This document shows, one piece after another, positions 1-64,000 of a stretch of 64,000 bases of DNA. Position 1 is the first letter of the stretch, and each line of letters opens with the position of its first letter. The DNA comes from Acidobacteria bacterium 13_1_20CM_3_53_8 (GTDB taxonomy: Bacteria > Acidobacteriota > Blastocatellia > Pyrinomonadales > Pyrinomonadaceae). Below the pieces are notes generated by a model. That model saw only the letters and a list, made by a program, of their open reading frames with translations, had not been told where the DNA came from and did not search any database. A program made the translations under genes and the position numbers. The DNA lies in NCBI GenBank assembly GCA_001920415.1, contig MNJR01000005.1, forward strand, positions 1 through 64,000. Reading direction: 5' to 3'.

Positions 1-35
1 GCCGTTCTTCTTAATCTGTTCTCAGTCCAAAAGCT

Positions 36-1769
36 ATGCGCCCAAGAATAACTGTTTTCATAATCCTGCTCGTCTTCGCTTCCCTACTCTTCAATGCAAT
101 GGGCACGGGCGCGCAAAGTCGCCGTCGCGTGAGCCTGCTTATCATTCACGGCAAAGTTTTCACGGGCGACGCGCGTGGTACGATTGCCGAGGCCGTTGCC
201 GTCAACGATGATCGCATCGTTGCTGTCGGGACTGACGCGGAGATCACGTCGCGTTATCGCGGCGACAGAGTTATTGATTTAGGCGGCAAGCTGATGACCG
301 CTGGGTTCAACGATGCGCATCTGCATTTTATGAACGGCGGTTTTTCATTGATGCGCGTTAATTTGAACGGCTCGCGCACGCTGGATGAAGCATTGCAGCG
401 CATAGCGGCGAAGGCGCGTGAGTTAGCGCCGGGCGCTTGGATTCTAGGGCGCGGCTGGGATCACACGCTGTGGGGCGGGCGTTGGCCTACGCGTGCGGAT
501 TTGGACAGAGTTGCGCCGAACAATCCTGTCTTCGTGCAGCGCGTTGACGGCCACGTCAGTTGGGTCAACTCGCTCGCGCTTCAAAAAGCTGGAATCACCC
601 AAGAAACTCAATCGCCTGCGGGCGGCGAGATAATGCGAGATGAGCGCGGCGAGCCTACTGGGATTTTGAAGGAGACGGCAGCCGCGTTAGTTTCGCGCGT
701 AGTGCCTGAGCCAACACAGGAAGAGAAGATGCAGGCCATTGAGCGAGCGCTTGGTGAAGCGCGTCGTTACGGGCTAACTTCGATTCAAGACAATTCGGGT
801 TACGAGACGACGAAGCTTTACCGAGAGTTGCTGCGACAAGGCAGGCTGACGGTGCGGGTTGCGGAGTGGCAGAATTTCGAGGATTCGATTGAAGAGATAA
901 AGCGACAGCGCGAAGAGTTCAGGTCATTTAATGATGACAGTTCGCGTCTGAAACTCACGGCGCTGAAAGGCTACGTTGACGGAACACTGGGTTCGCGCAC
1001 CGCCGCTATGCTCGCGCCTTATTCAGACGACCCGAACAACAGCGGAATCCCGCGCCACACGCCCGAAGATTTAACTCGCATGATTGTTGAAAGGGCAAAG
1101 GCAGGATTTCAAATTGCGCTTCACTGCATAGGCGACCGCGCGAATCGCATGGCGCTTGATGGATTTCAAGCCGCCGAGAGTCAACCTAATCCCTTTCAAA
1201 ATATATATATTGGCTCACTAAGGAACATGCCTCTTGACCTATATCATCGTCATCGTATTGAGCACGCGCAGGTGGTTGCGCCTTCGGATTTCCCGCGATT
1301 CCGCGATCTACATGTCGTCGCTTCTATGCAACCGTCGCATGCAATCTCTGATAAGCGTTGGGCGCAAGCTCGTCTGGGCGAGTATCGTGTGCAGGGCGCT
1401 TACGCTTGGCATACTATGATGTCTTTTGGCGTGCATGTGCCGTTCGGGACGGACTGGCCTGTAGAACCTATCAATCCTTATCTGGGGCTTTACGCGGCTG
1501 TCACTCGCGAGAGCACGGACGGGCAGCCTGCTGGCGGGTGGTGGCCGCAAGAGCGCATCTCCATAGAGGACGCGATTCGCAACTACACTGCGGAAGCGGC
1601 CTACGCATCTTTCGATGAGAATTTGAAAGGGCAGATAAAGGCAGGCATGCTCGCAGACTTCACAGTCCACTCGCAAGACCTTCTGACGATCAGACCGGAG
1701 GAGATTTTCAAGACCGAAGCAATGATGACTATCTTAGGCGGCAAGGTCGTCTATCAACGCGGCCAATGA
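36..1769 (+). CDS. Secreted amidohydrolase, YtcJ-like (amidohydrolase family 3)
   Basis: This 577-residue protein has a hydrophobic N-terminal signal (about residues 5-25) and a full amidohydrolase-3 layout. A small beta-sandwich segment (IHGKVFTGD, VAVNDDRIVAVG) leads into the metal-binding strand GFNDAHLHF (H95 and H97). A TIM-barrel follows with the loops ALKGYVDGTLGSRTA and LHCIGDRAN, a HRIEHAQ motif and a C-terminal FGTDWPVEP aspartate loop. The family (YtcJ, exoenzyme regulatory protein AepA relatives) hydrolyses amide or imide bonds with bound metal, but the substrate cannot be read from sequence. The signal peptide suggests a periplasmic location. The ATG at 36 has only a weak upstream ribosome site. 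It is the first gene in the window, so its operon context upstream is unknown. Confidence 0.85.
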   Translation: MRPRITVFIILLVFASLLFNAMGTGAQSRRRVSLLIIHGKVFTGDARGTIAEAVAVNDDRIVAVGTDAEITSRYRGDRVIDLGGKLMTAGFNDAHLHFMNGGFSLMRVNLNGSRTLDEALQRIAAKARELAPGAWILGRGWDHTLWGGRWPTRADLDRVAPNNPVFVQRVDGHVSWVNSLALQKAGITQETQSPAGGEIMRDERGEPTGILKETAAALVSRVVPEPTQEEKMQAIERALGEARRYGLTSIQDNSGYETTKLYRELLRQGRLTVRVAEWQNFEDSIEEIKRQREEFRSFNDDSSRLKLTALKGYVDGTLGSRTAAMLAPYSDDPNNSGIPRHTPEDLTRMIVERAKAGFQIALHCIGDRANRMALDGFQAAESQPNPFQNIYIGSLRNMPLDLYHRHRIEHAQVVAPSDFPRFRDLHVVASMQPSHAISDKRWAQARLGEYRVQGAYAWHTMMSFGVHVPFGTDWPVEPINPYLGLYAAVTRESTDGQPAGGWWPQERISIEDAIRNYTAEAAYASFDENLKGQIKAGMLADFTVHSQDLLTIRPEEIFKTEAMMTILGGKVVYQRGQ

Positions 1770-1887
1770 ATTTTTTGATTGAACGATGTCCGGCGGTGTT
1801 ATACTGCCAAGCCATAATCCCCTGAACGCACAAGATAATTTCAGTTGACCAAAGCTCTGCCCCCCAGGGGACTTTAAAGGCTGGGCT

Positions 1888-3510
1888 ATGAGACAAACCC
1901 GACTCGCCGCGCTCGTTCTTCTGTTTCTTATCTTCACTCTATTCTGTTGCTGCAAGCGGCATAAGGTGCAGACGCTTGAGGCCGTTGACCCGATTGATCG
2001 CCGTACAAACGTGCCTATGGTTCAGCCCGTCGAGCGCGACCTTGTGGAGATAAAACAGAATGGCACGCTCACAATTCTTGCGCCCTACAACTCCACGACA
2101 TATTTCATCTATCGCGGCGAGCCGCTAGGTTACGAATACGACCTTCTGCGCGAGTTCGCCAGAGAGCGCAACGTCGAGTTGAAGATGGTTGTCGTCACTG
2201 ATCCGAAAAGTATCTACTCGCTCCTAAACAGCGGCGAAGGCGACATAGCCGCAGGAAGACTTGTGCCTACGCCGGAAGACGAAACAAACGTCTCCTTCAC
2301 GCACGCGCTCTATCGCACAGAGCCTGCGCTGGTGCAGCAAGAGTTGACGCCCGACACAGCGCGACTAACGAAGGGCGCGAAGAAAGCTCTTCAGCCAGGC
2401 CCTGCGGACGAGTTGCCGGAAATAGATATTCAGGCGCGGCTCGTCACCGTGCCGGCGCAGTTGGCCGGAAAGACCGTGACCCTTCCAGAAAACTCTCCTT
2501 ACCAGCGAACCCTTGTTGAACTAGCCGACAGCATATCGGGCGACATACACGTCGTAGAGATGGGCAGCGAGATTCAGGACGAAGCGCTGGCGCAGAAGGT
2601 CGCGCGAGGCGAAGTCGAGTTCACAGTCATGCAGGACAATCTGGCTCAATTGAAAATGGCCGAGTTCAGGAATTTGAAAGTCCGCCCTGTCGTCGGACGC
2701 TCGCACAGCGTCACATGGGCTGTGAGAAAGAATTCGCCCGCGCTGCTAGACGAGTTGAACGCATGGATTGATGAGAAGAAGAACGGCTCGCTGTTCGACC
2801 GGCTCTACAAAAAATATTTCATAGACCGCCGCAGCTACATAGAGCGCGTAGAGAGCCGGTATCTGACCTCCGCGACCGGCAAGCTTTGCGAGTACGATGA
2901 TCTACTGAAGCAGTACGCGCTCGCGATTGATTGGGACTGGCGGCTGCTTGCCGCTCAAATGTTTCAGGAGTCCCGTTTCAAGCCGGACGCGCATTCGTGG
3001 GCGGGCGCAGTCGGCCTGCTGCAATTGATGCCCGCTACGGCCAGGCAGTACGGCGTGCAGAATCCGCTCAACCCGGAGGATAACGTTCAGGGGGCTGTGA
3101 AATTTTTGAAGTGGCTGAACGGCTACTGGAGTGAGCGCATCCCTGACGAGCAGGAGCGACTGAAATTTGTGCTGGCCTCTTACAACTGCGGCGCAGGCCA
3201 CGTGGACGACGCGCAGCGATTGACGGAAAGGTACGGCGGCAATTCACAATCGTGGGAGGACGTTTCCTACTGGCTGCTACAGCTATCAACGCAGCAATAC
3301 TCAGCAGATCCCGTTGTGAAGTTCGGCTTCTGTCGCGGAATAGAGCCGGTCAACTACGTCAGCTTCATACTTGATCGCTTCAATCACTACAAGCAGTTCG
3401 TAGCAGCTTCTCGTCATAAACACTTGCAGCAATTATCGGTTGAGTTAGATTCAGAGTTTATATTAACCGCAGAGGGCGCAGAGGTTTTCGCAGAGTACGC
3501 GGAGGGTTGA
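1888..3510 (+). CDS. MltF-like membrane-bound lytic transglycosylase
   Basis: The 540-residue product begins with a lipoprotein-like signal (MRQTRLAALVLLFLIF followed by CCCK). Next is a solute-binding-protein type 3 region of about 250 residues (LTILAPYNSTTYFIYRG, GEPLGYEYDLLREFA). A C-terminal SLT (GH23) domain contains the catalytic glutamate in MFQESRFKP (about E361), then GAVGLLQLMPATA and ASYNCGAGHV. This is the MltF architecture, which cleaves peptidoglycan glycan strands to 1,6-anhydro products at the outer membrane. The last 16 or so residues (ILTAEGAEVFAEYAEG) are encoded by the left arm of a palindromic repeat that also supplies the TGA stop, so the native C-terminus appears to have been replaced or extended. 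Confidence 0.88.
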   Translation: MRQTRLAALVLLFLIFTLFCCCKRHKVQTLEAVDPIDRRTNVPMVQPVERDLVEIKQNGTLTILAPYNSTTYFIYRGEPLGYEYDLLREFARERNVELKMVVVTDPKSIYSLLNSGEGDIAAGRLVPTPEDETNVSFTHALYRTEPALVQQELTPDTARLTKGAKKALQPGPADELPEIDIQARLVTVPAQLAGKTVTLPENSPYQRTLVELADSISGDIHVVEMGSEIQDEALAQKVARGEVEFTVMQDNLAQLKMAEFRNLKVRPVVGRSHSVTWAVRKNSPALLDELNAWIDEKKNGSLFDRLYKKYFIDRRSYIERVESRYLTSATGKLCEYDDLLKQYALAIDWDWRLLAAQMFQESRFKPDAHSWAGAVGLLQLMPATARQYGVQNPLNPEDNVQGAVKFLKWLNGYWSERIPDEQERLKFVLASYNCGAGHVDDAQRLTERYGGNSQSWEDVSYWLLQLSTQQYSADPVVKFGFCRGIEPVNYVSFILDRFNHYKQFVAASRHKHLQQLSVELDSEFILTAEGAEVFAEYAEG

Positions 3511-3561
3511 ATCTTCTCTGCGTTCCTCTGCGAAAACCTCTGCGCCCTCTGCGGTTAAAAT
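3462..3561. repeat. Palindromic repeat, 'ccgcagagg' word type
   Basis: The left arm (3462-3506) contains aaccgcagagggcgcagagg. The right arm (3516-3561) is its reverse complement, ending tctgcggttaaaat. The left arm overlaps the end of the lytic transglycosylase gene, including its stop codon. The transcript would form a hairpin of about 45 bp and could act as a transcription or decay barrier between these convergent genes. Confidence 0.85.
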
Positions 3562-3617
3562 CTCGTTCCAGTAGTAGTCCCCGCAAGTTACATTCGGAAA
3601 CTGAGCGAGAATAATTT

Positions 3618-4370
3618 CTACGGAACCGCTACGAAGTTGCTCAGGAACGAGCGCGCTGATTGTGTGTCCATGCGATAGATTACGTTCGTTGACTTGCAGA
3701 GCGCGTCGCCCGTGATGGTCGTCCCCGCTATGATGTTCGTCTCCGAATTGCCCGCCCCGAAGAAGTTTGGCCCACCCGAATCGCCGTAGCATGTGCCGCC
3801 GTTTCCAGTCGCAGGATTCTGTGAAAGGCGCAGCCATGCAGGGTTGATTGCATTGAGCGTAGAGACAGCGTAGTAGCGCGTGTCCAGATAACCTATGACG
3901 GGGCCGCCCGGCTGGTTCACAGGATATTGTCCGCCGTAGCCTACGGCTGTGAATTTCTGATCGTTGCTCAAACTGTCAAATTGGCCCAAAGCGGGCAAGC
4001 GCGCGGGCGCGATTCCCTTAATTGGTTTGTCCAGGACAACGACGGCAATGTCGTGCGGGTCTGATTGCGTGTGATTGTAGAGCGGGTCGTAGTAGTAAGT
4101 GCCCGCGTAGAGTTTCGAGTTAGACGCGTAGGCCGAATCGAATGTGACTGTGACGCGCTGCGAGCCTATGTTGCAGTGCGCGGCTGTCAGGAAGACCGTC
4201 GGCGAGATCAGCGTGCCGGAGCAGTAAGGATAGGTCTGCCCGCTAAACGTGCCTACGAGCGCGCCCACCTCTGGGTGCTTGTTGCCGTCCGGCACGCCGT
4301 TGGTGATTGCAAGCGCTGTGACGCCTAGCGTCATCAAAAGCGCGATTACGATTAAAGTTTTTCTGCCCAT
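3618..4370 (-). CDS. Secreted trypsin-like serine protease (S1 family)
   Basis: The 250-residue protein has a signal peptide (MGRKTLIVIALLMTLGVTALA) followed almost at once by ITNG, resembling the mature N-terminus IxxG of chymotrypsin-fold enzymes. The catalytic triad is visible: LTAAHC (H65), DPHDIAVVVLD (D107) and CYGDSGGP (S198). The size matches a single protease domain without extra modules, so it is probably a periplasmic or exported endopeptidase. Substrate is unknown. The ATG at 4370 is preceded on its strand by an AAGGAG-like ribosome site (about 4376-4382). It converges with the upstream lytic transglycosylase gene, with the palindrome between them. Confidence 0.9.
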   Translation of the reverse strand: MGRKTLIVIALLMTLGVTALAITNGVPDGNKHPEVGALVGTFSGQTYPYCSGTLISPTVFLTAAHCNIGSQRVTVTFDSAYASNSKLYAGTYYYDPLYNHTQSDPHDIAVVVLDKPIKGIAPARLPALGQFDSLSNDQKFTAVGYGGQYPVNQPGGPVIGYLDTRYYAVSTLNAINPAWLRLSQNPATGNGGTCYGDSGGPNFFGAGNSETNIIAGTTITGDALCKSTNVIYRMDTQSARSFLSNFVAVP

Positions 4371-4434
4371 GATAATCTCCTTGAAAAATTCTGGCGACGA
4401 GCTGGTTTAGAGAGATTGCGTGCCGGGTTTAATT

Positions 4435-4606
4435 CACCACCGCAGGACATGGAAGAAGCACAGAGGATTTCAAATCAATTTTCGGATTGCAAATTTATGA
4501 TTCTAGATTCGAATTATCAAATCCGAAATCTCAAATCTGAAATCTCAAATCTCAAATTATTTATTTCCCTTCAGTGCTTCCTCTGTCTCCTGCGCTGGTG
4601 AATAAT
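4435..4606. repeat. Palindromic repeat with 'tcaaatctgaaatc' core
   Basis: The outer arms are caccaccgcaggac...gaagcacagagg (left) and cctctgtctcctgcgctggtgaa (right). The centre is made of repeated words such as aaatctgaaatctcaaatc. It is a composite of two word types nested in one inverted repeat. A 61-residue ORF crossing it has no protein-like character. Confidence 0.75.
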
Positions 4607-4694
4607 GACTGTTGGATTAACAAACTATAATTGCCGGTAAACTGAATGAAACTTCCAATCTCGCCGCCCTTCCCACAACTTTCCCTGAAAACCT

Positions 4695-4979
4695 TCAGTC
4701 GAGTGTTTCGACTGTGCCGTCAACAACGCGCGCCAGATATTTTCCATCGCGCATGACCCACGCTACGCGATGCCCGCTTCTGGCAAGCTTGGCCCACTCG
4801 CTGCGTTTCTTGGTGTTCTGCTCTACAAGGATTGCGCCCGCAGGCAGTTCGACGTAGCGCACGCCTGATTGCGCGAACTTGCGCACGCCTCGACCGCCGC
4901 CGAAAAGTTTCTCGAAGGCTACAAGTATGCGCCCTGCGCTCAACTCGTCCTTGTTCTCTTCAATTTTGCGCGTTGGCAT
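4695..4979 (-). CDS. Small hypothetical protein (94 aa)
   Basis: This short protein is not recognised. It has a charged N-terminus (MPTRKIEENKDELSAGRILVAFEKLFGGG) and a predicted beta-rich C-terminal half (VRYVELPAGAILVEQN, HRVAWVMRDGKYLARVVDG). There is no signal peptide, no membrane segment and no cysteine. It lies just downstream, on the same strand, of the stand-alone receiver protein (42 bp gap) and may be co-transcribed with it. Coding status is supported by the reading frame's amino-acid composition and position, not by a known family. Confidence 0.55.
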   Translation of the reverse strand: MPTRKIEENKDELSAGRILVAFEKLFGGGRGVRKFAQSGVRYVELPAGAILVEQNTKKRSEWAKLARSGHRVAWVMRDGKYLARVVDGTVETLD

Positions 4980-5021
4980 AAAAGCTCACTCGTGACGTTC
5001 TCGCTAACTCATTTCGCGCTC

Positions 5022-5420
5022 TTATCCGCTAGGCTGCGCCTCACGCACTCGCTTCGCCTTTAGCATTCTGTCTACAGTCTCCGACAGGTCTTTGCCACGA
5101 AAAGGCTTCGTCAGGTAAGCGTCGAACCCTGCGTCTAGCGCTTGCGTTCTATCCGAATCCGAAAACGCTGTGAGCGCTATGCAAGGGATATTGCGCGTGC
5201 GCTCGTCCGCGCGAAGCTCTATGAGCGCGCCCCAGCCGTCCAGCACGGGCATGGAAATATCAATCAAGATAAGGTCGGGCTGCTCCGTCTGCGCCATCAT
5301 CACGCACTCGCGCCCGTTGCGCGCCTCGCTTACCGAATAGCCGTCAGCCGTCAGCATCAAGCGCAGCAACTCTCTTGTGTCCTCGTAATCGTCCGCCATG
5401 AGAATCTTCGTCGGGAACAT
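5022..5420 (-). CDS. Single-domain response regulator (CheY-like receiver)
   Basis: A 132-residue receiver domain with no output domain. The acidic pair D10-D11 (ADDYED), the phospho-acceptor D54 (LILIDISMP), the switch T84 (IALTAFS) and K105 (YLTKPF) are all present, so it should be phosphorylated by a histidine kinase. Such stand-alone receivers act in phosphorelays, chemotaxis-type signalling or by binding partners. No cognate kinase is adjacent. The hybrid kinase at about 38-42 kb is a possible but unproven partner. The ATG at 5420 sits 3 bp from a palindromic repeat that occupies its upstream region. Confidence 0.88.
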   Translation of the reverse strand: MFPTKILMADDYEDTRELLRLMLTADGYSVSEARNGRECVMMAQTEQPDLILIDISMPVLDGWGALIELRADERTRNIPCIALTAFSDSDRTQALDAGFDAYLTKPFRGKDLSETVDRMLKAKRVREAQPSG

Positions 5421-5423
5421 AGG

Positions 5424-5536
5424 GATTTTAGATTTTGGATTTTAGATTGGAATGGCTGCCATCCTGAATCTTGGATTCAAGAGTTCATCTTCTGCGGAAA
5501 GCTTAATCCAAAATCCAAAATCTAAAATCCAAAATT
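5424..5536. repeat. Palindromic repeat, 'gattttggattttaga' word type
   Basis: The left arm (5424-5450) is made of gattttagattttgg words and the right arm (5504-5536) of their complement (aatccaaaatctaaaatcc). A 50 bp unrelated spacer separates them. The same word type recurs at 22458, 25733 and 30184. Confidence 0.85.
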
Positions 5537-5729
5537 AACTTAGCTTTGTTGGGGGTGTCAAACTGCGCTTCAAAAACCATTTTCTTGACACCCTCATGTG
5601 CGCGTGTCCATAATCGCTTGAGCGTATGGACTGAAAGCACGAGCGCCATGTCCTTTACGCTCAAGTTTCACCACAGAAAGAGCGGTCAGAGGCCGGGCGC
5701 TGGAAATCTCGCCGAATGCAGCATTGAAA

Positions 5730-7262
5730 ATGGAGGACGAAAATAAGGTGGCTAGCGGAGAACTTGAGAAGAGTTTGCGCGAAGAAGTGAACAGGCACTT
5801 GGATGCGCGCACGGAAGCGCTAAAAGAAGAGATTGAGCGCATGCAAAGTCATGTGAACGATACGTTCGCTCAATTGCTGGAACGCGCGTCCCGTGCTACG
5901 GCGCCAGAGGATGCTCTGTCCGACTCAATCGCGCAGCACATACGCGACGCTCACGAGCGCGGCGCACAGGACGCAGCAGCAGAATTGGCGCGCACGAAAT
6001 CTTCGAGCGACGTTGCTATTCTCAAGGCAGCCGTTGAAGAGCTTGATTATCAACGGTCGCAGGCTGGCATTCTGGACAAGCTTGTGAACAGCGCCGCATC
6101 TTTCGCTCCGCGCGTTGCCTTCTTCGTCATTCGCAACGATCAGGCCATTGGCTGGCGCGCTCGCGGTCTTGAAGGCACGGTCGGCGACGATTCTGTGCGC
6201 GACATCACGCTGCCATTGTCTGCCGATACAGTGGTCGGCGACGTTGTCGCCTCGCGCGCAACATGGAGCGGCACGCCGGGCGCAAAAGCGGATGACCGCA
6301 TGCTGCTGGATAAGCTCGGCGGCGAGCCTCCGCAGCGCATGACGGCCATCCCGCTCGTCGCGCGCAATCGTACAGTCGCAGTGCTCTACGCGGATTCCGC
6401 CGGACTCGATTCCGAAGCCATCAACCTCGAAGCCCTTGAGATGTTGGTGCGCGTAGCAGGCATGGCGGTCGAGTTGCTGGCAGCAGGTCGCGCGCCCGCC
6501 GAACGCCCCGCGCGCCATGCTGAAGAGGCGGCTGCGCCTGTCGAAGAAGTTGCCGCAACGGAAGAAGAGGCAGCGCATGTCGAAGAGGGCGCGCAAGCCC
6601 CTGCGGAGCAATTCGGCTATCAACCGTCAGAAGCAGTAGCCGAAGCCGCAGAAGTTACTGAAGAGACCCGTACGGAGGAGGCAGAGCAAGCCCCTGCGGA
6701 AGAGGCCGCAGAGACTTTCCCATCACCCATCGCCGAAGAAGCGGCTCCATCTTATGAAGCGCCGTCTTATGAAACTCCATCTCCTGAAGCTACGTCTTAC
6801 GAAGCTCCTTCTTACTCATCATCTGCTGAACCGGCAGCAGAGACCGTAGCGACTCCTCCACCTTCTACAGACTTTTATCAATCTACACAGGAGCAGCCCG
6901 CCCCGTCTCAATACTCTGCGCCGTTAGGCTCGGCGCGCTCTTACGGCAGCCGCGAAGCGGAACTGCCCATAGAGGTGGGCGAAGATGAGCGCCGACTGCA
7001 CAATGATGCGCGCAGGTTCGCGCGCCTTCTGGTCTCCGAAATAAAACTCTACAACGAGCAGGAGGTGCGCGAGGGGCGCGAGCGCGGCGACATATACGAG
7101 CGTCTGCGCGAAGCCATAGACCGTTCGCGCCAGATGTACGACAAGCGCGTAGCTCCGCCCGTAGCGGCTCGCTACGACTACTTTCATCAGGAGCTAGTCA
7201 ACACGCTAGCCGAAGGCGATCCATCGAAGCTTGGACAAGGCTATAAAAGCAGTGACGAATGA
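5730..7262 (+). CDS. Coiled-coil/GAF-like protein with acidic low-complexity linker
   Basis: About 510 residues, cytosolic. The N-terminal 90 residues are a charged helix (EEVNRHLDARTEALKEEIER). About residues 100-245 look like a GAF-type sensor fold (AAVEELDYQRSQAGILDKLV, FFVIRNDQAIGWRARG, AIPLVARNRTVAVLYAD). A long Glu/Ala/Pro linker with repeated PSYEAPSYETP-like units follows. The C-terminal helical region of about 90 residues (DERRLHNDARRFARLLVSEI, DRSRQMYDKR) is probably a separate conserved domain. Function is unknown; a scaffold or signalling role is inferred. The start is the ATG at 5730, with a TTG two codons upstream as an alternative. The TGA stop is the first codon of a palindrome arm. 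Confidence 0.75.
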   Translation: MEDENKVASGELEKSLREEVNRHLDARTEALKEEIERMQSHVNDTFAQLLERASRATAPEDALSDSIAQHIRDAHERGAQDAAAELARTKSSSDVAILKAAVEELDYQRSQAGILDKLVNSAASFAPRVAFFVIRNDQAIGWRARGLEGTVGDDSVRDITLPLSADTVVGDVVASRATWSGTPGAKADDRMLLDKLGGEPPQRMTAIPLVARNRTVAVLYADSAGLDSEAINLEALEMLVRVAGMAVELLAAGRAPAERPARHAEEAAAPVEEVAATEEEAAHVEEGAQAPAEQFGYQPSEAVAEAAEVTEETRTEEAEQAPAEEAAETFPSPIAEEAAPSYEAPSYETPSPEATSYEAPSYSSSAEPAAETVATPPPSTDFYQSTQEQPAPSQYSAPLGSARSYGSREAELPIEVGEDERRLHNDARRFARLLVSEIKLYNEQEVREGRERGDIYERLREAIDRSRQMYDKRVAPPVAARYDYFHQELVNTLAEGDPSKLGQGYKSSDE

Positions 7263-7490
7263 CAAGAAACAGTTTTCAGTTTTTAGTTTTCAGTTTTCAG
7301 TAAAAATCCTCGCCGCAAGCAGCGAGGCATTTAAGCGGAATCGCTGCGCGACTTCTTTGAATTTGTTTTCTGACTCGGACTCATTCATCCCCACCGCAAG
7401 CAGTGGGGCATTCTGAGTCACTTCGTAAAAGACTTTCTCTCTTCTTTCTGAAAACTGAAAACTAAAAACTGAAAACTGTTTCTTGTCACT
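7262..7490. repeat. Palindromic repeat, 'cagttttcagttttcag' word type, with two inner hairpins
   Basis: The left arm (7262-7302) reads acaagaaacagttttcag and onward. The right arm (7447-7490) is its reverse complement, ending gtttcttgtc. Inside lie two small hairpins (7308-7327 and 7389-7408) with the same 8-nt loop CGCAAGCA but different, compensating stems (CCTCGC/GCGAGG and CCCCAC/GTGGGG), each followed by catt. The stop codon of the preceding gene is in the left arm, and the next gene's ATG is 7 bp past the right arm. Confidence 0.88.
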
Positions 7491-7496
7491 GTACTT

Positions 7497-9842
7497 ATGA
7501 TTACAGATTTCCGCCAGCACCGCGTCACGTTAATCATCGTAGGCATCGTTATAGTCTTGGGCGCTCTCATAGCGCCCTTCACTTTCATGAGCGCAAGCTG
7601 TAGCACGCGCCCGCAGACTGTTGCCGAAGGTTCTGCGCTGGATCAACTGCGCGCGATGACGCGCAACGGCGTGCTGCCTTCGGAAGATGTGGTCGCGCAG
7701 ATCGAATCGTCATTTCCGAACTCGAAAGTCGCTGGCATCGCGCGTCTGATTCGCGCGCGTATTCATCTGAAGAACAACGATGCGAGCGGCGCAGCGGCGC
7801 TTCTGGATTCGGCTGTCATACGCGAGCGCACACGTTTGGGCGATTACGCGCTCTTAATGCGCGCGCAGGCTCTTGAGCAAACGGGTCGTCGCAATGAGGC
7901 GCGCTCGGCCTATGAACAACTTTTGCATGATTACCCGAACTCACTGCGAGCGCGCGACGCACGACTTCACATCGCACAAATCGCTTTGCAGGACAACCAG
8001 GCGGCGGCTATTCCGACTCTCTTAAGAGAGGCTGCGACGAGAGACGACGCTGCTGCTTTGTTGCTAACGGCCAAGGCTTACGAGCAAGCTGCGGATTCTA
8101 CGCGCGCTCTCGCTGCTTATCGCCGCATCTATTTTTACGCGCCCGCTTCGAGCGAATCAGTGGACGCCGAAGCCGCTATCACGCGCTTGAATTCCACCAA
8201 TTCGCCTGCGACAGCCGAAGAAGCTATCACGCGCGCAGAGAAACTTTTCGAAACAAAACGATATGAAGCTGCTTTGAACGCTTACTCCACTGCGTTCGAG
8301 CGCTTCCCCGCGACTGCGAACGCGCAGGCCGAGCTTCATCGCGGCGTCTCCGCTTTCAATGCCAAACGCACTGTGGACGCTGTCGCCGCGCTCAACCTTG
8401 TGCCGACGGGCGCGGGCGAGACTCGCGCGGAAGCTCTCTACTACTTGACGCAGACTTACGCGAAAGCCAGGCAATGGGCGCAGGCTCATAACGCTACGGA
8501 CGAAATGCGACGCCTCTTTCCGCAGAGCAACTGGACGCCGCGCGCTATCGTCGCAGCCGGACAGATTGCGCGAGATGCCAGAAACGACACGGACGCTCAA
8601 GCCTTCTTCCGCGCAGCCGTCAGCGCATATCCCGGCAACGCCGATGTTGCTCAAGCGCAATTCGAGTTGGCATGGGCTGCACACGAGGCGAAAAATTATC
8701 AGGAGTCGTCGCGTCTACTGACAGAGCATCTTGCGGATTACGCTGGCAAGAATACAGACAATCGTGGACGCGCTGGCTACTGGGCTGCGCGCGATTCCGA
8801 GCGAATTGGAAAGCTCGCGGAAGCTCGCGCGATCTACGAAGCCATGCAGGCGCGTTACTCCGCGAACTGGTACGGCTATCTTTCCAAACAGCGTCTGGAC
8901 ACTATGACGCGCAACGCCGCAGCTTCGCAGAACACTTTTGCGCCCGATTCGTTAATCGGTCGCGCCGTAGCCAATCTTCAAACTGTAAGCTTCGCGCAAG
9001 AGTCCGCAGGGCAGAATGAAGATGAAAGAATCCTGAAAGCAGATCAGCTATCGAACACGGGCGCGGACGATTGGGCGTTGGAAGAGTTGAACGCGGCTTC
9101 CGAGTCAGCGCCGAACAGCCCGCGAATCAACCTTGCGATGGCGCGCATCTATCGTTTTCGAGAAGACAATCTGCAAGCATTCAACATATTGAAAAGAACC
9201 TATCCAGATTACGCGCAGATGAGAGTGGAAGAGTTGACGCGCGAAGAGTGGGACATATTTTATCCGCTCTCCTACTGGGACATCATCACGCAAGAGGCGC
9301 GCGCGCGAAACTTAGACCCTTATCAAGTCGCAGGATTAATTCGCCAGGAATCGGTCTTCAACCCGCGCGCCCGCTCCAACGCAAACGCTTACGGCTTGAT
9401 GCAACTGCTTGTTCCCACAGGCAAGCTCACGGCTTTAAAATACGGCGTCAACCGTGATGTTACTGTCGAGTCATTGTACGAACCCAGACTCAACATTCAA
9501 CTTGGCACAGCATATTTTCGAGACCAAATGGACAAGTACGGTCGCATAGAATACGTCGCAGCCGCATATAACGCAGGCCCACAGCGTGCGAGCGCGTGGC
9601 GCACGAGTTTGCCCGCAGAGATTGACGAGTGGGTCGAAGCGATTCCATTCCGCGAAACGCGCGGCTACGTTCAGGGCGTGGTGCGCAACACGCTTCAATA
9701 CCGCAGGCTCTACGACGAGCAGGGTCGTTTTCGTGCGGAAGTCGGCACGCGCTCGGTGAATGCACCTGCCCCCGGCAACGCGCCTGCCATGCAGCCCGCG
9801 AATCAAAACACTCGCCCGCGCCGCGTGAGCGGAGAAGAGTAA
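7497..9842 (+). CDS. Slt70-like soluble lytic transglycosylase with TPR superhelix
   Basis: The 781-residue protein has a membrane-spanning or signal segment at residues 10-32 (VTLIIVGIVIVLGALIAPF, then MSASC). About 500 residues of TPR/Sel-like helices follow (ALLMRAQALEQTGRRNEARS, EALYYLTQTYAKARQWAQAH), then a C-terminal GH23 SLT domain. The SLT motifs are clear: VAGLIRQESVFNP (catalytic E618), AYGLMQLLVPTG, and AAYNAGP. This is the Slt70 layout, a helical doughnut carrying an exolytic transglycosylase for peptidoglycan turnover. The last 30 residues are a proline-rich tail. The TAA stop opens the next palindromic repeat. Confidence 0.9.
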   Translation: MITDFRQHRVTLIIVGIVIVLGALIAPFTFMSASCSTRPQTVAEGSALDQLRAMTRNGVLPSEDVVAQIESSFPNSKVAGIARLIRARIHLKNNDASGAAALLDSAVIRERTRLGDYALLMRAQALEQTGRRNEARSAYEQLLHDYPNSLRARDARLHIAQIALQDNQAAAIPTLLREAATRDDAAALLLTAKAYEQAADSTRALAAYRRIYFYAPASSESVDAEAAITRLNSTNSPATAEEAITRAEKLFETKRYEAALNAYSTAFERFPATANAQAELHRGVSAFNAKRTVDAVAALNLVPTGAGETRAEALYYLTQTYAKARQWAQAHNATDEMRRLFPQSNWTPRAIVAAGQIARDARNDTDAQAFFRAAVSAYPGNADVAQAQFELAWAAHEAKNYQESSRLLTEHLADYAGKNTDNRGRAGYWAARDSERIGKLAEARAIYEAMQARYSANWYGYLSKQRLDTMTRNAAASQNTFAPDSLIGRAVANLQTVSFAQESAGQNEDERILKADQLSNTGADDWALEELNAASESAPNSPRINLAMARIYRFREDNLQAFNILKRTYPDYAQMRVEELTREEWDIFYPLSYWDIITQEARARNLDPYQVAGLIRQESVFNPRARSNANAYGLMQLLVPTGKLTALKYGVNRDVTVESLYEPRLNIQLGTAYFRDQMDKYGRIEYVAAAYNAGPQRASAWRTSLPAEIDEWVEAIPFRETRGYVQGVVRNTLQYRRLYDEQGRFRAEVGTRSVNAPAPGNAPAMQPANQNTRPRRVSGEE

Positions 9843-9968
9843 AAAGGTAAAAGTAAAAAGGCAAAAGGAAGGCTGAAACCATCTTTTAATTAAAAGATTG
9901 GCTTCCCCTCACTTTTGCCTTTTACCTTTTTACTTTTGCCTTTACTTTTGCCTTTTTACTTTTGACTT
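9841..9968. repeat. Palindromic repeat, 'aaaaggcaaaagg' word type
   Basis: The left arm is taaaaaggtaaaagtaaaaa and onward (9841-9870). The right arm is made of cttttgccttttaccttttt words (9911-9968). The right arm is in frame with the downstream PEGA-TPR gene and would encode a Phe/Leu-rich hydrophobic stretch if translated. The real start is judged to be the GTG at 9988. Confidence 0.85.
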
Positions 9969-9987
9969 TTTTGGAGAGCTTTCAATC

Positions 9988-10950
9988 GTGACAAATCGCA
10001 ACGCTCTTAAACTCAGCCGTATTATCTCCTCGCTCTTAATCTTCACATTCTTCGCCGTCACTTCTTTTATCGTGCCTGATACTTTTGCCCAGAGGCGAAC
10101 TAATCGAACGGCCACGCAATCAGCTAGCGCAAAATCAATCACCGTTCAAACAGAGCCGGGTGCAATCATCTGGCTAGACGAAGTTCGACGCGGGCTGACG
10201 GATGAATCGGGCAAGCTTGTTATTAAAACGGTCGCGGCTGGTCGTCATACATTGCGTGTTCGCGCGAGCGGTTTTTCCGAGAGAACACTAGGGATTCTGC
10301 CAACGCAACGCGGCACGGTCAGCGTGAAACTCACACGCACTACGAATGAAGCAGAGTTAGCCTTTCAAAAAGCAGAAGAGGCGCGCGAGCGTGCGCGCGA
10401 CGACGAAACGCGTAGCCAATCGGCAGAACTTTATCGCCGTGCTTTAAAACTTCGCCCCAACTTCGCGGCTGCTCATTTGGGTCTCGCCCGCCTTCTTCTG
10501 GACATGAGCGATTACAAATCCGCTCTCTCCGAAATTGATGAAGCCCGCGCTGATCGCCCAGTTTACGCGGAAGCCTCTGCCGTAGAAGGTCGCATCCTGC
10601 GCGAGATGGCATTCGAGGATCGCGCCATAGAATCTTTCCGCCGCTCTATACGCGAAGCGCACGGCTTTCAACCCGAAGCTCACACAGGCCTCGCTCGCGT
10701 CTACGAAGACAAAGGCCAACTAGAACAGGCTGTGGAAGAATACCGCGCAGCCCTTGCCCAGCTTTCCGACACAGAACCCGTCATCTACCAACTGCTAGGC
10801 TCCGTCTACGAAAAATTACAGAAGTACCGCGATGCCGTTTCAGCCTACGAAAAATATCTTGAGCTTGCGCCGAACGGCACGCTCGCGCCCGCCATTCGTT
10901 CAATCATAGATCAACTGAAACAGCAGGCCGCAGAGCAAGCAACGCCGTAG
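9988..10950 (+). CDS. Secreted PEGA-domain TPR protein
   Basis: The start chosen is the GTG at 9988, preceded by TTGGAGAGC about 10 bp upstream. The longer in-frame extension to 9898 lies in repeat sequence. The 320-residue product has a signal peptide (ALKLSRIISSLLIFTFFAVTS). It continues with a PEGA domain (VQTEPGAIIWLDEVRRG, TVAAGRHTLRVRASGF) and then TPR motifs (FAAAHLGLARLLLDMSDYKS, AVEEYRAALAQL, DAVSAYEKYLELAPNG). PEGA domains are found in surface or S-layer-associated proteins and probably bind glycans or other proteins. A periplasmic assembly role is inferred. Confidence 0.82.
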   Translation: MTNRNALKLSRIISSLLIFTFFAVTSFIVPDTFAQRRTNRTATQSASAKSITVQTEPGAIIWLDEVRRGLTDESGKLVIKTVAAGRHTLRVRASGFSERTLGILPTQRGTVSVKLTRTTNEAELAFQKAEEARERARDDETRSQSAELYRRALKLRPNFAAAHLGLARLLLDMSDYKSALSEIDEARADRPVYAEASAVEGRILREMAFEDRAIESFRRSIREAHGFQPEAHTGLARVYEDKGQLEQAVEEYRAALAQLSDTEPVIYQLLGSVYEKLQKYRDAVSAYEKYLELAPNGTLAPAIRSIIDQLKQQAAEQATP

Positions 10951-11006
10951 AATTATTCACTTCTCATGCTTGCCCTTAATGTTTGAAAGCTTTAATGTAC
11001 TCAATT

Positions 11007-11225
11007 ATGAGCACACAACTTTCTGACATTCTTCAGATGAGCGTGGCCGAGCGTATTCAACTTGTTGAAGATATTTGGGACAGTATCGCTGCCGTCCCCG
11101 AAGCCATACCACTGACAGATGAGGAAAGACAGGAGCTAGACCGTCGTTTGGAGATGTATGCGCAGAATCCTGATGAGGGTATTCCCTGGGACGAGCTTAA
11201 AGAGAGAGTACGCAAATCCGCATGA
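11007..11225 (+). CDS. Addiction module antitoxin (Unstab_antitox/TIGR02574 type)
   Basis: A 72-residue protein with the signature of the putative addiction module component family: LSDILQMSVAERIQLVEDIW near the N-terminus and an ELDRRLEMYAQNPDEGIPWD segment near the C-terminus. Members neutralise a ParE/RelE toxin through an extended C-terminal helix. Start candidates are the ATGs at 10995 and 11007; the second gives the usual family length. Its stop overlaps the toxin start (ATGA, 11222-11225), a typical coupled toxin-antitoxin arrangement. Autoregulation is likely by family analogy, but no operator was identified. Confidence 0.85.
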   Translation: MSTQLSDILQMSVAERIQLVEDIWDSIAAVPEAIPLTDEERQELDRRLEMYAQNPDEGIPWDELKERVRKSA

Positions 11226-11518
11226 CGTACAATGTCATCGTTCGTCCAGAGGCAGAGCGCGAGATTCAAGAAGCGTTTGATTGGTACGAAGAGCAGAGTG
11301 AAGGTCTAGGTCTTGATTTTCTTCGCGCGGCAGATGCCTGCTTGTCCGTTGTGCAGCGTAACCCTTCGGCCTTTCAATCAGTACATAAGCAAGTTCGCCG
11401 CGCCCTTCTACGAAGATTTCCTTACATGCTCTTCTATCTTGTCAAAGAAGACACTATCATCGTGCTCGCCTGTTTCCATGTAAAACGCAGTCCTGCGGAT
11501 TGGCAGCGTAGAGTTTAA
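11222..11518 (+). CDS. RelE/ParE-family toxin
   Basis: A 98-residue ParE/RelE fold protein: YNVIVRPEAEREIQEAFDWY (N-terminal helices), GLGLDFLRAADACLSVVQRN, then the beta-sheet and basic segment RRALLRRFPYMLFYLVKED and the terminal VLACFHVKRSPADWQRR. This family either cleaves ribosome-bound mRNA (RelE) or poisons gyrase (ParE). The PYMLFYLV form and the partner type are closer to ParE-like members, but the target cannot be settled by reading. It is translationally coupled to the upstream antitoxin through ATGA. Confidence 0.87.
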   Translation: MTYNVIVRPEAEREIQEAFDWYEEQSEGLGLDFLRAADACLSVVQRNPSAFQSVHKQVRRALLRRFPYMLFYLVKEDTIIVLACFHVKRSPADWQRRV

Positions 11519-11543
11519 GAAGTCTCCTTTTAACGAATTCAAT

Positions 11544-12737
11544 ATGACATCACCCGCACCAACAAAACATCGCCACGTTTCGCACAAAGCCAGCCTGTTC
11601 ACAGAATCGGTCATACGTGAGATGACGCGCGAGGCAATGAAGTACGGGGCAGTGAATCTGTCGCAAGGGTTCCCGGACTTCGCCGCGCCCGAAGAGATAA
11701 AGCGTGTGGCTATGCAGGCAATCGCGGACGACGTGAACCAGTACGCGATAACATGGGGCGCGCGTGATTTCCGCGAAGCGATTGCGCAGAAAACTGAGCG
11801 GTATCTTGGACTGAAAATTAATCCCGAGACAGAGATTACTGTGACATGCGGCTCTACAGAAGGGATGATCGCGGCGATGATGGCTACGGTTGATCCGGGC
11901 GAAGAGGTCATAGTCTTCGAGCCTTTTTATGAGAACTACGCGCCGGACGCTATCCTGTCGGACGCTAAGCCAAGATACATTCCTCTTCGCGCGCCCGATT
12001 GGACATTTGATAGAGATGAGTTGCGCGCGGCTTTCAACGAAAAGACGAAAGCCATCATTATATGCAACCCGAACAATCCTACTGGAAAAGTTTTCACGCG
12101 CGACGAGATGGAGTTCATCGCAGAGCTATGCCTTGAGTTCGACGCACTATGCTTTACGGACGAGATTTACGAACACATACTTTATCCACGCGAAGGCGCA
12201 GAGATCAGTCACATCTCTATGGCGCAAGTAGAGGGGATGCGCGAGCGAACGGTGATTGTCAATTCGATGTCGAAGACCTACTCGGTGACGGGCTGGCGCG
12301 TCGGATACTGTATCGCGCCGCCCGAAGTTACGGGCGCGATTCGCAAGGTTCACGACTTCCTAACGGTCGGCGCAGCCGCCCCGCTTCAATCGGCAGGAGC
12401 TTATGCGCTGAAACTTCCTCCTGAATACTACGATCAGCTTCAAAAAGATTACGTGCACCGACGCGACCTGCTTCTGCCCTCTCTCGAAGAAGCTGGATTC
12501 AAAACTTTTCGTCCAGACGGCGCTTACTACATCATGACGGACATCAGCGCGTTTGGATTCAAAGACGATGTTGAGTTCACTCGTCACCTAATTCGCAACG
12601 TGGGCGTAGCCTGTGTGCCCGGCTCAAGTTTTTACAGCCGACCGGAGTTGGGCGCGCAGCAGGTTCGCTTCTGCTTCTGCAAGAAAGACGAAACACTCAA
12701 CGAAGCCGCCGAGAGATTGAGAAAACTTCGTCCCTGA
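11544..12737 (+). CDS. PLP-dependent class I/II aminotransferase
   Basis: A 397-residue fold-type I aminotransferase. Visible motifs are NLSQGFPDFAAPEEI (substrate-binding N-terminus), TCGSTEGMIAAMMA (phosphate cradle), ICNPNNPTGKVF, CFTDEIYEH (Asp and Tyr contacts to PLP), NSMSKTYSVTGWRVGY with the Schiff-base lysine K244, and QVRFCFCKKDETL near the C-terminus. The sequence is closest to the kynurenine-oxoglutarate/methionine/aspartate aminotransferase group. It probably transfers the amino group of an aromatic or sulfur amino acid to 2-oxoglutarate or a related keto acid; exact specificity is uncertain. It follows the toxin gene by 25 bp but is probably functionally unrelated. Confidence 0.88.
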   Translation: MTSPAPTKHRHVSHKASLFTESVIREMTREAMKYGAVNLSQGFPDFAAPEEIKRVAMQAIADDVNQYAITWGARDFREAIAQKTERYLGLKINPETEITVTCGSTEGMIAAMMATVDPGEEVIVFEPFYENYAPDAILSDAKPRYIPLRAPDWTFDRDELRAAFNEKTKAIIICNPNNPTGKVFTRDEMEFIAELCLEFDALCFTDEIYEHILYPREGAEISHISMAQVEGMRERTVIVNSMSKTYSVTGWRVGYCIAPPEVTGAIRKVHDFLTVGAAAPLQSAGAYALKLPPEYYDQLQKDYVHRRDLLLPSLEEAGFKTFRPDGAYYIMTDISAFGFKDDVEFTRHLIRNVGVACVPGSSFYSRPELGAQQVRFCFCKKDETLNEAAERLRKLRP

Positions 12738-12815
12738 ACTCTTTTACAGGACAGCAGCGAAGCCGGTGTTGATGCCGATTGAATCAAATCGTCTGGCCGA
12801 AGAGGTAAACAGCAG

Positions 12816-13001
12816 GTGTGGGACACTAAGCGTCAACTGATATGGTTCGGCGTAGGCTTCGCCTTCGGCACTTTCGTTCTCTATCAGGACTCGCATGACG
12901 AGCAGGGAAACTTCGGCCTGCGCTTCTTCATCTTCATGGAAGCCCTACTCGCCCTCATCATGTCCGTGATGTTCTATTTCTATTCGAGAAGAAAGCCTTA
13001 A
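12816..13001 (+). CDS. Small membrane protein, hypothetical (61 aa)
   Basis: This GTG-start gene (ribosome site AAGAGG about 10 bp upstream) encodes a 61-residue protein with two hydrophobic segments. The first is LIWFGVGFAFGTFVLY and the second is FFIFMEALLALIMSVMFYFY, joined by a short polar loop (QDSHDEQGNFG) and ending in the basic tail SRRKP. Two transmembrane helices with positive residues at the end are predicted. No family was recognised. Its TAA stop lies in the arm of the following palindrome, mirrored by the stop of the convergent VWFA gene. Confidence 0.6.
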   Translation: MWDTKRQLIWFGVGFAFGTFVLYQDSHDEQGNFGLRFFIFMEALLALIMSVMFYFYSRRKP

Positions 13002-13096
13002 AAGCAGTTTACAGTTTACAGTTTTCAGTTTTCAGAAAGAAGAGCGAAAGGCTTTTATCTGAAATCTGAAAACTGAAAACTGTAAACTGCTTTTAA
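12997..13096. repeat. Palindromic repeat, 'cagtttacagttttcag' word type
   Basis: The arms are cttaaaagcagtttacagtt and onward (12997-13035) and its reverse complement (13060-13096). It sits exactly between two convergent genes, and both stop codons (cctTAAaagcag on each strand) are part of the arms. It is positioned to act as a bidirectional transcription stop. Confidence 0.88.
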
Positions 13097-14022
13097 GGCT
13101 GCATCGTCTTTGCGCGAACCTTTATGCCGGAGTCTGCTGTGATTAGCAGGCGGCGCGGCTGGCCTGTTATGACGTTGGTGGGGACGTAAGAGAGTGTGTA
13201 GCGGTTCTTGCGCAGCTCGTCGCAGATCGAGCTTGCGGCTGCGCGCGAGTCATCAATCGGAAATACTAAACCGCCCGTGCCTTCTGTGAGCTTGACTATT
13301 ACTTGATTCGGTTTCGGTTGCTCGCGCCGTAGCGCGCCGCCCGTTCTGTCCTGCAACTGCACCGCGTAGACTGTGATGTCCTGCTGCTGCAATTCGCCTA
13401 AAATTCCCTCGAAGTGCGTGGCGCTTCCGCGATCCAGCCCGTCGCCAATGATGACTATGATGCGCTTCTGCGTCGTGCCTGAAATTGGACGTAGCGCTTC
13501 TTCAATTACTGCCTTTAGGGCATCGAACAAATGCGGCTCACCCTTCTTCCTGAAAGACTTCAGCGATTGTTCGATCTTCTTCGCGTCGTCAGTCCAGTCG
13601 GCTACAATCTCCGCCTGCTCGTCGTAGCCTACTATCAACAACTGGTCGCCTTCGTAAATCTCGTAGGCGAATTCGCGCGCGGCCTCTTCCAATTTCTCAA
13701 CGTCTGCGCGGACAGTTTGCGAGTTGTCAACGAGAAGGACTATGCGCGCAGGTGATGGATCGGGCGAGAAACTTTTGACAGTTTGCTCTATGCCGTTCTC
13801 GAAGATGGAGATTTGGTTGCTGGTTATAGGCGCGTTTGAATTGTCTTCGCGCGTGGCCGTTACGCTCATGAAGACGCCGTTTTGACCTTCGGTGTTAGGC
13901 CTACGCCCGGCCTGCCCCATCGCTAGAAGAAAGGTAAATGTTAAAAGGCAAAAGGCAAAAGGTAGGCGAAGACCAGGCTTCGTCTTCTTAGATTTAAATT
14001 TTGCTTTGCGCAAATCAATCAC
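13093..14022 (-). CDS. Secreted VWFA-related protein
   Basis: The start is taken as GTG at 14022, overlapping the end of the FmdB gene by 8 nt (GTGATTGA), which implies translational coupling. A longer frame exists upstream, but it only shadows fmdB. The 309-residue product has a signal peptide whose hydrophobic core (LPFAFCLLTFTFLLAMG) is encoded by repeat words of the cttttgcctttt type. A von Willebrand A domain of the acidobacterial type follows: IVLLVDNSQTV (a MIDAS-like DxSxT), IIVIIGDGLDRG, ELQQQDITVYAVQLQD. The C-terminal segment is conserved (YTLSYVPTNVITGQPRRL). Role unknown; presumably an extracytoplasmic adhesion or scaffold protein. Confidence 0.8.
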   Translation of the reverse strand: MIDLRKAKFKSKKTKPGLRLPFAFCLLTFTFLLAMGQAGRRPNTEGQNGVFMSVTATREDNSNAPITSNQISIFENGIEQTVKSFSPDPSPARIVLLVDNSQTVRADVEKLEEAAREFAYEIYEGDQLLIVGYDEQAEIVADWTDDAKKIEQSLKSFRKKGEPHLFDALKAVIEEALRPISGTTQKRIIVIIGDGLDRGSATHFEGILGELQQQDITVYAVQLQDRTGGALRREQPKPNQVIVKLTEGTGGLVFPIDDSRAAASSICDELRKNRYTLSYVPTNVITGQPRRLLITADSGIKVRAKTMQP

Positions 14023-14347
14023 CGCTGGTCGTTGTGGAGGTTTTCTTCGTTGAAGCCTTCTCCGCGCTCTCTTTAGATGCAGGCTTATCCGCGCTCGTAG
14101 AAGGTTCATTTGATGCGCCCTTCTTCTCATCTGAAGCGCTCGTCTTCTCTTCTTTAGCCTCGCCTTTTTTGCCAGCGTAATCCGTCACGTACCAGCCCGC
14201 GCCTTTGAATTGAATCGCAGGAGCAGACAGCAACTTCTCAAGTCGTCCTCCGCACTTACGACATTTAGTGAGCGGCTTGTCCGTAAACTTCTGCATAGCT
14301 TCTGTGCGCGCGCCGCACTTTTTACATTGATACTCATAAATCGGCAT
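14015..14347 (-). CDS. FmdB-family zinc-ribbon protein
   Basis: A 110-residue protein with the FmdB/CxxC zinc ribbon at its N-terminus: MPIYEYQCKKCGARTEAMQK, then LTKCRKCGGRLEKLLSAPA, giving two CxxC pairs. A Lys/Glu/Ser-rich disordered tail with many charged repeats follows (EEKTSASDEKKGASNEPSTS). The family is a putative regulatory protein first named beside formamidase genes, and its molecular role is unsettled. The start ATG at 14347 has an AGAGGA ribosome site about 10 bp upstream on its strand. Its 3' end overlaps the VWFA gene start. Confidence 0.82.
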   Translation of the reverse strand: MPIYEYQCKKCGARTEAMQKFTDKPLTKCRKCGGRLEKLLSAPAIQFKGAGWYVTDYAGKKGEAKEEKTSASDEKKGASNEPSTSADKPASKESAEKASTKKTSTTTSGD

Positions 14348-14594
14348 CACTATTTTCCTCTGATTACGAAAATGAACTTATTTTTCAATTAGAGATTATA
14401 CGAGAGCGTTCAAAATGCTCGCAACCATTCATTACAAACCTATGATGCGCAAATTGCCAAATCGTTGGCATCATCTAATACACAACAGGAAAATAATTTT
14501 TCTCTAAAAAATTATCGTAGCTCTTCGATACGTTCACAGCCTCGACCACCTGTAAGTTGACTCTCAAGATGAACGAATTTGAGTGAAGTTTAGC

Positions 14595-14835
14595 TATAAT
14601 TGAGCTTAGCGGTGTTCGGTCTAAATACGCATAGGAAAAGGACTTAACCGCATGAATTTATTCATGGGATGCAACCAAACCGCAACTTCTTCCATCTTAT
14701 TATCGCTGTCTCGATGGTCTGTTCTTTGATACAGGTCATCAGCGCCATGCGTAGCCCCCAAACCTTCTGCGCTTGCTAGTTAAGAAACGCAGATCGAATG
14801 ACCTCCTCCGGGGTCATAGCTCACATGGAGAGTTG
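14595..14835 (+). promoter_or_regulatory. Structured 5' leader of a lytic transglycosylase gene, riboswitch candidate
   Basis: A consensus -10 box TATAAT lies at 14595-14600 and is followed by about 230 nt of untranslated leader. It contains a hairpin GCAT..ATGAATTTATTCAT..ATGC (14650-14680), A-rich single strands (GCAACCAAACCGCAAC) and a GC-rich hairpin near the gene (gacctcctccggggtc, about 14800-14815). Cell-wall hydrolase genes are common targets of c-di-AMP (ydaO) and sometimes c-di-GMP riboswitches. The leader has some resemblance to each of these but no convincing full match. No 300-base coding alternative is seen in 14351-14835. Confidence 0.35.
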
Positions 14836-15495
14836 ATGAGAATGAGAGTTCCCCATTTAGTACCCCTGTTTCGATCTTTCAAATTCGCGCCCGTAGCAAT
14901 CATAGCCCTCTTCTTCTTCACGAATCTGACGGGCTTCTTCTTCAACCGCGCGTTCGCTCCGTCGGCTCAGGCCGCGCAAGTTGAAACGGCTGCGGTTGAT
15001 GATGACTTCATTCCAGCCGACGTACCTTCGTCGGGCGACCACGATCTTGATCTAATCATCTTCCACACAGCCGAGCGCTATGGCGTTGACCCGCGCTTGG
15101 TGCATGCTGTCATCTGGAAAGAATCAAAGTACAAGCCGCAGGCAAGGTCGCATGCTGGCGCTATGGGCTTGATGCAGATGATGCCCGCTACGGCAAAACG
15201 CTTCGGCTGCACGGACGCGAACGACGAGGCGTCTAATGTTAACGCCGGGACGAAATATTTGCGCTGGCTGCTGAAGAGATTCAACGGCGACGTTTCGCTT
15301 GCGCTCGCAGCTTACAACGCTGGCGAGGGTTCTGTTGACAGGTACGCTGGCATCCCACCGTTCGCAGAGACGCAGAATTACGTGCGCGTAATTACGGCTC
15401 GCTACGGAAAGACATTTCATCCGATTCTTGACCCAGAGCAGGCGCGCGTTGAGTTCAATCTTGTTCCGCAGGTCGCGCAGTTGACCGAGCAGTAA
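14836..15495 (+). CDS. Secreted lytic transglycosylase (SLT domain)
   Basis: The start chosen is ATG at 14836 (GGAG at 14827-14830), giving 219 residues. Upstream in-frame codons belong to the leader. A signal or anchor segment (FKFAPVAIIALFFFTNLTGF) precedes an SLT/GH23 domain with all motifs: LVHAVIWKESKYKP (catalytic E96), GAMGLMQMMPATAKRFG, NAGTKYLRWLLKRFNGD, LALAAYNAGEGSVDRY and QNYVRVITARYG. It is a small, single-domain periplasmic transglycosylase of the YjbJ/MltC-like type. It is probably controlled by the long structured leader in front of it. A strong hairpin terminator follows. Confidence 0.9.
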   Translation: MRMRVPHLVPLFRSFKFAPVAIIALFFFTNLTGFFFNRAFAPSAQAAQVETAAVDDDFIPADVPSSGDHDLDLIIFHTAERYGVDPRLVHAVIWKESKYKPQARSHAGAMGLMQMMPATAKRFGCTDANDEASNVNAGTKYLRWLLKRFNGDVSLALAAYNAGEGSVDRYAGIPPFAETQNYVRVITARYGKTFHPILDPEQARVEFNLVPQVAQLTEQ

Positions 15496-15520
15496 AAATA
15501 GATTAAGTCAAAAGAGAGAA

Positions 15521-15558
15521 GCGAAGTTGAGAATCACTCTCAACTTCGCTTTTGCCTT
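15521..15558 (+). terminator. Rho-independent terminator
   Basis: A 12-bp perfect stem GCGAAGTTGAGA / TCTCAACTTCGC with a 5-nt loop is followed directly by TTTTGCCTTTT. It lies 26 bp after the lytic transglycosylase stop codon. Confidence 0.85.
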
Positions 15559-15679
15559 TTGGTTCTCTTCTTCAGTAGGATATGATTTCAAAAATTTCGA
15601 GTTGAGCGTCTTGGCGCACGTTCCCTTAATTCTCTCGCCATGAAGGAAGGGCGCGCGAGGACGCTCCAAATGTTTCAAG

Positions 15680-17836
<2,157 letters not shown>

Positions 17837-17911
17837 GACTTATTCCAAACACTGCCGCATAGCACCGCCAAGAACGGAGTTATGTAGCTTCGCTCGCGGA
17901 TGGAGAAATAA

Positions 17912-18301
17912 ATGTCCACTTTACTTACACTTCTTGGAATCGCGGTTGGAGCTATTCTGACTTATCTGTTTACACGTTCTCATGAACAGGAAAAACATTA
18001 TCGCTTGCTTCAGACTGGTGCGTACGCCGACTATCTTCGCGCTGTGGCTGAGGCTGCTCATTTGAGCCTTCAGTCGGATGAAGCCGATCTGTTTGCTCGT
18101 GCGGCGGATGCAAAAACACGCATTTGCTTGTATGGCTCTAAGGAAGTGATCACCTTACTTGCAGCCTTTGAAAGGAAAGGTGGCATTATTGGCAACGCAC
18201 AGCAACGCAAAGCTTTCGTTCGTCTTGTCCAAGCCATGCGGGTAAACTCAACGGCTCAAATCCCGGACATTGAGGTTATCTTATTTGGCGAAAATGGATA
18301 G
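17912..18301 (+). CDS. Hypothetical membrane-anchored protein (129 aa)
   Basis: The protein has one N-terminal transmembrane helix (LLTLLGIAVGAILTYLFT) followed by a mainly helical cytosolic domain (GAYADYLRAVAEAAHLSLQS, AKTRICLYGSKEVITLLAAF, KAFVRLVQAMRVNS). No named family was recognised, though small proteins of this plan are common as accessory genes. A core-site-like GTTATGT occurs upstream (17879) and an attC-like sequence directly downstream (18306). This raises the possibility that the gene is the cargo of an integron-type cassette. Composition is slightly more AT-rich than its neighbours. Confidence 0.65.
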   Translation: MSTLLTLLGIAVGAILTYLFTRSHEQEKHYRLLQTGAYADYLRAVAEAAHLSLQSDEADLFARAADAKTRICLYGSKEVITLLAAFERKGGIIGNAQQRKAFVRLVQAMRVNSTAQIPDIEVILFGENG

Positions 18302-18305
18302 GGCT

Positions 18306-18414
18306 ATATAACAACTCATTCAACCAGACCCCGGGATAGCATTCCTTTCATCATCGTCTTTGGAAATCAGATTGAATGTTATATGCGCTCGGCAGTTCAA
18401 TTCCATCGTTAGGT
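18306..18414 (+). other. attC-like recombination site (A)
   Basis: ATATAAC (18306-18312) with TTCAA (18319-18323) is matched in inverse order by TTGAA (18372-18376) and GTTATAT (18378-18384), the R''-L''...L'-R' arrangement of an integron attC site. It is followed by a second half-site (CGCTCGGCAG...ATCGTTAGGT to 18414) that also recurs at site B. No integrase gene is present, and the match was made by eye. Confidence 0.38.
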
Positions 18415-18486
18415 TGCCAGTTGACCGTTCTAATAAAACTCACTAATCTTCAACAAGAATCAGAGTTAATTTTTCGTGGAGTGCTT

Positions 18487-18684
18487 ATGAATATCAAAGT
18501 AATAGTTGAGCCGGGCGAAGATGGTTATTTCGTAGCTCATGTCCCCGCTCTCAAAAGTTGCTGGTCTCAGGGTAAAACCAAAAAGGAAGCTCTTGAAAAT
18601 ATCCGTGAGGCGATAGACCTGTATTTAGAACCCGAATCTACCGAACTATCCGAAGATCAAGAGATGGTTGAGCTAACGGTATGA
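18487..18684 (+). CDS. hicB: HicB-family antitoxin
   Basis: The start is ATG at 18487 with GGAG at 18479-18482; a longer frame reaching 18376 is untranslated cassette leader. The 65-residue protein is a compact HicB fold: MNIKVIVEPGEDGYFVAHVP, LKSCWSQGKTKKEALENIRE, AIDLYLEPE. This partial RNase H-like fold binds and masks the HicA toxin. It has no separate DNA-binding domain, unlike long HicB forms, so autoregulation is less certain. Its stop overlaps hicA (ATGA). The antitoxin-first order differs from the classical hicAB order but is common. Confidence 0.88.
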   Translation: MNIKVIVEPGEDGYFVAHVPALKSCWSQGKTKKEALENIREAIDLYLEPESTELSEDQEMVELTV

Positions 18685-18899
18685 AATCACCTTTGCTCTC
18701 CGGGCGGCAAGTCTTGATGGCATTGACGCGCATGGGCTTTGTCGAAGTTCATCGAAAAGGCAGTCACGTAAAGATGAAACATGAAGATGGAAGAGTGATT
18801 GTTTTTCCCTTCCATGATGAAGTTGACCGTTATACGTTAAAGGGCGCGCTCCGTGATGCAGACATTGAGGTCGCGGATTTCCTTAATGAAGTTAAATAA
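18681..18899 (+). CDS. hicA: HicA-family mRNA interferase toxin
   Basis: A 72-residue YcfA/HicA toxin with a double-stranded RNA-binding-like fold: LSGRQVLMALTRMGFVEVHR, then KGSHVKMKHEDGRVIVFPFH, which includes the catalytic histidine in the GSHVKM motif, and LKGALRDADIEVADFL. HicA proteins cleave mRNA and arrest growth until neutralised. It is translationally coupled to hicB by a 4-nt overlap. An attC-like sequence follows 8 bp after the stop, so the pair could be a self-contained mobile cassette. Confidence 0.9.
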   Translation: MKSPLLSGRQVLMALTRMGFVEVHRKGSHVKMKHEDGRVIVFPFHDEVDRYTLKGALRDADIEVADFLNEVK

Positions 18900-18907
18900 T
18901 CGTCGCA

Positions 18908-18962
18908 GCACAACAACTCATTCAATGCGTACGCGCTCGGCAGCTAAATTCCCTCGTTCGGC
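18908..18962 (+). other. attC-like recombination site (B)
   Basis: It contains AACAACTCATTCAA (18912-18925), identical over 14 nt to site A, and CGCTCGGCAG (18934-18943), also identical to site A, then CTAAATTCCCTCGTTCGGC ending in a core-like GTTCGGC (18956-18962). The layout resembles short attC sites of the aadA type, although the terminal core (GTTCGGC) deviates from GTTRRRY. Confidence 0.35.
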
Positions 18963-19009
18963 ATCTCGCGCTTGCGTATCGTATAATTAAAGCCTTTGGA
19001 GGAGTGCTT

Positions 19010-19234
19010 ATGCCGGTTACAACTTTTCAGGGAACGGTTGAGAAGGGACAGATTAAACTCGCGGCAGACGTTAGCTTGCCGGAAAATGCAAAGGTTTATG
19101 TCGTGGTGCCGGATTTTGAAGAAAACGCGAACAATGAAAAGTTCAATTTGGCTGAGTTGGTTTCGCGTATGCCTTCGGATTATCAGGTGAGCGAAGAGAG
19201 CTTTGGCGACCCCGTAGGGAAGGAAGAATGGTAG
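19010..19234 (+). CDS. MazE-like antitoxin
   Basis: The start is ATG at 19010 behind GGAGGAG (18998-19004). A 74-residue protein with an N-terminal segment typical of AbrB/DUF104-like antitoxins (TTFQGTVEKGQIKLAADVSL, PENAKVYVVVPDF). An acidic tail follows that would wrap the toxin (LAELVSRMPSDYQVSEESFG). A perfect -10 box TATAAT lies at 18982-18987, so the pair probably has its own promoter just inside the presumed cassette boundary. The stop codon TAG touches the toxin ATG (TAGATG). Partner assignment comes from adjacency to a clear MazF. Confidence 0.78.
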   Translation: MPVTTFQGTVEKGQIKLAADVSLPENAKVYVVVPDFEENANNEKFNLAELVSRMPSDYQVSEESFGDPVGKEEW

Positions 19235-19570
19235 ATGCCCGCCTATGTTCCCGAAAAGGGCGACTTCATCACGCTCTCGTTCGACCCGCAATCCGGTCAT
19301 GAGCAAAAGGGCAGGCGACCCGCGCTTGTTATCAGCAACTTCCTTTTCAATCGAGCGACAGGATTAGCAATTGCTTGCCCGGTCACGAATACAAGTCGAA
19401 ATATTCCTTTCCATCTACCCGTGCCAGCTTCATCCTCGCTAACAGGTTTCGTCATGGTCGAGCAAGTGAAATCAGTTGACTACAATACTCGCAAGGCGAA
19501 GTTTGTTGAGAAAGCTCCTTTGCAGTTTGTCGAAGATATTATTGCTATGGTTGATGTCTATATTAAGTGA
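19235..19570 (+). CDS. MazF/PemK-family mRNA interferase toxin
   Basis: A 111-residue MazF fold: the N-terminal strand YVPEKGDFITLSFDPQSGHE, QKGRRPALVISN (the GxRPxLVIS signature), LAIACPVTNTSR, FHLPVPASSSLTGFVMVEQV, KSVDYNTRKAKFVEKAP and a C-terminal helix DIIAMVDVYI. MazF toxins are sequence-specific endoribonucleases that use the conserved Arg of the RPALV loop and a Thr/Ser on the following strand, both visible here. It sits directly after the antitoxin without a gap. It may be the third cargo in a TA-bearing cassette group. Confidence 0.92.
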   Translation: MPAYVPEKGDFITLSFDPQSGHEQKGRRPALVISNFLFNRATGLAIACPVTNTSRNIPFHLPVPASSSLTGFVMVEQVKSVDYNTRKAKFVEKAPLQFVEDIIAMVDVYIK

Positions 19571-19611
19571 TTCTTTGAATGCCGATGAGCGTTTGAGAAC
19601 GAAGGAGATTA

Positions 19612-20172
19612 ATGGTGGTTGATGTGAAGCATTTGACGATTGCGGAGCTTGAGGCGGGGTTGGATGAGATTCGACGCGCGCCAAAAGATGAAGGCGTGTT
19701 GCGGTTGATTGTGCGAAGGCCGCAGACGGATGAGCGGGAAGTTTTGGAAGAGGGTGAGCTTAATCTCCTGGAGGGTCTAGCGGGCGATAGTTGGAGGATG
19801 CGCGGGAGTTCTCGCACGCCGGATGGGTCGTCGCACCCGGAGATGCAGCTTAATATAATGAATGCGCGCGTGGCTGCGCTTGTGGCGCAGGATGATGAGC
19901 GATGGCAACTGGCAGGGGATCAGCTTTACCTTGATATGGATTTGAGCGCGGAAAACTTGCCTGCTGGAACACGACTGGCAATTGGCTCTGCCGTGATTGA
20001 AGTCAGCGCTCAGCCGCACACAGGTTGTAAAAAATTCGTTGCGCGGTTTGGGCTGGATGCTATGAAATTTGTTAATTCATCTGTGGGAAGAGAGCTTCAT
20101 CTGCGTGGCATCAATGCGAGGGTCGTTCAACCCGGCGTGATTCGTGTTGGCGATGCGGTCAGGAAAGTCTAA
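19612..20172 (+). CDS. MOSC-domain protein
   Basis: A 186-residue protein with a good GAAGGAG ribosome site. The central and C-terminal parts form a MOSC beta-barrel: GLAGDSWRM, MQLNIMNARVAALVA, LYLDMDLSAENLPAGTRLAI, and AQPHTGCKKFVARFG with the conserved cysteine (about C142) that in the family accepts sulfur or binds molybdenum cofactor. MOSC proteins carry sulfur for metal-sulfur clusters or act in molybdenum cofactor chemistry. The N-terminal 40 residues (KHLTIAELEAGLDEIRRAPK) are a separate helical extension. No molybdoenzyme gene lies nearby. Confidence 0.82.
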   Translation: MVVDVKHLTIAELEAGLDEIRRAPKDEGVLRLIVRRPQTDEREVLEEGELNLLEGLAGDSWRMRGSSRTPDGSSHPEMQLNIMNARVAALVAQDDERWQLAGDQLYLDMDLSAENLPAGTRLAIGSAVIEVSAQPHTGCKKFVARFGLDAMKFVNSSVGRELHLRGINARVVQPGVIRVGDAVRKV

Positions 20173-20245
20173 GTTAACTTCATACACCATCACGATGGCC
20201 TCTGCACACTAGAGCGAATTTCAATCGGGAGTATGGAAAATATTA

Positions 20246-20367
20246 TTCACCACCGCAGACCGGAGAGAACGCAGAGGTAACACCGAAGAAGAATAAAGCA
20301 TCTGAGATTTGAGATTTGAAATCCTCTCTGTAATCTACGCGTACTCTACGGTCTGCGGTGGTGAACT
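20246..20367. repeat. Palindromic repeat, 'caccaccgcagac' outer arms
   Basis: The outer arms are ttcaccaccgcagaccggag (left) and its mirrored copy tacggtctgcggtggtgaac (right). The interior has gagatttgagatttgaaatc words. It is the same composite plan as the copy at 4435. Confidence 0.8.
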
Positions 20368-20749
20368 TTCCGTTACTTATACTCAATTGAGACCGGGTGT
20401 CTGGCCTTCGTTATACTGTATCGAATTACTAAGAACTACCTGACGATGCCTAAGAAAGAATGAAGTAACTTCAGCATTCCTCTCGCGCCGAATCTCACAC
20501 GACCAGCGTACGATAGGACTCATCTCATAAATACCTGCATAGCTCTTTTCGCGCCGCTTCTCGTCGGCAAATATTCGTTGACTACGCATCAGTTTTAAGA
20601 TAAAAGCTCTCTGAAACAAAGCTTTCCGCCATTATCCCAGAATCAGTATTCCCTTTAAGCAGAAAGTTACAGAACAATCGTCTTCAGTGTATATCACTCG
20701 CACGAAGATCAACCTCGTGAGAATCCAAAGATGAAGAGGGAGAAGAACC
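20368..20749. other. Intergenic region without recognisable gene
   Basis: About 380 bp between the palindrome and the Hcp-like gene. It is AT-rich and holds a 78-codon frame on the minus strand with no protein-like features. It presumably carries the promoter of the Hcp-like gene. AGAGGGAGAAG at 20733-20743 is the ribosome site of that gene. Confidence 0.5.
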
Positions 20750-21145
20750 ATGACAATCAGAGACTTTCTAAAAGTTGATAATTTCCCCGAGGTTGAGTTA
20801 GAGGACTTCCATCTCCGACATAATAAGGGTACATCAATTGCATTAAATGACGTAGTCGTTCATCCGTCTTACTTCAATGAAGTCTTGATATTTATTAGCG
20901 CCAAGCCTGGCAACTTCTTGATTCCCAAGTTACACGAGGCCATGGCAAGTGGCCAGCATTTGGGTAAGGCGACATTAAAACAAAAAGAGGTCGTTGGGTC
21001 GAAAGGATTGTATAGAGAAAGAGCGTCATATGAGTTCACTAATATCTTGGCTACGTCATTCAGGTACGACGGACATTTGGAAGATGGGACGCCAAGGTAC
21101 CAGGTAACATTTGAGTTTGCATCTATGTCCTCCCGCTACTTTTAG
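20750..21145 (+). CDS. Hcp-like (type VI secretion tube) protein
   Basis: A 131-residue protein that reads like a shortened Hcp: an N-terminal beta segment (VDNFPEVELEDFHLRHNKGT), then SAKPGNFLIPKLHEAMASGQ and HLGKATLKQKEV, followed by YEFTNILATSFRY, GTPRYQVTFEFASMSSRYF. In Hcp proteins the equivalent elements are the D/K-S-P-x-L helix with ASG, the strand carrying 'tdvlvss', and the closing 'vsfnfakiey' strand. The assignment is by motif order and is supported by the amidase effector Tae4 directly downstream. It could instead be a phage or contractile-tail tube relative. Its ATG has an upstream GAGGGAGAAG. No sheath, baseplate or ATPase genes are in the window. Confidence 0.58.
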   Translation: MTIRDFLKVDNFPEVELEDFHLRHNKGTSIALNDVVVHPSYFNEVLIFISAKPGNFLIPKLHEAMASGQHLGKATLKQKEVVGSKGLYRERASYEFTNILATSFRYDGHLEDGTPRYQVTFEFASMSSRYF

Positions 21146-21237
21146 TTGATCGAAGACTACCCGCTCTGCCATCTTGTATGGCTGACGATGTTTGTTGCTA
21201 ACTTATCCGTCACACTGCGGATGGGCGGAATAAGGAA

Positions 21238-21283
21238 TTGATAGATTGATTCAATGGATCAATGAATCAATGAGCCAATTCTT
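21238..21283. repeat. Small 'ttgat/atcaa' palindrome
   Basis: aattgatagattgattcaat is followed by ggatcaatgaatcaatgagc and then caatt, forming overlapping inverted repeats between the Hcp-like and Tae4-like genes. It is a short member of the word-repeat palindrome class. Confidence 0.6.
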
Positions 21284-21341
21284 CTAATCCGCAATCGTCA
21301 CGCCTTTCATGTTTGTATTCAATCGGTAAAGGAGGACTCGG

Positions 21342-21851
21342 ATGGCTAGACAATTACCTAAGTTCGATTCTATGAAAGCTTTCTATCCGACGAACCCAGA
21401 CCCCGAGTGGATCAAACGAGAGGTTGGCGGGGACGTTAATCAGCCGCATTACAAGAACACTTGTATCATCAGAGTCAGTCGCGCGTTGAATTACGCGGGC
21501 GACCCCATTCCGCGAGATACGGCTGCGTTTCGCACCAAGCAGGGCGCAGACGGTAAGTGGTACGGCCTGCGCGTCTCGGAATTCCGCAAGTATATGGAGC
21601 GCACTTACGGCAAGCCGATGATCTCGGCACACCGCGCTAAAAACAGCCTTATTTCTTCCGAGCAATTCAAAGGTTACAGGGGAATCCTTTGTCTCTCAGT
21701 TGACGGATGGTCTGACGCTACGGGGCATGTTACGCTCTGGAATATTGACCAGATGCTCTACGGTCACGCCGATTATTTCGCTAGAGCTTATGACGGCGTT
21801 TTATGGGTAGCCGACGACCCCTCCATAAAATGGTCTGTCGCGCCAATCTGA
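21342..21851 (+). CDS. Tae4-family type VI secretion amidase effector
   Basis: A 169-residue protein with the full Tae4 (type VI amidase effector 4) signature. An N-terminal MKAFYPTNPDPEWIKREVGG leads to NTCIIRVSRALNYAGDPIP with the catalytic Cys (C41), then GADGKWYGLRVSEFRKYM, FKGYRGILCLSVDGWSDATG and GHVTLWN with the catalytic His (H129). Tae4 enzymes are NlpC/P60-like amidases that cut the gamma-D-Glu/mDAP bond of peptidoglycan tetrapeptides in a rival cell's periplasm. It has no signal peptide, as expected for delivery through Hcp, and sits 196 bp after the Hcp-like gene. The ribosome site AAAGGAGGA is strong. Confidence 0.88.
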   Translation: MARQLPKFDSMKAFYPTNPDPEWIKREVGGDVNQPHYKNTCIIRVSRALNYAGDPIPRDTAAFRTKQGADGKWYGLRVSEFRKYMERTYGKPMISAHRAKNSLISSEQFKGYRGILCLSVDGWSDATGHVTLWNIDQMLYGHADYFARAYDGVLWVADDPSIKWSVAPI

Positions 21852-21954
21852 CGAGCGAAACAAAAGGGTGCGCGTTCGAGTTCAAGTTCGAGTTCAAGCA
21901 ACCCGTTTTTCATATCAGCGGTGTGAGTTAATAATCAAATCAGAAGGAGATGCA

Positions 21955-22443
21955 ATGACGCCGATCACTTACTCTTTAGAGCATGCGAACGCGACCGTTT
22001 ATCTCTCCTTGACTGATCAACGCTTTATTGCCAGAACACAGGGGAAAGGGCTGCTTGATAAACCTAGAACTATTGATATTTCGCTTTCGGATTTGAAAAA
22101 CTTTTGTCTGGTTCCGACCATTGCCGCTCAGAATCTTGTCGGTCAAAATGAATCCGACTACTCCTACGATTCCGAATTCATCTTTTCTTACGACGACAAT
22201 GGAAAATTGAATAAGAAAAGAGTTTTTGTTAATAGCCGTGACGAAGCTTTCCGAAAATTTTTAGAAGCCTTAGCAAGAGCATGCCCTGCCGCGAGTTTGC
22301 TACATCTGGAACCGGCGGAAGCGCAAAGACAAATAGGCGTCATCAACGCGCGCAAAACCGTCTACATTATTATAGGTCTAATCGTCGGCGTGCCGATTAT
22401 AATCGCGCTGATAGTAATAATCTCCAAGATACTCGGCGGCTAA
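21955..22443 (+). CDS. Tail-anchored membrane protein, possible immunity partner
   Basis: The start is ATG at 21955 behind AGAAGGAGA, giving 162 residues. The N-terminal part is beta-rich and PH-like (ATVYLSLTDQRFIARTQGKG, KPRTIDISLSDLKNFCLVPT, EFIFSYDDNGKLNKKRVFVN). A helix (DEAFRKFLEALARACPA) and a strong C-terminal transmembrane helix (VYIIIGLIVGVPIIIALIVI) follow. It is not similar to the periplasmic Tai4 immunity fold, and no signal peptide is present. Its place after the Tae4 effector suggests immunity or membrane protection, but this is only guilt by association. It may belong to a general family of bacterial PH-like membrane proteins. Confidence 0.6.
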   Translation: MTPITYSLEHANATVYLSLTDQRFIARTQGKGLLDKPRTIDISLSDLKNFCLVPTIAAQNLVGQNESDYSYDSEFIFSYDDNGKLNKKRVFVNSRDEAFRKFLEALARACPAASLLHLEPAEAQRQIGVINARKTVYIIIGLIVGVPIIIALIVIISKILGG

Positions 22444-22457
22444 TCTGAAAGTTAGAG

Positions 22458-22573
22458 AGTTTTAGATTTTGGATTTTCGATTTTGGATTTTCGATTGAAG
22501 GCAAGCGGTTAGAAACAGCATACCTTTCATCATTAACTAAATCGCAAATCGAAAATCCAAAGTCGAAAATTAA
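22458..22573. repeat. Palindromic repeat, 'gattttcgattttgg' word type
   Basis: The left arm (22460-22497) has ttttagattttggattttcg words. The right arm (22544-22573) has aaatcgaaaatccaaagtcg words. It is a variant of the gattttgg class with cga substitutions present in both arms. Confidence 0.83.
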
Positions 22574-22663
22574 CATATGAGTCTCTATAAACCACACGCG
22601 GCGAGCAAGCGTGTAGGCTCTATTCATTTATAAGCCTACGGTTTATTCTGCGGTGAAAAGATG

Positions 22664-22733
22664 TCCACGAAGCCACACGAAACGTCACGAATAAGAGAGC
22701 GCAGATTCGTGATGTTTCGTGTGGCTTCGTGGA
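22664..22733. repeat. Palindromic repeat, 'cacgaagccacacgaaa' word type
   Basis: A nearly perfect 29-bp inverted repeat: tccacgaagccacacgaaac and onward, against its complement ending gtggcttcgtgga, with a 12-nt loop. The same class recurs at 62841 with different bases. Together with the previous palindrome it fills most of the 22444-22911 gap, and no gene is seen there. Confidence 0.87.
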
Positions 22734-22911
22734 CTATTCTTTCTTTCTCTGAAAATGAATAAATCTTAACAAGCGTGCCCTTCATCTTGCGCACTGCTCT
22801 TGCGTCATGCCATGATTAGCGCTCGCGCCGAAGACGTGTACGAAATTCAGCCCCGAAGATTGCGACGACGCGATCAGCGGCTTCCGTTTAACTCACACGC
22901 CAAGGAGAATA

Positions 22912-23811
22912 ATGATGAAGAGAATCCTGTTTGCTATTTTAATGCTCCTTTTATTTGCTTCGTTTCTAAGCTTCAACCCGGTGAACTTTTACAACTTGTC
23001 GCCTGGAGTGTCGGCTGCAGCAAAGATGGATGTGGACGAGGTGGTGCGCAAGCATCTGGAAGCAATCGGCGCGACGGAGAGCCGCGCGTCCTCCAACAGT
23101 CGCATCATCCTTGGAGATTGCAAGTTCAGCTTTCAAGGACACGGAACGGGCACGACCGCGGGCAAGGCCGTCATAGCTTCTCAGGGGAACATGATTTTAA
23201 TAGGAATGAATTTCCCCACGCCGGAGTATCCGCACGAGAGGCTTGGCTATGACGGTCACAGCGTCACGGCTGGATTCATAAGACCCGGCGTACGCACGGT
23301 CTTGGGAGATTTCATACGCACGCACGACGTAGCTCTTCACGAAGGTCTGCTGGGCGGGGCGTTGAGCGCTGCGTGGCCGCTTCTGGATTTAACAACGCGC
23401 AAACCTAAGCTGGAATACTCCGGGACTCAGAAGGTCAACGGCAGAGAGGCTCACGTGCTCACGTACACTCCGCACGGCGGCTCTGATTTTGACATAAGGC
23501 TCTTCTTCGATAGCGAAACTTTCCAGCACGTGCGCACCGAGTACAGTCGTCTTATTAGCGCGCGCATGGGGAGAACAATTGATCAGTCCTCAAGTCAAAG
23601 GCCTACGCGTTACAAGATGATCGAAGACTTTTCGGATTTCAAGAAAGAGGGCAATCTGACCCTGCCGCATAGCTACAAGCTTCAGGTGATGATTGAAGAG
23701 CAGGCTGACAGCATACAGATGCAATGGGAACTGTTTCTGACGCAATACTCTTACAATCGCCGCATCCCCCCCGAATCGTTCAACGTAGAGGCGTTCACCG
23801 CCAGCCAGTGA
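22912..23811 (+). CDS. Secreted hypothetical protein, LolA/outer-membrane lipoprotein-sorting-like
   Basis: About 299 residues with a signal peptide (MMKRILFAILMLLLFASFLS) and a strong ribosome site (AAGGAGAATA). The mature part has the feel of the LolA-like beta-barrel half: VDEVVRKHLEAIGA, FQGHGTGTTAGKAVIASQGN, KVNGREAHVLTYTPHG, DFDIRLFFDSETFQHVRTEY, YKMIEDFSDFKKEGNLTLPH. Proteins with this pattern are frequent in Acidobacteriota and are annotated as outer membrane lipoprotein-sorting-like or unknown. Lipid or hydrophobic ligand handling in the periplasm is inferred only from fold resemblance. A hairpin follows its stop. Confidence 0.7.
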   Translation: MMKRILFAILMLLLFASFLSFNPVNFYNLSPGVSAAAKMDVDEVVRKHLEAIGATESRASSNSRIILGDCKFSFQGHGTGTTAGKAVIASQGNMILIGMNFPTPEYPHERLGYDGHSVTAGFIRPGVRTVLGDFIRTHDVALHEGLLGGALSAAWPLLDLTTRKPKLEYSGTQKVNGREAHVLTYTPHGGSDFDIRLFFDSETFQHVRTEYSRLISARMGRTIDQSSSQRPTRYKMIEDFSDFKKEGNLTLPHSYKLQVMIEEQADSIQMQWELFLTQYSYNRRIPPESFNVEAFTASQ

Positions 23812-23826
23812 ACCTTTGCGCGAAAC

Positions 23827-23862
23827 CATCCGGTCTAAAGCCTAAGAGCCTTAGACCGGATG
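23827..23862. terminator. Inverted repeat after the LolA-like gene, possible terminator
   Basis: The 16-bp arms catccggtctaaagcc / ggcttagaccggatg type (one mismatch region) surround a short taagag loop 16 bp after the stop. There is no clean T-run afterwards, so termination may be inefficient or Rho-assisted. Confidence 0.5.
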
Positions 23863-23920
23863 CCATCTCTTCTTCCCCGCCTTTGCGCCTGCGACAGCTA
23901 TTTTCGAAGAAGTCAAAGCC

Positions 23921-25084
23921 ATGCTCACAACGTCAAACTTAAACTCAGCCAGCCCTAAGCTGAGCCGCCGCCAGTTTGCTTTTTCTCTTGCAGGATTTGC
24001 CGCGCTCTCGCGCCTTCGCATTCCAGAGTTTCTGCTGAAATTTGGGCCAACCGTGAGCGAAGAGCAGGCTAGAGAGATTTACAAACGCGCGGTCGTGGTT
24101 GATTGCAACACATGGCCTCCGTATGACGGCACGCTTCCCATTCCGCAGAGCGGGCTTGATAGAGCCGATGGCTCAGGGATAACGATTGTCAAAGCAACTG
24201 TCGGCGGCGCGTCAGAAAATTTCGAGCAGACTATTGACGAGATAGCAATCATTCAGGGCATTGTTGACACTCACCCAGACCATTTCCTGCTGGTGCGAAA
24301 ATATTCTGACATAGAGCACGCGAAACTGGAGAACAAGATGGGCGTCATACTCTCTTTCGAGAGCACAGAGATGTTCGGCAGCGACCTTTCTCGCCTTCCT
24401 ATGTTTCGCAACCTGGGTGTGCGTGTCATACAGCTTACTTACAATCGGCGCAATCTCTTCGGCGACGGATGTCTTGAGCCAGCGAATGCAGGCTTGAGCA
24501 ACTTGGGTCGTGAGTTAGTCAAGCAGATGAACCAGATGGGCGTAGCCTGCGACCTGAGCCATTGCGGAGTGAAGACCACTATGGAAGCAATTGCGCTCTC
24601 TACGAAACCAGTCATCTTCTCGCACACTGGCTGCAAGGCCGTTCACGATCACCCGCGAAATAAAGATGACGCAGAGATGCGCGCTCTCTCTGAACGCGGC
24701 GGAGTGATGGGAATCTATTTTTTGCCCTTCATAGGCGGCGAGCCGGGGCAGCCTCCCACGCTGGACATTTATATAAAACAGATGGAGCACGCGCTTTCCA
24801 TCTGCGGCGAGGATCACGTAGGCGTCGGAAGCGACATTGATATAGCGCCCGTCAACGACACTCCCGAATGGCGCAGGCAGATGCTGCAACAGGTCGCAGA
24901 GCGAAAACGGCTAGGCATCAGCGCTCCAGAAGAAGACCGCCCGCCATACATCCCCGAACTGAACAACCCGCGAAGATTGGAAAGCATCGCCATCGCTCTC
25001 GCAAAACGCGGTCACTCCGCAACAGTCATCGAAAAGGTCATCGGCGGAAACTTTCAACGAGTATTCCGAGACATATGGGGATGA
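23921..25084 (+). CDS. M19-type (renal dipeptidase-like) peptidase, atypical metal site
   Basis: A 387-residue protein with a Tat-like leader (SRRQFAFSLAGFAALSRL) and an amidohydrolase-fold M19 domain. Conserved elements are GVILSFESTEMFG (bridging Glu), VRVIQLTYNRRN, GVACDLSHCGVKTTM (His ligand), IFSHTGCKAVHDHPRNKDD (second His and substrate Arg) and HVGVGSDIDI (Asp). The usual N-terminal ligand motif DGHND is replaced by VVDCNTWPPYDG, so both the His and Asp metal ligands of that motif are absent. Typical M19 enzymes hydrolyse dipeptides with two zinc ions. This one could use a mononuclear site, act on a different substrate or be inactive. Confidence 0.82.
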   Translation: MLTTSNLNSASPKLSRRQFAFSLAGFAALSRLRIPEFLLKFGPTVSEEQAREIYKRAVVVDCNTWPPYDGTLPIPQSGLDRADGSGITIVKATVGGASENFEQTIDEIAIIQGIVDTHPDHFLLVRKYSDIEHAKLENKMGVILSFESTEMFGSDLSRLPMFRNLGVRVIQLTYNRRNLFGDGCLEPANAGLSNLGRELVKQMNQMGVACDLSHCGVKTTMEAIALSTKPVIFSHTGCKAVHDHPRNKDDAEMRALSERGGVMGIYFLPFIGGEPGQPPTLDIYIKQMEHALSICGEDHVGVGSDIDIAPVNDTPEWRRQMLQQVAERKRLGISAPEEDRPPYIPELNNPRRLESIAIALAKRGHSATVIEKVIGGNFQRVFRDIWG

Positions 25085-25195
25085 AAGAAGAGGGGTAAAA
25101 GGGTAAATGGGTAAAAGGTAAAAAGGAGAAAGCAGCTAGCCTTTGCCTTTTCCCCTCTTTCCCTCTTCCCCTTTTACCCCTTCTTCTTTCTTCCT
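25083..25195. repeat. Palindromic repeat, 'ggggtaaaagggtaaa' word type
   Basis: The left arm has gaaagaagaggggtaaaagg and onward, and the right arm (25141-25195) has cccctcttccccttttaccc words. It starts at the stop of the dipeptidase gene. Confidence 0.83.
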
Positions 25196-25309
25196 TGCTT
25201 TTCAATTGCGCCGCGTCGAGCGCTTTTGATATATTCTGAGGCAGCAAATATCCGGCGGAAAAATTTTTGGAAAGCGCACAGTGCGCTCATCCATGAGAAG
25301 GAAACTTTT

Positions 25310-25729
25310 ATGCAGAATGAATACGAGTCTAGACGGCGGCGAGGTGGCGGCGGTAGTGACGCCATCACCAAGCTTTCTTTCCTGCTCATAGGCGGCGGCA
25401 TAGGCGCCATCCTTGCGCTGCTTTTCGCCCCGAAGTCGGGTGAAGAGTTGCGGCAGGACATAGCGGACGCCACACGCAAGAGCGTTGACAGCGCGCGCGA
25501 CACTGCCAGCGAGATTGGCACACGCGCTGGCGAATACTACGATGCTACGCGCGGCAAGGCTGGCGAGTTGGCCCAAACTGCGCGCGAGGCTGCCACACGT
25601 AGAACCGGCACGATCTCCGCCGCCATTGAAGCAGGAAAGCAGGCATACCGCGACGAGAAACGCAAGACGGAGCTATCGGGTCGCACAGACATAGCGCCGA
25701 CCTATTACGAGGAAGAACCGCAAGGGTAA
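25310..25729 (+). CDS. YtxH-domain protein
   Basis: The start is ATG at 25310 (AGAAGGA upstream); the longer frame from 25226 is not supported. The 139-residue protein has a Gly/Arg-rich N-terminus and one transmembrane helix (KLSFLLIGGGIGAILALLFAP). The YtxH motif KSGEELRQDIADATRKSVDS follows, then Ala/Arg-rich helices (DTASEIGTRAGEYYDATRGK, AAIEAGKQAYRDEKRK). YtxH proteins are small, stress-linked membrane-associated proteins of unclear mechanism. It precedes a DUF948-like membrane protein, a pairing commonly seen in Gram-negative and Gram-positive genomes. Confidence 0.85.
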   Translation: MQNEYESRRRRGGGGSDAITKLSFLLIGGGIGAILALLFAPKSGEELRQDIADATRKSVDSARDTASEIGTRAGEYYDATRGKAGELAQTAREAATRRTGTISAAIEAGKQAYRDEKRKTELSGRTDIAPTYYEEEPQG

Positions 25730-25732
25730 ACC

Positions 25733-25850
25733 GATTTTGGATTTTAGATTTTGGATTTTGGATTAAGTCTTTTGGTGAAGTCGAACTTTTGAATCCAAAG
25801 TTCAGGATGGTAGCTGCGCCAATCTAAAATCCAAAATCTAAAATCCAAAA
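25733..25850. repeat. Palindromic repeat, 'gattttggattttaga' word type
   Basis: The left arm is gattttggattttagatttt and onward (25733-25765). The right arm is aatctaaaatccaaaatcta and onward (25821-25850), ending one base into the ATG of the next gene (aaaATG). It fills the entire gap between two genes that appear functionally paired. Confidence 0.87.
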
Positions 25851-26410
25851 TGAGCACAAGCGATCCTACATTCTGGATCATGTTGACGACGATAATCACG
25901 GCGTTCTCTTTTATGATGATCGCGGTGGCTATGGTGGCGATTGCCGTCTTCGTCAACCGCGCCGTCAAAACCGTCTCGCGTCTTGAAGAGCGGCTTGAAC
26001 CGCTGGTTGATCGTGTGACAGTTCTAAGCGACCAGGGCAAGCAGATAGCAGCACAGGGCAAAGAGATAGCCGAGCAGTTCACAACCGTTTCGGGTCATCT
26101 CTCTACGGCAACTATGCACTTCTCCGAATCGCTCGCTCTAGTCAAAGACGAGGTGCGCGAGTTAAAAGCTCTGGTGAGCGATACAGCCACGACTACGCGC
26201 GACAAAGTGGAACTCGTCAGCCGCACGATTGATCGCACGGAGCGGCAGTTTTCTGCCACAACAGCCTTCATTCAATACAAGGTGCTTGAGCCTGCGCGCG
26301 AACTGGCGGCGATTATGGCGGGCGTTCGACGCGGGCTTGAAGTCCTCTTCGCCCCCTCGCCGAAGCCCATTAACCAGACTTACGGAGAAGACGAGATGTT
26401 CATAGGCTGA
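25850..26410 (+). CDS. DUF948-like membrane protein with coiled coil
   Basis: A 186-residue protein with one N-terminal transmembrane helix (FWIMLTTIITAFSFMMIAVA, extending to VAIAVFVN). A long amphipathic coiled coil follows (RLEERLEPLVDRVTVLSDQG, KEIAEQFTTVSGHLSTATMH, VKDEVRELKALVSDTATTTR). The architecture matches DUF948 proteins that sit beside YtxH genes. They are thought to organise membrane-proximal stress structures, with function unknown. The start codon abuts the palindrome, so its ribosome site must lie inside repeat sequence (no clear GGAGG); translation may be weak or coupled. Confidence 0.75.
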   Translation: MSTSDPTFWIMLTTIITAFSFMMIAVAMVAIAVFVNRAVKTVSRLEERLEPLVDRVTVLSDQGKQIAAQGKEIAEQFTTVSGHLSTATMHFSESLALVKDEVRELKALVSDTATTTRDKVELVSRTIDRTERQFSATTAFIQYKVLEPARELAAIMAGVRRGLEVLFAPSPKPINQTYGEDEMFIG

Positions 26411-26440
26411 AGTTTTCTGAACATCCGAGGCGATTGAAAA

Positions 26441-26491
26441 GCCCGAACCGATCTTCTCCAAACGGAAAGACGGTTCGGGCAAAATATTTTT
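26441..26491 (+). terminator. Rho-independent terminator
   Basis: The stem GCCCGAACCG (26441-26450) / CGGTTCGGGC (26471-26480) is followed by AAAATATTTTT, 30 bp after the DUF948-like stop. Confidence 0.85.
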
Positions 26492-26493
26492 AA

Positions 26494-26585
26494 GAAGGGG
26501 AAAAAGGGGAAATGGGGAAAAGGGGAAAAGGTTGTTAAGTGTCTTCCCTTTCCCCTTTTGCCCGTTTCCCCTTTTTCCCCTTTGC
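26494..26585. repeat. Palindromic repeat, 'ggggaaaaggggaaa' word type
   Basis: The left arm is gaaggggaaaaaggggaaat and onward (26494-26530). The right arm is ttccctttccccttttgccc and onward (26544-26585). It lies in the promoter-side region of ileS. Confidence 0.85.
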
Positions 26586-26628
26586 CGCTAATATTGATCT
26601 CTTGAGTAGAAACGGAAAGTGAAACGTT

Positions 26629-29600
26629 ATGTCAACGGAAACGCCGCTTGAGCTTAAAAAGACTATAAATCTGCCGAAGACCAATTTCGGCCAGAAGGCC
26701 AACCTGGGCCAGATGGAACCCGCGCGATTGAAGAAGTGGACTGAGATGAATCTCTACGGGATGATTCGACGCGCGCGTGAAGGCGCACCTTTGTTCATAT
26801 TGCACGACGGGCCGCCTTATGCAAACGCAGACATTCACATAGGCACGGCGCTCAATAAAATCCTGAAAGATTTCGTTGTGAAGTCGCGTACGATGCTTGG
26901 CTTCGATGCGCCGTATGTTCCGGGCTACGATTGTCACGGGTTGCCGATTGAGCTTTACGTTGACAAAAAATTGGGCGCGAAGAAGGCCAACATGCCTGCG
27001 GTGAGCATACGCCGAGCGTGTCGTGAGCACGCTGCCGATGCGCTCAAAAGACAGACCAGAGATTTTCAGAGATTGGGTATTCTTGGCCTATGGGAGAACC
27101 CTTATCTAACTATGTCCAACTCTTACGAGGCGGAGACCGCGCGGCTCTTCGGTCGGTTCATAGAGCGCGGCTACGTTTACAAGGGCGCGCGTCCCGTCTA
27201 CTGGTGCATACACGACCAGACTGCGTTAGCAGAAGCAGAGGTCGAGTATAGAGAACACACAAGTCCGTCTGTTTATGTGAAATTTCCTTTCAGTGGAGAC
27301 CCCGCGCAGATTGATGAAGCACTTGCTGGCCGAAAAGTCTTCTTCCTAATCTGGACGACTACGCCTTGGACGCTGCCCGCTAATCTGGGAATAGCAGTCA
27401 ACCCGAACTTTGAGTATGCAGCGATTGATAATGGCGACGAGGTTTATATTGTCGCCATTGAGCTAGCAACCGACGTGATGAGAAAATGCGGCATTGGCAA
27501 AGTGTTCCCGCAGGCTTTTGACCCGCCTAATGATGCCGGGGTAGTCCATTCTGTACTTGCGCGCTTCCCCGGCTCAAAGCTTGACCGTCTTGAATGTCGC
27601 CACGCATGGCTAGACCGTCCTTCTCTCCTGATGCTTGGCGAGCACGTGACGCTGGGCGGTGAGGCTGATGCGGAAACTGAGTTGGATGTTAAGGAGGCGC
27701 GCGACAAGAAAGCTACGGGAAAGGCTGGGACAGGTTTAGTTCACACAGCGCCGGGTCATGGGCATGACGACTTTGTGATTGGCAAACAGTACGGGCTTGA
27801 GATTTATTGTCCGGTTGATAACGCCGGAAGATTCACGCCCGACGTTGAATACTTCGCGGGCGAAGGTGTGTTTGAAGCTAATCCGAAGATTGTAGAGTTC
27901 ATGCGCGAGCGCGGCGTGCTGCTCTTTTCGGAAAACTACGAGCATCGCTATCCGCACTGCTGGCGCTGCAAGAATCCTGTCATCTTCCGCGCCACTCCGC
28001 AGTGGTTCATAGCTATGGACAGCGCTGCGACGAAGGAAGCAAGCCAACCGGAGTTGGATGAAGACGGTCGCGTTCGCAGCAACTACACGGAGAATTTTAC
28101 GGACAGCGAAGTCGGAGTTTCTTTGCGCGAGGCTGCGCTGCATGAGATAGAGCGTGTTGAATGGATTCCCGCATGGGGCTTCGACCGTATGCGTAACATG
28201 CTAAAGGGAAGACCAGATTGGTGCGTGTCGCGCCAGCGCGTTTGGGGCGTGCCGATTCCTGCCTTCTACTGCAATGCGTGTAACGAAGCCGTAGCCGACA
28301 AGGGAATAGTCAATCACGTCGCAGACATTTTCGAGAAAGAATCTGCCGACGCATGGTATGCGAAAGATGCGCGCGATCTCTTGCCGGAAAATTTCAAGTG
28401 CCCGAAGTGTGGGGGCGAGGAATTTAGCAAAGAGACGGATATTCTTGATGTCTGGTTCGATAGCGGATCAAGCTGGGCAGCAACATGGAAAGAGTATTTC
28501 GCGGAAAAATTTGGCGAGTGGCAGCAGGCGGACGTTTACATGGAAGGCGGCGATCAATATCGCGGCTGGTTCAACTCTTCTCTGATGGTGAGCCTTGCGG
28601 CGCATGACCGCGCGCCTTACAAGGCAGTCGTAACGCACGGCTGGACTGTTGACGCGCAGGGCAAGGCCATGCATAAGTCGCTCGGCAACGCTGTCGCCCC
28701 CGAAGAGGTAATCAAAGAGAGCGGCGCTGAGATTCTACGTTTGTGGTGCGCCTCGACCGATTACCACGAAGACATGCGCGTCGCGCCTGAGATATTGCAG
28801 CGCATCACGGATGGCTACCGCAAGCTTCGCAACACTGCGCGGTTTGCGCTCGGCAATCTTCACGGATTCGAGCCAGCGCGCGATAGTGTTGCGGAAGATG
28901 AGATGCTTGAGATAGATCGTTGGGCTTTGGCAGAGCTTGATGAAGTGGTTGCTCTAGTGCGTGCAGCTTACAAGGCTTATGAGTTTCACGCGGTCTTCCA
29001 TAGACTCTATAACTTCTGCACTGTAGCGCTATCAGCGCGCTACTTCGACATTATCAAGGACAGGCTCTACACTTTCGCGCCGCGAAATATAGCGCGACGG
29101 TCTGCTCAGACTGTACTCTACAAAATCGCGGACGCGCTCGCACGACTTCTTGCTCCCGTCTTAGTCTTCACTGCTGATGAAATATGGGAGAACTTGCCGC
29201 AGGTGGGCGGCGGTGATGAAGCTCCGTCGTCGGTTCACCTTGCGACTTTTCCAGAATCAACGAACGTGCAGGATATGGAATTGAGAACGCGCTGGGCATT
29301 ATTGTTTAGGCTTCGTGATGAAGTCTTAGCTAAACTTGAAGAGGCCAGAGCTGCTAAAGTTATTGGCTCATCCCTTGAGGCAAAAGTTAGGATTAGGCCT
29401 AGTGCTCTTGTAAGGAAGACGCTCGAAAAGTACAAAGACGACTTGCGATATATTTTCATCGTATCTCAGGTTGAATTGAGAGAATGGATGGATGAGCCAG
29501 AAGTCCATTCATTAATATTTGAAGACATTCAAGTAGAACGGGCAGAAGGCGAGAAGTGCGAGCGTTGCTGGAATTACTCTGTTCATGTTGGCGAATCTGA

Positions 29601-29670
29601 ACGCTATCCTGCTGTGTGCGAGCGTTGTGTCGAAGCGTTGCGAGAGATAGAGGAAGGGGCTGCGGCGTGA
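26629..29670 (+). CDS. ileS: Isoleucyl-tRNA synthetase
   Basis: A 1013-residue class I synthetase that charges tRNA-Ile. Landmarks are [20 protein letters not shown] (ATP-binding HIGH motif, reading HIGT), [13 protein letters not shown], the editing-domain entry [58 protein letters not shown] (KMSKS equivalent, MHKS), an anticodon-binding domain ([16 protein letters not shown]) and the C-terminal zinc finger [11 protein letters not shown]...CERC. Length and order match bacterial IleS. It is the first gene of an overlapping ileS-lspA unit, a conserved bacterial pairing. Confidence 0.97.
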
Positions 29671-30188
29671 AGAGAAATGATCTGGGCTGGCGCGCGGCAT
29701 ATCTGGTTGCGGCTGCGGCTGTTTTCCTGATGGATCAGGCGACGAAGGCTTGGGCTGTTCGCGCGCTCAGGTACGGTGACGAGAGAACTGTAATCAGCGG
29801 CGTTCTGGATTTCGTTTACGCGCATAATCCCGGCATTGCCTTCGGACAGTTGCAGGAGACGGGCGCGTTCGGTCGCTGGTTCTTCGTGGCGCTGGCAGGG
29901 ATGGCTGCGCTCGCCGTGCTCTACTATTTTTTCAGAACGCCGCGTTCGGACGACCGAGTGTTGGGCGCGTGCGCGCTCCTTCTGGCAGGCATTACGGGCA
30001 ACATGACGGATCGTGTGCGCTTGGGCTACGTGATTGATTTCATAATGCTGCACGCAGGGCAATATCACTGGCCCACATTCAACGTTGCGGATGCAAGCAT
30101 CTGCGCGGGCGCGGCGCTGCTCGCGTATGATCTATTTTTTGAAGGAAGAAAAAGAAAGTCTGGAGTCGAGAGTCTGGAGCCTGATTGA
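29667..30188 (+). CDS. lspA: Prolipoprotein signal peptidase II
   Basis: The start is GTG at 29667, overlapping the ileS stop (GTGA), giving 173 residues. Four membrane helices are predicted ([75 protein letters not shown]). The catalytic aspartates lie in [16 protein letters not shown] and FNVADASI, with NPGIAFGQL as the conserved N-terminal loop. LspA removes lipoprotein signal peptides after Lgt modification; lgt is the next gene. The last residues ([12 protein letters not shown]) run into a palindrome, which provides the TGA. Confidence 0.95.
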
Positions 30189-30311
30189 TTTTGGATTTTA
30201 GATTTTGGATTTTGGATTGGAGTGATGCATCAAGCTTGAGTAATTGAATCTCATGTTGATAGCCACTCAATCACTTAATCCAAAATCCAAAATCTAAAAT
30301 CCAAAATCAAT
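30184..30311. repeat. Palindromic repeat, 'gattttggattttaga' word type
   Basis: The left arm (30184-30219) is gattgattttggattttaga and onward. The right arm (30276-30311) is aatccaaaatccaaaatcta and onward. The lspA stop codon TGA is in the left arm. It separates lspA from lgt. Confidence 0.87.
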
Positions 30312-30325
30312 AAGACTGCTTTTTT

Positions 30326-31159
30326 ATGTATCCCGAATTATTTCACATAGGCAATTTTCCAGTAAACACTTACGGCGTGCTGCTGGCGCTGGCGTTTCTG
30401 TCTGCGCTGCTTATAGCTGCGCGCCTCGCTCATAGAGACGGCTTGCCGCGCGAGCGCGTTTACGATCTGGGGTTATGGATGCTGCTTGCTGCGCTCGTTG
30501 GCTCGAAAGTTCTGATGCTGTGGACTGAGCCTCTGTACCGAGAGCACCCGCTGCAACTCATCTCGCTGGATTTCCTGCGTTCGGGCGGAGTCTTTTATGG
30601 CGGATTCATTGGCGCAGTGACGGTTGGATATTTTCTGATATGCCATTACGGTCTCCCTTGGTGGAAGACCGCTGACGCATTCGCGCCGGGCATTGCGTTG
30701 GGACAGGCAATAGGGCGACAGGGATGCTTCGCCGCCGGATGTTGTTGGGGCAAGCCAACGACAATGCCCTGGGGCGTGAAGTTCACGGAACTAGGCCACG
30801 AGATAACGGGAGTGCCTGTTGACGCCCGGCTTCACCCCACGCAGCTTTACGAATCCTTCGCAACGCTCTTGATCTTCTTCTTCCTGCTCTGGCTTCATCG
30901 CAAGAAACGTTTCAGCGGACAGGTCATACTTTTTTACGCAATTCTCTATTCAATCGCGCGCTTCACAATAGAATTCTTCCGGGACGACCCGCGCGGAGAT
31001 ATTCTTGGACTGACCAGCCTGACAGCTCTTTCCACTTCGCAGATCATCAGTCTCATCGTCGGCATCGCCGCCATCGTTATCCTCGTCGTACGCTGGCGTC
31101 GCGCGAGTGAAGCGAAGCCGGAAGGGATTTCTTCAACCCGGTCGCACGCGCGCGCATGA
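30326..31159 (+). CDS. lgt: Prolipoprotein diacylglyceryl transferase
   Basis: A 277-residue polytopic membrane enzyme that moves diacylglycerol from phosphatidylglycerol to the lipobox cysteine. Features are the N-terminal GNFPVNTYGVLLALAFLSAL, the LRSGGVFYGGFIGAVTVGYF segment, the catalytic-loop signature FAPGIALGQAIGRQGCFAAG followed by CCWG, and HPTQLYESFATLLIFFFLL. Seven hydrophobic segments are visible. The CFAAGCCWG form replaces the NF(I/F)NGE of proteobacterial Lgt, as in several other phyla. It overlaps rluD by 4 nt (ATGA). Confidence 0.95.
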   Translation: MYPELFHIGNFPVNTYGVLLALAFLSALLIAARLAHRDGLPRERVYDLGLWMLLAALVGSKVLMLWTEPLYREHPLQLISLDFLRSGGVFYGGFIGAVTVGYFLICHYGLPWWKTADAFAPGIALGQAIGRQGCFAAGCCWGKPTTMPWGVKFTELGHEITGVPVDARLHPTQLYESFATLLIFFFLLWLHRKKRFSGQVILFYAILYSIARFTIEFFRDDPRGDILGLTSLTALSTSQIISLIVGIAAIVILVVRWRRASEAKPEGISSTRSHARA

Positions 31160-32202
31160 GCGAAGATGCTTCAGAAATCGGCACGGGAGCGACGGAGCAG
31201 GAAACAGAGTTGCTTCAGTTTCGGATTCCCGATTTGGAAGCAGGCGCGCGTCTTGATGCTTACCTCGCCGCGAAGATTTCAGAGCGCAGCCGCTCCAGCA
31301 TTCAGCGATTAATCGAAGACGGCGATGTGCTTGTAAACGACCGCGCGGCGAAATCTTCTTACAAGCTGCGCGCTGGCGACCGAGTAGAAGTCGAACTAGC
31401 GCCGCCTCCGCCAACCTCTTTCACGCCTGAAAACATTCCGCTCGACATTGTTTACGAAGACGACGCAATCGTAGTCATCAACAAGCCCGCAGGCATGATT
31501 GTTCATCCTGCGGCTGGAGTTCATTCAGGAACATTGGCGAACGCGCTCGCTTTCAGATTTCGGAATACAGATTTCAGATTGCGTAATGAAAATGATTTCT
31601 CAAATCCGCATTCCGCATTCCGAAATCCGCAATCTATACGCCCCGGCATCGTTCATCGTTTAGACAAAGATACTTCCGGGCTGATAGTCGTAGCTAAGAC
31701 CGAAGAAGCTCATGAGAAGCTCGCGGATCAGTTTCGTGCGCGCGAGGTTTTCAAGTCTTACGTCGCGCTGGTTCACGGGAGAGTTGAAAAAGATAGCGGC
31801 TCGATAGATCAACACATAGCACGCGACCCACGAATGCGCACGCGCATGGCCGTAGTGCGTGGAGGTCGCGCGGCGCTTTCGCTCTATCGTGTGCGAAAGC
31901 GTTACGAGAGATTCACTCTGCTCGATGTTGAAATAAAGACTGGCCGCACGCACCAGATTCGTGTTCATCTGGCTTGGTTGAAACATCCTGTGGTTGGCGA
32001 CGAAGTTTACGGCGGCGGGCGCGATAAGACTGTGCCTGATGTGCAGGTGCGCGCTCGAATAGCAAAACTCAAACGGCAGTTCCTTCATGCCGAACAGCTT
32101 GGCTTTCGTCATCCTGTGACGGACGAGGCGTTGCGTTTTACCGCTCCGCTGCCACAAGAGCTTTCGGAATTTCTCGAAAAATTAGAAGTAGGACAAAGAT
32201 GA
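31156..32202 (+). CDS. rluD: RluD-type 23S rRNA pseudouridine synthase with in-frame repeat insert
   Basis: A 348-residue RluA/RluD-family enzyme: an N-terminal S4 domain (ARLDAYLAAKISERSRSSIQ, LVNDRAAKSSYKLRAGDRVE), then LDIVYEDDAIVVINKPAGMI, the catalytic HRLDKDTSGL motif (Asp in RLD) and KTGRTHQIRVHLAWLKHPVV. RluD makes pseudouridines in helix 69 of 23S rRNA. The loop between LANALAF and RPGIVHRLDKD, normally short, is lengthened by residues encoded by a palindromic repeat (31552-31636; RFRNTDFRLRNENDF and onward). Reading frame and catalytic core are intact, so activity is probably retained. Confidence 0.92.
   Translation: MSEDASEIGTGATEQETELLQFRIPDLEAGARLDAYLAAKISERSRSSIQRLIEDGDVLVNDRAAKSSYKLRAGDRVEVELAPPPPTSFTPENIPLDIVYEDDAIVVINKPAGMIVHPAAGVHSGTLANALAFRFRNTDFRLRNENDFSNPHSAFRNPQSIRPGIVHRLDKDTSGLIVVAKTEEAHEKLADQFRAREVFKSYVALVHGRVEKDSGSIDQHIARDPRMRTRMAVVRGGRAALSLYRVRKRYERFTLLDVEIKTGRTHQIRVHLAWLKHPVVGDEVYGGGRDKTVPDVQVRARIAKLKRQFLHAEQLGFRHPVTDEALRFTAPLPQELSEFLEKLEVGQR
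31552..31636. repeat. Palindromic repeat inside rluD, 'tttcagattgcg/cgcaatct' type
   Basis: The left arm (31552-31583) is ttcagatttcggaatacaga and onward. The right arm (31601-31636) is aaatccgcattccgcattcc and onward. It shares the words aaatccgc and attccgca with the intergenic palindrome at 32297-32417 and is carried in frame inside an essential-type RNA modification gene. Confidence 0.82.
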
Positions 32203-32296
32203 TTAAATCACTGTGTGTGGAGTTCGACCTTGCGCACAAGCTCTATGAAGCGCGGGTCTGAGCGTATGGGATCAATCATGGGATCAATTTTAAGGA

Positions 32297-32417
32297 GCGG
32301 AATGCGGATTTAAGAGAAGAATGGAATTCTTTAATCTGGGATTTCAAATCTGAAATCTCTAATTTGAAATCTTAAATCTGAGCTTTCCAATCCGAAATCC
32401 GAAATCCGCATTCCGCA
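32297..32417. repeat. Palindromic repeat, 'gcggaatgcggattt' arms
   Basis: The outer arms GCGGAATGCGGATTT (32297-32311) and AAATCCGCATTCCGC (32403-32417) are exact inverses. The interior is made of aaatctgaaatctc-type words. It sits between the convergent rluD and Ser/Thr kinase genes. Confidence 0.85.
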
Positions 32418-32422
32418 ATACT

Positions 32423-34930
32423 CTAGGCGTTGCGATCAAAGCGATGCAATAATTCTTGGAAACGAGCGTCCGAGCGCAAAGTGTCGAACATTGGTTCGAT
32501 TCTAATCAACACCAGACCCGGATGACGACTGTCGTAGGCTTTGTTGAGCCATTCGATTGCTTTGTCACGGTCACCGAGTCCTGTGTAAACGGTCGCTATG
32601 TAGAGCGGCGAGACGTAGCGTTGCTGCGATTCGTTTAGCAAGCCAGCCAGAATCTTCTGCGCGTCGGCGCGTCGCCCCGACTGTGCATAGGCATTAGCTA
32701 GCGCGGCTTCAGCTTCAAGATTATCGCCGGGAGCGCTGACCAACCTCTGAAATTCTGTAATGGCCTCGTTGTACATCTTCTTCTGTGCATAAGCCTTTCC
32801 CAAGTAGAAGTGCGCTATGTAGAAGTTCGGGTCAATTTCAAGCGTGCGCCTGTACTGTTCTATAGCCCCGTCGTAGTCGTGAGAAAAATATAGATAGAGT
32901 CCAGAGTTCGCGCCTATGATGAGCGAGAGCGGGTCTAGCTGCTGCGCACGCTTTATCTCTTCGCGCGCCTCGTCGTAGCGACCCATCTGCATCAGGTAGG
33001 ATGCGTACCATTGATGTGCCGTAGGATAGTTCGGGTTTAGGTTGAGAGCCTGTTTGAAATCGCTCTCCGCGCCTGTCCAGTCCCAGTCGTAAGCCAGCTT
33101 GATAAAGGCGCGCGAGGTGTAAGCTTCCGCAAGCTCATGATCCAACTCGATTGCTTTCCCGGCAGCAGCTTTAGCTTTCGGCATGGCATCGTTAGGCGAG
33201 ACCGCGCCGATGTCTGCCAGAAGCGCGTAAGAATCTGCCATACCCGAATAGGCCAGCGCGTAAGAAGGATCAACGCGAATCGCGTCCTGAAAATTTTTTA
33301 TGCCTGTCTTCAAACTCTCTTCATCGCGCTTGTTCCAGAAATAGCGACCTTTCAAATAGAGTTGATAAGCCTCAGGATTATCCGTGTAGCGTTTGGTCAC
33401 GCGGCGCGCGTCTTCGCCTGTCAGTTTCAATCTAAGCTTTTCGGAAATCTTCCATGCTATGTCGTTCTGCACGGCTATGATGTCGGAAAAATTTCGATTG
33501 TACTGCTCGCCCCAGAGTTGCGAGCCGTCCGAGACATCCACCAACTCTGTCTTGACTATTAGACTATCGCCAATCTGCTCGACCGTGCCCGTGACTATAG
33601 CGCCGACGCCTAGCTTTCGCCCGACATCAAGCGGGTCAACAGGCTTCCCCTTGTAGCGGAAGACTGCGCTGCGCGACATCACTTTGAGCTTTGGAAGTTG
33701 AGAGAGCGAGTTGATGATGCTCTCCGTTATGCCGTCTGAAAGATAATCGGCGCTCGGATTATCGCTCGCGTTGACGAAAGGCAGAACGGCGACAGACGTG
33801 ATGGCTCTGGTCTGGCGCGAGTAGAAGTAGATGGAAGCGGCAGCCACAGCAAGCACGGCTGCGGCTGCAATAACTATGGGCCAATAACGCTTTCTCCTGG
33901 CGGGCAGCGCTTCACCGCTCGCAGCAGTTTGCGCGGCGCTAATCTCGCTCGTGCGCGCGAACGGCTCTCTGGTTGAGCCAGCAGAACTGTGAAGTGTTGC
34001 GCCGCCGCTTCTGTGAATTGCTTCCAGCACACCCGGCTCGATTGAAGAGCGCGAAAGATGAATCTCGAACTCAAGCTCCTTCTTCAACTGTTTGAGGTCA
34101 ATCAAGAGGTCTTTAACGGTCTGGTATCTTGTCTCTTTATCTTTCGCCAGCGCTTTCCAGATGATTCGCTGCAATTCCTGCGGCGTATCCGGCGCATAAC
34201 GCGCAACGGGCGCAGGCTCGCGTTCCAACAAAGCAGCAAGCACGTCCGATTTGGTCGCGCCGTGAAAGGGAGGCCGCCCCGTCACCATCTCATAGAGAAT
34301 CACACCAAGACTGAAGATGTCTGTGCGCGCATCTATAGGAAGACCGCGCGCCTGCTCTGGCGACATGTAGCCGGTCGTGCCTATGACCGCGCCCGGACTC
34401 GTATCGCTGAAAGCTAGTGTTAAAGCTTCATGGTCGTGCGGCTGCTCTTTCTCCTGCTCTGCTTCTCTTTCAGCGAGCTTCGCAAGGCCGAAGTCCAGAA
34501 CCTTAACGTAACCGTCTGGTCTGAGCATCACGTTCTCTGGCTTTATGTCGCGGTGAATTATTCCTGCGCCGTGCGCGGCTGAGAGCGCAGAGGCAATCTG
34601 AATGCTTATGTCCAGCGCTTCGTCAATCTTCAACTGGCGGTGCGCCGTGTGGCGGCGAAGCGTAGTCCCTTCTATAAATTCGGTAGCAATGAAGTAGGCT
34701 GAATTGTCCTGACCTATTTCGTAAATCGTGAGAATGTTGGGATGATTCAGCGCCAGAAGACCGCGCGCCTCCTGTTTGAAGCGGCGCAGCAGATTCTCGT
34801 CGTTGACGAAATCAAGATGTAGAAGTTTCAGCGCGACCTTACGGTCGTGATGCTTCGTGTCTTCCGCCAGATAGACCTCGCCCATTCCGCCCTTGCCGAG
34901 CTTCTCAAGAATTCGGTAATGCGAGATCAT
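32423..34930 (-). CDS. Ser/Thr protein kinase with FlgO/TolB-like and TPR domains
   Basis: The start is taken as ATG at 34930 (MISHYRILEKLGKGGMGEVY); a TTG at 34951 is possible. About 835 residues. The PknB-type kinase domain (1-270) has KVALKLL, IIHRDIKPENVMLR, VLDFGLAKLAE and TTGYMSPEQARGLP. A linker of about 80 residues leads to one transmembrane helix (YWPIVIAAAAVLAVAAASIY). Outside is a TolB-N/FlgO-like domain (SVAVLPFVNASDNPSADYLS, VGAIVTGTVEQIGDSL), then TPRs (YALAYSGMADSYALLADIG, YPTAHQWYASYLMQMGRYDE) to the C-terminus. It is typical of Acidobacteriota signalling kinases. Signal and substrates are unknown. Confidence 0.9.
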   Translation of the reverse strand: MISHYRILEKLGKGGMGEVYLAEDTKHHDRKVALKLLHLDFVNDENLLRRFKQEARGLLALNHPNILTIYEIGQDNSAYFIATEFIEGTTLRRHTAHRQLKIDEALDISIQIASALSAAHGAGIIHRDIKPENVMLRPDGYVKVLDFGLAKLAEREAEQEKEQPHDHEALTLAFSDTSPGAVIGTTGYMSPEQARGLPIDARTDIFSLGVILYEMVTGRPPFHGATKSDVLAALLEREPAPVARYAPDTPQELQRIIWKALAKDKETRYQTVKDLLIDLKQLKKELEFEIHLSRSSIEPGVLEAIHRSGGATLHSSAGSTREPFARTSEISAAQTAASGEALPARRKRYWPIVIAAAAVLAVAAASIYFYSRQTRAITSVAVLPFVNASDNPSADYLSDGITESIINSLSQLPKLKVMSRSAVFRYKGKPVDPLDVGRKLGVGAIVTGTVEQIGDSLIVKTELVDVSDGSQLWGEQYNRNFSDIIAVQNDIAWKISEKLRLKLTGEDARRVTKRYTDNPEAYQLYLKGRYFWNKRDEESLKTGIKNFQDAIRVDPSYALAYSGMADSYALLADIGAVSPNDAMPKAKAAAGKAIELDHELAEAYTSRAFIKLAYDWDWTGAESDFKQALNLNPNYPTAHQWYASYLMQMGRYDEAREEIKRAQQLDPLSLIIGANSGLYLYFSHDYDGAIEQYRRTLEIDPNFYIAHFYLGKAYAQKKMYNEAITEFQRLVSAPGDNLEAEAALANAYAQSGRRADAQKILAGLLNESQQRYVSPLYIATVYTGLGDRDKAIEWLNKAYDSRHPGLVLIRIEPMFDTLRSDARFQELLHRFDRNA

Positions 34931-35120
34931 CTTCTGGGCCACAGGAATCAACCCCTTGCTCTTCGTGTGATGTTTCGGACTTCGTAGTTAAAGAGCGGCG
35001 CTACTCTTGCGGAAGTTTTCTGAAAGCGGCGCGACCGGCCTTCGAGGGGCGCGCATCCCGTTCACAAAATGCTAGATGACCGACCGTGGCCGCCATTCTA
35101 TCACTGAGCGAGAAAGAGTA

Positions 35121-35275
35121 GAAAGAGAAAGAAGGACGCGGAGACGCGAGTTTGAGACGCGGGGACACGGCGACGCGGCGAAAAAGAGAAAAGCCATTTG
35201 GTTTTATCTCCGCGTCGCCGTGTCCCCGCGTCTCCGCGTCTCAAACTCGCGTCTCCGCGTCCTTCTTTCTCTTTC
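35121..35275. repeat. Long GC-rich palindrome, 'gacgcggagacgcgag' word type
   Basis: The arms of about 60 nt (35121-35180 and 35209-35275) are built of ggacgcggagacgcgagttt words and their complement, with a loop of about 28 nt. It is the largest near-perfect hairpin here. Frames crossing it on both strands are Arg-rich artefacts. It lies between the divergent kinase and VWFA genes. Confidence 0.88.
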
Positions 35276-35432
35276 CACTGTCTTCTGACTTATACTATCT
35301 GTCTCGCGTTAGAAGTCTTTAGAGGGCAACGAGTTTTCGCTCGAAAGGCATCAAAAACTGCTGGCGCAACTAGTCCGAAGAGCGCAAGTTCTCCTTTTGC
35401 GTGAGAGAAGCGCGCCGCTTCCCGAACTTTTT

Positions 35433-36476
35433 ATGAAGAAATCTCTTTATCTGCCTCTTTTTACAGGACTGCTCATAGTGTGCGCGCTCCTTTCCAACAC
35501 ATCCATTCGCGCGCAGCAGCAAAGAACCGTTAGGCCGCAGCCGAGTCCGAGTCCGAGTCCTCGCCCTGCCCCTTCGCCACAGGAAACACCCGAAGTAGTT
35601 TTCACACGCCGCGTGCAGGTGCCTGTCGCAGTCACGGACAGGCACGGGCAGTTTGTCAGCGGGCTTACCAAAAATGATTTTCAGGTTCTTGAAGACAGAG
35701 TTCCTCAGACCATAGAAACTTTTTCCGACGAACACGAGAATCTACCGGTTTACGTGGGCGTTCTGATGGATACTTCCGCTTCGGTCGTAGGCAAGCTTCG
35801 CTTTGAGCAGGAAGCCTCCATGAACTTTCTGCAAACTGTTATACGCATAAGGCGCGACCGCGCTCTCTTCGGCACGTTCGATGACGAGGTAACGCTGCGG
35901 CAGGATTTCACGGACAAACTGGATTTGCTGGACCGCGCAGTATTCGGCATCAAGAAACACGGGACGCATACTTCGCTCTACGATGCCGTCTGGCAGTTCT
36001 GTGACGAGAAGATGCGCTCTGCGCCTGGACGCCGCGTGCTTGTCATCATCACCGATGGCGAAGATACCTACAGCCGCGCGACCATACGCGATGCGATTGA
36101 CATAGCGCAACGCACGAACACAACTCTCTTCGCCGTCTCGACCAAGGCTGGACTTTCGGGTACGACGCCCGGCGTGGAGATGGGACAGGTGCTGGACACT
36201 GCGGATAGAAATCTCCAAAAACTCTGCGAAGAGACAGGTGGACAGGCGTTCTTCTCTGGCGACATACTCTCGCTGGAGCGCGCATTCACCAAGATTTCAA
36301 ACGAACTGCATACGCAGTATGTCCTGACCTATCGCCCTACGAACGATACTTACGACGGCAGCTATCGCCGCATAGAGGTCAGGCTAACAAACGGTCGCAA
36401 TAATCTGAAGATTCGCACCAAGCATGGTTACAACGCTACGCAGGACGCTGTTCTTGCGCCGCAACAGAATCAATAA
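35433..36476 (+). CDS. Secreted VWFA-related protein (acidobacterial type)
   Basis: The start is ATG at 35433, giving 347 residues. The signal peptide is KKSLYLPLFTGLLIVCALLS. A Pro/Ser-rich linker (QPSPSPSPRPAPSPQE) leads to an N-terminal beta domain (VAVTDRHGQFVSGLTKNDFQ) and a VWA domain with the metal-site motif VLMDTSASVVGK (DxSxS), VLVIITDGEDTYSR and ATIRDAIDIAQRTNTTLFAV. A conserved closing segment follows (QYVLTYRPTNDTYDGSYRRI). It matches the VWFA-related acidobacterial domain family of exported proteins. Role unknown, perhaps extracellular matrix or surface binding. The neighbouring gene is a paralog. Confidence 0.85.
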   Translation: MKKSLYLPLFTGLLIVCALLSNTSIRAQQQRTVRPQPSPSPSPRPAPSPQETPEVVFTRRVQVPVAVTDRHGQFVSGLTKNDFQVLEDRVPQTIETFSDEHENLPVYVGVLMDTSASVVGKLRFEQEASMNFLQTVIRIRRDRALFGTFDDEVTLRQDFTDKLDLLDRAVFGIKKHGTHTSLYDAVWQFCDEKMRSAPGRRVLVIITDGEDTYSRATIRDAIDIAQRTNTTLFAVSTKAGLSGTTPGVEMGQVLDTADRNLQKLCEETGGQAFFSGDILSLERAFTKISNELHTQYVLTYRPTNDTYDGSYRRIEVRLTNGRNNLKIRTKHGYNATQDAVLAPQQNQ

Positions 36477-36623
36477 TAAGTGATAAGTGATGAGTGATAA
36501 GTGATAAGAAAAGCTGTGAATGGTAAATGGTCAATGGTGAATGGAAGAAGCGGCTCTTATCCATTTACCATTTACTATTCACCATTTACCTTCTTATCAC
36601 TTATCACTCATCACTTATCACTA
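36475..36623. repeat. Palindromic repeat, 'taagtgataagtgatgag' word type
   Basis: The left arm is aataagtgataagtgatgag and onward. The right arm (36589-36623) is ttcttatcacttatcactca and onward. A second word pair, gtaaatggtcaatggtgaat and its inverse, is nested inside. The stop of the first VWFA gene starts the arm. The repeat is in frame with the second VWFA gene, but that gene's real start is downstream. Confidence 0.88.
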
Positions 36624-36638
36624 CTCTTTGAGGTACAA

Positions 36639-37808
36639 ATGTTTTATAGAAATCCGATCAGGCTCGCAATAGCTCTCTTAGTTTTATCATCGCTCTTTGT
36701 TGGCGGCCAGTTCACTTCGCGCGCTCGCGCGCAACAGAATCAAGCAAACACGCAGAGCACTACGCAACGCTCTACGGTTGTCCCGCAGGCGTCGCCAAGG
36801 CCTTCGCCAAGGCCGTCCGCATCGCCCGGACAAGAAGAGGAGACGCTGCCGAGCGACGAAGTTGTTCGCGTCGAGACAGACCTGACCAACATACTCTTCA
36901 CAGCCGTTGACCATCAGCGCCGTTTTATCACCAACTTGCGCCAGGAAGACATTCGCGTTACTGAAGACGGAGTGCCGCAGGAAGTTTTCACTTTCGCTCG
37001 CCAGGTTGATCTGCCTCTGTCGCTCGCCATACTCGTTGACACTAGCGTTTCCGAAGAGCGCACATTGCCATCGGAGAAAGAGGCCGCGAGCGAGTTTGTC
37101 AATTCAGTTCTGCGCTCAGGGCACGACGAGGCTGCTGTTGTCTCCTTCACGGGCGAGTCAACGCTTGAACAGGGCTTGACCGGAAATTCTGCTCGCGTGC
37201 GGCGCGCGCTTGATCGCGTAGAGTTTGTGCCACCCGCTGGTTACGTCGGCAACGGACAGGTTGCCGGCACGCCGCCAATCTCCGGCACCAACAATCAGCT
37301 TGCAGGCTCCACAGCCATATGGGATGCAATCTGGGTCACTGCCGACGAAATACTCTCGCAGACTTCCGAGCACACACGCCGCGCTATAATACTTCTCACG
37401 GACGGCGGCGATTCGAGCAGCAAGAAGAAGATGGCGGAAGCAATAGAGCGCGCTAACCGTGCAGACGTGGTGGTCTATGCCATAGGCATAGGCGATCCCT
37501 ATCGCTACGGCATCAACGAAGGTGCTCTGCGTAAAGTGTCCGAGCAAACGGGCGGGCGCGCCTTCTTCCCTCACAACGAATCTGACCTGCGCGCGGCTTT
37601 CAACGAAATCGAGCAGGAGCTTCGTTCGCAATATCTGGTCGCTTACTCGCCCACGAACAAGAACCGCGACGGCTCTTGGCGGCGCGTGCAAATAGAGATA
37701 GTCAATCAGGATTTGCAGCGCCAGAAACTGAAACTCACTTACAGGCAGGGCTATTTCGCTAAATCGTCAACGACACCTACGCCTGCACAGTCGCCCAGGC
37801 GACAGTGA
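36639..37808 (+). CDS. Secreted VWFA-related protein (acidobacterial type), paralog
   Basis: The start is ATG at 36639 (GAGG 10 bp upstream). The 46-codon in-frame extension falls in the palindrome and is rejected. 389 residues: signal peptide (NPIRLAIALLVLSSLFVGGQ), a Pro/Ser-rich linker (PQASPRPSPRPSASPGQEEE), a beta domain (FTAVDHQRRFITNLRQEDIR) and a VWA domain with LAILVDTSVSEERT (DxSxS) and AIILLTDGGDSSSKKKMAEA. The same C-terminal signature as its neighbour is present (QYLVAYSPTNKNRDGSWRRV). An insert of about 30 residues (PPAGYVGNGQVAGTPPISGT) is unique to this copy. Probably arose by tandem duplication. Confidence 0.86.
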   Translation: MFYRNPIRLAIALLVLSSLFVGGQFTSRARAQQNQANTQSTTQRSTVVPQASPRPSPRPSASPGQEEETLPSDEVVRVETDLTNILFTAVDHQRRFITNLRQEDIRVTEDGVPQEVFTFARQVDLPLSLAILVDTSVSEERTLPSEKEAASEFVNSVLRSGHDEAAVVSFTGESTLEQGLTGNSARVRRALDRVEFVPPAGYVGNGQVAGTPPISGTNNQLAGSTAIWDAIWVTADEILSQTSEHTRRAIILLTDGGDSSSKKKMAEAIERANRADVVVYAIGIGDPYRYGINEGALRKVSEQTGGRAFFPHNESDLRAAFNEIEQELRSQYLVAYSPTNKNRDGSWRRVQIEIVNQDLQRQKLKLTYRQGYFAKSSTTPTPAQSPRRQ

Positions 37809-37843
37809 TTTAATAACTCATCTTACGCGAACGCCGGATTTAA

Positions 37844-38055
37844 GCCATCGAAGATGGCGACAGCATAAAGCCCGGTGCGCTAGCGCCGGGAATAGATAGG
37901 AATTAAGATCATCAAGCCCGCGTGAGCGGGCGAGCGTCGCATTGATAATCACAGGGCTGTCGCCATCTTCGATGGCTCGCTATTCATACTGGCGCTCTAC
38001 CCCAGCCCTGACGGGCTGGGCTTTATGCTGTCGCCCACTAGCGTGGGCTTTAGAC
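37844..38055. repeat. REP-like hairpin cluster
   Basis: The outer inverted repeat GCCATCGAAGATGGCGACAG (37844-37863) / CTGTCGCCATCTTCGATGGC (37957-37976) encloses hairpins such as CCCGG..CCGGG and GCCCGC..GCGGGC. Two more hairpins follow: CCCAGCCCTGACGGGCTGGG and GCCCACTAGCGTGGGC, both followed by CTTTA. It differs from the word-repeat palindromes and looks like a decayed REP/BIME-type group. Confidence 0.75.
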
Positions 38056-38134
38056 TAAAATTCCCAATTTTTGTGAATAACTTCTCAGCCCGCTTCACTT
38101 TCTCATCCTCTTACCGTTTTTCTCTTTTGGCAAC

Positions 38135-38164
38135 GTGACAAGCCTGTTTTTACTTTGATATACT
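38135..38164 (+). promoter_or_regulatory. Sigma-70-like promoter for the hybrid kinase
   Basis: A -35 box GTGACA (38135-38140), an 18-bp spacer and a -10 box TATACT (38159-38164). This predicts a leader of about 220 nt before the ATG at 38389. The leader contains a small hairpin with a T-tract (AAGCTT..AAGCTTTTT, 38296-38317). No gene is seen in 37809-38388. Confidence 0.45.
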
Positions 38165-38388
38165 TGCCAACGGCTCGCAGCAAGGAATCAATCCTACGGC
38201 GAGCTTAAGGTTTCCATTATCTGCTGCTAGAGTCGTCAACTCTCCCAGTGGCGTTCACGAGTCTCCCGACGCTTTAGAGACGCCCTCTCGCCTAGAAGCT
38301 TTGCAGATAAGCTTTTTACTCAGGGAAATTTTTTAATCCTCTGCTTCCCCCGCTCTAGCGGCTCGTGTGCGCCGAGAGGATTTCCGAC

Positions 38389-41300
38389 ATGACCCCTACA
38401 AGAACCGCACCGATTGTTCTAGCCGTCAACGACGACCAGCGTGTGCTGGAACTTCTGGTCGTGCTGCTTGAGCAGGAAGGCTACCACGTTGTTTCAGCAG
38501 ACGACGGACAGCGCGCGCTTGAACTCGCGGTCGAGGTCGAACCGGACATAATCATCAGCGACGTTGTGATGCCGCAGATGGACGGGCTGGAGTTCTGCCG
38601 CCTGCTCAAACAGGACGCGCGAACAGCCCATGTGCCAGTGCTTCTGGTGAGCGCCGTGCGCACATCGGAGATAGACAACCTGCACGGACTTGTAGCAGGC
38701 GCTGATGATTATCTGGAAATCCCTTTTCGCCGCCAGGAGCTTTCCGTCAAAGTGGCGCGCCTCACAGAGCGTCACAGAGTAGAACGTCACTACCGCGAGA
38801 TAGTAGAGCAAGCGCCGGACATAATCTTCTCGCGCGATATGCAGGGTCACATCACAAGCATGAACGAAGCCGGAGCGTGCTTCTTCGGTCGCCCCGCGTC
38901 CGAGTTGATAGGCATTCACCTGAGCAAGCTACTGGGCGAGGAACTGGCCGAGCAAGATATAGCAGAAGTCGCCACGCGCGCAACTGATGAACCCGTTCGA
39001 CAGGTTCATCTACTATCTGACGCATCCGGCGTCCCGCACTATCTGGAAGACATCACGACCATTGAGCGCGACGCGCGCGGGATTCCCGTAGGCGTGCGCG
39101 GCGTAGTGCGCGACATAACGGAACAGAAGCGTGCAGAGGAACGTTTGCGCGAATCTGAAGAGCGATACCGAGAGCTTTTCGAGAATGCCAACGACATCAT
39201 CTACACGCACGACCTCAAGGGTAACTTTACTTCCTTGAACCGCACGGGCGAGCGCATCACAGGATACTCGCGCGAAGAGGCCACGCGAATGAATATTGCG
39301 CAAGTGGTCGCGCCGGGTCATCTTGAACAGGCGCGCGAGATGATCGCACGTAAGACTTCGGAAGATGTTTCGACCGTTTACGAACTGGAGATTGTAGCTA
39401 AGGACGGTCGTCATGTTGCGCTGGAAGTGAGCACGCGACTCATATACAGAAACGGACAGCCCGTTGGAGTTCAAGGCATAGGGCGCGACATTACAGAGCG
39501 CAAGCGTGCCGAAGAGGCGCTCGCACAGCAGGTCGTGCGCGAGGCGCTCATCAACCGCATCTCAAGCGCCGTGCGCCGCTCGCTAGACCCCGTCGAAGTC
39601 TTCCGCACGGCTGTGCGCGAGTTGGGTTCGCACCTGAGCGTTGACCGCTGCTCTATCTTCATGAAATTCCAGAGGGCTGGTGTCGTGCGAAACGTTGCAG
39701 AGTATCACGCTGAAGGTGTGAAGCCCGCGAATAAGGATTTCCCGCTCGCGCAGCTCTCGGAATTCATCAACGGCATAGCCGAGCACGGCGTGCTAGCCTT
39801 CAATGATGCAGCGAACGACGAGCGCATAAATGAGCTTTATCAGAACTTCCTGCGCATGGCTGGCGTGCGCTCTATCATGTATGTGGCAATACGCGTAGGC
39901 GACGATATGCCTGCGGCCTTCGTGCTTTCGACCACGCGCTCTGTGCGCAGATGGAGCGATGCGGACATTGCGCTCGCGCGTGCCATAGCGGATCACACAG
40001 GGCTTGCTATTCGACAGGCAGAGCTTTACCAGAAAGCCGAAGCGACGAGCGTGCGTGAAAAGCTTGTCAATCGGCTGAGCCTTGCCATACGCGCATCCTT
40101 AAGCATGCCTGAAGTTTTGGAGACGGCCACGCGCGAGCTTGGACATGCGCTTGCGGCCTCGCGCGTGTATCTGCGAATTTACGACTCGGCCAACACGGAA
40201 TCGCAGACCTCGCACGAGTACGTCGCAAAGGGCGTGGTGCGCCTTAGCGACGCTGTCACAAGCTACGGCGACCCTGTGGGACAGAGGCTGCTGCGCGCGC
40301 AGCGCCCAATAGTGATTGACGATTCGCTCAACTGCTCTGTAGGCGGGCATGAGTTCAACTCTCATGTGCGCGCTTACGCCGAGCGCAATTCCGTGCGCTC
40401 CGAGATTCTTTATCCGCTTGTGGTGAACGACCGATTTCGCGGCGCGCTCTGCATACACCAGACGGATCGTGTGCGCCACTGGAGTGAGGACGAAGTGGCG
40501 CTGGTCGAATCTGTCGCCGCGCAACTTGCGATTGGAATTTCGCAGGCTGAGCTTTTCGAGATAACGAAGCGCGCGCAGAAGGATTGGGAAGCGACCTTCA
40601 ACGCCATGAGCGAAGGCATCTTCATCTTCGATGATGCCGGAAGATTAGCGCGCGTCAACCGCGCTGGCGCTGCGCTGGAAGATTCTTGGCCGCACCTGCT
40701 CTTGGGACGCCGATGCTGCGACATCTTGCGCGCCAATAGCGACGGCGAATGCCTGGTCGGCAAATCTCTAAGCGAAGGGCGCTCGATGACGGTCGAAGTG
40801 ACGCCGGAGCGTGCAAATCGTCCCCTTCTAATCACGGTTGAGCCTGTCATGGACGCTGGAGGCCGTGCCGTAGGCGTTGTCTGCACTGCGCGCGATCTAT
40901 CGGAGTTGCGCAAAGTGGAGGCAGTGGCGCGCGAACGCCAGTCGCTTCTCACGCACATATTGGAGAGCGTGCGCGAACCTATCTGCGCGCTAGACACGAA
41001 AGGACATTTCCTCTGGTGCAACACCGCTTCTACGACGACGAGCGGCTATCGCCAGGAGGATTTAATCGGCCATAGCTTCACAGATATGATCTACTCGGCG
41101 GATCGTGAGATGGCGCAGGAGAATTTCGAGAGCGCGCTTGGTGGCGAGCCGCGTTCTTACGAAGTCAGGTACACACGGCGCGATGGCGAGGTGCGCGACG
41201 CGCTCTTCTACAACGCGCCGCTTGTAATTGACAATGTGACGACTGGAGTGCTGGGCATAGTGCGAGACATCACGGAGCAGAAACAGCAGCAGCAGCGCGC

Positions 41301-42456
41301 AGCGCAGGCCGATAAATTGCGCGCACTTGGGCAACTCGCATCCGGCGTCGCGCACGATTTCAACAATGCTCTCGCAGCAATCTTAGGACGCGCGCAGCTA
41401 ATCCGTCGTTACGAGTTGAACGAAACGCTCTCGCGTAATCTGGACATCATACAAACGGCAGCCGAAGACGCAGCCGCAACCGTTCGTCGTATACAGACCT
41501 TTGCCAGAAAGTCGCAGGAGAACGAGTTCGAGCTTCTTGAAGTGCGTGGGCTTCTGCTGGATGCTACGGAGATAACGCGCACGCGTTGGAAGAACGAAGC
41601 GCGACTGCGCGGACTCGAATACGATGTCGAAGTCGAACAGACGCCCGCGCCGCTTTACACTTTCGGCAACGCTTCAGAGTTGCGCGAGGTCTTCGTCAAC
41701 CTTATTGTCAACGCCGTTGACGCCATGCCTGCTGGCGGTCATCTCTCAATCGGAATCAAGCGCGAAGATGATCGCCTGCGCCTGCGCTTCAAGGACACTG
41801 GCATAGGCATGACAGACGAAGTGCGCGAGCGAATTTTCGAGCCGTTCTATACGACGAAGGGCGCGCAAGGCACTGGGCTTGGGCTGGCCGTAAGCTACGG
41901 CATCATAGAGCGTCACAGTGGATTAATCAGCGTCAAATCCGAGTTAGGTCGTGGCACTACTTTTACGATTGATCTTCCGGCCACTGAACCTGCGCAAAAG
42001 GATGCGAGCGAGACAAGCATGGTAATCGTCAAGACGCCTTCGCTTCGCGTGCTGGTCGTTGACGACGAACCTTCCGTGCGCGAAACCCTGGCAGAGATGC
42101 TCAAGCACATGTCGCACACGGTCATGTCTGCCGAGAGCGGTCGCGCAGCGCTTGAGATATTGGACGAAGAGGGTTTCGATCTGGTCTTCACAGACCTCTC
42201 TATGCCTGAGATGGATGGATGGGAGATGGCGCGCGAGATTCGTCGTCGCTGGCCTGCAACCGACATAGTGCTCGTCACAGGCTACGGCAAGGCCACTACT
42301 CCACCGCCCGGCGAACAGACCCTAGTCAACGGCATCATAGGCAAGCCTTTCGACTTTGATCAGGTCACAGAAATCATCAACGACCTAACCGGCAAGGAAA
42401 GAGAGCTAGAAACCCCACTCCCCGAAATCAACGTCTCGCCAGAGATAAGCATGTAG
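38389..42456 (+). CDS. Hybrid sensor histidine kinase with two receivers, PAS and GAF domains
   Basis: The start is ATG at 38389 with GAGAGGA at 38374-38380; about 1355 residues and no membrane helix. Order: REC (VLAVNDDQRVLELLVVLLEQ; phospho-Asp in IIISDVVMPQMDG), PAS (YREIVEQAPDIIFSRDMQGH), PAS (ELFENANDIIYTHDLKGNFT), GAF (AVRELGSHLSVDRCSIFMKF), GAF (ATRELGHALAASRVYLRIYD), PAS (DWEATFNAMSEGIFIFDDAG), PAS (ILESVREPICALDTKGHFLW), HisKA with H-box SGVAHDFNNALAAILGRAQL, HATPase (EVFVNLIVNAVDAMPAGGHL; TGLGLAVSYGIIERH) and a C-terminal REC (LVVDDEPSVRETLAEMLKHM; DLVFTDLSMPEMDGW). A cytosolic phosphorelay integrator. No output regulator is adjacent. Confidence 0.93.
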   Translation: MTPTRTAPIVLAVNDDQRVLELLVVLLEQEGYHVVSADDGQRALELAVEVEPDIIISDVVMPQMDGLEFCRLLKQDARTAHVPVLLVSAVRTSEIDNLHGLVAGADDYLEIPFRRQELSVKVARLTERHRVERHYREIVEQAPDIIFSRDMQGHITSMNEAGACFFGRPASELIGIHLSKLLGEELAEQDIAEVATRATDEPVRQVHLLSDASGVPHYLEDITTIERDARGIPVGVRGVVRDITEQKRAEERLRESEERYRELFENANDIIYTHDLKGNFTSLNRTGERITGYSREEATRMNIAQVVAPGHLEQAREMIARKTSEDVSTVYELEIVAKDGRHVALEVSTRLIYRNGQPVGVQGIGRDITERKRAEEALAQQVVREALINRISSAVRRSLDPVEVFRTAVRELGSHLSVDRCSIFMKFQRAGVVRNVAEYHAEGVKPANKDFPLAQLSEFINGIAEHGVLAFNDAANDERINELYQNFLRMAGVRSIMYVAIRVGDDMPAAFVLSTTRSVRRWSDADIALARAIADHTGLAIRQAELYQKAEATSVREKLVNRLSLAIRASLSMPEVLETATRELGHALAASRVYLRIYDSANTESQTSHEYVAKGVVRLSDAVTSYGDPVGQRLLRAQRPIVIDDSLNCSVGGHEFNSHVRAYAERNSVRSEILYPLVVNDRFRGALCIHQTDRVRHWSEDEVALVESVAAQLAIGISQAELFEITKRAQKDWEATFNAMSEGIFIFDDAGRLARVNRAGAALEDSWPHLLLGRRCCDILRANSDGECLVGKSLSEGRSMTVEVTPERANRPLLITVEPVMDAGGRAVGVVCTARDLSELRKVEAVARERQSLLTHILESVREPICALDTKGHFLWCNTASTTTSGYRQEDLIGHSFTDMIYSADREMAQENFESALGGEPRSYEVRYTRRDGEVRDALFYNAPLVIDNVTTGVLGIVRDITEQKQQQQRAAQADKLRALGQLASGVAHDFNNALAAILGRAQLIRRYELNETLSRNLDIIQTAAEDAAATVRRIQTFARKSQENEFELLEVRGLLLDATEITRTRWKNEARLRGLEYDVEVEQTPAPLYTFGNASELREVFVNLIVNAVDAMPAGGHLSIGIKREDDRLRLRFKDTGIGMTDEVRERIFEPFYTTKGAQGTGLGLAVSYGIIERHSGLISVKSELGRGTTFTIDLPATEPAQKDASETSMVIVKTPSLRVLVVDDEPSVRETLAEMLKHMSHTVMSAESGRAALEILDEEGFDLVFTDLSMPEMDGWEMAREIRRRWPATDIVLVTGYGKATTPPPGEQTLVNGIIGKPFDFDQVTEIINDLTGKERELETPLPEINVSPEISM

Positions 42457-42489
42457 TATGTTTGAATAGCTGTGCTCTAACGTGCGTTA

Positions 42490-43611
42490 CTAACATGCGC
42501 CATAAACCACTAATTTCATATACCTTTCCTCAACAGGCGCAAATTTCAACTTGAACTCATGCAAACTCTTAATCTCTGAACCGCCAATATTTAATAAGCG
42601 TATGCCTTTATGCTGAAGGCGAGATAGCATCTCTATATGAAGATACTCCGACAATCCAGAGCAGGAACGAGAAGCGACAGCGGCATAAAGTCCTGCTGAC
42701 TCTTTATCAAGCCGCTCAGTGACGAAGAAGCCTTGAGGCGCTGCAACACCATCTCGATACGCTACGAAACTAAAAAACGAGTGCCCATTATTTCCAAGAG
42801 GTAGCTGCGTAAGCATATTCTCATATGCTTCTACATTCCGCTTATCCTCTTCGCCGAAATGCTTAAAAAGAAATTGACGAATTTCATCAGCCATCTGAAT
42901 ATTGAAATCTATTATGTGAAGACCAATACCCGAGCGCACAAATCCATTCACTTTCGACCGTAACCTCAGATAGCGATTCAACAATTGCTCAAGGCTTTGT
43001 GCCTCTCCTGAATTTATCCGGCTTGTTTTGAAATGCGTAAACCATTCCTTTGGCGGCAATCCATAGTTTAATGTAATGTTTACGTCTAAGATTATCTCCG
43101 GGTAAGTGTCATCATCTGCAAAACTCTCCATACTCCAAGGATAGTCCCCTGGCTCAGGATTTATTCCTGAGTTAGAATATTTCACCGCATCTTTGAAATT
43201 CCCAAAATGACGTAATTGGTTTACTTGGCTTGGGAATAGCTTTTTTAGGAATACTGGTTTCCTTGACACGGAACGCAAAACTTTTAAGAGCCTAATTATT
43301 CGCTCATTAATCCTACCCAGAGGTCTAACAATTACATAATGCCCTCTATGGTATCCTATTGATAATAGTAGGTCGCCATCGTAATACTTAAGTCCGAGTC
43401 CTGATCCAATCCCCCTGCAAGCTTGCGTAATATATGTCCAGCTATTCCCGTAACAAGCCACACGGCTGTCTTCTTCAAAAAAGCGATTGTATAATTCACG
43501 ATCCTTATTAGTGATCGGACTAATTACTTTTTTGGAGTCGCGCCCAAAATGGTGACCTAATGCTTCATTAAGCTCCGAGCAGGATACCTGTGATTGCTCC
43601 AACAACTGCAT
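42490..43611 (-). CDS. Hypothetical protein, GNAT/FemAB-like acyltransferase candidate
   Basis: A 373-residue protein, visibly AT-richer than the flanking genes. The C-terminal part (GLHIIDFNIQMADEIRQFLF; HSFFSFVAYRDGVAAPQGFF; RLLNIGGSEIKSLHEFKLKF) resembles the second GNAT-like half of FemAB/DUF2156-type acyltransferases, where a NxGGSE/FK pattern recurs. The N-terminal half (VACYGNSWTYITQACRGIGS; DGDLLLSIGYHRGHYVIVRP) is compatible with the first half. It follows the membrane protein gene with only a 2-nt gap, so the two are almost certainly co-transcribed. Function, substrate and family are not certain. The island looks horizontally acquired. Confidence 0.62.
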   Translation of the reverse strand: MQLLEQSQVSCSELNEALGHHFGRDSKKVISPITNKDRELYNRFFEEDSRVACYGNSWTYITQACRGIGSGLGLKYYDGDLLLSIGYHRGHYVIVRPLGRINERIIRLLKVLRSVSRKPVFLKKLFPSQVNQLRHFGNFKDAVKYSNSGINPEPGDYPWSMESFADDDTYPEIILDVNITLNYGLPPKEWFTHFKTSRINSGEAQSLEQLLNRYLRLRSKVNGFVRSGIGLHIIDFNIQMADEIRQFLFKHFGEEDKRNVEAYENMLTQLPLGNNGHSFFSFVAYRDGVAAPQGFFVTERLDKESAGLYAAVASRSCSGLSEYLHIEMLSRLQHKGIRLLNIGGSEIKSLHEFKLKFAPVEERYMKLVVYGAC

Positions 43612-43613
43612 AT

Positions 43614-44375
43614 TTACCCCTTAGATTCCTTAGATTGATCATTAGGCTTAGGCCAAATGACTGTTGAGCCATCACCATCGAGCCACTTCTGTACACGGTT
43701 CCATGCTCGATTATGTAGAGTGTGATCCAATCTTACTGAGAATGCACGTTCAGCATGCTCATAAGCAGGCAATATGTAACCTTCATCTGGTCCAAATTCT
43801 GGATCGAAGAGGGTAACATTGCAAAGAATTTCTCCTGATCTTACTTTCATTATTTTTAGATTGGTCTCTAGAACATCCATCATCACTTCCCCTGAATCTA
43901 TTAGAGCATTTATAAATTTATTAGATGCTCCACTATAACCCTCAGGTATATCTTCCGGTAGAAAATAATAATACTGCTTCCCATGCTTAAGGTTATGCGC
44001 AATTACTTGCACAAATTGGCTCACCTCATAATGCATTGTTACAACTGAAACATAGATCTTACCGCCTTGCCGTACCTCTCTCTCCTTTGTCATTACCTCA
44101 TTATTAGAGCAACACATTTCAGTTTTCCAGCCATGATCTTCTCCCCTGTGGGTTACAGCTCTAATTAGTTCGTCGCGTACAATACGTACGTTGTCTTTAA
44201 CTGATTCAGCGGTACCCCTAACTTCTATCAATGTTTTAGATGCCTCTTCTGAACTTTTTCGACTTTCGCGCCAAATCCATAAGCTGAAAGCAATTGCCAT
44301 AAAAGAAACTGCTATGGAAAAAAGCGAAAGCACTATAGAAGTAGTATCCGCTTGGGAGGTAAGGTCCGCATTCAT
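43614..44375 (-). CDS. Hypothetical membrane-anchored protein with PLD-like half domain
   Basis: A 253-residue AT-rich gene. One N-terminal transmembrane helix (IVLSLFSIAVSFMAIAFSLW) and a coiled-coil stretch (SSEEASKTLIEVRGTAESVK) lead to a soluble domain. That domain contains GGKIYVSVVTMHYEVSQFVQ and VIAHNLKHGKQYYYFLPEDI, a pattern seen in uncharacterised proteins with a phospholipase-D-like beta/alpha half (xxIWxxS...NLxxGxxYxYxxP). No HKD motif is visible, so catalysis by that route is unlikely. A sensor or membrane-anchored partner of the downstream acyltransferase-like protein is inferred from the 2-nt spacing. Confidence 0.6.
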   Translation of the reverse strand: MNADLTSQADTTSIVLSLFSIAVSFMAIAFSLWIWRESRKSSEEASKTLIEVRGTAESVKDNVRIVRDELIRAVTHRGEDHGWKTEMCCSNNEVMTKEREVRQGGKIYVSVVTMHYEVSQFVQVIAHNLKHGKQYYYFLPEDIPEGYSGASNKFINALIDSGEVMMDVLETNLKIMKVRSGEILCNVTLFDPEFGPDEGYILPAYEHAERAFSVRLDHTLHNRAWNRVQKWLDGDGSTVIWPKPNDQSKESKG

Positions 44376-44466
44376 AATTCAATTCACCAGCCTTTCCACC
44401 GAGCAATAGACTACTCGTGGTGGATATAGAGTATAGCTCAAAAGCTATAAATCATCCCATTAAAAG

Positions 44467-45282
44467 CTAAAAATTAGGCCGTCGCTCTTTCTCCACTTCT
44501 GTTTCCAGATTGACTGTGAGGTTGCGCACGCTGGGTTGATCCATTGGTTCAAGAAGGCGTAGCGCTTCGTCCAGCACGCGGCGCTGGTGTTCAGGCCAAT
44601 GGGGCTTTCCTGCGACGCTTCCAATCTCGCCTCTGTAAAATGCGGCGCGCGGCGGTCTCACTCTCTCTACAACGTCGCGCGCAACCGCAAGCGTCATCGT
44701 CGGCAGACCTTCAAGTTCTAAGGCACGCGCAACCAGAGAGACGGATTGATGACAGAGACGCGAGGCCGGAACTAGAAGCGCAGCCTGAACTTCATAGCGC
44801 TTCACGCGCGCAACCAGTTGCGGGATCATCTCGTCAACAAGTCGCGCGGCGTCCGTAATGAAACCTGAAAAACTCCAGAAGACAGGATTGAGTTGGCCTA
44901 TGATGCCGTTGTTCTGAAATTCAAAGAGCCGCTCAATAGGAACTTGAGCGTTCCAGTCACGCTCGACAGCCTGCGGGTCATAGCCGCGCGCAACGAACAG
45001 TAAATCTTCCGCCTCAACTTCAACAGGTATCTCGCGGAACTCCACACTGCCGCCCGCCGCGCTTACGTCAAATGGGTCTGTGCCGTCAATGTACGCGCCC
45101 GCCGAAGAGATCAATCCCAGGTTGAGCATTGGCAGCGCACGTCGCATAGGCATGAAAGGCGCGCGCTTATTATCAACGAATGGATAATCGCTCAAATCGT
45201 CGCTAGTCGCCCCACGCCCCTGTTGCCAGCGTCGGTAACGCTCACGCCACTCGTCCCTTTTCTCAAAAATTTCAATCGCCAA
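44467..45282 (-). CDS. GrdB/PrdB-like (glycine/sarcosine/betaine reductase selenoprotein B family) protein
   Basis: A 271-residue protein of the GSBR selenoprotein B-related family: YPFVDNKRAPFMPMRRALPM, LNLGLISSAGAYIDGTDPFD, SVEFREIPVEVEAEDLLFVA, NNGIIGQLNPVFWSFSGFI, LLVPASRLCHQSVSLVARAL, TMTLAVARDVVERVRPPRAA. Family enzymes reduce amino-acid C-N bonds through a (seleno)cysteine pair. Here the expected PxCPxC redox motif reads PASRLC, keeping only the second Cys. No Sec codon or other reductase subunits are nearby, so a divergent, perhaps non-reductase role is likely. It is the downstream gene after a 'gggatgaggg' palindrome. Confidence 0.75.
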   Translation of the reverse strand: MAIEIFEKRDEWRERYRRWQQGRGATSDDLSDYPFVDNKRAPFMPMRRALPMLNLGLISSAGAYIDGTDPFDVSAAGGSVEFREIPVEVEAEDLLFVARGYDPQAVERDWNAQVPIERLFEFQNNGIIGQLNPVFWSFSGFITDAARLVDEMIPQLVARVKRYEVQAALLVPASRLCHQSVSLVARALELEGLPTMTLAVARDVVERVRPPRAAFYRGEIGSVAGKPHWPEHQRRVLDEALRLLEPMDQPSVRNLTVNLETEVEKERRPNF

Positions 45283-45304
45283 GATTACCTCCTAGAGAAA
45301 GGAC

Positions 45305-45453
45305 GGTCTAAGGGATAAGGGATGAAACAAGGGATGAGGGATGAGGGCGAAGGGATGAATAAGAAGGAGTAATTGCGTCAACATGCAATTAGCTCAATTC
45401 CTATTCATCCCTCATCCCTCATCCCTTGTTTCATCCCTTATCCCTTAGACCTT
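45305..45453. repeat. Palindromic repeat, 'gggatgagggatgaggg' word type
   Basis: The left arm is ggtctaagggataagggatg and onward (45305-45360). The right arm (45401-45453) is its complement, ending cccttagacc. The TAA stop of the DUF4149 gene (45445-45447) lies in the right arm. It separates this gene from the GrdB-like gene. Confidence 0.88.
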
Positions 45454-46026
45454 CCCTGCTTTTCTGCGTCGCGCTATTAGAAGAAACGCCACGACGGCAG
45501 CGAGTATAGCAACGCCGAAGACTGCTACCGAATAACCGTGCAGGCTATTGAACTGAACACGTAGCGGGTTGCCCAGCGCAACTTCATCAATTGGTTTTCC
45601 CATCGCAACACGCAGAGCAAGCAGGCGCGCATTAATCACCCACTGCCCAATGCCTGTCATCAATGCGATGACGACGAGCGCAGCTATCTCTAAATAGAAA
45701 GCGCTACTTTTAATCCCACGTCTGAAAGCGAAAGCCGTTATGAGAAGCAGCAAGGCGGCAATGAAGCCGCTCGTGTTCAGAGTGACGAGCGAGCGCGTCA
45801 CTATGGAGCCAGCCGCATGATTGGCATGCTCTACATTCAGTTCGCGCAACGTAGTGAATACCACAGGCGCGACGACTGCACTGAAGAAGACGGCAGCGCC
45901 AAGCCAGAGCGCTATGACCAGCAGCCGCGCGTCGTTAAAGACTGTGATAAGCAGACCTCTGTTCTCTAGTCGCTCGCTTCGGCGCTCGATAACACCTGCC
46001 CGCGCATCTTTAACTTCAACGCTCAT
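45445..46026 (-). CDS. DUF4149-like integral membrane protein
   Basis: A 193-residue protein with four hydrophobic segments (LLVIALWLGAAVFFSAVVAP, FIAALLLLITAFAFRRG, LEIAALVVIALMTGIGQWVI, VAVFGVAILAAVVAFLLIAR) and the DUF4149 landmarks ALWLGAAVFFSAVVAPVVF near the N-terminus and FNSLHGYSVAV before the last helix. Function unknown. Its ATG at 46026 shares one base with the TGA of the DUF309 gene upstream (TGATG), placing it last in a four-gene operon. The stop codon is provided by a palindrome arm. Confidence 0.8.
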   Translation of the reverse strand: MSVEVKDARAGVIERRSERLENRGLLITVFNDARLLVIALWLGAAVFFSAVVAPVVFTTLRELNVEHANHAAGSIVTRSLVTLNTSGFIAALLLLITAFAFRRGIKSSAFYLEIAALVVIALMTGIGQWVINARLLALRVAMGKPIDEVALGNPLRVQFNSLHGYSVAVFGVAILAAVVAFLLIARRRKAGKV

Positions 46027-46475
46027 CAATCGAAATCCATAACTCCCGACATCAATCTTATTTTAGGAAACTCGATTTCAGGCTGCTCGATTGTGCGCGG
46101 GTCTGGCACGCTCAAAAGCCAGGCAAGAGCGCGGTCAAGTTGCGCCTGATACTCTTCAAGATCGAGCGACATGAAGCATCGCGTTCCCAACCTTGAGAAC
46201 TTCTCTTTCGCCATCTGGTACATGCGGCGAGCCGCGCCCGGACGCCCTATCTCAAGATGATGAAACGCTACGGCCGATTGAATCAGCGCTTGCAGGAAAA
46301 GCTTTTCATGCTGGCCCACCTCGCCCATCCAACGCTCTTCCCAAGCATCGTGCGCCGCGTGAAATTCTTCCGCATTATACAGATCTATCCCCGCGATATA
46401 TTCGACAGGATACGCCGCCAGATGCTCCGCCGTGTATGCCTCGAACTCTTCGCCTATGTTTTCAAGAATCGCCAT
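46026..46475 (-). CDS. DUF309-domain protein
   Basis: A 149-residue helical protein with the DUF309 signature near residue 32 (LYNAEEFHAAHDAWEERWMG), then KLFLQALIQSAVAFHHLEIG and GAARRMYQMAKEKFSRL. The family has a conserved helical bundle with His/Glu residues that may bind metal; its biochemical role is unknown. It is often found next to unrelated redox genes. It is in one operon with a rhodanese (8-bp gap upstream) and DUF4149 (1-nt overlap downstream). Confidence 0.85.
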   Translation of the reverse strand: MAILENIGEEFEAYTAEHLAAYPVEYIAGIDLYNAEEFHAAHDAWEERWMGEVGQHEKLFLQALIQSAVAFHHLEIGRPGAARRMYQMAKEKFSRLGTRCFMSLDLEEYQAQLDRALAWLLSVPDPRTIEQPEIEFPKIRLMSGVMDFD

Positions 46476-46483
46476 AGTCGCTT

Positions 46484-46807
46484 TTAATACTGCGCAACGC
46501 TAGGGTCAACCTCGCGCGACCATAGGTCAATGCCGCCCGCTAGATTGTAGAGCTTCTTAAACCCTTGCTGCGCTAGAAAGCCGCAGACCTGTGCGCTGCG
46601 TATCCCGTGATGACACATGAAGACCAACTCGTCTTCCGCATTTAGAGTGCAGACCCATTCGTTGAACTGGCTGAGCGGTAGAAGCCGCGCGCCCTCTATG
46701 CGTGCAATCTCGTATTCCAACTCTTCGCGCACGTCAATCAGATTAAGCCGCTCGCCGCGCCTCATGCGCTCGTCCAACTCTTCGGGAGTGATTGTCTCGA
46801 ATTTCAT
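46484..46807 (-). CDS. Rhodanese-like sulfurtransferase
   Basis: A 107-residue single rhodanese domain: TITPEELDERMRRGERLNLI, DVREELEYEIARIEGARLLP, then the active-site loop FMCHHGIRSAQV with catalytic Cys in CHHGIRS, and GFKKLYNLAGGIDLWS. It transfers sulfane sulfur or carries persulfide. The start overlaps the FAD oxidoreductase stop (ATGA), suggesting coupled synthesis and a shared sulfur/redox task. A second rhodanese of similar size lies at 56781. Confidence 0.9.
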   Translation of the reverse strand: MKFETITPEELDERMRRGERLNLIDVREELEYEIARIEGARLLPLSQFNEWVCTLNAEDELVFMCHHGIRSAQVCGFLAQQGFKKLYNLAGGIDLWSREVDPSVAQY

Positions 46808-47739
46808 CTTCCGCTCGCACGCCCCCGGCTCGCGCCCAAACGCGAGGCTATGACTTTGGCGGCTGTCGCGCCCGCTCCGCTAGCGCCGCTTATAGTTGGC
46901 GCGAGCGGGTTGGAAACGTCACCGACGGCGAAAACGTTTTCAACGCTGGTCTCCTGATCGCTCGTCACAAGGATGTAGCCGCGCTCGTCCACGCGCAACT
47001 GCTCGCCGAAAAGCTCTGTGTTCGGCTCCACGCCAATGCGTACGAGCACGCCCTGCACTGCCAACTGAAAAGGTTTCAGAGCGCCCTCGCGCTCTATCTC
47101 TACAGCTTCAACTTTTTCGTCGCCTATAATGCGGCGCACATGCGCTCGCGTGAAGACCGTTATGCAATGCTCGGCGCGCAGTTTTTCAATAAAATCCCTG
47201 CGCGCTCGTAACCTTTCGCCTCTATGCACGAGCGTAACGGTCGGGCAAACTTCTGCAAGCATCAAAGCATTCTCGGCTGCCGCATCGCCGCCGCCAACGA
47301 CACATACATCTTTGCCAGCGAAAGCTTCGCGGTCGCGCGCGCCGCTTTCAATAAGCCCGCGCCCTTCCAGTTCCGTTTCGCCCGGCACGTCCAGTTTTCT
47401 ACGACGCACGCCCGTCGCTATAACGATGCTAATCGCCTGCAAAAGTTCGCCGCTTCGTAACTCTATTCGCTTAGCACGCAAATCAACCGATTCGATTTCG
47501 ACTTCAGTCCACAGGTCGAACTCTGCCTGTTCAATCTGAGCAGCGAAGCGGTCAAGCAACTCGCGCCCGTTCGATGCGCGCGCGCCCAGATAATTTTCGA
47601 TTGCGTTGTGAACAGAAAGTAGCTGCCCACCAATCTCCACTCCCTCTTCAAGCACCAGCGCGTCCATCCCCAACTCATCACACCACAACGCTGCGGACAA
47701 TCCAGCCGGGCCAGCGCCGATGATAATAACGTCGTGCAT
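46804..47739 (-). CDS. Thioredoxin-reductase-like FAD oxidoreductase without redox CxxC
   Basis: A 311-residue two-dinucleotide-fold flavoprotein: VIIIGAGPAGLSAALWCDEL (FAD), IVIATGVRRRKLDVPGE, GKDVCVVGGGDAAAENALML (NAD(P)H), VENVFAVGDVSNPLAPTISG. The position of the CATCDG redox motif of thioredoxin reductases is occupied by ESGARDREAF, so no active disulfide exists. It therefore groups with ferredoxin/flavodoxin-NADP reductase-like or TrxR-like enzymes that reduce other partners. It is first of the operon with a rhodanese, which might be a redox or sulfur partner. Confidence 0.85.
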   Translation of the reverse strand: MHDVIIIGAGPAGLSAALWCDELGMDALVLEEGVEIGGQLLSVHNAIENYLGARASNGRELLDRFAAQIEQAEFDLWTEVEIESVDLRAKRIELRSGELLQAISIVIATGVRRRKLDVPGETELEGRGLIESGARDREAFAGKDVCVVGGGDAAAENALMLAEVCPTVTLVHRGERLRARRDFIEKLRAEHCITVFTRAHVRRIIGDEKVEAVEIEREGALKPFQLAVQGVLVRIGVEPNTELFGEQLRVDERGYILVTSDQETSVENVFAVGDVSNPLAPTISGASGAGATAAKVIASRLGASRGRASGR

Positions 47740-47799
47740 GAAAGAAGTAGACAGTAGACAGTAGTTTTATTTTACGTGAAGGAAATTTTAACTCATTAA

Positions 47800-48100
47800 C
47801 TGATGTTACGCATCAGTAACTTTGTCGAAGTCGCCCGAATGAGCCTGCGCTAGCAGGCGGACAGAATGTAGCCCCTGACGAAGCCGCAGGCGGAGTCTGG
47901 GGTTATTCATTACATAGCGAACAGAGTCTGCTTTAGCAGACGGCAGAGGCGCGAGATGAAAGATATTTGTAAAGAGTAAACGTCTGTCGTGCGGCTAAAG
48001 CAGACTCCATCTATCTTATCAACCATACCCCAGACTCCGCTAGCGCTTCGTCTGGGGCTATATTCTGTCCGTCTGCTCGCGCAGACTCGTTGTTGCTTTC
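47800..48100. repeat. GTCTGC-hairpin array (copy 1)
   Basis: This fills the 363-bp gap between two operons; no gene is seen. It contains hairpins GCCTGCGCTAGCAGGC, GTCTGCTTTAGCAGAC, GTCTGCTCGCGCAGAC, and a long pair (CCCCTGACGAAGCC... against ...GCTTCGTCTGGGG). It begins near TGATGTTACGCA, as does copy 2 at 60612. Stems vary with compensating changes. Confidence 0.8.
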
Positions 48101-48102
48101 TT

Positions 48103-49143
48103 TCAAACTCCGGCAATCGCCGCGCCGTCCTTGATTGAAGCAGCGCTCATACGGCGAAAAGCGTTGATCTCGTCTGCAACTCGGTCGGGTGTGAGAGTCG
48201 AGATAGAGAGAACGCCCGCTTGATCCACGAACTTGAAGGCTGACGCTAATTCGCTAGCGTCCAGCGTCCACAGCCCCTGATTGTTCTTCTCCAACTGGTT
48301 AAGACGCGCGACCAGCCCGGAAAAATCCTGACGCACGATGCGCGGGCGCACAATTGTTTCAGCCCAGGAGTAATAAGGATAGTCAACTCTGAAAGTCCAC
48401 CCGCCGCCGATTGGCACTGCTATGAGATAAAGATGGCCGCGCGCGTAGTGTGAAATGGCAGTGTAAGGCGCGGCGTGTCTAGTTGGATTAAAACCCGACG
48501 GGCTGAAGATTTCCGGCGCGAGCGTGACGATGGATAAAGAAGTGACAGCGTGCTCTTCAACATTCGATGCGCCGCGCGCGAAACTTTCCAGCGCGGAAGC
48601 TATACGCTCCCAAGATTTGCGCCATAACTCTTCGTAATCACTGGTGCGAGTCAACACGCGCTCGACTTCCGGCAGAATAAGCTCGTAAGCGCGAGCGTCG
48701 TCCAACACACTCGTGCCCGCTAACGTACGAGCCAGAGGCGAGCCAGCTTCCTCTTGATCGCCAACCGCATCCGACCCTTGAATGACAATGCTTGCGCGCA
48801 CGCCGTCTTCGTTTGAGAACTCCGAAAAATCTCCTGCTTCGGCGGCGGCGATTAACTTCTCGCGCAAACGAGTGGCTCGCTCGCCAGTGAGCACAGTCCA
48901 GACGGAGAGCACGCCGTCAGTGTCGAAATGGTTGTTGGTGACAAGCTCTATGCCTTTGGTCAACTCCTCGCGGTCGGGCGCTGCGACCAGATTCAAAGCA
49001 ATCTCGGTCGAAGTGTCCGCTTTAACTTCCGGTGGCGTATGATTCCCCTGCCAGTGCGAGAAGTGGATGCTGTTCTCAACCGTGCCATCAACCGAAAGCT
49101 TCGGCACATCTTTCAATCCGGCGTGGTAATACTCAAATCTCAT
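48103..49143 (-). CDS. DUF6687-family protein
   Basis: A 346-residue protein matching the DUF6687 pattern: FEYYHAGLKDVPKLSVDGTV, IHFSHWQGNHTPPEVKADTS, ELVTNNHFDTDGVLSVWTVL, LSIVTLAPEIFSPSGFNPTR, RVDYPYYSWAETIVRPRIVR. It has conserved His/Asp in SHWQGN and NNHFDTDG that could form a metal or catalytic site. The family has no known function. The lack of a signal peptide predicts a cytosolic protein. It is isolated from neighbours by repeat-filled gaps on both sides. Confidence 0.75.
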   Translation of the reverse strand: MRFEYYHAGLKDVPKLSVDGTVENSIHFSHWQGNHTPPEVKADTSTEIALNLVAAPDREELTKGIELVTNNHFDTDGVLSVWTVLTGERATRLREKLIAAAEAGDFSEFSNEDGVRASIVIQGSDAVGDQEEAGSPLARTLAGTSVLDDARAYELILPEVERVLTRTSDYEELWRKSWERIASALESFARGASNVEEHAVTSLSIVTLAPEIFSPSGFNPTRHAAPYTAISHYARGHLYLIAVPIGGGWTFRVDYPYYSWAETIVRPRIVRQDFSGLVARLNQLEKNNQGLWTLDASELASAFKFVDQAGVLSISTLTPDRVADEINAFRRMSAASIKDGAAIAGV

Positions 49144-49228
49144 CTTTACACCTGCTGATACTTGTGAATGTTGAAATCACATGGAAAATTAACACCGTCG
49201 CGGCCTTTGAAGCAAAGAAGCAGCATAA

Positions 49229-49343
49229 GAAGGCAAAAGTAAAAAGGTAAAAGGCAAAAGTGAAGACACGCCTTACAGACGTGAATTAGAGATTAAAAAT
49301 GATTGCTTCTTCACTTTTTACTTTTACCTTTTTACTTTTACCT
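49229..49343. repeat. Palindromic repeat, 'aaggcaaaagtaaaaagg' word type
   Basis: The left arm (49229-49262) is aaggcaaaagtaaaaaggta and onward. The right arm (49308-49343) is ttcttcactttttactttta and onward. It is the same class as the copy at 9841. Confidence 0.85.
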
Positions 49344-49360
49344 TCGTTGATAAGGGGGGA

Positions 49361-49396
49361 GGCGGCGGAGGGTGCGTGAGTCCCCCGCCGCTTTTC
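49361..49396. terminator. GC-rich hairpin with T-tract
   Basis: GGCGGCGGAGGG pairs with CCCCCGCCGC across a 9-nt loop, followed by TTTTCC. It could terminate transcription from either side. Confidence 0.5.
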
Positions 49397-49402
49397 CACA
49401 GT

Positions 49403-50117
49403 ACCGTGACGGTCTAGCGGTTATGCTTGTGCTTCAACCGTCAGGCGTGGGGCGAGTTACTTTAATGCTGTATGCATGAGGTCGGCTTCGCCGGTATCAC
49501 TTTCGGCACACCATCTATGGTTTTTGCAATTGCAGCTTTTATCAAGTTTTTCGCTTGAACTGCCCTTGCTGAAACTCCGATTAGATAAAGGGAAATAACT
49601 TTATCTATATTTATATGCGAATTGCCCTGAAAACATTTCGTCATAATCAAATCAGGTGTGGACTAATCGTTACCAACGGGCAAGGGTGATGATGAGCAAA
49701 GGCAGTGTTGTATGGTGAAAAGAAGGCTTATTGTTATATTTTATCGGAAAAAATTGCGGAAGAATCCTGCGGCCAGCGGGTTTTGCAAACATTATGCATA
49801 GACACTTATCTACAATTCCATATGCCGGTTAAAGTTCTGTTGACAGTATCAATCAATCAAGTTTACTCTCCGTTTGATCTGTTCATTCGGATCAATCTTC
49901 AAGAGGGTTTTATACAAGACGCGCGACTCCGTGTAGATTACTCGATTGGCTCTCATTAAGTAACGCGAGCCTTCAAAGAGTCGCCTCTCTCGCCTCTTCT
50001 TCTAAAAAGGCTATTCGTAATACAGCCCTACTCCGACAGGGTTAGGTTCATAAGCGACGGAAGTCCGGCAACTTTGTCTATAGCCGTAAAAACCGGCTCT
50101 ACCCCGATTGAGACTCG
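49403..50117. other. Long intergenic region, no confident gene
   Basis: About 700 bp before the ECF sigma factor, partly AT-rich. Two short frames (49462-49650 minus, 49705-49959 plus) lack family resemblance or ribosome sites. The minus frame has a faint IS256-transposase-like stretch (KVISLYLIGVSARAVQ), so it might be a decayed insertion sequence. The promoter of the sigma/CHAT locus must lie in the last 150 bp. Confidence 0.45.
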
Positions 50118-50699
50118 ATGAGAAAAGAGCGAGTCATGACCGAAGAAGAGTTCAACGCATTACTTGATTGGCTAGACCCGGATCGCGATCAGGCCGGGGA
50201 GAAGTATGAAATCATTCGCCGCCGCCTCATCAGAATCTTTATTAGCCGGGGCTGTAATGACGCCGAAGAGATAGCCGACGAAACTATCAACCGCGTGATG
50301 CTCAGGCTGCCGGAGATAAGGGAGAGCTACGTTGGCGACCCTGCGCTCTATTTTTATGGCGTAGCTCATAAGGTCTATCTGGAATACAGAAGAAAGCCTG
50401 TCCCGTCAGTAATTCAACGGGAAATACCAGATCACTCTACTTCGTTCATTGATTTCGATGAAACCGAGCGGAGGCATGAGTGTCTGGGCAAATGTATGTT
50501 GCAATTACCTAAAGATCAGCGTGAAATGATGCTGCAATATTACGCTGACGATAAGCGAGCCAAGATAGATCATCGGAAAGAGTTGGCCGAAAATCGGGGG
50601 ATTACCCTCAACGCGCTAAGGATTTGCGTATATCGTATAAGGTTAATGCTAGAGAAGTGCGTGCGGAATTGTCTTGAGCAGCAGATGGCCGAGAGATGA
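50118..50699 (+). CDS. ECF-like RNA polymerase sigma factor
   Basis: A 193-residue sigma-70-family protein. Region 2 is recognisable (YEIIRRRLIRIFISRGCNDA, EEIADETINRVMLRLPEIRE, DPALYFYGVAHKVYLEYRR), a linker with acidic residues follows, then region 4 (LPKDQREMMLQYYADD, ELAENRGITLNALRICVYRI, RLMLEKCVRNCLEQ), a helix-turn-helix. Start at 50118 or 50136 (MTEEEFNALLDWL). It is the first gene of the CHAT locus and 64 bp upstream of a protein whose N-terminus looks like an anti-sigma segment. Target promoters, perhaps including this locus, are unknown. Confidence 0.83.
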   Translation: MRKERVMTEEEFNALLDWLDPDRDQAGEKYEIIRRRLIRIFISRGCNDAEEIADETINRVMLRLPEIRESYVGDPALYFYGVAHKVYLEYRRKPVPSVIQREIPDHSTSFIDFDETERRHECLGKCMLQLPKDQREMMLQYYADDKRAKIDHRKELAENRGITLNALRICVYRIRLMLEKCVRNCLEQQMAER

Positions 50700-50763
50700 A
50701 ATAGATTTTTCCATAGAGCATATCAGTTAGAGGGATTTCCTCAATCAGAGAATATATCTAAGC

Positions 50764-53700
50764 ATGGCACTACAATCAGATGATCAGAGAGCAATCCGGC
50801 AGTATCTGCTGGGTGAGCTAAGCACCGAAGACCAGCGTCAGCAGGTCGAAGAACGACTCATTACCGACGGGGAATTTTTTCAGGAACTGGAAATTTCCGA
50901 ATACGAGTTGATTGATGAATACTTGAATAACGCGCTCACTCTGGACGAGCGAAGCCATTTTGAGAGCTATTTTTTATCTGCAACCGAGCGTCAGAGCAAG
51001 CTCAGTTTCTCCAGCGCACTGAAAACGTATGTCGCGCGTGCAAACGTAGAAGACGAAGACGAAACAGAAGAAGAAGAGCGCTCCTCACAAAGACAAAAAA
51101 ATTATCAGCCGCCACTCTGGACGCGCCTACTAGCCAGCCCTTACTTAAGAACCGCCGCAGCCTTTCCAGTCCTGATAGTGTTAGGACTTGGCATCTGGCG
51201 AGTCTTCTTCTATCAATCCGAGACGCAGAGAGGGTTGATTGCTCTTGAGAGAGCCTATCGTCAAGAGCGCCCCATAGAAGCGCGCACTTCCGTTCTGCCT
51301 TACGCGCCACTCCTAGAGACGCGAGGCGGCACGCAGGCGAAAGTTGATGAGACCTCGCGCCATCTGGCCGAGAGTCTATTGCTTGACGCTGTAAGGAGCG
51401 AGCCTGGCCCGGCATCTCGCCACGCGCTTGGGCTTCTCTATTTATCCGAAAAAAAGTTTGACGAGGCGATTCATGAATTTGAAGAGGCATTGAAGGCTGA
51501 CCCGCAAAACGCGCGGATTCATAGCGACATGGGAGCCGCGCTGTTAGAGCGTGAGATCGCTCGCGCGAATGTAGAAGGCGGTAGAAGCCTTGAAGAATTT
51601 GCCGAGAGCTGTGACCACTTGAGCAAGGCGCTGGAACTTGACCCCTCTCTTCTTGAAGCGCTATTTAACCGCGCTCTTTGTTACGAACGCAGCGGGCTGC
51701 CACCGCAGGCTGAAGATGACTGGCGCAAGTATCTTGAGAGAGACCCCAATTCTCCGTGGGCGGATGAGGCAAGGCAGCATCTTAGACGACTCGAACAGGA
51801 AAGAAGCAGCGCTTCGCAGAACGAAGAACAGATGCTTCAAGATTTTCTCGTAGCAAGTCAGACCAGAGATGATGACAGGGCGTGGCAGATCGTTAGCCAT
51901 AGCAATAGCTCTGCGGGAAATCTCATCACAAACAAAATTCTTGACTCCTATCTAGACCTGGAAGCGCAAGGCCAGCACGATGCTGCCAGAGGTAAGCTAC
52001 AGGCATTGGTTTACGCTGGACGGCTAACAGTCGAACGAACAGGAGACCGTTACACTTCCGACCTCGCAAAGTTTTACAACTCGGCATCAACAGCGCGCCT
52101 CTCGTCCCTAGCTCAAGCGCGCAGCCAGATCAATAAGGCATACGAGCTTTTCACGCAGTCCCGTTATGACGAGGCCATTGCTTCCTACACGGCGGCCAAA
52201 CAAATCTTCGATCAGGCAGGAGACACGAGCGAAGCAATCTTCGCGCGCTACCGAATAGGCCATTGCTACGTGCTCGAACCGGATACGGAGAGGAGTCAAC
52301 CGATTTTTGATGAGCTGACTTCAACCTGTAAGAACAGAGAATACAGGTGGCTGCTCGCACAGTGTCTCTATGAATCAGCCCAAATTCAAGCTGGCCTGAA
52401 CGAATATTCAAAAGCAATTGATTACAGTGCCCAGGCTCTGAAGCTATTAGAACAGATAGATGATACAGCCGGGATTGTGAAAAGCCTGGTTCAACTCGCT
52501 GACGAATATCGCTCACTGAACGACGTAAACAGATCAATGATATTTCTTCAACGAGGTCTGTTTTCCATAATCAATTGTCATCCTGAGCCAACGCAGAGCT
52601 GCTGGGAGCTTTATTTTGCAATTGCGCTGGATTTCAATTTACTCAGACGTTATACGACGGCGCTGGAATATCAGAAAGAGGCATTACAATTAGCTCTTGC
52701 TTTGAACAAACCTTTGCTAATATCTCGCTCTTACGGGTATCTAGGATCATTCTACGGAAGCTTGAAAAATTATGACGAGGCGATAAGAAATATCGAGTTG
52801 GCTTTAGATATAGCAAAGAGCTTGTCGGGTCAGCCTAGCGGGCTGGATATGATGGGCAACACTTCCCTTCAACTGGGAGAAATTTACAGGCAGACAGGGG
52901 ATTACAGTAAAGCTCTTGACGCCTATAATCAGAGCATCAATTATTATGATGGACTGAATTTTAAATATTTTTTCTATGCGGCGCACAAGGGGAAACTTCT
53001 CTGTTATAAAGCTCTGGGTGATGGCGCGGCGACCGAAGAAGAGATAAAGACTGTGCTGCCTCTCTTCGATCAATATCGCTCGAAGATTACCGACGAGAGT
53101 CAACGAAACAGCTTCTTTGATGCCGAGCAGAGCATCTACGATCTTGCTATAGATTTCGCAGATTACGGAAAACAGAATTCTCAGCTTGCATTTGAATATT
53201 CGGAAGAATCTCGCGCCCGCTCGCTTTTGGACATCATGCGACAGGGCACTCATGTGGTCGGGCAGGAATTCGATCCAGAGCTTGGGCTTTCATCAGGTTC
53301 AAAGCCGCTCACACTCTCACAGCTACAAGAGCAAATGCCTGATCGTGTACAGATAATACAATACGCTGTGCTTGAGAACAGGCTTCTTATATGGGTAATC
53401 AGTAAGGGGAAGTTTCAATCTGCACAGCCCGTTGAAATCTCCGCTGAAGTTCTAAATGAAAAAATTCAAAAGTACCTGAGTTTAATAAAGAGCAGGAGCG
53501 AGTCTGGCAGTGAAGAGGCCAGACAGGTGTCTGGGGAATTGCACGACATTCTCATCAAGCCGGTTGAGAGTTTTTTCGATAGCAATGACGAAATGCTCTG
53601 CATAGTCCCCGATAAGATTCTAAACTACCTGCCTTTCAGCGCGCTTCTTTCTAAATCTTCCGGCAGGTATCTCGTACAGGATTATCCTTTACAACTATCG

Positions 53701-54408
53701 CCAAGCTCCAGCGTTTTTATTGAATGCTCCAACATAGCTGACAGCAAGGCCGGTGCAAGAGATGAGCGATTGCTCAGCGTCGGAAGCCCCAGCTTCAATC
53801 ATGCAAGCTTTCCCACACTCTCAGACCTGCCGGAAGCAAGCAGAGAGGCCAGAGCGATCACAACATTTTACAGGTCGTCACGTCTTCTGCTAGGAGCAGC
53901 CGCGCGCGTGCGAGAGATCAGGAGTGAGATTGAAACGTCGGATGTGCTCCACTTTGCCTTGCACTATGTAGTTAATGAGCGATCCGCAATGCTCTCAGAG
54001 ATGGTTCTGGCCGAAGAGCCGGGCGACCATGCCAGACACGAAACCAGTGACGGCAGTTTGCGCGCTTCCGAGATTTACGAAATGAAACCTATAGCTCGCC
54101 TTGTCATACTCTCTGCATGTCAGACGGGGATCGAGCGTCAGTACAGTGGCGAGGGTGCGATTGGACTTGCGCGACCCTTCATAGCCGCGCGCGTCCCCTT
54201 GGTCGTAGCAAGCCTCTGGCCTGTTGATTCAGGCTCTACGGCGGATTTGATGATAGCTTTTCACAAGCACCGCAAGCAGGATGGAGTGATAACAGCGAAA
54301 GCGCTTCAGCGCGCCCAGATGGAGATGCTTCAAGGCGAGGACGAGCATTATCGCCAGCCATACTACTGGGCATCTTTCTTTGCCATTGGCGGGCACACAG
54401 AATACTAG
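50764..54408 (+). CDS. Anti-sigma-like, membrane-anchored TPR-CHAT protease
   Basis: A 1214-residue protein. Residues 1-90 resemble a zinc-less anti-sigma module (IRQYLLGELSTEDQRQQVEE, RLITDGEFFQELEISEYELI, DEYLNNALTLDERSHFESYF). An acidic linker and one transmembrane helix (129-149, AAAFPVLIVLGLGIWRVFFY) follow. Then come TPRs to about residue 860 (LGLLYLSEKKFDEAIHEFEE; SRSYGYLGSFYGSLKNYDEA; FEYSEESRARSLLDIMRQGT) and a CHAT caspase-like domain (VQIIQYAVLENRLLIWVISK; LPFSALLSKSSGRYLVQDYP). The catalytic dyad is H1067 in LHFALHY and C1119 in ILSACQTG, with SGEGAIGLARPFIAARVPLV and SLWPVDSGST after it. Probably membrane-tethered, with signal-triggered proteolysis. The start lacks a clear ribosome site. 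Confidence 0.9.
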   Translation: MALQSDDQRAIRQYLLGELSTEDQRQQVEERLITDGEFFQELEISEYELIDEYLNNALTLDERSHFESYFLSATERQSKLSFSSALKTYVARANVEDEDETEEEERSSQRQKNYQPPLWTRLLASPYLRTAAAFPVLIVLGLGIWRVFFYQSETQRGLIALERAYRQERPIEARTSVLPYAPLLETRGGTQAKVDETSRHLAESLLLDAVRSEPGPASRHALGLLYLSEKKFDEAIHEFEEALKADPQNARIHSDMGAALLEREIARANVEGGRSLEEFAESCDHLSKALELDPSLLEALFNRALCYERSGLPPQAEDDWRKYLERDPNSPWADEARQHLRRLEQERSSASQNEEQMLQDFLVASQTRDDDRAWQIVSHSNSSAGNLITNKILDSYLDLEAQGQHDAARGKLQALVYAGRLTVERTGDRYTSDLAKFYNSASTARLSSLAQARSQINKAYELFTQSRYDEAIASYTAAKQIFDQAGDTSEAIFARYRIGHCYVLEPDTERSQPIFDELTSTCKNREYRWLLAQCLYESAQIQAGLNEYSKAIDYSAQALKLLEQIDDTAGIVKSLVQLADEYRSLNDVNRSMIFLQRGLFSIINCHPEPTQSCWELYFAIALDFNLLRRYTTALEYQKEALQLALALNKPLLISRSYGYLGSFYGSLKNYDEAIRNIELALDIAKSLSGQPSGLDMMGNTSLQLGEIYRQTGDYSKALDAYNQSINYYDGLNFKYFFYAAHKGKLLCYKALGDGAATEEEIKTVLPLFDQYRSKITDESQRNSFFDAEQSIYDLAIDFADYGKQNSQLAFEYSEESRARSLLDIMRQGTHVVGQEFDPELGLSSGSKPLTLSQLQEQMPDRVQIIQYAVLENRLLIWVISKGKFQSAQPVEISAEVLNEKIQKYLSLIKSRSESGSEEARQVSGELHDILIKPVESFFDSNDEMLCIVPDKILNYLPFSALLSKSSGRYLVQDYPLQLSPSSSVFIECSNIADSKAGARDERLLSVGSPSFNHASFPTLSDLPEASREARAITTFYRSSRLLLGAAARVREIRSEIETSDVLHFALHYVVNERSAMLSEMVLAEEPGDHARHETSDGSLRASEIYEMKPIARLVILSACQTGIERQYSGEGAIGLARPFIAARVPLVVASLWPVDSGSTADLMIAFHKHRKQDGVITAKALQRAQMEMLQGEDEHYRQPYYWASFFAIGGHTEY

Positions 54409-54503
54409 AGGATTAACCGCCGGTTGAAATTTACCTGAAATAAAATTCCGGTTCGAGACATATATAGATGAGATGACTTTCTAACAGATAAGGAGAAAAA
54501 CAA

Positions 54504-55421
54504 ATGCCTTTCGGAATAGCACAGAGCCTTCCAAAGTGGCCTTCAGTGAGAATCCTTTTTCATGGTCTTTTACTTTGGTACCCCGATAAGGATGGAACAT
54601 CCTGCCGCATCGGTGTCCTTCGCGGCGCGCCTGATCACTATCTATCAATTGAGGTCAGGATAAAGAAGCAAGGCGACCCGGACTTTCCTATCATGAGACA
54701 CTTTGCACCTATGCGCTTTAGCCACAATGATGATGACACCAGTCCAGGATTATTGATTACAGTAGATACTCCTTCAAAAGACCCACATGTGGAAGTGTTT
54801 ATTCCCGACCCGGATTTTGAAAGATCGCCGACTTCTACTTCAGACCCTCAGGACTATAGGTGGGGAGTTGACCTGGATGATATACACAAAGTTGAACTGC
54901 AACAAAATCCCAAGCTTCTGTTACGTGATTCGAACTCTACTGAACCCAGCATCCAAATAACCGAAGGTATCCTGCACACCGCGTTGAAATCGCATGATGA
55001 TATAGAGATCAAGAAGGTCAGCCTGAAGACCGGCAAGGAGGTGGATTTTTTCCCCATTGCCGCTATCATGGGCATCAATATGTATCTTGAGCCTACGCAG
55101 AATTTGATTTTGCGGTGGATTAAGGAAGATGGTCTTAGCCAAGAATTGCCACTGCCCAGGCCAGATAATCCCTTGGATAATCCCGGTCAACTCAGCTATG
55201 AGATTTATATAGATAACAATCCAACCTTCACTGATCATGTGACGCACAGTGATTTCACAGAGTTCTATAAGGCTTTTAAGGTTGGTTCTTTGCCCACTGA
55301 GCTATTCGATCTGAAGTTTCCAATAGCTCCGGGCGTAAGACATCTGATGAAGTTTGTAGATAGCGGTACTGATCTTGGCACGCCTACGATTCCCTGCATG
55401 CCCGGAGGGCATGGCGGATAG
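54504..55421 (+). CDS. Unknown 305-residue protein of the CHAT locus
   Basis: A 305-residue protein with a strong AAGGAGA ribosome site, no signal peptide and no membrane helix. It has a beta-rich N-terminus (PSVRILFHGLLLWYPDKDGT; CRIGVLRGAPDHYLSIEVRI), further strands (HVEVFIPDPDFERSP; YRWGVDLDDIHKVELQQN) and a C-terminal part with QLSYEIYIDNNPTFTDHVTH. It ends in PCMPGGHGG. No family was recognised. It lies 95 bp after the CHAT gene on the same strand. Its Gly/His-rich, Cys-containing tail and exposed loops make it a candidate substrate or partner of the protease. That is inference from position. Confidence 0.65.
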   Translation: MPFGIAQSLPKWPSVRILFHGLLLWYPDKDGTSCRIGVLRGAPDHYLSIEVRIKKQGDPDFPIMRHFAPMRFSHNDDDTSPGLLITVDTPSKDPHVEVFIPDPDFERSPTSTSDPQDYRWGVDLDDIHKVELQQNPKLLLRDSNSTEPSIQITEGILHTALKSHDDIEIKKVSLKTGKEVDFFPIAAIMGINMYLEPTQNLILRWIKEDGLSQELPLPRPDNPLDNPGQLSYEIYIDNNPTFTDHVTHSDFTEFYKAFKVGSLPTELFDLKFPIAPGVRHLMKFVDSGTDLGTPTIPCMPGGHGG

Positions 55422-55547
55422 ACTTGAAATAAGCTCCGGCAATATTTGCGCTACAGAGCAAGTGGTGTGCACCCGCCACTTGCTCTGTCAAACCGAGTGA
55501 ACCGAGTTAAACGATTGTGCTGGCAGTGCCGCATACCCCTCGCGGCA

Positions 55548-56462
55548 CTAGCGCAGGGGCATGAACCCCCAAAGAGAGCTAGCCAAATCCGGCGAGGCAT
55601 TATAAAAAGTGGTGGGGTGTTGCTTATCCCGCAGTAGCATGTCGCTATAGACTGTAAAACCCTTTCGCTCTATCTCTTTACCTACGAGGTATTCAATCTC
55701 GACCTCTCCTGTAACGACAGCCAACGGTTCCCCTTCAAGCTCGAAGGGAGCGCTGAAGTTAATCATGCTCAACAACTTTTCCGTATCGCAGCCCTCTAAC
55801 CGTGCGATTAGCGGCCCACGTCCTTTGAGATCAGCCCTGTGGTAAGAGATCAATGAGACATTATCGGCAGATATTGTCTTATATTCGTTTTGGTCAAACA
55901 GTTTGAGATCCATAGTCATATCTCTAAGAGAAAACGTGGAGGCAGAGATGAGCATTGGGTGTAGTACCGCTTGTGGCTCTACTGTCTTCCACTCGCCAGC
56001 ATGACATATTACACCTTGCTGAGTGAGAGTAAGTACCCCTGTGAAAGCAGATACCTTTGCATGAGTTGCCCCCTGAACATTAATTGCCTCCACAACATTT
56101 TTGAGTAATGTGTCCCCACTTTGTCCGAACCCTGTGAAACAGGAACAAAAAATCAGTTCATCAAGACCCTGATTTTTGAATCGCTCAAGTTCTGCCTTCC
56201 ACTCGCCTTTATTATTAGAACCGATATTGTTCGTATCCCCGTCGTCCATACCCGTAAAAATTTTCCCTCTAATTCCATGGCCGACCATCATTACACGTGT
56301 TGCTCCATGGCAGTTGAGCAAATTGGTGACAGCATCGGCAGTGTTGCTATGACCATGCGCTCCCGGAAAGGCTGTTTGCGCATCACCCAGCCCCGCGCTG
56401 TTGGTGGAATCAAATGTTACACACTGCGGCACATCTTTACCACAGATATTTGTTACCGGCAT
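55548..56462 (-). CDS. Caspase-fold candidate protein (DUF4347-like His/Cys dyad)
   Basis: A 304-residue protein on the opposite strand, convergent with the 305-residue gene. After an N-terminal Gly/His-rich stretch (FPGAHGHSNTADAVTNLLNC) come TRVMMVGHGIRGKIFTGMDD with the His in GHG (H62) and GLDELIFCSCFTGFGQSGDT with the Cys in SCFTG (C108), followed by VSAFTGVLTL. This order, hydrophobic strand-GHG then hydrophobic strand-SCxTG, is the catalytic plan of caspase-like/C14-clan and DUF4347 proteins. The C-terminal 140 residues are beta-rich and unknown. No signal peptide. A protease role is inferred from the dyad only. Confidence 0.65.
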   Translation of the reverse strand: MPVTNICGKDVPQCVTFDSTNSAGLGDAQTAFPGAHGHSNTADAVTNLLNCHGATRVMMVGHGIRGKIFTGMDDGDTNNIGSNNKGEWKAELERFKNQGLDELIFCSCFTGFGQSGDTLLKNVVEAINVQGATHAKVSAFTGVLTLTQQGVICHAGEWKTVEPQAVLHPMLISASTFSLRDMTMDLKLFDQNEYKTISADNVSLISYHRADLKGRGPLIARLEGCDTEKLLSMINFSAPFELEGEPLAVVTGEVEIEYLVGKEIERKGFTVYSDMLLRDKQHPTTFYNASPDLASSLWGFMPLR

Positions 56463-56780
56463 CTTTTAAGTCTCCTCTCTTGACTGCTATTAGTCATATC
56501 GTATTCATCTCCATAGAATAATCACAGCGAGTTTTAGTTGAATACAACGGAAATCACTCATCCATGCTCTGTAGAGCAGAGAATATAATACGGACGACTT
56601 CAATTACTATGAAAATTCGAAGCGAAACATTTCAAAGCGCGGGAGATTGTATCCTATTTGAAAGGTATACAGTCGCTTCGGACGATGAACTGCTTTGCGA
56701 CCCACACTTGTCTGCACTGTAGCCTGTGAATAGAATAAGCGTTGAAATTCATAAAAATTCGATTTTATGGAGGCGAGGCC
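56463..56780. other. Divergent promoter region, no gene seen
   Basis: About 318 bp between the divergent caspase-like and rhodanese genes, AT-rich. GGAGGCGAGG at 56769-56778 is the ribosome site of the rhodanese gene. No repeat of the palindrome class is present here, which is unusual for this window. Confidence 0.5.
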
Positions 56781-57122
56781 ATGTCACAACCGATAAACCA
56801 GATGCAGGAAATCACCGCGACAGAATTGAAGCAACGTTTAGACGAGGGCAATGACATACAGATCGTGGACGTGCGCGAACCTAACGAGTACGCATTCGCG
56901 CGCATTCCCGGCTCGATACACATTCCGCTCGGACAAGTCGTGAATCGCATGAACGAGATTGACCCCTCGCGCGAAACGGTTGTTCACTGCAAGATGGGCG
57001 GGCGCAGCGCACGCGCGATTGAAGCACTGAAGCGCGCAGGGTTTCAAGGAGAACTCGTCAATCTCAAGGGCGGCATCACCGCATGGTCGAACGAAGTTGA
57101 TCCAACCGTGCCGAAGTATTAG
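56781..57122 (+). CDS. Rhodanese-like sulfurtransferase
   Basis: The start is ATG at 56781 with GGAGGCGAGG upstream; 113 residues. One rhodanese domain: EITATELKQRLDEGNDIQIV, DVREPNEYAFARIPGSIHIP, LGQVVNRMNEIDPSRETVVH, CKMGGRSARAIEALKRAGFQ with catalytic Cys in HCKMGGRS, and LVNLKGGITAWSNEVDPTVP. It resembles single-domain rhodaneses fused or linked to MoeB/ThiF-type systems and may serve sulfur delivery. The neighbouring gene is unrelated by sequence. Confidence 0.92.
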   Translation: MSQPINQMQEITATELKQRLDEGNDIQIVDVREPNEYAFARIPGSIHIPLGQVVNRMNEIDPSRETVVHCKMGGRSARAIEALKRAGFQGELVNLKGGITAWSNEVDPTVPKY

Positions 57123-57160
57123 CTTAAACGCTCATTATTTATAATTCGGGAGAATAGAAG

Positions 57161-57649
57161 TTGCGCCTGACTATTAGCGAGGCTTTCTTAACTGAAATTG
57201 GCCGCATCGCCGTTTACCAAACTCATACAGAAGCGCAGATGAGCCTTTTTATCCAAGAGTTATTATATCTGGATGACGCAAAGGGCAATATTATTACGAG
57301 CGGGCTTCGGATTAATGAGCTGGTTACAACACTTGAAGCTTTGTTGACTAATGAGTTTGGGACGCAGCATCGTTATGTCATAAGATTCAAGAAATTTAGT
57401 AGTGCTCTGGATAAGCTTAGGAAGAAGAGAAATGAGATCGTGCATTCAATGTGGAGCTTCGGCTCCACTTTGAAAGCTAATTCTGCAACTCGATCTAAAA
57501 TCAAGAGAAGAGGGCGTGAGTTTGTATCTGTTACATTAGATGAAATGAAAGAATTATCAAAGAAGATGGAGCATCTTGAATGGGAGATTAGTGATATTCG
57601 CGTCCGAGTTTGTCATTATGAAGCTAGTGCTAGGCCAAGCCGCGTCTAG
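57161..57649 (+). CDS. HEPN-like helical protein (RNxxVH motif)
   Basis: The start is TTG at 57161 behind GGGAG; 162 residues. It is all-helical (FLTEIGRIAVYQTHTEAQMS, LRINELVTTLEALLTNEFG, FSSALDKLRKKRNEIVHSMW, VTLDEMKELSKKMEHLEWEI). The LRKKRNEIVHSMW segment fits the R-x4-H motif of HEPN ribonucleases and of related helical proteins with RNxxVHxxW. HEPN proteins are often toxins or defence RNases, but this short motif alone does not prove catalysis. It lies 38 bp after the rhodanese and may be co-transcribed. Confidence 0.6.
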   Translation: MRLTISEAFLTEIGRIAVYQTHTEAQMSLFIQELLYLDDAKGNIITSGLRINELVTTLEALLTNEFGTQHRYVIRFKKFSSALDKLRKKRNEIVHSMWSFGSTLKANSATRSKIKRRGREFVSVTLDEMKELSKKMEHLEWEISDIRVRVCHYEASARPSRV

Positions 57650-57711
57650 TAGCTTACTTGATCCAACTGCTCTATAACATTGCTTTCATCATCTCTCTCA
57701 GATAATCCTCA

Positions 57712-60549
57712 TCACCTGAAATTGCTAATCAGCACAACGTCGCTCGTCAGTGTCCCGCGCGCGACGGCGAATTGACGACCGTCAAACGTCCAGTCGAACC
57801 AGAAGATGCGGTCGAGCTTGAAGTCTGTCAACTGTTGGGGCTTTCCGCCGTCAACGGGCTGAACCCAGACGTTTGATACGCCGCCATGCTCGTCTAAGTA
57901 TCCCAAACCGCGACCGTCCTGTGTCCAGCGAACGAAGCCTGTGGGCGCGTCGAACGTTTTTACTATCTCTCCGCTTGCGAAATCGAGTATGGCCAGGCGT
58001 ACGGGTGAAGTCAGTTGCTGATCCCAGTAGAAGCAGGCTATCAACTTTCCGTCGGGCGAAACCGCAGGGCGCATTGCGAACTTATTTGTCACCTGCACGG
58101 GTTCGCCGCCTTCTACTGGAATCTTCCACAGCGCCGGGTTGCCTGTATTCCAGGATGTGTAAACAACCCAATTGCCCGCAGGCGAACAATGTAGCGCGCC
58201 CTCGTTGTTGCCGCGCGTCATCTGCCGCTGATTCGCGCCGCTCGTGTCCATGCGCCAGATGTTCGGAGCGCCGCTGCGGTCTGAGATGAAGAAGATGTAG
58301 CGACCATCGGGCGTGACAGACGGTTGATAGTCGGAAGCCAGGTCGTTAGTTAACTGCTTCTGATGACTTCCGTCCGTATCCATAATCCATATGTCACGAT
58401 TGCCCGCAGAGCGCGACGTGTAGACGATTCGACCGTCCGGTGTCCATGAAAAACTGTAGTAGCGGCTTGTGCCAGAAGTTATCTGCTGAGCCTGCGAGAT
58501 CGTTTTTCCTGCGGGCGAAACCCAGATGTTAGACAGTTGCTCGTACTGCAAAGTAACGAGCGCGCCCGAATTCGCAGTCAAGCTCGCGCCCTCATATTTG
58601 TTCAGATCGTTCGTTATCTTCTGCGCGTGACCGTCCGGGTAAGATAGCTGCCAGATTTGCCCAAGATTCGTTGCGCGATCCGTAGCGCTCAGGATAAGCC
58701 CGGTGCCGTCGTGCAGCCACGTCAGACTTTCGATTGAGAGCCAGCGTTCGGTTGTAAAACTTTTCTCCGCGCCGTCCGCCACCCCGACCGTTATGACGTT
58801 CATGAAAGCGCCGCCCGTATCTGTGTCTCCGGCTGAACCGGCAATGACCTGACCGTCTGGCGACCACGCCAGGTCTCCGAAATAAGCGGAGCCTTTACGC
58901 ACGGCCAATCTTCTCTCGTTGGATCCGTCTGCGTTGGCTATAAAGATGACTGCCTCTAATGTGTTCGGGTTCTCGCGCACGAAAGCAAGTTGTTTTCCAT
59001 CTGGAGAGAAGGTAATGGGGCTGTCAATATCCGTAATTATTTTTTTTGCAGCGCCGCCCAGCGTCGGAACTTGAAAAAGTTCGCCCACAAGTTTGTTCTT
59101 CTCGTGCCGCAGGAAATAGACATAGTTGCCGTCGCGCGAAAATACTGGGCCGGTGAACGCAACGTCCTCCGGCTGAACAATCTGCACAAGGCTTGAGGTG
59201 GCAACCTGCATCATCCATATGCTCTGCTGACCCGCGTCGCTAACAACGTGTGCGACATATTTGCCGTCGGGCGAGATTGCCGCAGAGGTAGCGTTGCCCG
59301 CAGAGGTCAGGCGATTTATCTGCATTGCCTGAAACTGCGCTGAACCGGGAGCGCGGTGTCGAAAAAAGAGTAGAAAGACTGCGAGCGTAGTTACGCTCCC
59401 GAAGACGATTACGAGCGCGATTGTGAGTAAAAGTTTCTTTCTACTCTTCCACCAGGGTTCGCCTGCGGCCTGCGCGCTTCTATCGGTCGTGCGCGCGCGC
59501 GCAATATTCGTAGCGCGCCCTATCTCTTCGTCCGTGAAGATGTGTTGCGCGCTGCCCGTCTTCGCGCTCGGATAATCGCCGCTTGTTCTGAAACCAAGTG
59601 AAGCTCTGGCTTCGGGTGAGCCGGAGCGTTCAAGCTGCGCCGAGAAATCCAACTCCTGTTTCAGAGCGCGCAGGTCAACCAGCAAATCCTTTATAGTCTG
59701 GTATCGCTCTTCTCTGTCCTTGCGAAGAGTTTTTCGGATGATTCGCTGCAAGTCCGTCGGAGCGTCCGGCAGAAAATCTGAGATGGGCTGGGCTTCTCTG
59801 TCCAGAACCGACACTATAACGTCGCTCGGCGTCTCGCCCTTGAACGGAGTCTGACCAGCGAGCATTTCATATAGCACCACGCCGAGGCTCCATATGTCCG
59901 TGCGCCCGTCCAATTGAAAGCCGCGCGTCTGCTCAGGCGACATGTAAGAGACCGTGCCCATCACCATGCCCGGACTCGTGTTGACCATCATGCGCGTGGC
60001 TGCTTCCGTATCAACGCCCGTGCTCTTTCTTTCAGTAGGCTTCGCCAGCCCGAAGTCCAAGACCTTAACGTAGCGGTCGCGGCGAATCATTATGTTTTCG
60101 GGTTTGATGTCGCGGTGGACTATGCTTGCCTCGTGTGCCGCGGCGAGCGCAGCCGCTACCTGTGTCGCCACATCAAGAGATTCGCCCAAAGTGAGAGAGC
60201 CTTCGCGCGCTATGCGTTCTCGCAAAGTCTCGCCATCAATAAATTCAGTGGCGATGTAGTAGAGCGAATCCATCTGACCGATTTCGTGAATCGTGATGAT
60301 GTTCGGATGGTTGAGCGATGAAGCAGTCTTGGCTTCCTGTATGAAGCGCTGCATACGCTCGCGGTCTGATGCTATTTCTGCCGGAAGAATTTTCAGAGCG
60401 ACCGTGCGGTCAAGCTGCGTGTCGCGCGCAAGATAGACTTCGCCCATGCCGCCCGTGCCCAGGTGCGAGCGAATCTCATAGCGCCCCAGAGTCGTCCCCT
60501 CATCTATCGCCACGTTTTTTATACGGCATTGCAGCCTGCGCGGTTGCAT
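57712..60549 (-). CDS. Ser/Thr protein kinase with TolB-type beta-propeller sensor
   Basis: The start is uncertain: ATG at 60549 is used, with GTG at 60513 (VAIDEGTTLGRYEI) also good; about 945 residues. The PknB-type kinase domain has LGTGGMGEVYLARDTQLDRT, VALKILP, IVHRDIKPENIMIRRD, VLDFGLAKPTERK and TVSYMSPEQTRGFQ. One transmembrane helix follows (LLLTIALVIVFGSVTTLAVF). The outer part is a WD40/TolB-like propeller with repeated blades such as ISPDGKYVAHVVSD, FSPDGKQLAFVRENPN, WSPDGQVIAGSAGD, VTPDGRYIFFISDRSG, VSPDGKLIACFYWD. This is a receptor kinase of the acidobacterial type; the ligand is unknown. Confidence 0.9.
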   Translation of the reverse strand: MQPRRLQCRIKNVAIDEGTTLGRYEIRSHLGTGGMGEVYLARDTQLDRTVALKILPAEIASDRERMQRFIQEAKTASSLNHPNIITIHEIGQMDSLYYIATEFIDGETLRERIAREGSLTLGESLDVATQVAAALAAAHEASIVHRDIKPENIMIRRDRYVKVLDFGLAKPTERKSTGVDTEAATRMMVNTSPGMVMGTVSYMSPEQTRGFQLDGRTDIWSLGVVLYEMLAGQTPFKGETPSDVIVSVLDREAQPISDFLPDAPTDLQRIIRKTLRKDREERYQTIKDLLVDLRALKQELDFSAQLERSGSPEARASLGFRTSGDYPSAKTGSAQHIFTDEEIGRATNIARARTTDRSAQAAGEPWWKSRKKLLLTIALVIVFGSVTTLAVFLLFFRHRAPGSAQFQAMQINRLTSAGNATSAAISPDGKYVAHVVSDAGQQSIWMMQVATSSLVQIVQPEDVAFTGPVFSRDGNYVYFLRHEKNKLVGELFQVPTLGGAAKKIITDIDSPITFSPDGKQLAFVRENPNTLEAVIFIANADGSNERRLAVRKGSAYFGDLAWSPDGQVIAGSAGDTDTGGAFMNVITVGVADGAEKSFTTERWLSIESLTWLHDGTGLILSATDRATNLGQIWQLSYPDGHAQKITNDLNKYEGASLTANSGALVTLQYEQLSNIWVSPAGKTISQAQQITSGTSRYYSFSWTPDGRIVYTSRSAGNRDIWIMDTDGSHQKQLTNDLASDYQPSVTPDGRYIFFISDRSGAPNIWRMDTSGANQRQMTRGNNEGALHCSPAGNWVVYTSWNTGNPALWKIPVEGGEPVQVTNKFAMRPAVSPDGKLIACFYWDQQLTSPVRLAILDFASGEIVKTFDAPTGFVRWTQDGRGLGYLDEHGGVSNVWVQPVDGGKPQQLTDFKLDRIFWFDWTFDGRQFAVARGTLTSDVVLISNFR

Positions 60550-60611
60550 TTTGACTCTACGGAAGGAGGATGAAAAGCGCAAGGAGGGTTGAGAGCAAAA
60601 ATTATTTGAGT

Positions 60612-60940
60612 GATGTTACGCAGACTGATGTTTGAGTAACAACGACAGCCAGTCTGCGATAGCAGACGACCAGAGTGTAGCCCCTGACGAAGCCGCAGGC
60701 GTAGTCTGGGGTAAAGGACGAGAGCGGAGGTCGGAATCTGCTTTAGCAGATGACAGATATTTACTCTATCTACAGACATTCTTCTGTCTCTTCTCTGTCG
60801 TCTGCTTGCGCGGACTCATTTAATATTCTCATCCTATACCCCAGACTCAGCCCCTTCGGGCTTCGTCAGGGGCTTTACTCTGTCCGTCTGCTATCGCAGA
60901 CTGATGGCTTGCGCCTATGACACTGATTGCCGCGTAACGC
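60612..60940. repeat. GTCTGC-hairpin array (copy 2)
   Basis: Like the element at 47800: starts with TGATGTTACGCA and ends with GCGTAACGCC, with hairpins AGTCTGCGATAGCAGAC, ATCTGCTTTAGCAGAT, AGTCTGCTATCGCAGACT and a long outer pair (CCCCTGACGAAGCC... against GGCTTCGTCAGGGG). The stems co-vary (GTCTGC/GCAGAC versus ATCTGC/GCAGAT). No gene seen. Confidence 0.8.
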
Positions 60941-60949
60941 CAATTGATA

Positions 60950-60999
60950 AAGAAAGAACTCGCCTGAGCTAACTTCACTCAGGCGAGTTCTTTCTTTTA
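60950..60999. terminator. Strong bidirectional terminator
   Basis: Stem AAGAAAGAACTCGCCTGAG and its inverse CTCAGGCGAGTTCTTTCTT with a 9-nt loop, T-tract on one side and A-tract on the other. It lies downstream of the TPR gene on its strand. Confidence 0.88.
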
Positions 61000-61015
61000 C
61001 GCTTTAATCTGAATT

Positions 61016-62482
61016 TTAACTACGCACTTTCGCCAGCGCGCGCGGGCGCACCGTCGCGTAGCCAATGGTGTCTTGATTCCAGTTGACAACCTTTTTGTAG
61101 AGTCTCATGGCGTTGACGTTGTCGCCTCTATGTTCGTATGCGACAGCCATGTGATACCAGACATAAGGATCGTTCTGGTCCGCTTTAGCCAGAAAGGCTA
61201 GCGCCTGATCGTAATGTCCCTGCTCAAGCTCGGACAATCCCATAAGCTCGTTGATGGCGCGCTCTTCAAACGGATTGCTTCTGGATGCTACGATTGGCCT
61301 AAGCTCGTCTATCTTCGCATGGGCTGCCCCGTAATCATGTCGCGCGATGAGTATGCGTGCGCGTGCGAACATCGTCTGCACGCGGAAATTCTCTCGCGTT
61401 GCTTCGGGCAGGTCTGGGCTGTCGCGCATCCTGTCCAATTGATCTAGCTGCGCGACTGCTTCGTCAGCTCGTCCCGCTTCGGTCAACACCAAACCTGAAG
61501 TTGCGTAAGCGCCCAGCGCGGTTGGAACTTCATGCTCAGATTCTGCGAGCGTGCGCAATCGCTCCAGCGTTCGCAACGCTTCATTAGCATTCCCTTCATG
61601 AACGTATGAGCTTGCCGTTGCGTTAAGCGCATTAAACTTCCAGCCTATGTCCGGCGCGTTGTCGTACTCCTGCTGAAACGCGTCGCGCGCTTTCGTGTAA
61701 TCGCCCTTAAAAATGTAGTTGACGCCAATGCCTCGCCAGGAGCTTACGAAGTGAGGGTCGTGCGCGAGAGCTTTGCGATACTGCGCGATTGATTCGTCGT
61801 ACCTGCCTATCTTCAAAAGCAACTCGGCGTAAGAATCATATGGGTTCGGGCTTGCGGGACGCAGACGTATGTAAGATTTGAAAGCCTGCTCCGCGCCTCT
61901 GTAATTTCCGAGCGCCGAATAGACGTAGCCTAGAAGGTTGAAGGCTGGCGCGTAATTTCTGTCCAACTGCGTTGCGCGCTCTAATTCGCGCGCAGCCGCT
62001 CGGTCGTTCGCCACATTGCGATAATAGTTGGACATCATCGTGTGAACCCTTGCGTCATTAGGGAAAAGCCTTATCAGTTGGTCAAGGTTCGCTTTCGCCT
62101 TCTTGTTGTCGTTGTCGGCCTGAGCCTGCGCGGAAAGAATCCAGTATCGCTCGCCCGCAGAAACTTTGCTGCTGAAGCTAACGGCCTGATCCATGAATTT
62201 GCGGAACTCAGGGAAAGACGCGCTCGCTTGAGCGCGCACCAAGTAGGCCAAGGCGAAGTTCGGGTCTGCCTGAATGGCTTGATCCAGAAGCGGAATCGCT
62301 TCCGCATTCTCTATATTTTCCGCGCGCTCCAGCCCTTGAAGAAAGAGAGTGCGCGCCTTCTGCGACCGTGTAGTAATTGGTATGCGCCCTCTTTGCGCGA
62401 ACGCGGTCGCAGAGGATATGAACAACAGGCTGAAGAGTACAAGCAGAGTTGATTTCAACTTCAGGGAGAATAGGGGTTTCAT
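61016..62482 (-). CDS. Secreted TPR protein
   Basis: A 488-residue protein with a signal peptide (STLLVLFSLLFISSATAFAQ) and some eight or more TPR-like repeats: AIPLLDQAIQADPNFALAYL, ARELERATQLDRNYAPAFNL, YRGAEQAFKSYIRLRPASPN, YDESIAQYRKALAHDPHFVS, YTKARDAFQQEYDNAPDIGW, YDQALAFLAKADQNDPYVWY. TPR proteins of this kind scaffold periplasmic or outer-membrane complexes. There is no enzymatic domain. The layout resembles the TPR half of the kinase at 32423 but without the kinase. Start ATG at 62482 with GGAGG-like sequence upstream. Confidence 0.82.
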   Translation of the reverse strand: MKPLFSLKLKSTLLVLFSLLFISSATAFAQRGRIPITTRSQKARTLFLQGLERAENIENAEAIPLLDQAIQADPNFALAYLVRAQASASFPEFRKFMDQAVSFSSKVSAGERYWILSAQAQADNDNKKAKANLDQLIRLFPNDARVHTMMSNYYRNVANDRAAARELERATQLDRNYAPAFNLLGYVYSALGNYRGAEQAFKSYIRLRPASPNPYDSYAELLLKIGRYDESIAQYRKALAHDPHFVSSWRGIGVNYIFKGDYTKARDAFQQEYDNAPDIGWKFNALNATASSYVHEGNANEALRTLERLRTLAESEHEVPTALGAYATSGLVLTEAGRADEAVAQLDQLDRMRDSPDLPEATRENFRVQTMFARARILIARHDYGAAHAKIDELRPIVASRSNPFEERAINELMGLSELEQGHYDQALAFLAKADQNDPYVWYHMAVAYEHRGDNVNAMRLYKKVVNWNQDTIGYATVRPRALAKVRS

Positions 62483-62587
62483 GTGTGTGCCTCCTTTTAG
62501 GCTTCATGGGAGATTTGCGGGAACTTCGTTTTTTGTATCCGAGAAAGATTAAGAGTCTATTTCAAGACATGTTAGAAATAGCTCAAC

Positions 62588-62712
62588 TCTTTGCGGGCTT
62601 ATCTCTTATCTTTGCGCCTTTGCGTGAACATGCAACTCTTAATAAGCTCGACTTTGAAGTAAATTGATGGTTCACGCAAAGGCGCAAAGATAAAACTCAA
62701 GCTCGCAAAGAA
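62588..62712. repeat. Palindromic repeat, 'tttgcgcctttgcgtgaac' word type
   Basis: The left arm (62588-62629) has tttgcgggcttatctc... and ttatctttgcgcctttgcgt; the right arm has gttcacgcaaaggcgcaaag and onward to about 62712. Only this class is built on tttgcgcc words in the window. Confidence 0.82.
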
Positions 62713-62840
62713 GGTTTTGAAATGCGCTCTACGAATTTAGCAGTCGCTTTTATGACAATTTCATTGCCAAGTCAATAGCCGCGAAGGTTGCAGGCCAAGA
62801 AGAATTGGCTTATGTCAAGAATCGGTGCAGAGGAAAACGA

Positions 62841-62913
62841 TCCACGAATAGACACGAAACAACACGAATGAAGAACCTGTTGCCCTTCGTGCTGTTTCGT
62901 GTCTATTCGTGGA
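62841..62913. repeat. Palindromic repeat, 'cacgaatagacacgaaac' word type
   Basis: The arms (62841-62868 and 62886-62913) are mirror copies of tccacgaatagacacgaaac and onward. It is a cousin of the element at 22664, differing in the repeated word (gaatagac instead of gaagccac). No gene lies in 62483-62962. Confidence 0.86.
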
Positions 62914-62962
62914 TAGCTCTTTCTTGCAACATCATCTTGCCCTTTTGTTAGCGCGCTCGCCC

Positions 62963-63298
62963 CTATGCTTTTTCCCCTAGAACCTTTTCAGAAATTTTGT
63001 AGTTGATGCCTTCGATTTTTATGAAGCCGCTCAGTCTGGTTACAACCATCCCTTCGCTCACTTCCGTGCGACAGGCCAGAACTGGTTTGTCGTCTAACTC
63101 TGTCTGCCCTGCCGAGTGACACAAGACCTGGCAGTTGGCACAATCGCCATTCCAGCAGAAGTCTCCGTAAGAGATAGTTTCAAGGGATAAGAACTGAAAG
63201 CAACGAAGCAGAGAGTTTTTCTCAGGCACTAAGACCTCGCGCCCGAGGACTTCGATTCGTATTAACTTTTCGTACGGGTTGAAGAGATCGTTATTCAT
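62963..63298 (-). CDS. 2Fe-2S ferredoxin-like protein
   Basis: A 111-residue protein with a plant-type ferredoxin-like pattern: IRIEVLGREVLVPEKNSLLR, then FCWNGDCANCQVLC with C-x4-C-x2-C and a fourth Cys in VLACRTEVSEGM, giving the four ligands of a 2Fe-2S cluster. The N-terminus precedes the usual beta-grasp strand; the C-terminal tail (GFIKIEGINYKISEKVLGEK) is atypical. It probably moves electrons to an unknown partner. It is the last gene of the small operon that includes three short unknown genes upstream (12-bp gap). Confidence 0.75.
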   Translation of the reverse strand: MNNDLFNPYEKLIRIEVLGREVLVPEKNSLLRCFQFLSLETISYGDFCWNGDCANCQVLCHSAGQTELDDKPVLACRTEVSEGMVVTRLSGFIKIEGINYKISEKVLGEKA

Positions 63299-63310
63299 CT
63301 CAAAGTGCGA

Positions 63311-63547
63311 CTAAGGCGCTGCGAGGAATGCTTCTGCTGCCGCTTGCGGCAATTTGATCGGAACAAAATAAGTTTCAGGATAGAGATAATCTTCTCCCGA
63401 TTCATCTATCACCCTGACAAGCTTATGCCGCGATGCTTTCTCATCGGGCAACACGCGATAAATTTTCCACTGCTCCAATGAAGCCGGATAGTCTTCGTTC
63501 TGGACGCACACTGCAAACTGCGGTTTTTCTTTGAGGAGTAAATTCAA
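63311..63547 (-). CDS. Small hypothetical protein (78 aa)
   Basis: A short beta-rich protein (KEKPQFAVCVQNEDYPASLE; WKIYRVLPDEKASRHKLVRV; IDESGEDYLYPETYFVPIKL). No family recognised by name, but the pattern EDYPASLE...WKIYRVLPD...GEDYLYP is coherent and typical of a conserved small protein, often found beside similar coiled-coil genes. Its start overlaps the stop of the following coiled-coil gene (ATGA), so translation is coupled. Confidence 0.7.
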   Translation of the reverse strand: MNLLLKEKPQFAVCVQNEDYPASLEQWKIYRVLPDEKASRHKLVRVIDESGEDYLYPETYFVPIKLPQAAAEAFLAAP

Positions 63548-63813
63548 TCTTGATCCTTTTGCTCTTCGCTCGGTTTACCTGCCGATAAGCGCCGCTCAAA
63601 CTTCAGCATCTCGTTCTCTAATTTCAGTGCCATCTTTTCACGCTCATGCGCTTCATTCTCTTTGTTACGCTGTACCTCATAGGCTAATCGCTGCATCGCT
63701 GCCGTTAGTTTCTCCACTTCATTCCGCAATTCCTTAATGTCTGCACGATTCTGCCGAGTCTCTTGCGCTAAGAAGAGCAGCCACTTGCCCCATTCATAAA
63801 GCTGCTTCCACAT
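63544..63813 (-). CDS. Small coiled-coil protein (89 aa)
   Basis: The N-terminus has an amphipathic or weakly hydrophobic segment (MWKQLYEWGKWLLFLAQETR). A long charged coiled coil follows (RADIKELRNEVEKLTAAMQR; RNKENEAHEREKMALKLENE). No enzyme domain. It probably forms oligomers, perhaps at the membrane. It is sandwiched between the 54-residue gene (3-bp gap upstream) and the 78-residue gene (4-nt overlap downstream). Confidence 0.75.
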   Translation of the reverse strand: MWKQLYEWGKWLLFLAQETRQNRADIKELRNEVEKLTAAMQRLAYEVQRNKENEAHEREKMALKLENEMLKFERRLSAGKPSEEQKDQD

Positions 63814-63816
63814 GGA

Positions 63817-63981
63817 TTATTTCACCTGCAATAGTGTCTCTAGCTGTTCCAGCATGGCGCGAGTGCGGCCTTTGGAACGCTCAATCTCTTCCTGATCTTT
63901 CTTCATCTGTTCACGCTCACGATCTAGCTCAGCAAAGATTTTCTCGATGGCAGACTTATATTCAATTTCCTCGCTCGACAT
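63817..63981 (-). CDS. Short coiled-coil protein (54 aa)
   Basis: An intact 54-codon frame: ATG at 63981, TAA at 63817-63819. The product starts MSSEEIEYKSAIEKIFAELD and continues through REREQMKKDQEEIERSKGRT to end LETLLQVK. It is strongly helical and charged, like its neighbour, and lies 3 bp upstream of that gene's ATG. The tight spacing and matching composition support a real gene. The region upstream (63982-64000) continues past the window edge. Confidence 0.68.
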   Translation of the reverse strand: MSSEEIEYKSAIEKIFAELDREREQMKKDQEEIERSKGRTRAMLEQLETLLQVK

Positions 63982-64000
63982 TTCGGACGTTAAACTTTTG

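Follow-up and report, generated by a model that had tools for sequence, protein, structure and literature searches.

In RseA/DegS-type and other transmembrane anti-sigma systems of ECF sigma factors, the anti-sigma protein crosses the membrane once with its N-terminus inside and carries its sensor part outside. In the SAVED-CHAT cascade of Steens et al. 2024, a CHAT protease reportedly acts upstream of further proteolysis. Protease-released ECF sigma factors exist in bacterial immunity, as is evident from two systems: the type III-E CASP/Craspase system, composed of Csx29 (a TPR-CHAT protein), Csx30, Csx31, and CASP-sigma, in which Csx29 and Csx30 bring an ECF sigma factor under CHAT control (PMC10028731), and the CalpL/CalpT/CalpS system, in which an anti-sigma/ECF sigma pair is controlled by a protease (PMC11417357). 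The VMAP, iSTAND, and GAP1 variable-peptidase conflict systems harbor trypsin- or caspase-type peptidases that are mutually exclusive in the effector position; they are NTPase-centred, and the words 'CHAT' and 'sigma factor' are absent from the main text of the paper describing them (PMC7159879).

The locus considered here lies in a window of 64,000 nucleotides, the whole stretch of DNA that was analysed. A sequence-only reading had placed four genes at 50118-56462, and an ORF check found all four there. The third encodes the window member of a protein family designated F305, and the fourth, convergent with the F305 gene, encodes an orphan protein designated P304. The features are as follows.

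50118..50699, + strand: divergent ECF-type sigma factor gene, 193 aa (NCBIfam matches; orthologue in genome G009)
50764..54408, + strand: anti-sigma-like/TM/TPR/CHAT protease gene, 1214 aa (Pfam CHAT and TPRs)
50764..51087, + strand: N-terminal anti-sigma-like domain, residues 1-108 (cassette N-terminus profile; weak zf-HC2 match in G009)
51127..51183, + strand: single predicted TM helix, residues 122-140, N-in (hydropathy; family charge bias)
53527..54390, + strand: CHAT peptidase domain, residues 922-1209 (Pfam; dyad conservation)
53962-53964 and 54118-54120, + strand: codons of H1067 and C1119, the CHAT dyad
54504..55421, + strand: F305 family gene, 305 aa (family built here, without database match)
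55395-55397, + strand: codon of the invariant F305 tail Cys298 (Cys near the C-terminus in 74/75 members)
55548..56462, - strand: P304 orphan gene, 304 aa (motif test and slot statistics)
56277-56279 and 56139-56141, - strand: codons of P304 H62 and C108, a clan-CD-like dyad motif

The sigma protein matches NCBIfam TIGR02989 (E 7e-10) and sigma70-ECF (E 5e-7) below the curated cut-offs, as it does for all sigma-70 models of Pfam and NCBIfam, and is therefore regarded as a divergent ECF factor; its orthologue in G009 is 47% identical and occupies the equivalent position. The CHAT domain of the second protein is recognised far above the curated cut-off (Pfam PF12770, E 2e-62, 211.7 bits against a cut-off of 24) and follows many Pfam-detected TPRs. 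The dyad claimed from the letters alone, H1067/C1119, is kept in 47/47 cassettes, which bears the assignment out. The fused anti-sigma/TPR/CHAT architecture is present in many cassettes, and a profile of the cassette N-terminus also matches free-standing transmembrane anti-sigma-like proteins encoded directly after the same sigma family.

The cassette shares with CASP/Craspase the joint encoding of an ECF sigma factor, a TPR-CHAT protease, and an anti-sigma function (PMC10028731). In CASP/Craspase, however, the anti-sigma is a separate substrate, whereas here an anti-sigma-like domain is joined in cis to a membrane-anchored TPR-CHAT protein; activation there depends on Cas7-11 and target RNA, whereas no cas gene is seen beside the cassette, and no Cas7-11/CRISPR locus was found beside the TPR-CHAT gene. 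As in CalpL/T/S and the SAVED-CHAT cascade, a protease would control an anti-sigma/ECF sigma pair or a CHAT protease would stand upstream of further proteolysis, but those systems sense cyclic oligoadenylate through SAVED and have neither the TM-TPR-CHAT fusion nor F305. The anti-sigma layout recalls the RseA/DegS type in being N-in with a single transmembrane segment and an outside part, with the difference that the sensor part is itself a CHAT protease and that F305 and an exchangeable peptidase are added. With the variable-peptidase conflict systems it shares one effector position filled by alternative peptidase types, although those systems are built around an NTPase. Membership in CASP/Craspase or CalpL/T/S fails on the defining features; the cassette represents a variant of the protease-controlled sigma systems in which one protease slot is exchangeable. 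No account of it was found in the open-licence papers searched, and it is apparently undescribed so far.

Scans of the window for Rfam families and tRNAs returned nothing, no CRISPR-like array was found among the repeats at 49100-57000, and no notable repeat or terminator structure was found at the locus. A DUF6687 gene (48106-49143, - strand; Pfam PF20392, E 1.5e-51) lies upstream of the sigma gene, and nothing was found that ties it to the cassette. At 57161-57649 (+ strand), a 162-aa protein shows weak similarity to HEPN models: CARF_HEPN of PADLOC at E 1e-4 and RiboL-PSP-HEPN at E 0.001, the latter below cut-off. The genome of the window carries RAMP-family genes on contigs C25 (58963-65755) and C107 (1327-6947) and none on the window contig, C100; these genes probably belong to type III CRISPR systems.

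Single-sequence searches with the window F305 returned one real relative, in G009, where the gene order is that of the window: sigma (193 aa), fused TPR-CHAT (1222 aa), and a 276-aa F305 relative. The impression from these searches that F305 is nearly unique was overturned by a two-row profile, with which 21/162 genomes of the class were positive; a 22-row profile raised this to 39/162 genomes, in 28 of 53 genera. Among 396 evenly sampled genomes of the phylum, 12 were F305-positive, all within the class of the window. A weak match in G311 (L003/L008) was rejected as a chance overlap with a sulfatase-like gene region. Genes around the matches were called by a simple ORF script and not by a trained gene finder, so some gene starts are approximate.

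After removal of duplicates, the 39 class genomes yielded 75 F305 copies. A CHAT gene lies within five genes upstream on the same strand for 53 of the 75, and 47 of these 53 also have the sigma gene; for 12 copies a contig end is too near to judge the linkage. For the remaining 10 copies, 4.5 kb of sequence is available upstream but contains no CHAT gene; two family f7 genomes account for all of them except one in G051 and one that is an additional copy next to a cassette. Conversely, 40 full-length anti-sigma-TPR-CHAT genes have sufficient sequence downstream, and 39 of them have F305 as the next gene; this count, made by hand, includes G434, recovered on inspection, and derives from an N-terminal anti-sigma-TPR query whose alignment was biased in coming from F305-bearing cassettes. 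The single exception is in G460. Of the loci selected solely on their sigma gene, four encode the fused protein (L013, L023, L024, L026), and each of these has F305. Median spacings in the cassettes are 51, 64, and 27 bp, and such tight spacing suggests operons. The sigma, anti-sigma-TM-TPR-CHAT, and F305 genes are a conserved unit shared by soil bacteria of one Acidobacteriota class, and their linkage recurs across that class more than chance would give. The sequence-only reading is thereby supported in part: a sigma module linked to a protease, together with its own partner protein and a further protease, is a real genetic unit that recurs, and the absence of recurrent linkage, which that reading named as refuting, is not what the genomes show.

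A run of T9 breaks the anti-sigma-TPR-CHAT ORF at an identical place in four loci, between EFFF and SELADFY, where a -1 shift is needed: L075:13199-13235 (-), L103:5208-5358 (+), L105:4994-5039 (+), and L101:5690-5705 (+). These loci belong to a subclade with a TM-anchored trypsin-like protease; L077 has T10 at that position and an open frame. Programmed slippage or phase variation could explain the break, in which case both CHAT-containing and CHAT-less products would be made; an assembly error is the alternative.

Topology was judged by simple hydropathy and charge counts. Net positive charge is higher before the transmembrane segment than after it in 37/43 TPR-CHAT proteins and the reverse holds in 2 (family net charge +2.2 on the N side against 0 on the C side). 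Free-standing CHAT proteins beside the same sigma family often start, on inspection, with signal-peptide-like stretches. In the first 31 F305 members inspected, a signal peptide is lacking in all but one clear case, the lipoprotein-like N-terminus of L023. An N-terminal hydrophobic segment is absent from the effectors of types S8, C14, and C39; in the TM-anchored S1 group, the flanks after the transmembrane segment are strongly positive; L061 alone among the slot peptidases has a signal-like N-terminus. The CHAT domain is accordingly placed by prediction outside the membrane, with F305 and most effector peptidases inside.

This arrangement bears on the suggestion that F305 is a CHAT substrate, which the sequence-only reading raised beside that of a partner. 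The activated CHAT domain would clip the disordered Cys-bearing tail of F305, and the cleaved protein would trigger the second protease or act itself. The invariant Cys in that tail, the adjacency of the F305 and CHAT genes, and the Csx29-Csx30 precedent (PMC10028731) speak for it, but direct cleavage is disfavoured because the two proteins are predicted on opposite sides of the membrane, given the charge bias of 37 against 2 and the general lack of F305 signal peptides. The genomes of family f7 also count against it. They have up to 8-11 F305-like genes each (L118, L121-L123, L132, and L137 in G346; L116-L120, L126, L127, and L139 in G402), and there F305 typically lies convergent to a TPR protein that lacks CHAT, so that CHAT is not strictly required by F305; a zinc-finger anti-sigma-like domain stands at the N-terminus of several of these TPR proteins. 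The tail Cys is retained, the f7 tails terminating in C-x4-FG-x-S-x-(I/L). Cleavage of F305 by CHAT is doubtful and on balance unlikely.

The F305 family diverges fast (about 20-30% identity). The only invariant columns of the 22-row alignment are G21, H45, Y255, and C298, and a Cys occurs within the last 45 residues in 74 of the 75 members, mostly 7-16 residues from the end; the sole member without it, L130, has a stop inside the match. Some cassettes have two F305 copies (L067:6479-9630, L078:9261-12603, L065:208-2140, L113:1318-3077), with a peptidase gene between the copies in L067 and L078. The window F305 has no match in Pfam, NCBIfam, PADLOC, or PHROGs, and the 22 members have no credible match to Pfam, NCBIfam, or PADLOC models or to PDB sequences. 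The structural model of the window protein is beta-rich with a disordered C-terminal tail and of middling quality (pLDDT 58.8); Foldseek and VIA-align searches with this weak model found nothing.

Bacterial gasdermin operons place varied proteases beside a protein with a short conserved tail. By analogy, the second protease might cut the F305 C-terminal tail, after which F305 would damage membranes. F305, at 260-350 aa, likewise combines a short conserved tail with a changing set of neighbouring proteases, and its model is beta-rich, but neither the sequence searches with the 22 members nor the structure searches, limited by the weak model, returned a match, and this reading is the least probable of those considered.

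Of the 51 cassette copies for which 1 kb or more of downstream sequence is available, 25 have a peptidase gene next to F305; L073 has one too but stands outside this count on account of an overlapping ORF. By Pfam, the slot types are trypsin-like S1 (including weak S64 and Nal1_C matches), subtilisin S8, caspase C14, and papain-like C39/C70. The S8 gene of L133 runs convergently towards F305, as the P304 gene does in the window. In about half of the cassettes no recognised peptidase adjoins F305. Such peptidases account for 25/87 downstream genes against 4/529 background genes (Fisher p = 3e-19). The contrast is large, although there is some circularity in the test: the background genes were drawn from these loci too, and it was the downstream genes that served to define the peptidase classes. 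The CHAT tree requires 16 changes of peptidase label, compared with 23 in shuffled data; on supported branches alone, no fewer than four changes are forced for S8 and no fewer than two each for S1 and C14. The peptidase family in the slot is exchanged between lineages, repeatedly.

An ordinary envelope-stress sigma regulon, with the neighbouring proteases as housekeeping quality-control enzymes, would agree with the common stress design of an ECF sigma factor and a membrane anti-sigma, and with the lack of a defence family match. It does not readily account for repeated replacement by catalytically unrelated, mostly signal-less proteases or for the rapid divergence of F305; effector turnover fits these two observations better than quality control, and the regulon is improbable, though less so than gasdermin-like execution.

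In the window, the probable occupant of the slot is P304, which has no family match in Pfam, NCBIfam, or PADLOC, chance-level matches only in PHROGs (E 0.2), and no credible homologue in the phylum, the class, plasmids, or viral contigs. The GHG (H62) and SCxTG (C108, as SCFTG) motifs reported earlier are present. A pattern of a hydrophobic strand-(G)HG and a hydrophobic strand-SCxxG at caspase spacing matches 4 of 890 local genes, namely P304 and three C14 caspases occupying the same slot; because the pattern was written after seeing P304, this support for a caspase-like protein is at the motif level only. An AlphaFold2 single-sequence model has a mean pLDDT of 35, fold searches with it were uninformative, and neither CHAT nor the C14 protein of L062 aligned significantly with P304 in hhalign. 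Of the earlier proposal of a second caspase-fold protein, the dyad shared with the C14 slot-mates holds and the fold is unconfirmed; P304 is probably a clan CD peptidase.

The reading tentatively preferred, somewhat short of probable, is a modular membrane-signalling cassette in which a sigma switch gated by CHAT is coupled to a cytosolic protease that can be interchanged. The cytosolic N-terminal anti-sigma domain of the TPR-CHAT protein would hold the sigma factor; the TPR array outside the membrane would sense a ligand and switch on the CHAT protease, which would cleave itself in cis or start regulated cleavage of the anchor and so free the sigma factor. In the cytosol, F305 may be devoted to the second protease as its adaptor, inhibitor, or substrate, the Cys-bearing C-terminal tail of F305 being a docking or processing site, and the effector would be the exchangeable second protease (S1, S8, C14, C39/C70, or, in the window, P304, probably of clan CD). 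Against this reading stand the roughly half of the cassettes in which no peptidase is recognised beside F305, the f7 pairing of F305 with a TPR protein devoid of CHAT, and the orphan status and unconfirmed fold of P304. Tested upstream of 41 sigma genes, a two-block ECF promoter motif showed no convincing excess over shuffles, so self-regulation of the cassette is unproven. It is possible, with less confidence, that the cassette is an undescribed immunity or cell-death chassis: unrelated proteases (S1, S8, C14, C39/C70, P304) would be plugged into the trans-envelope CHAT-gated sigma switch and F305, each acting as an exchangeable executioner in the cytosol, and the invariant tail Cys of F305 would couple them all.

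In CRISPR-linked systems, CHAT proteases are established executioners; here one is apparently hard-wired to its own anti-sigma domain, next to a partner family that none of the searched libraries contains and an effector slot in which unrelated proteases have repeatedly replaced one another. The cassette looks like a modular alarm or self-destruct device. If confirmed, it would represent a bacterial protease cascade under transcriptional control, built from interchangeable parts, and would provide many natural CHAT/partner pairs with which to probe what CHAT proteases sense and what they cut.
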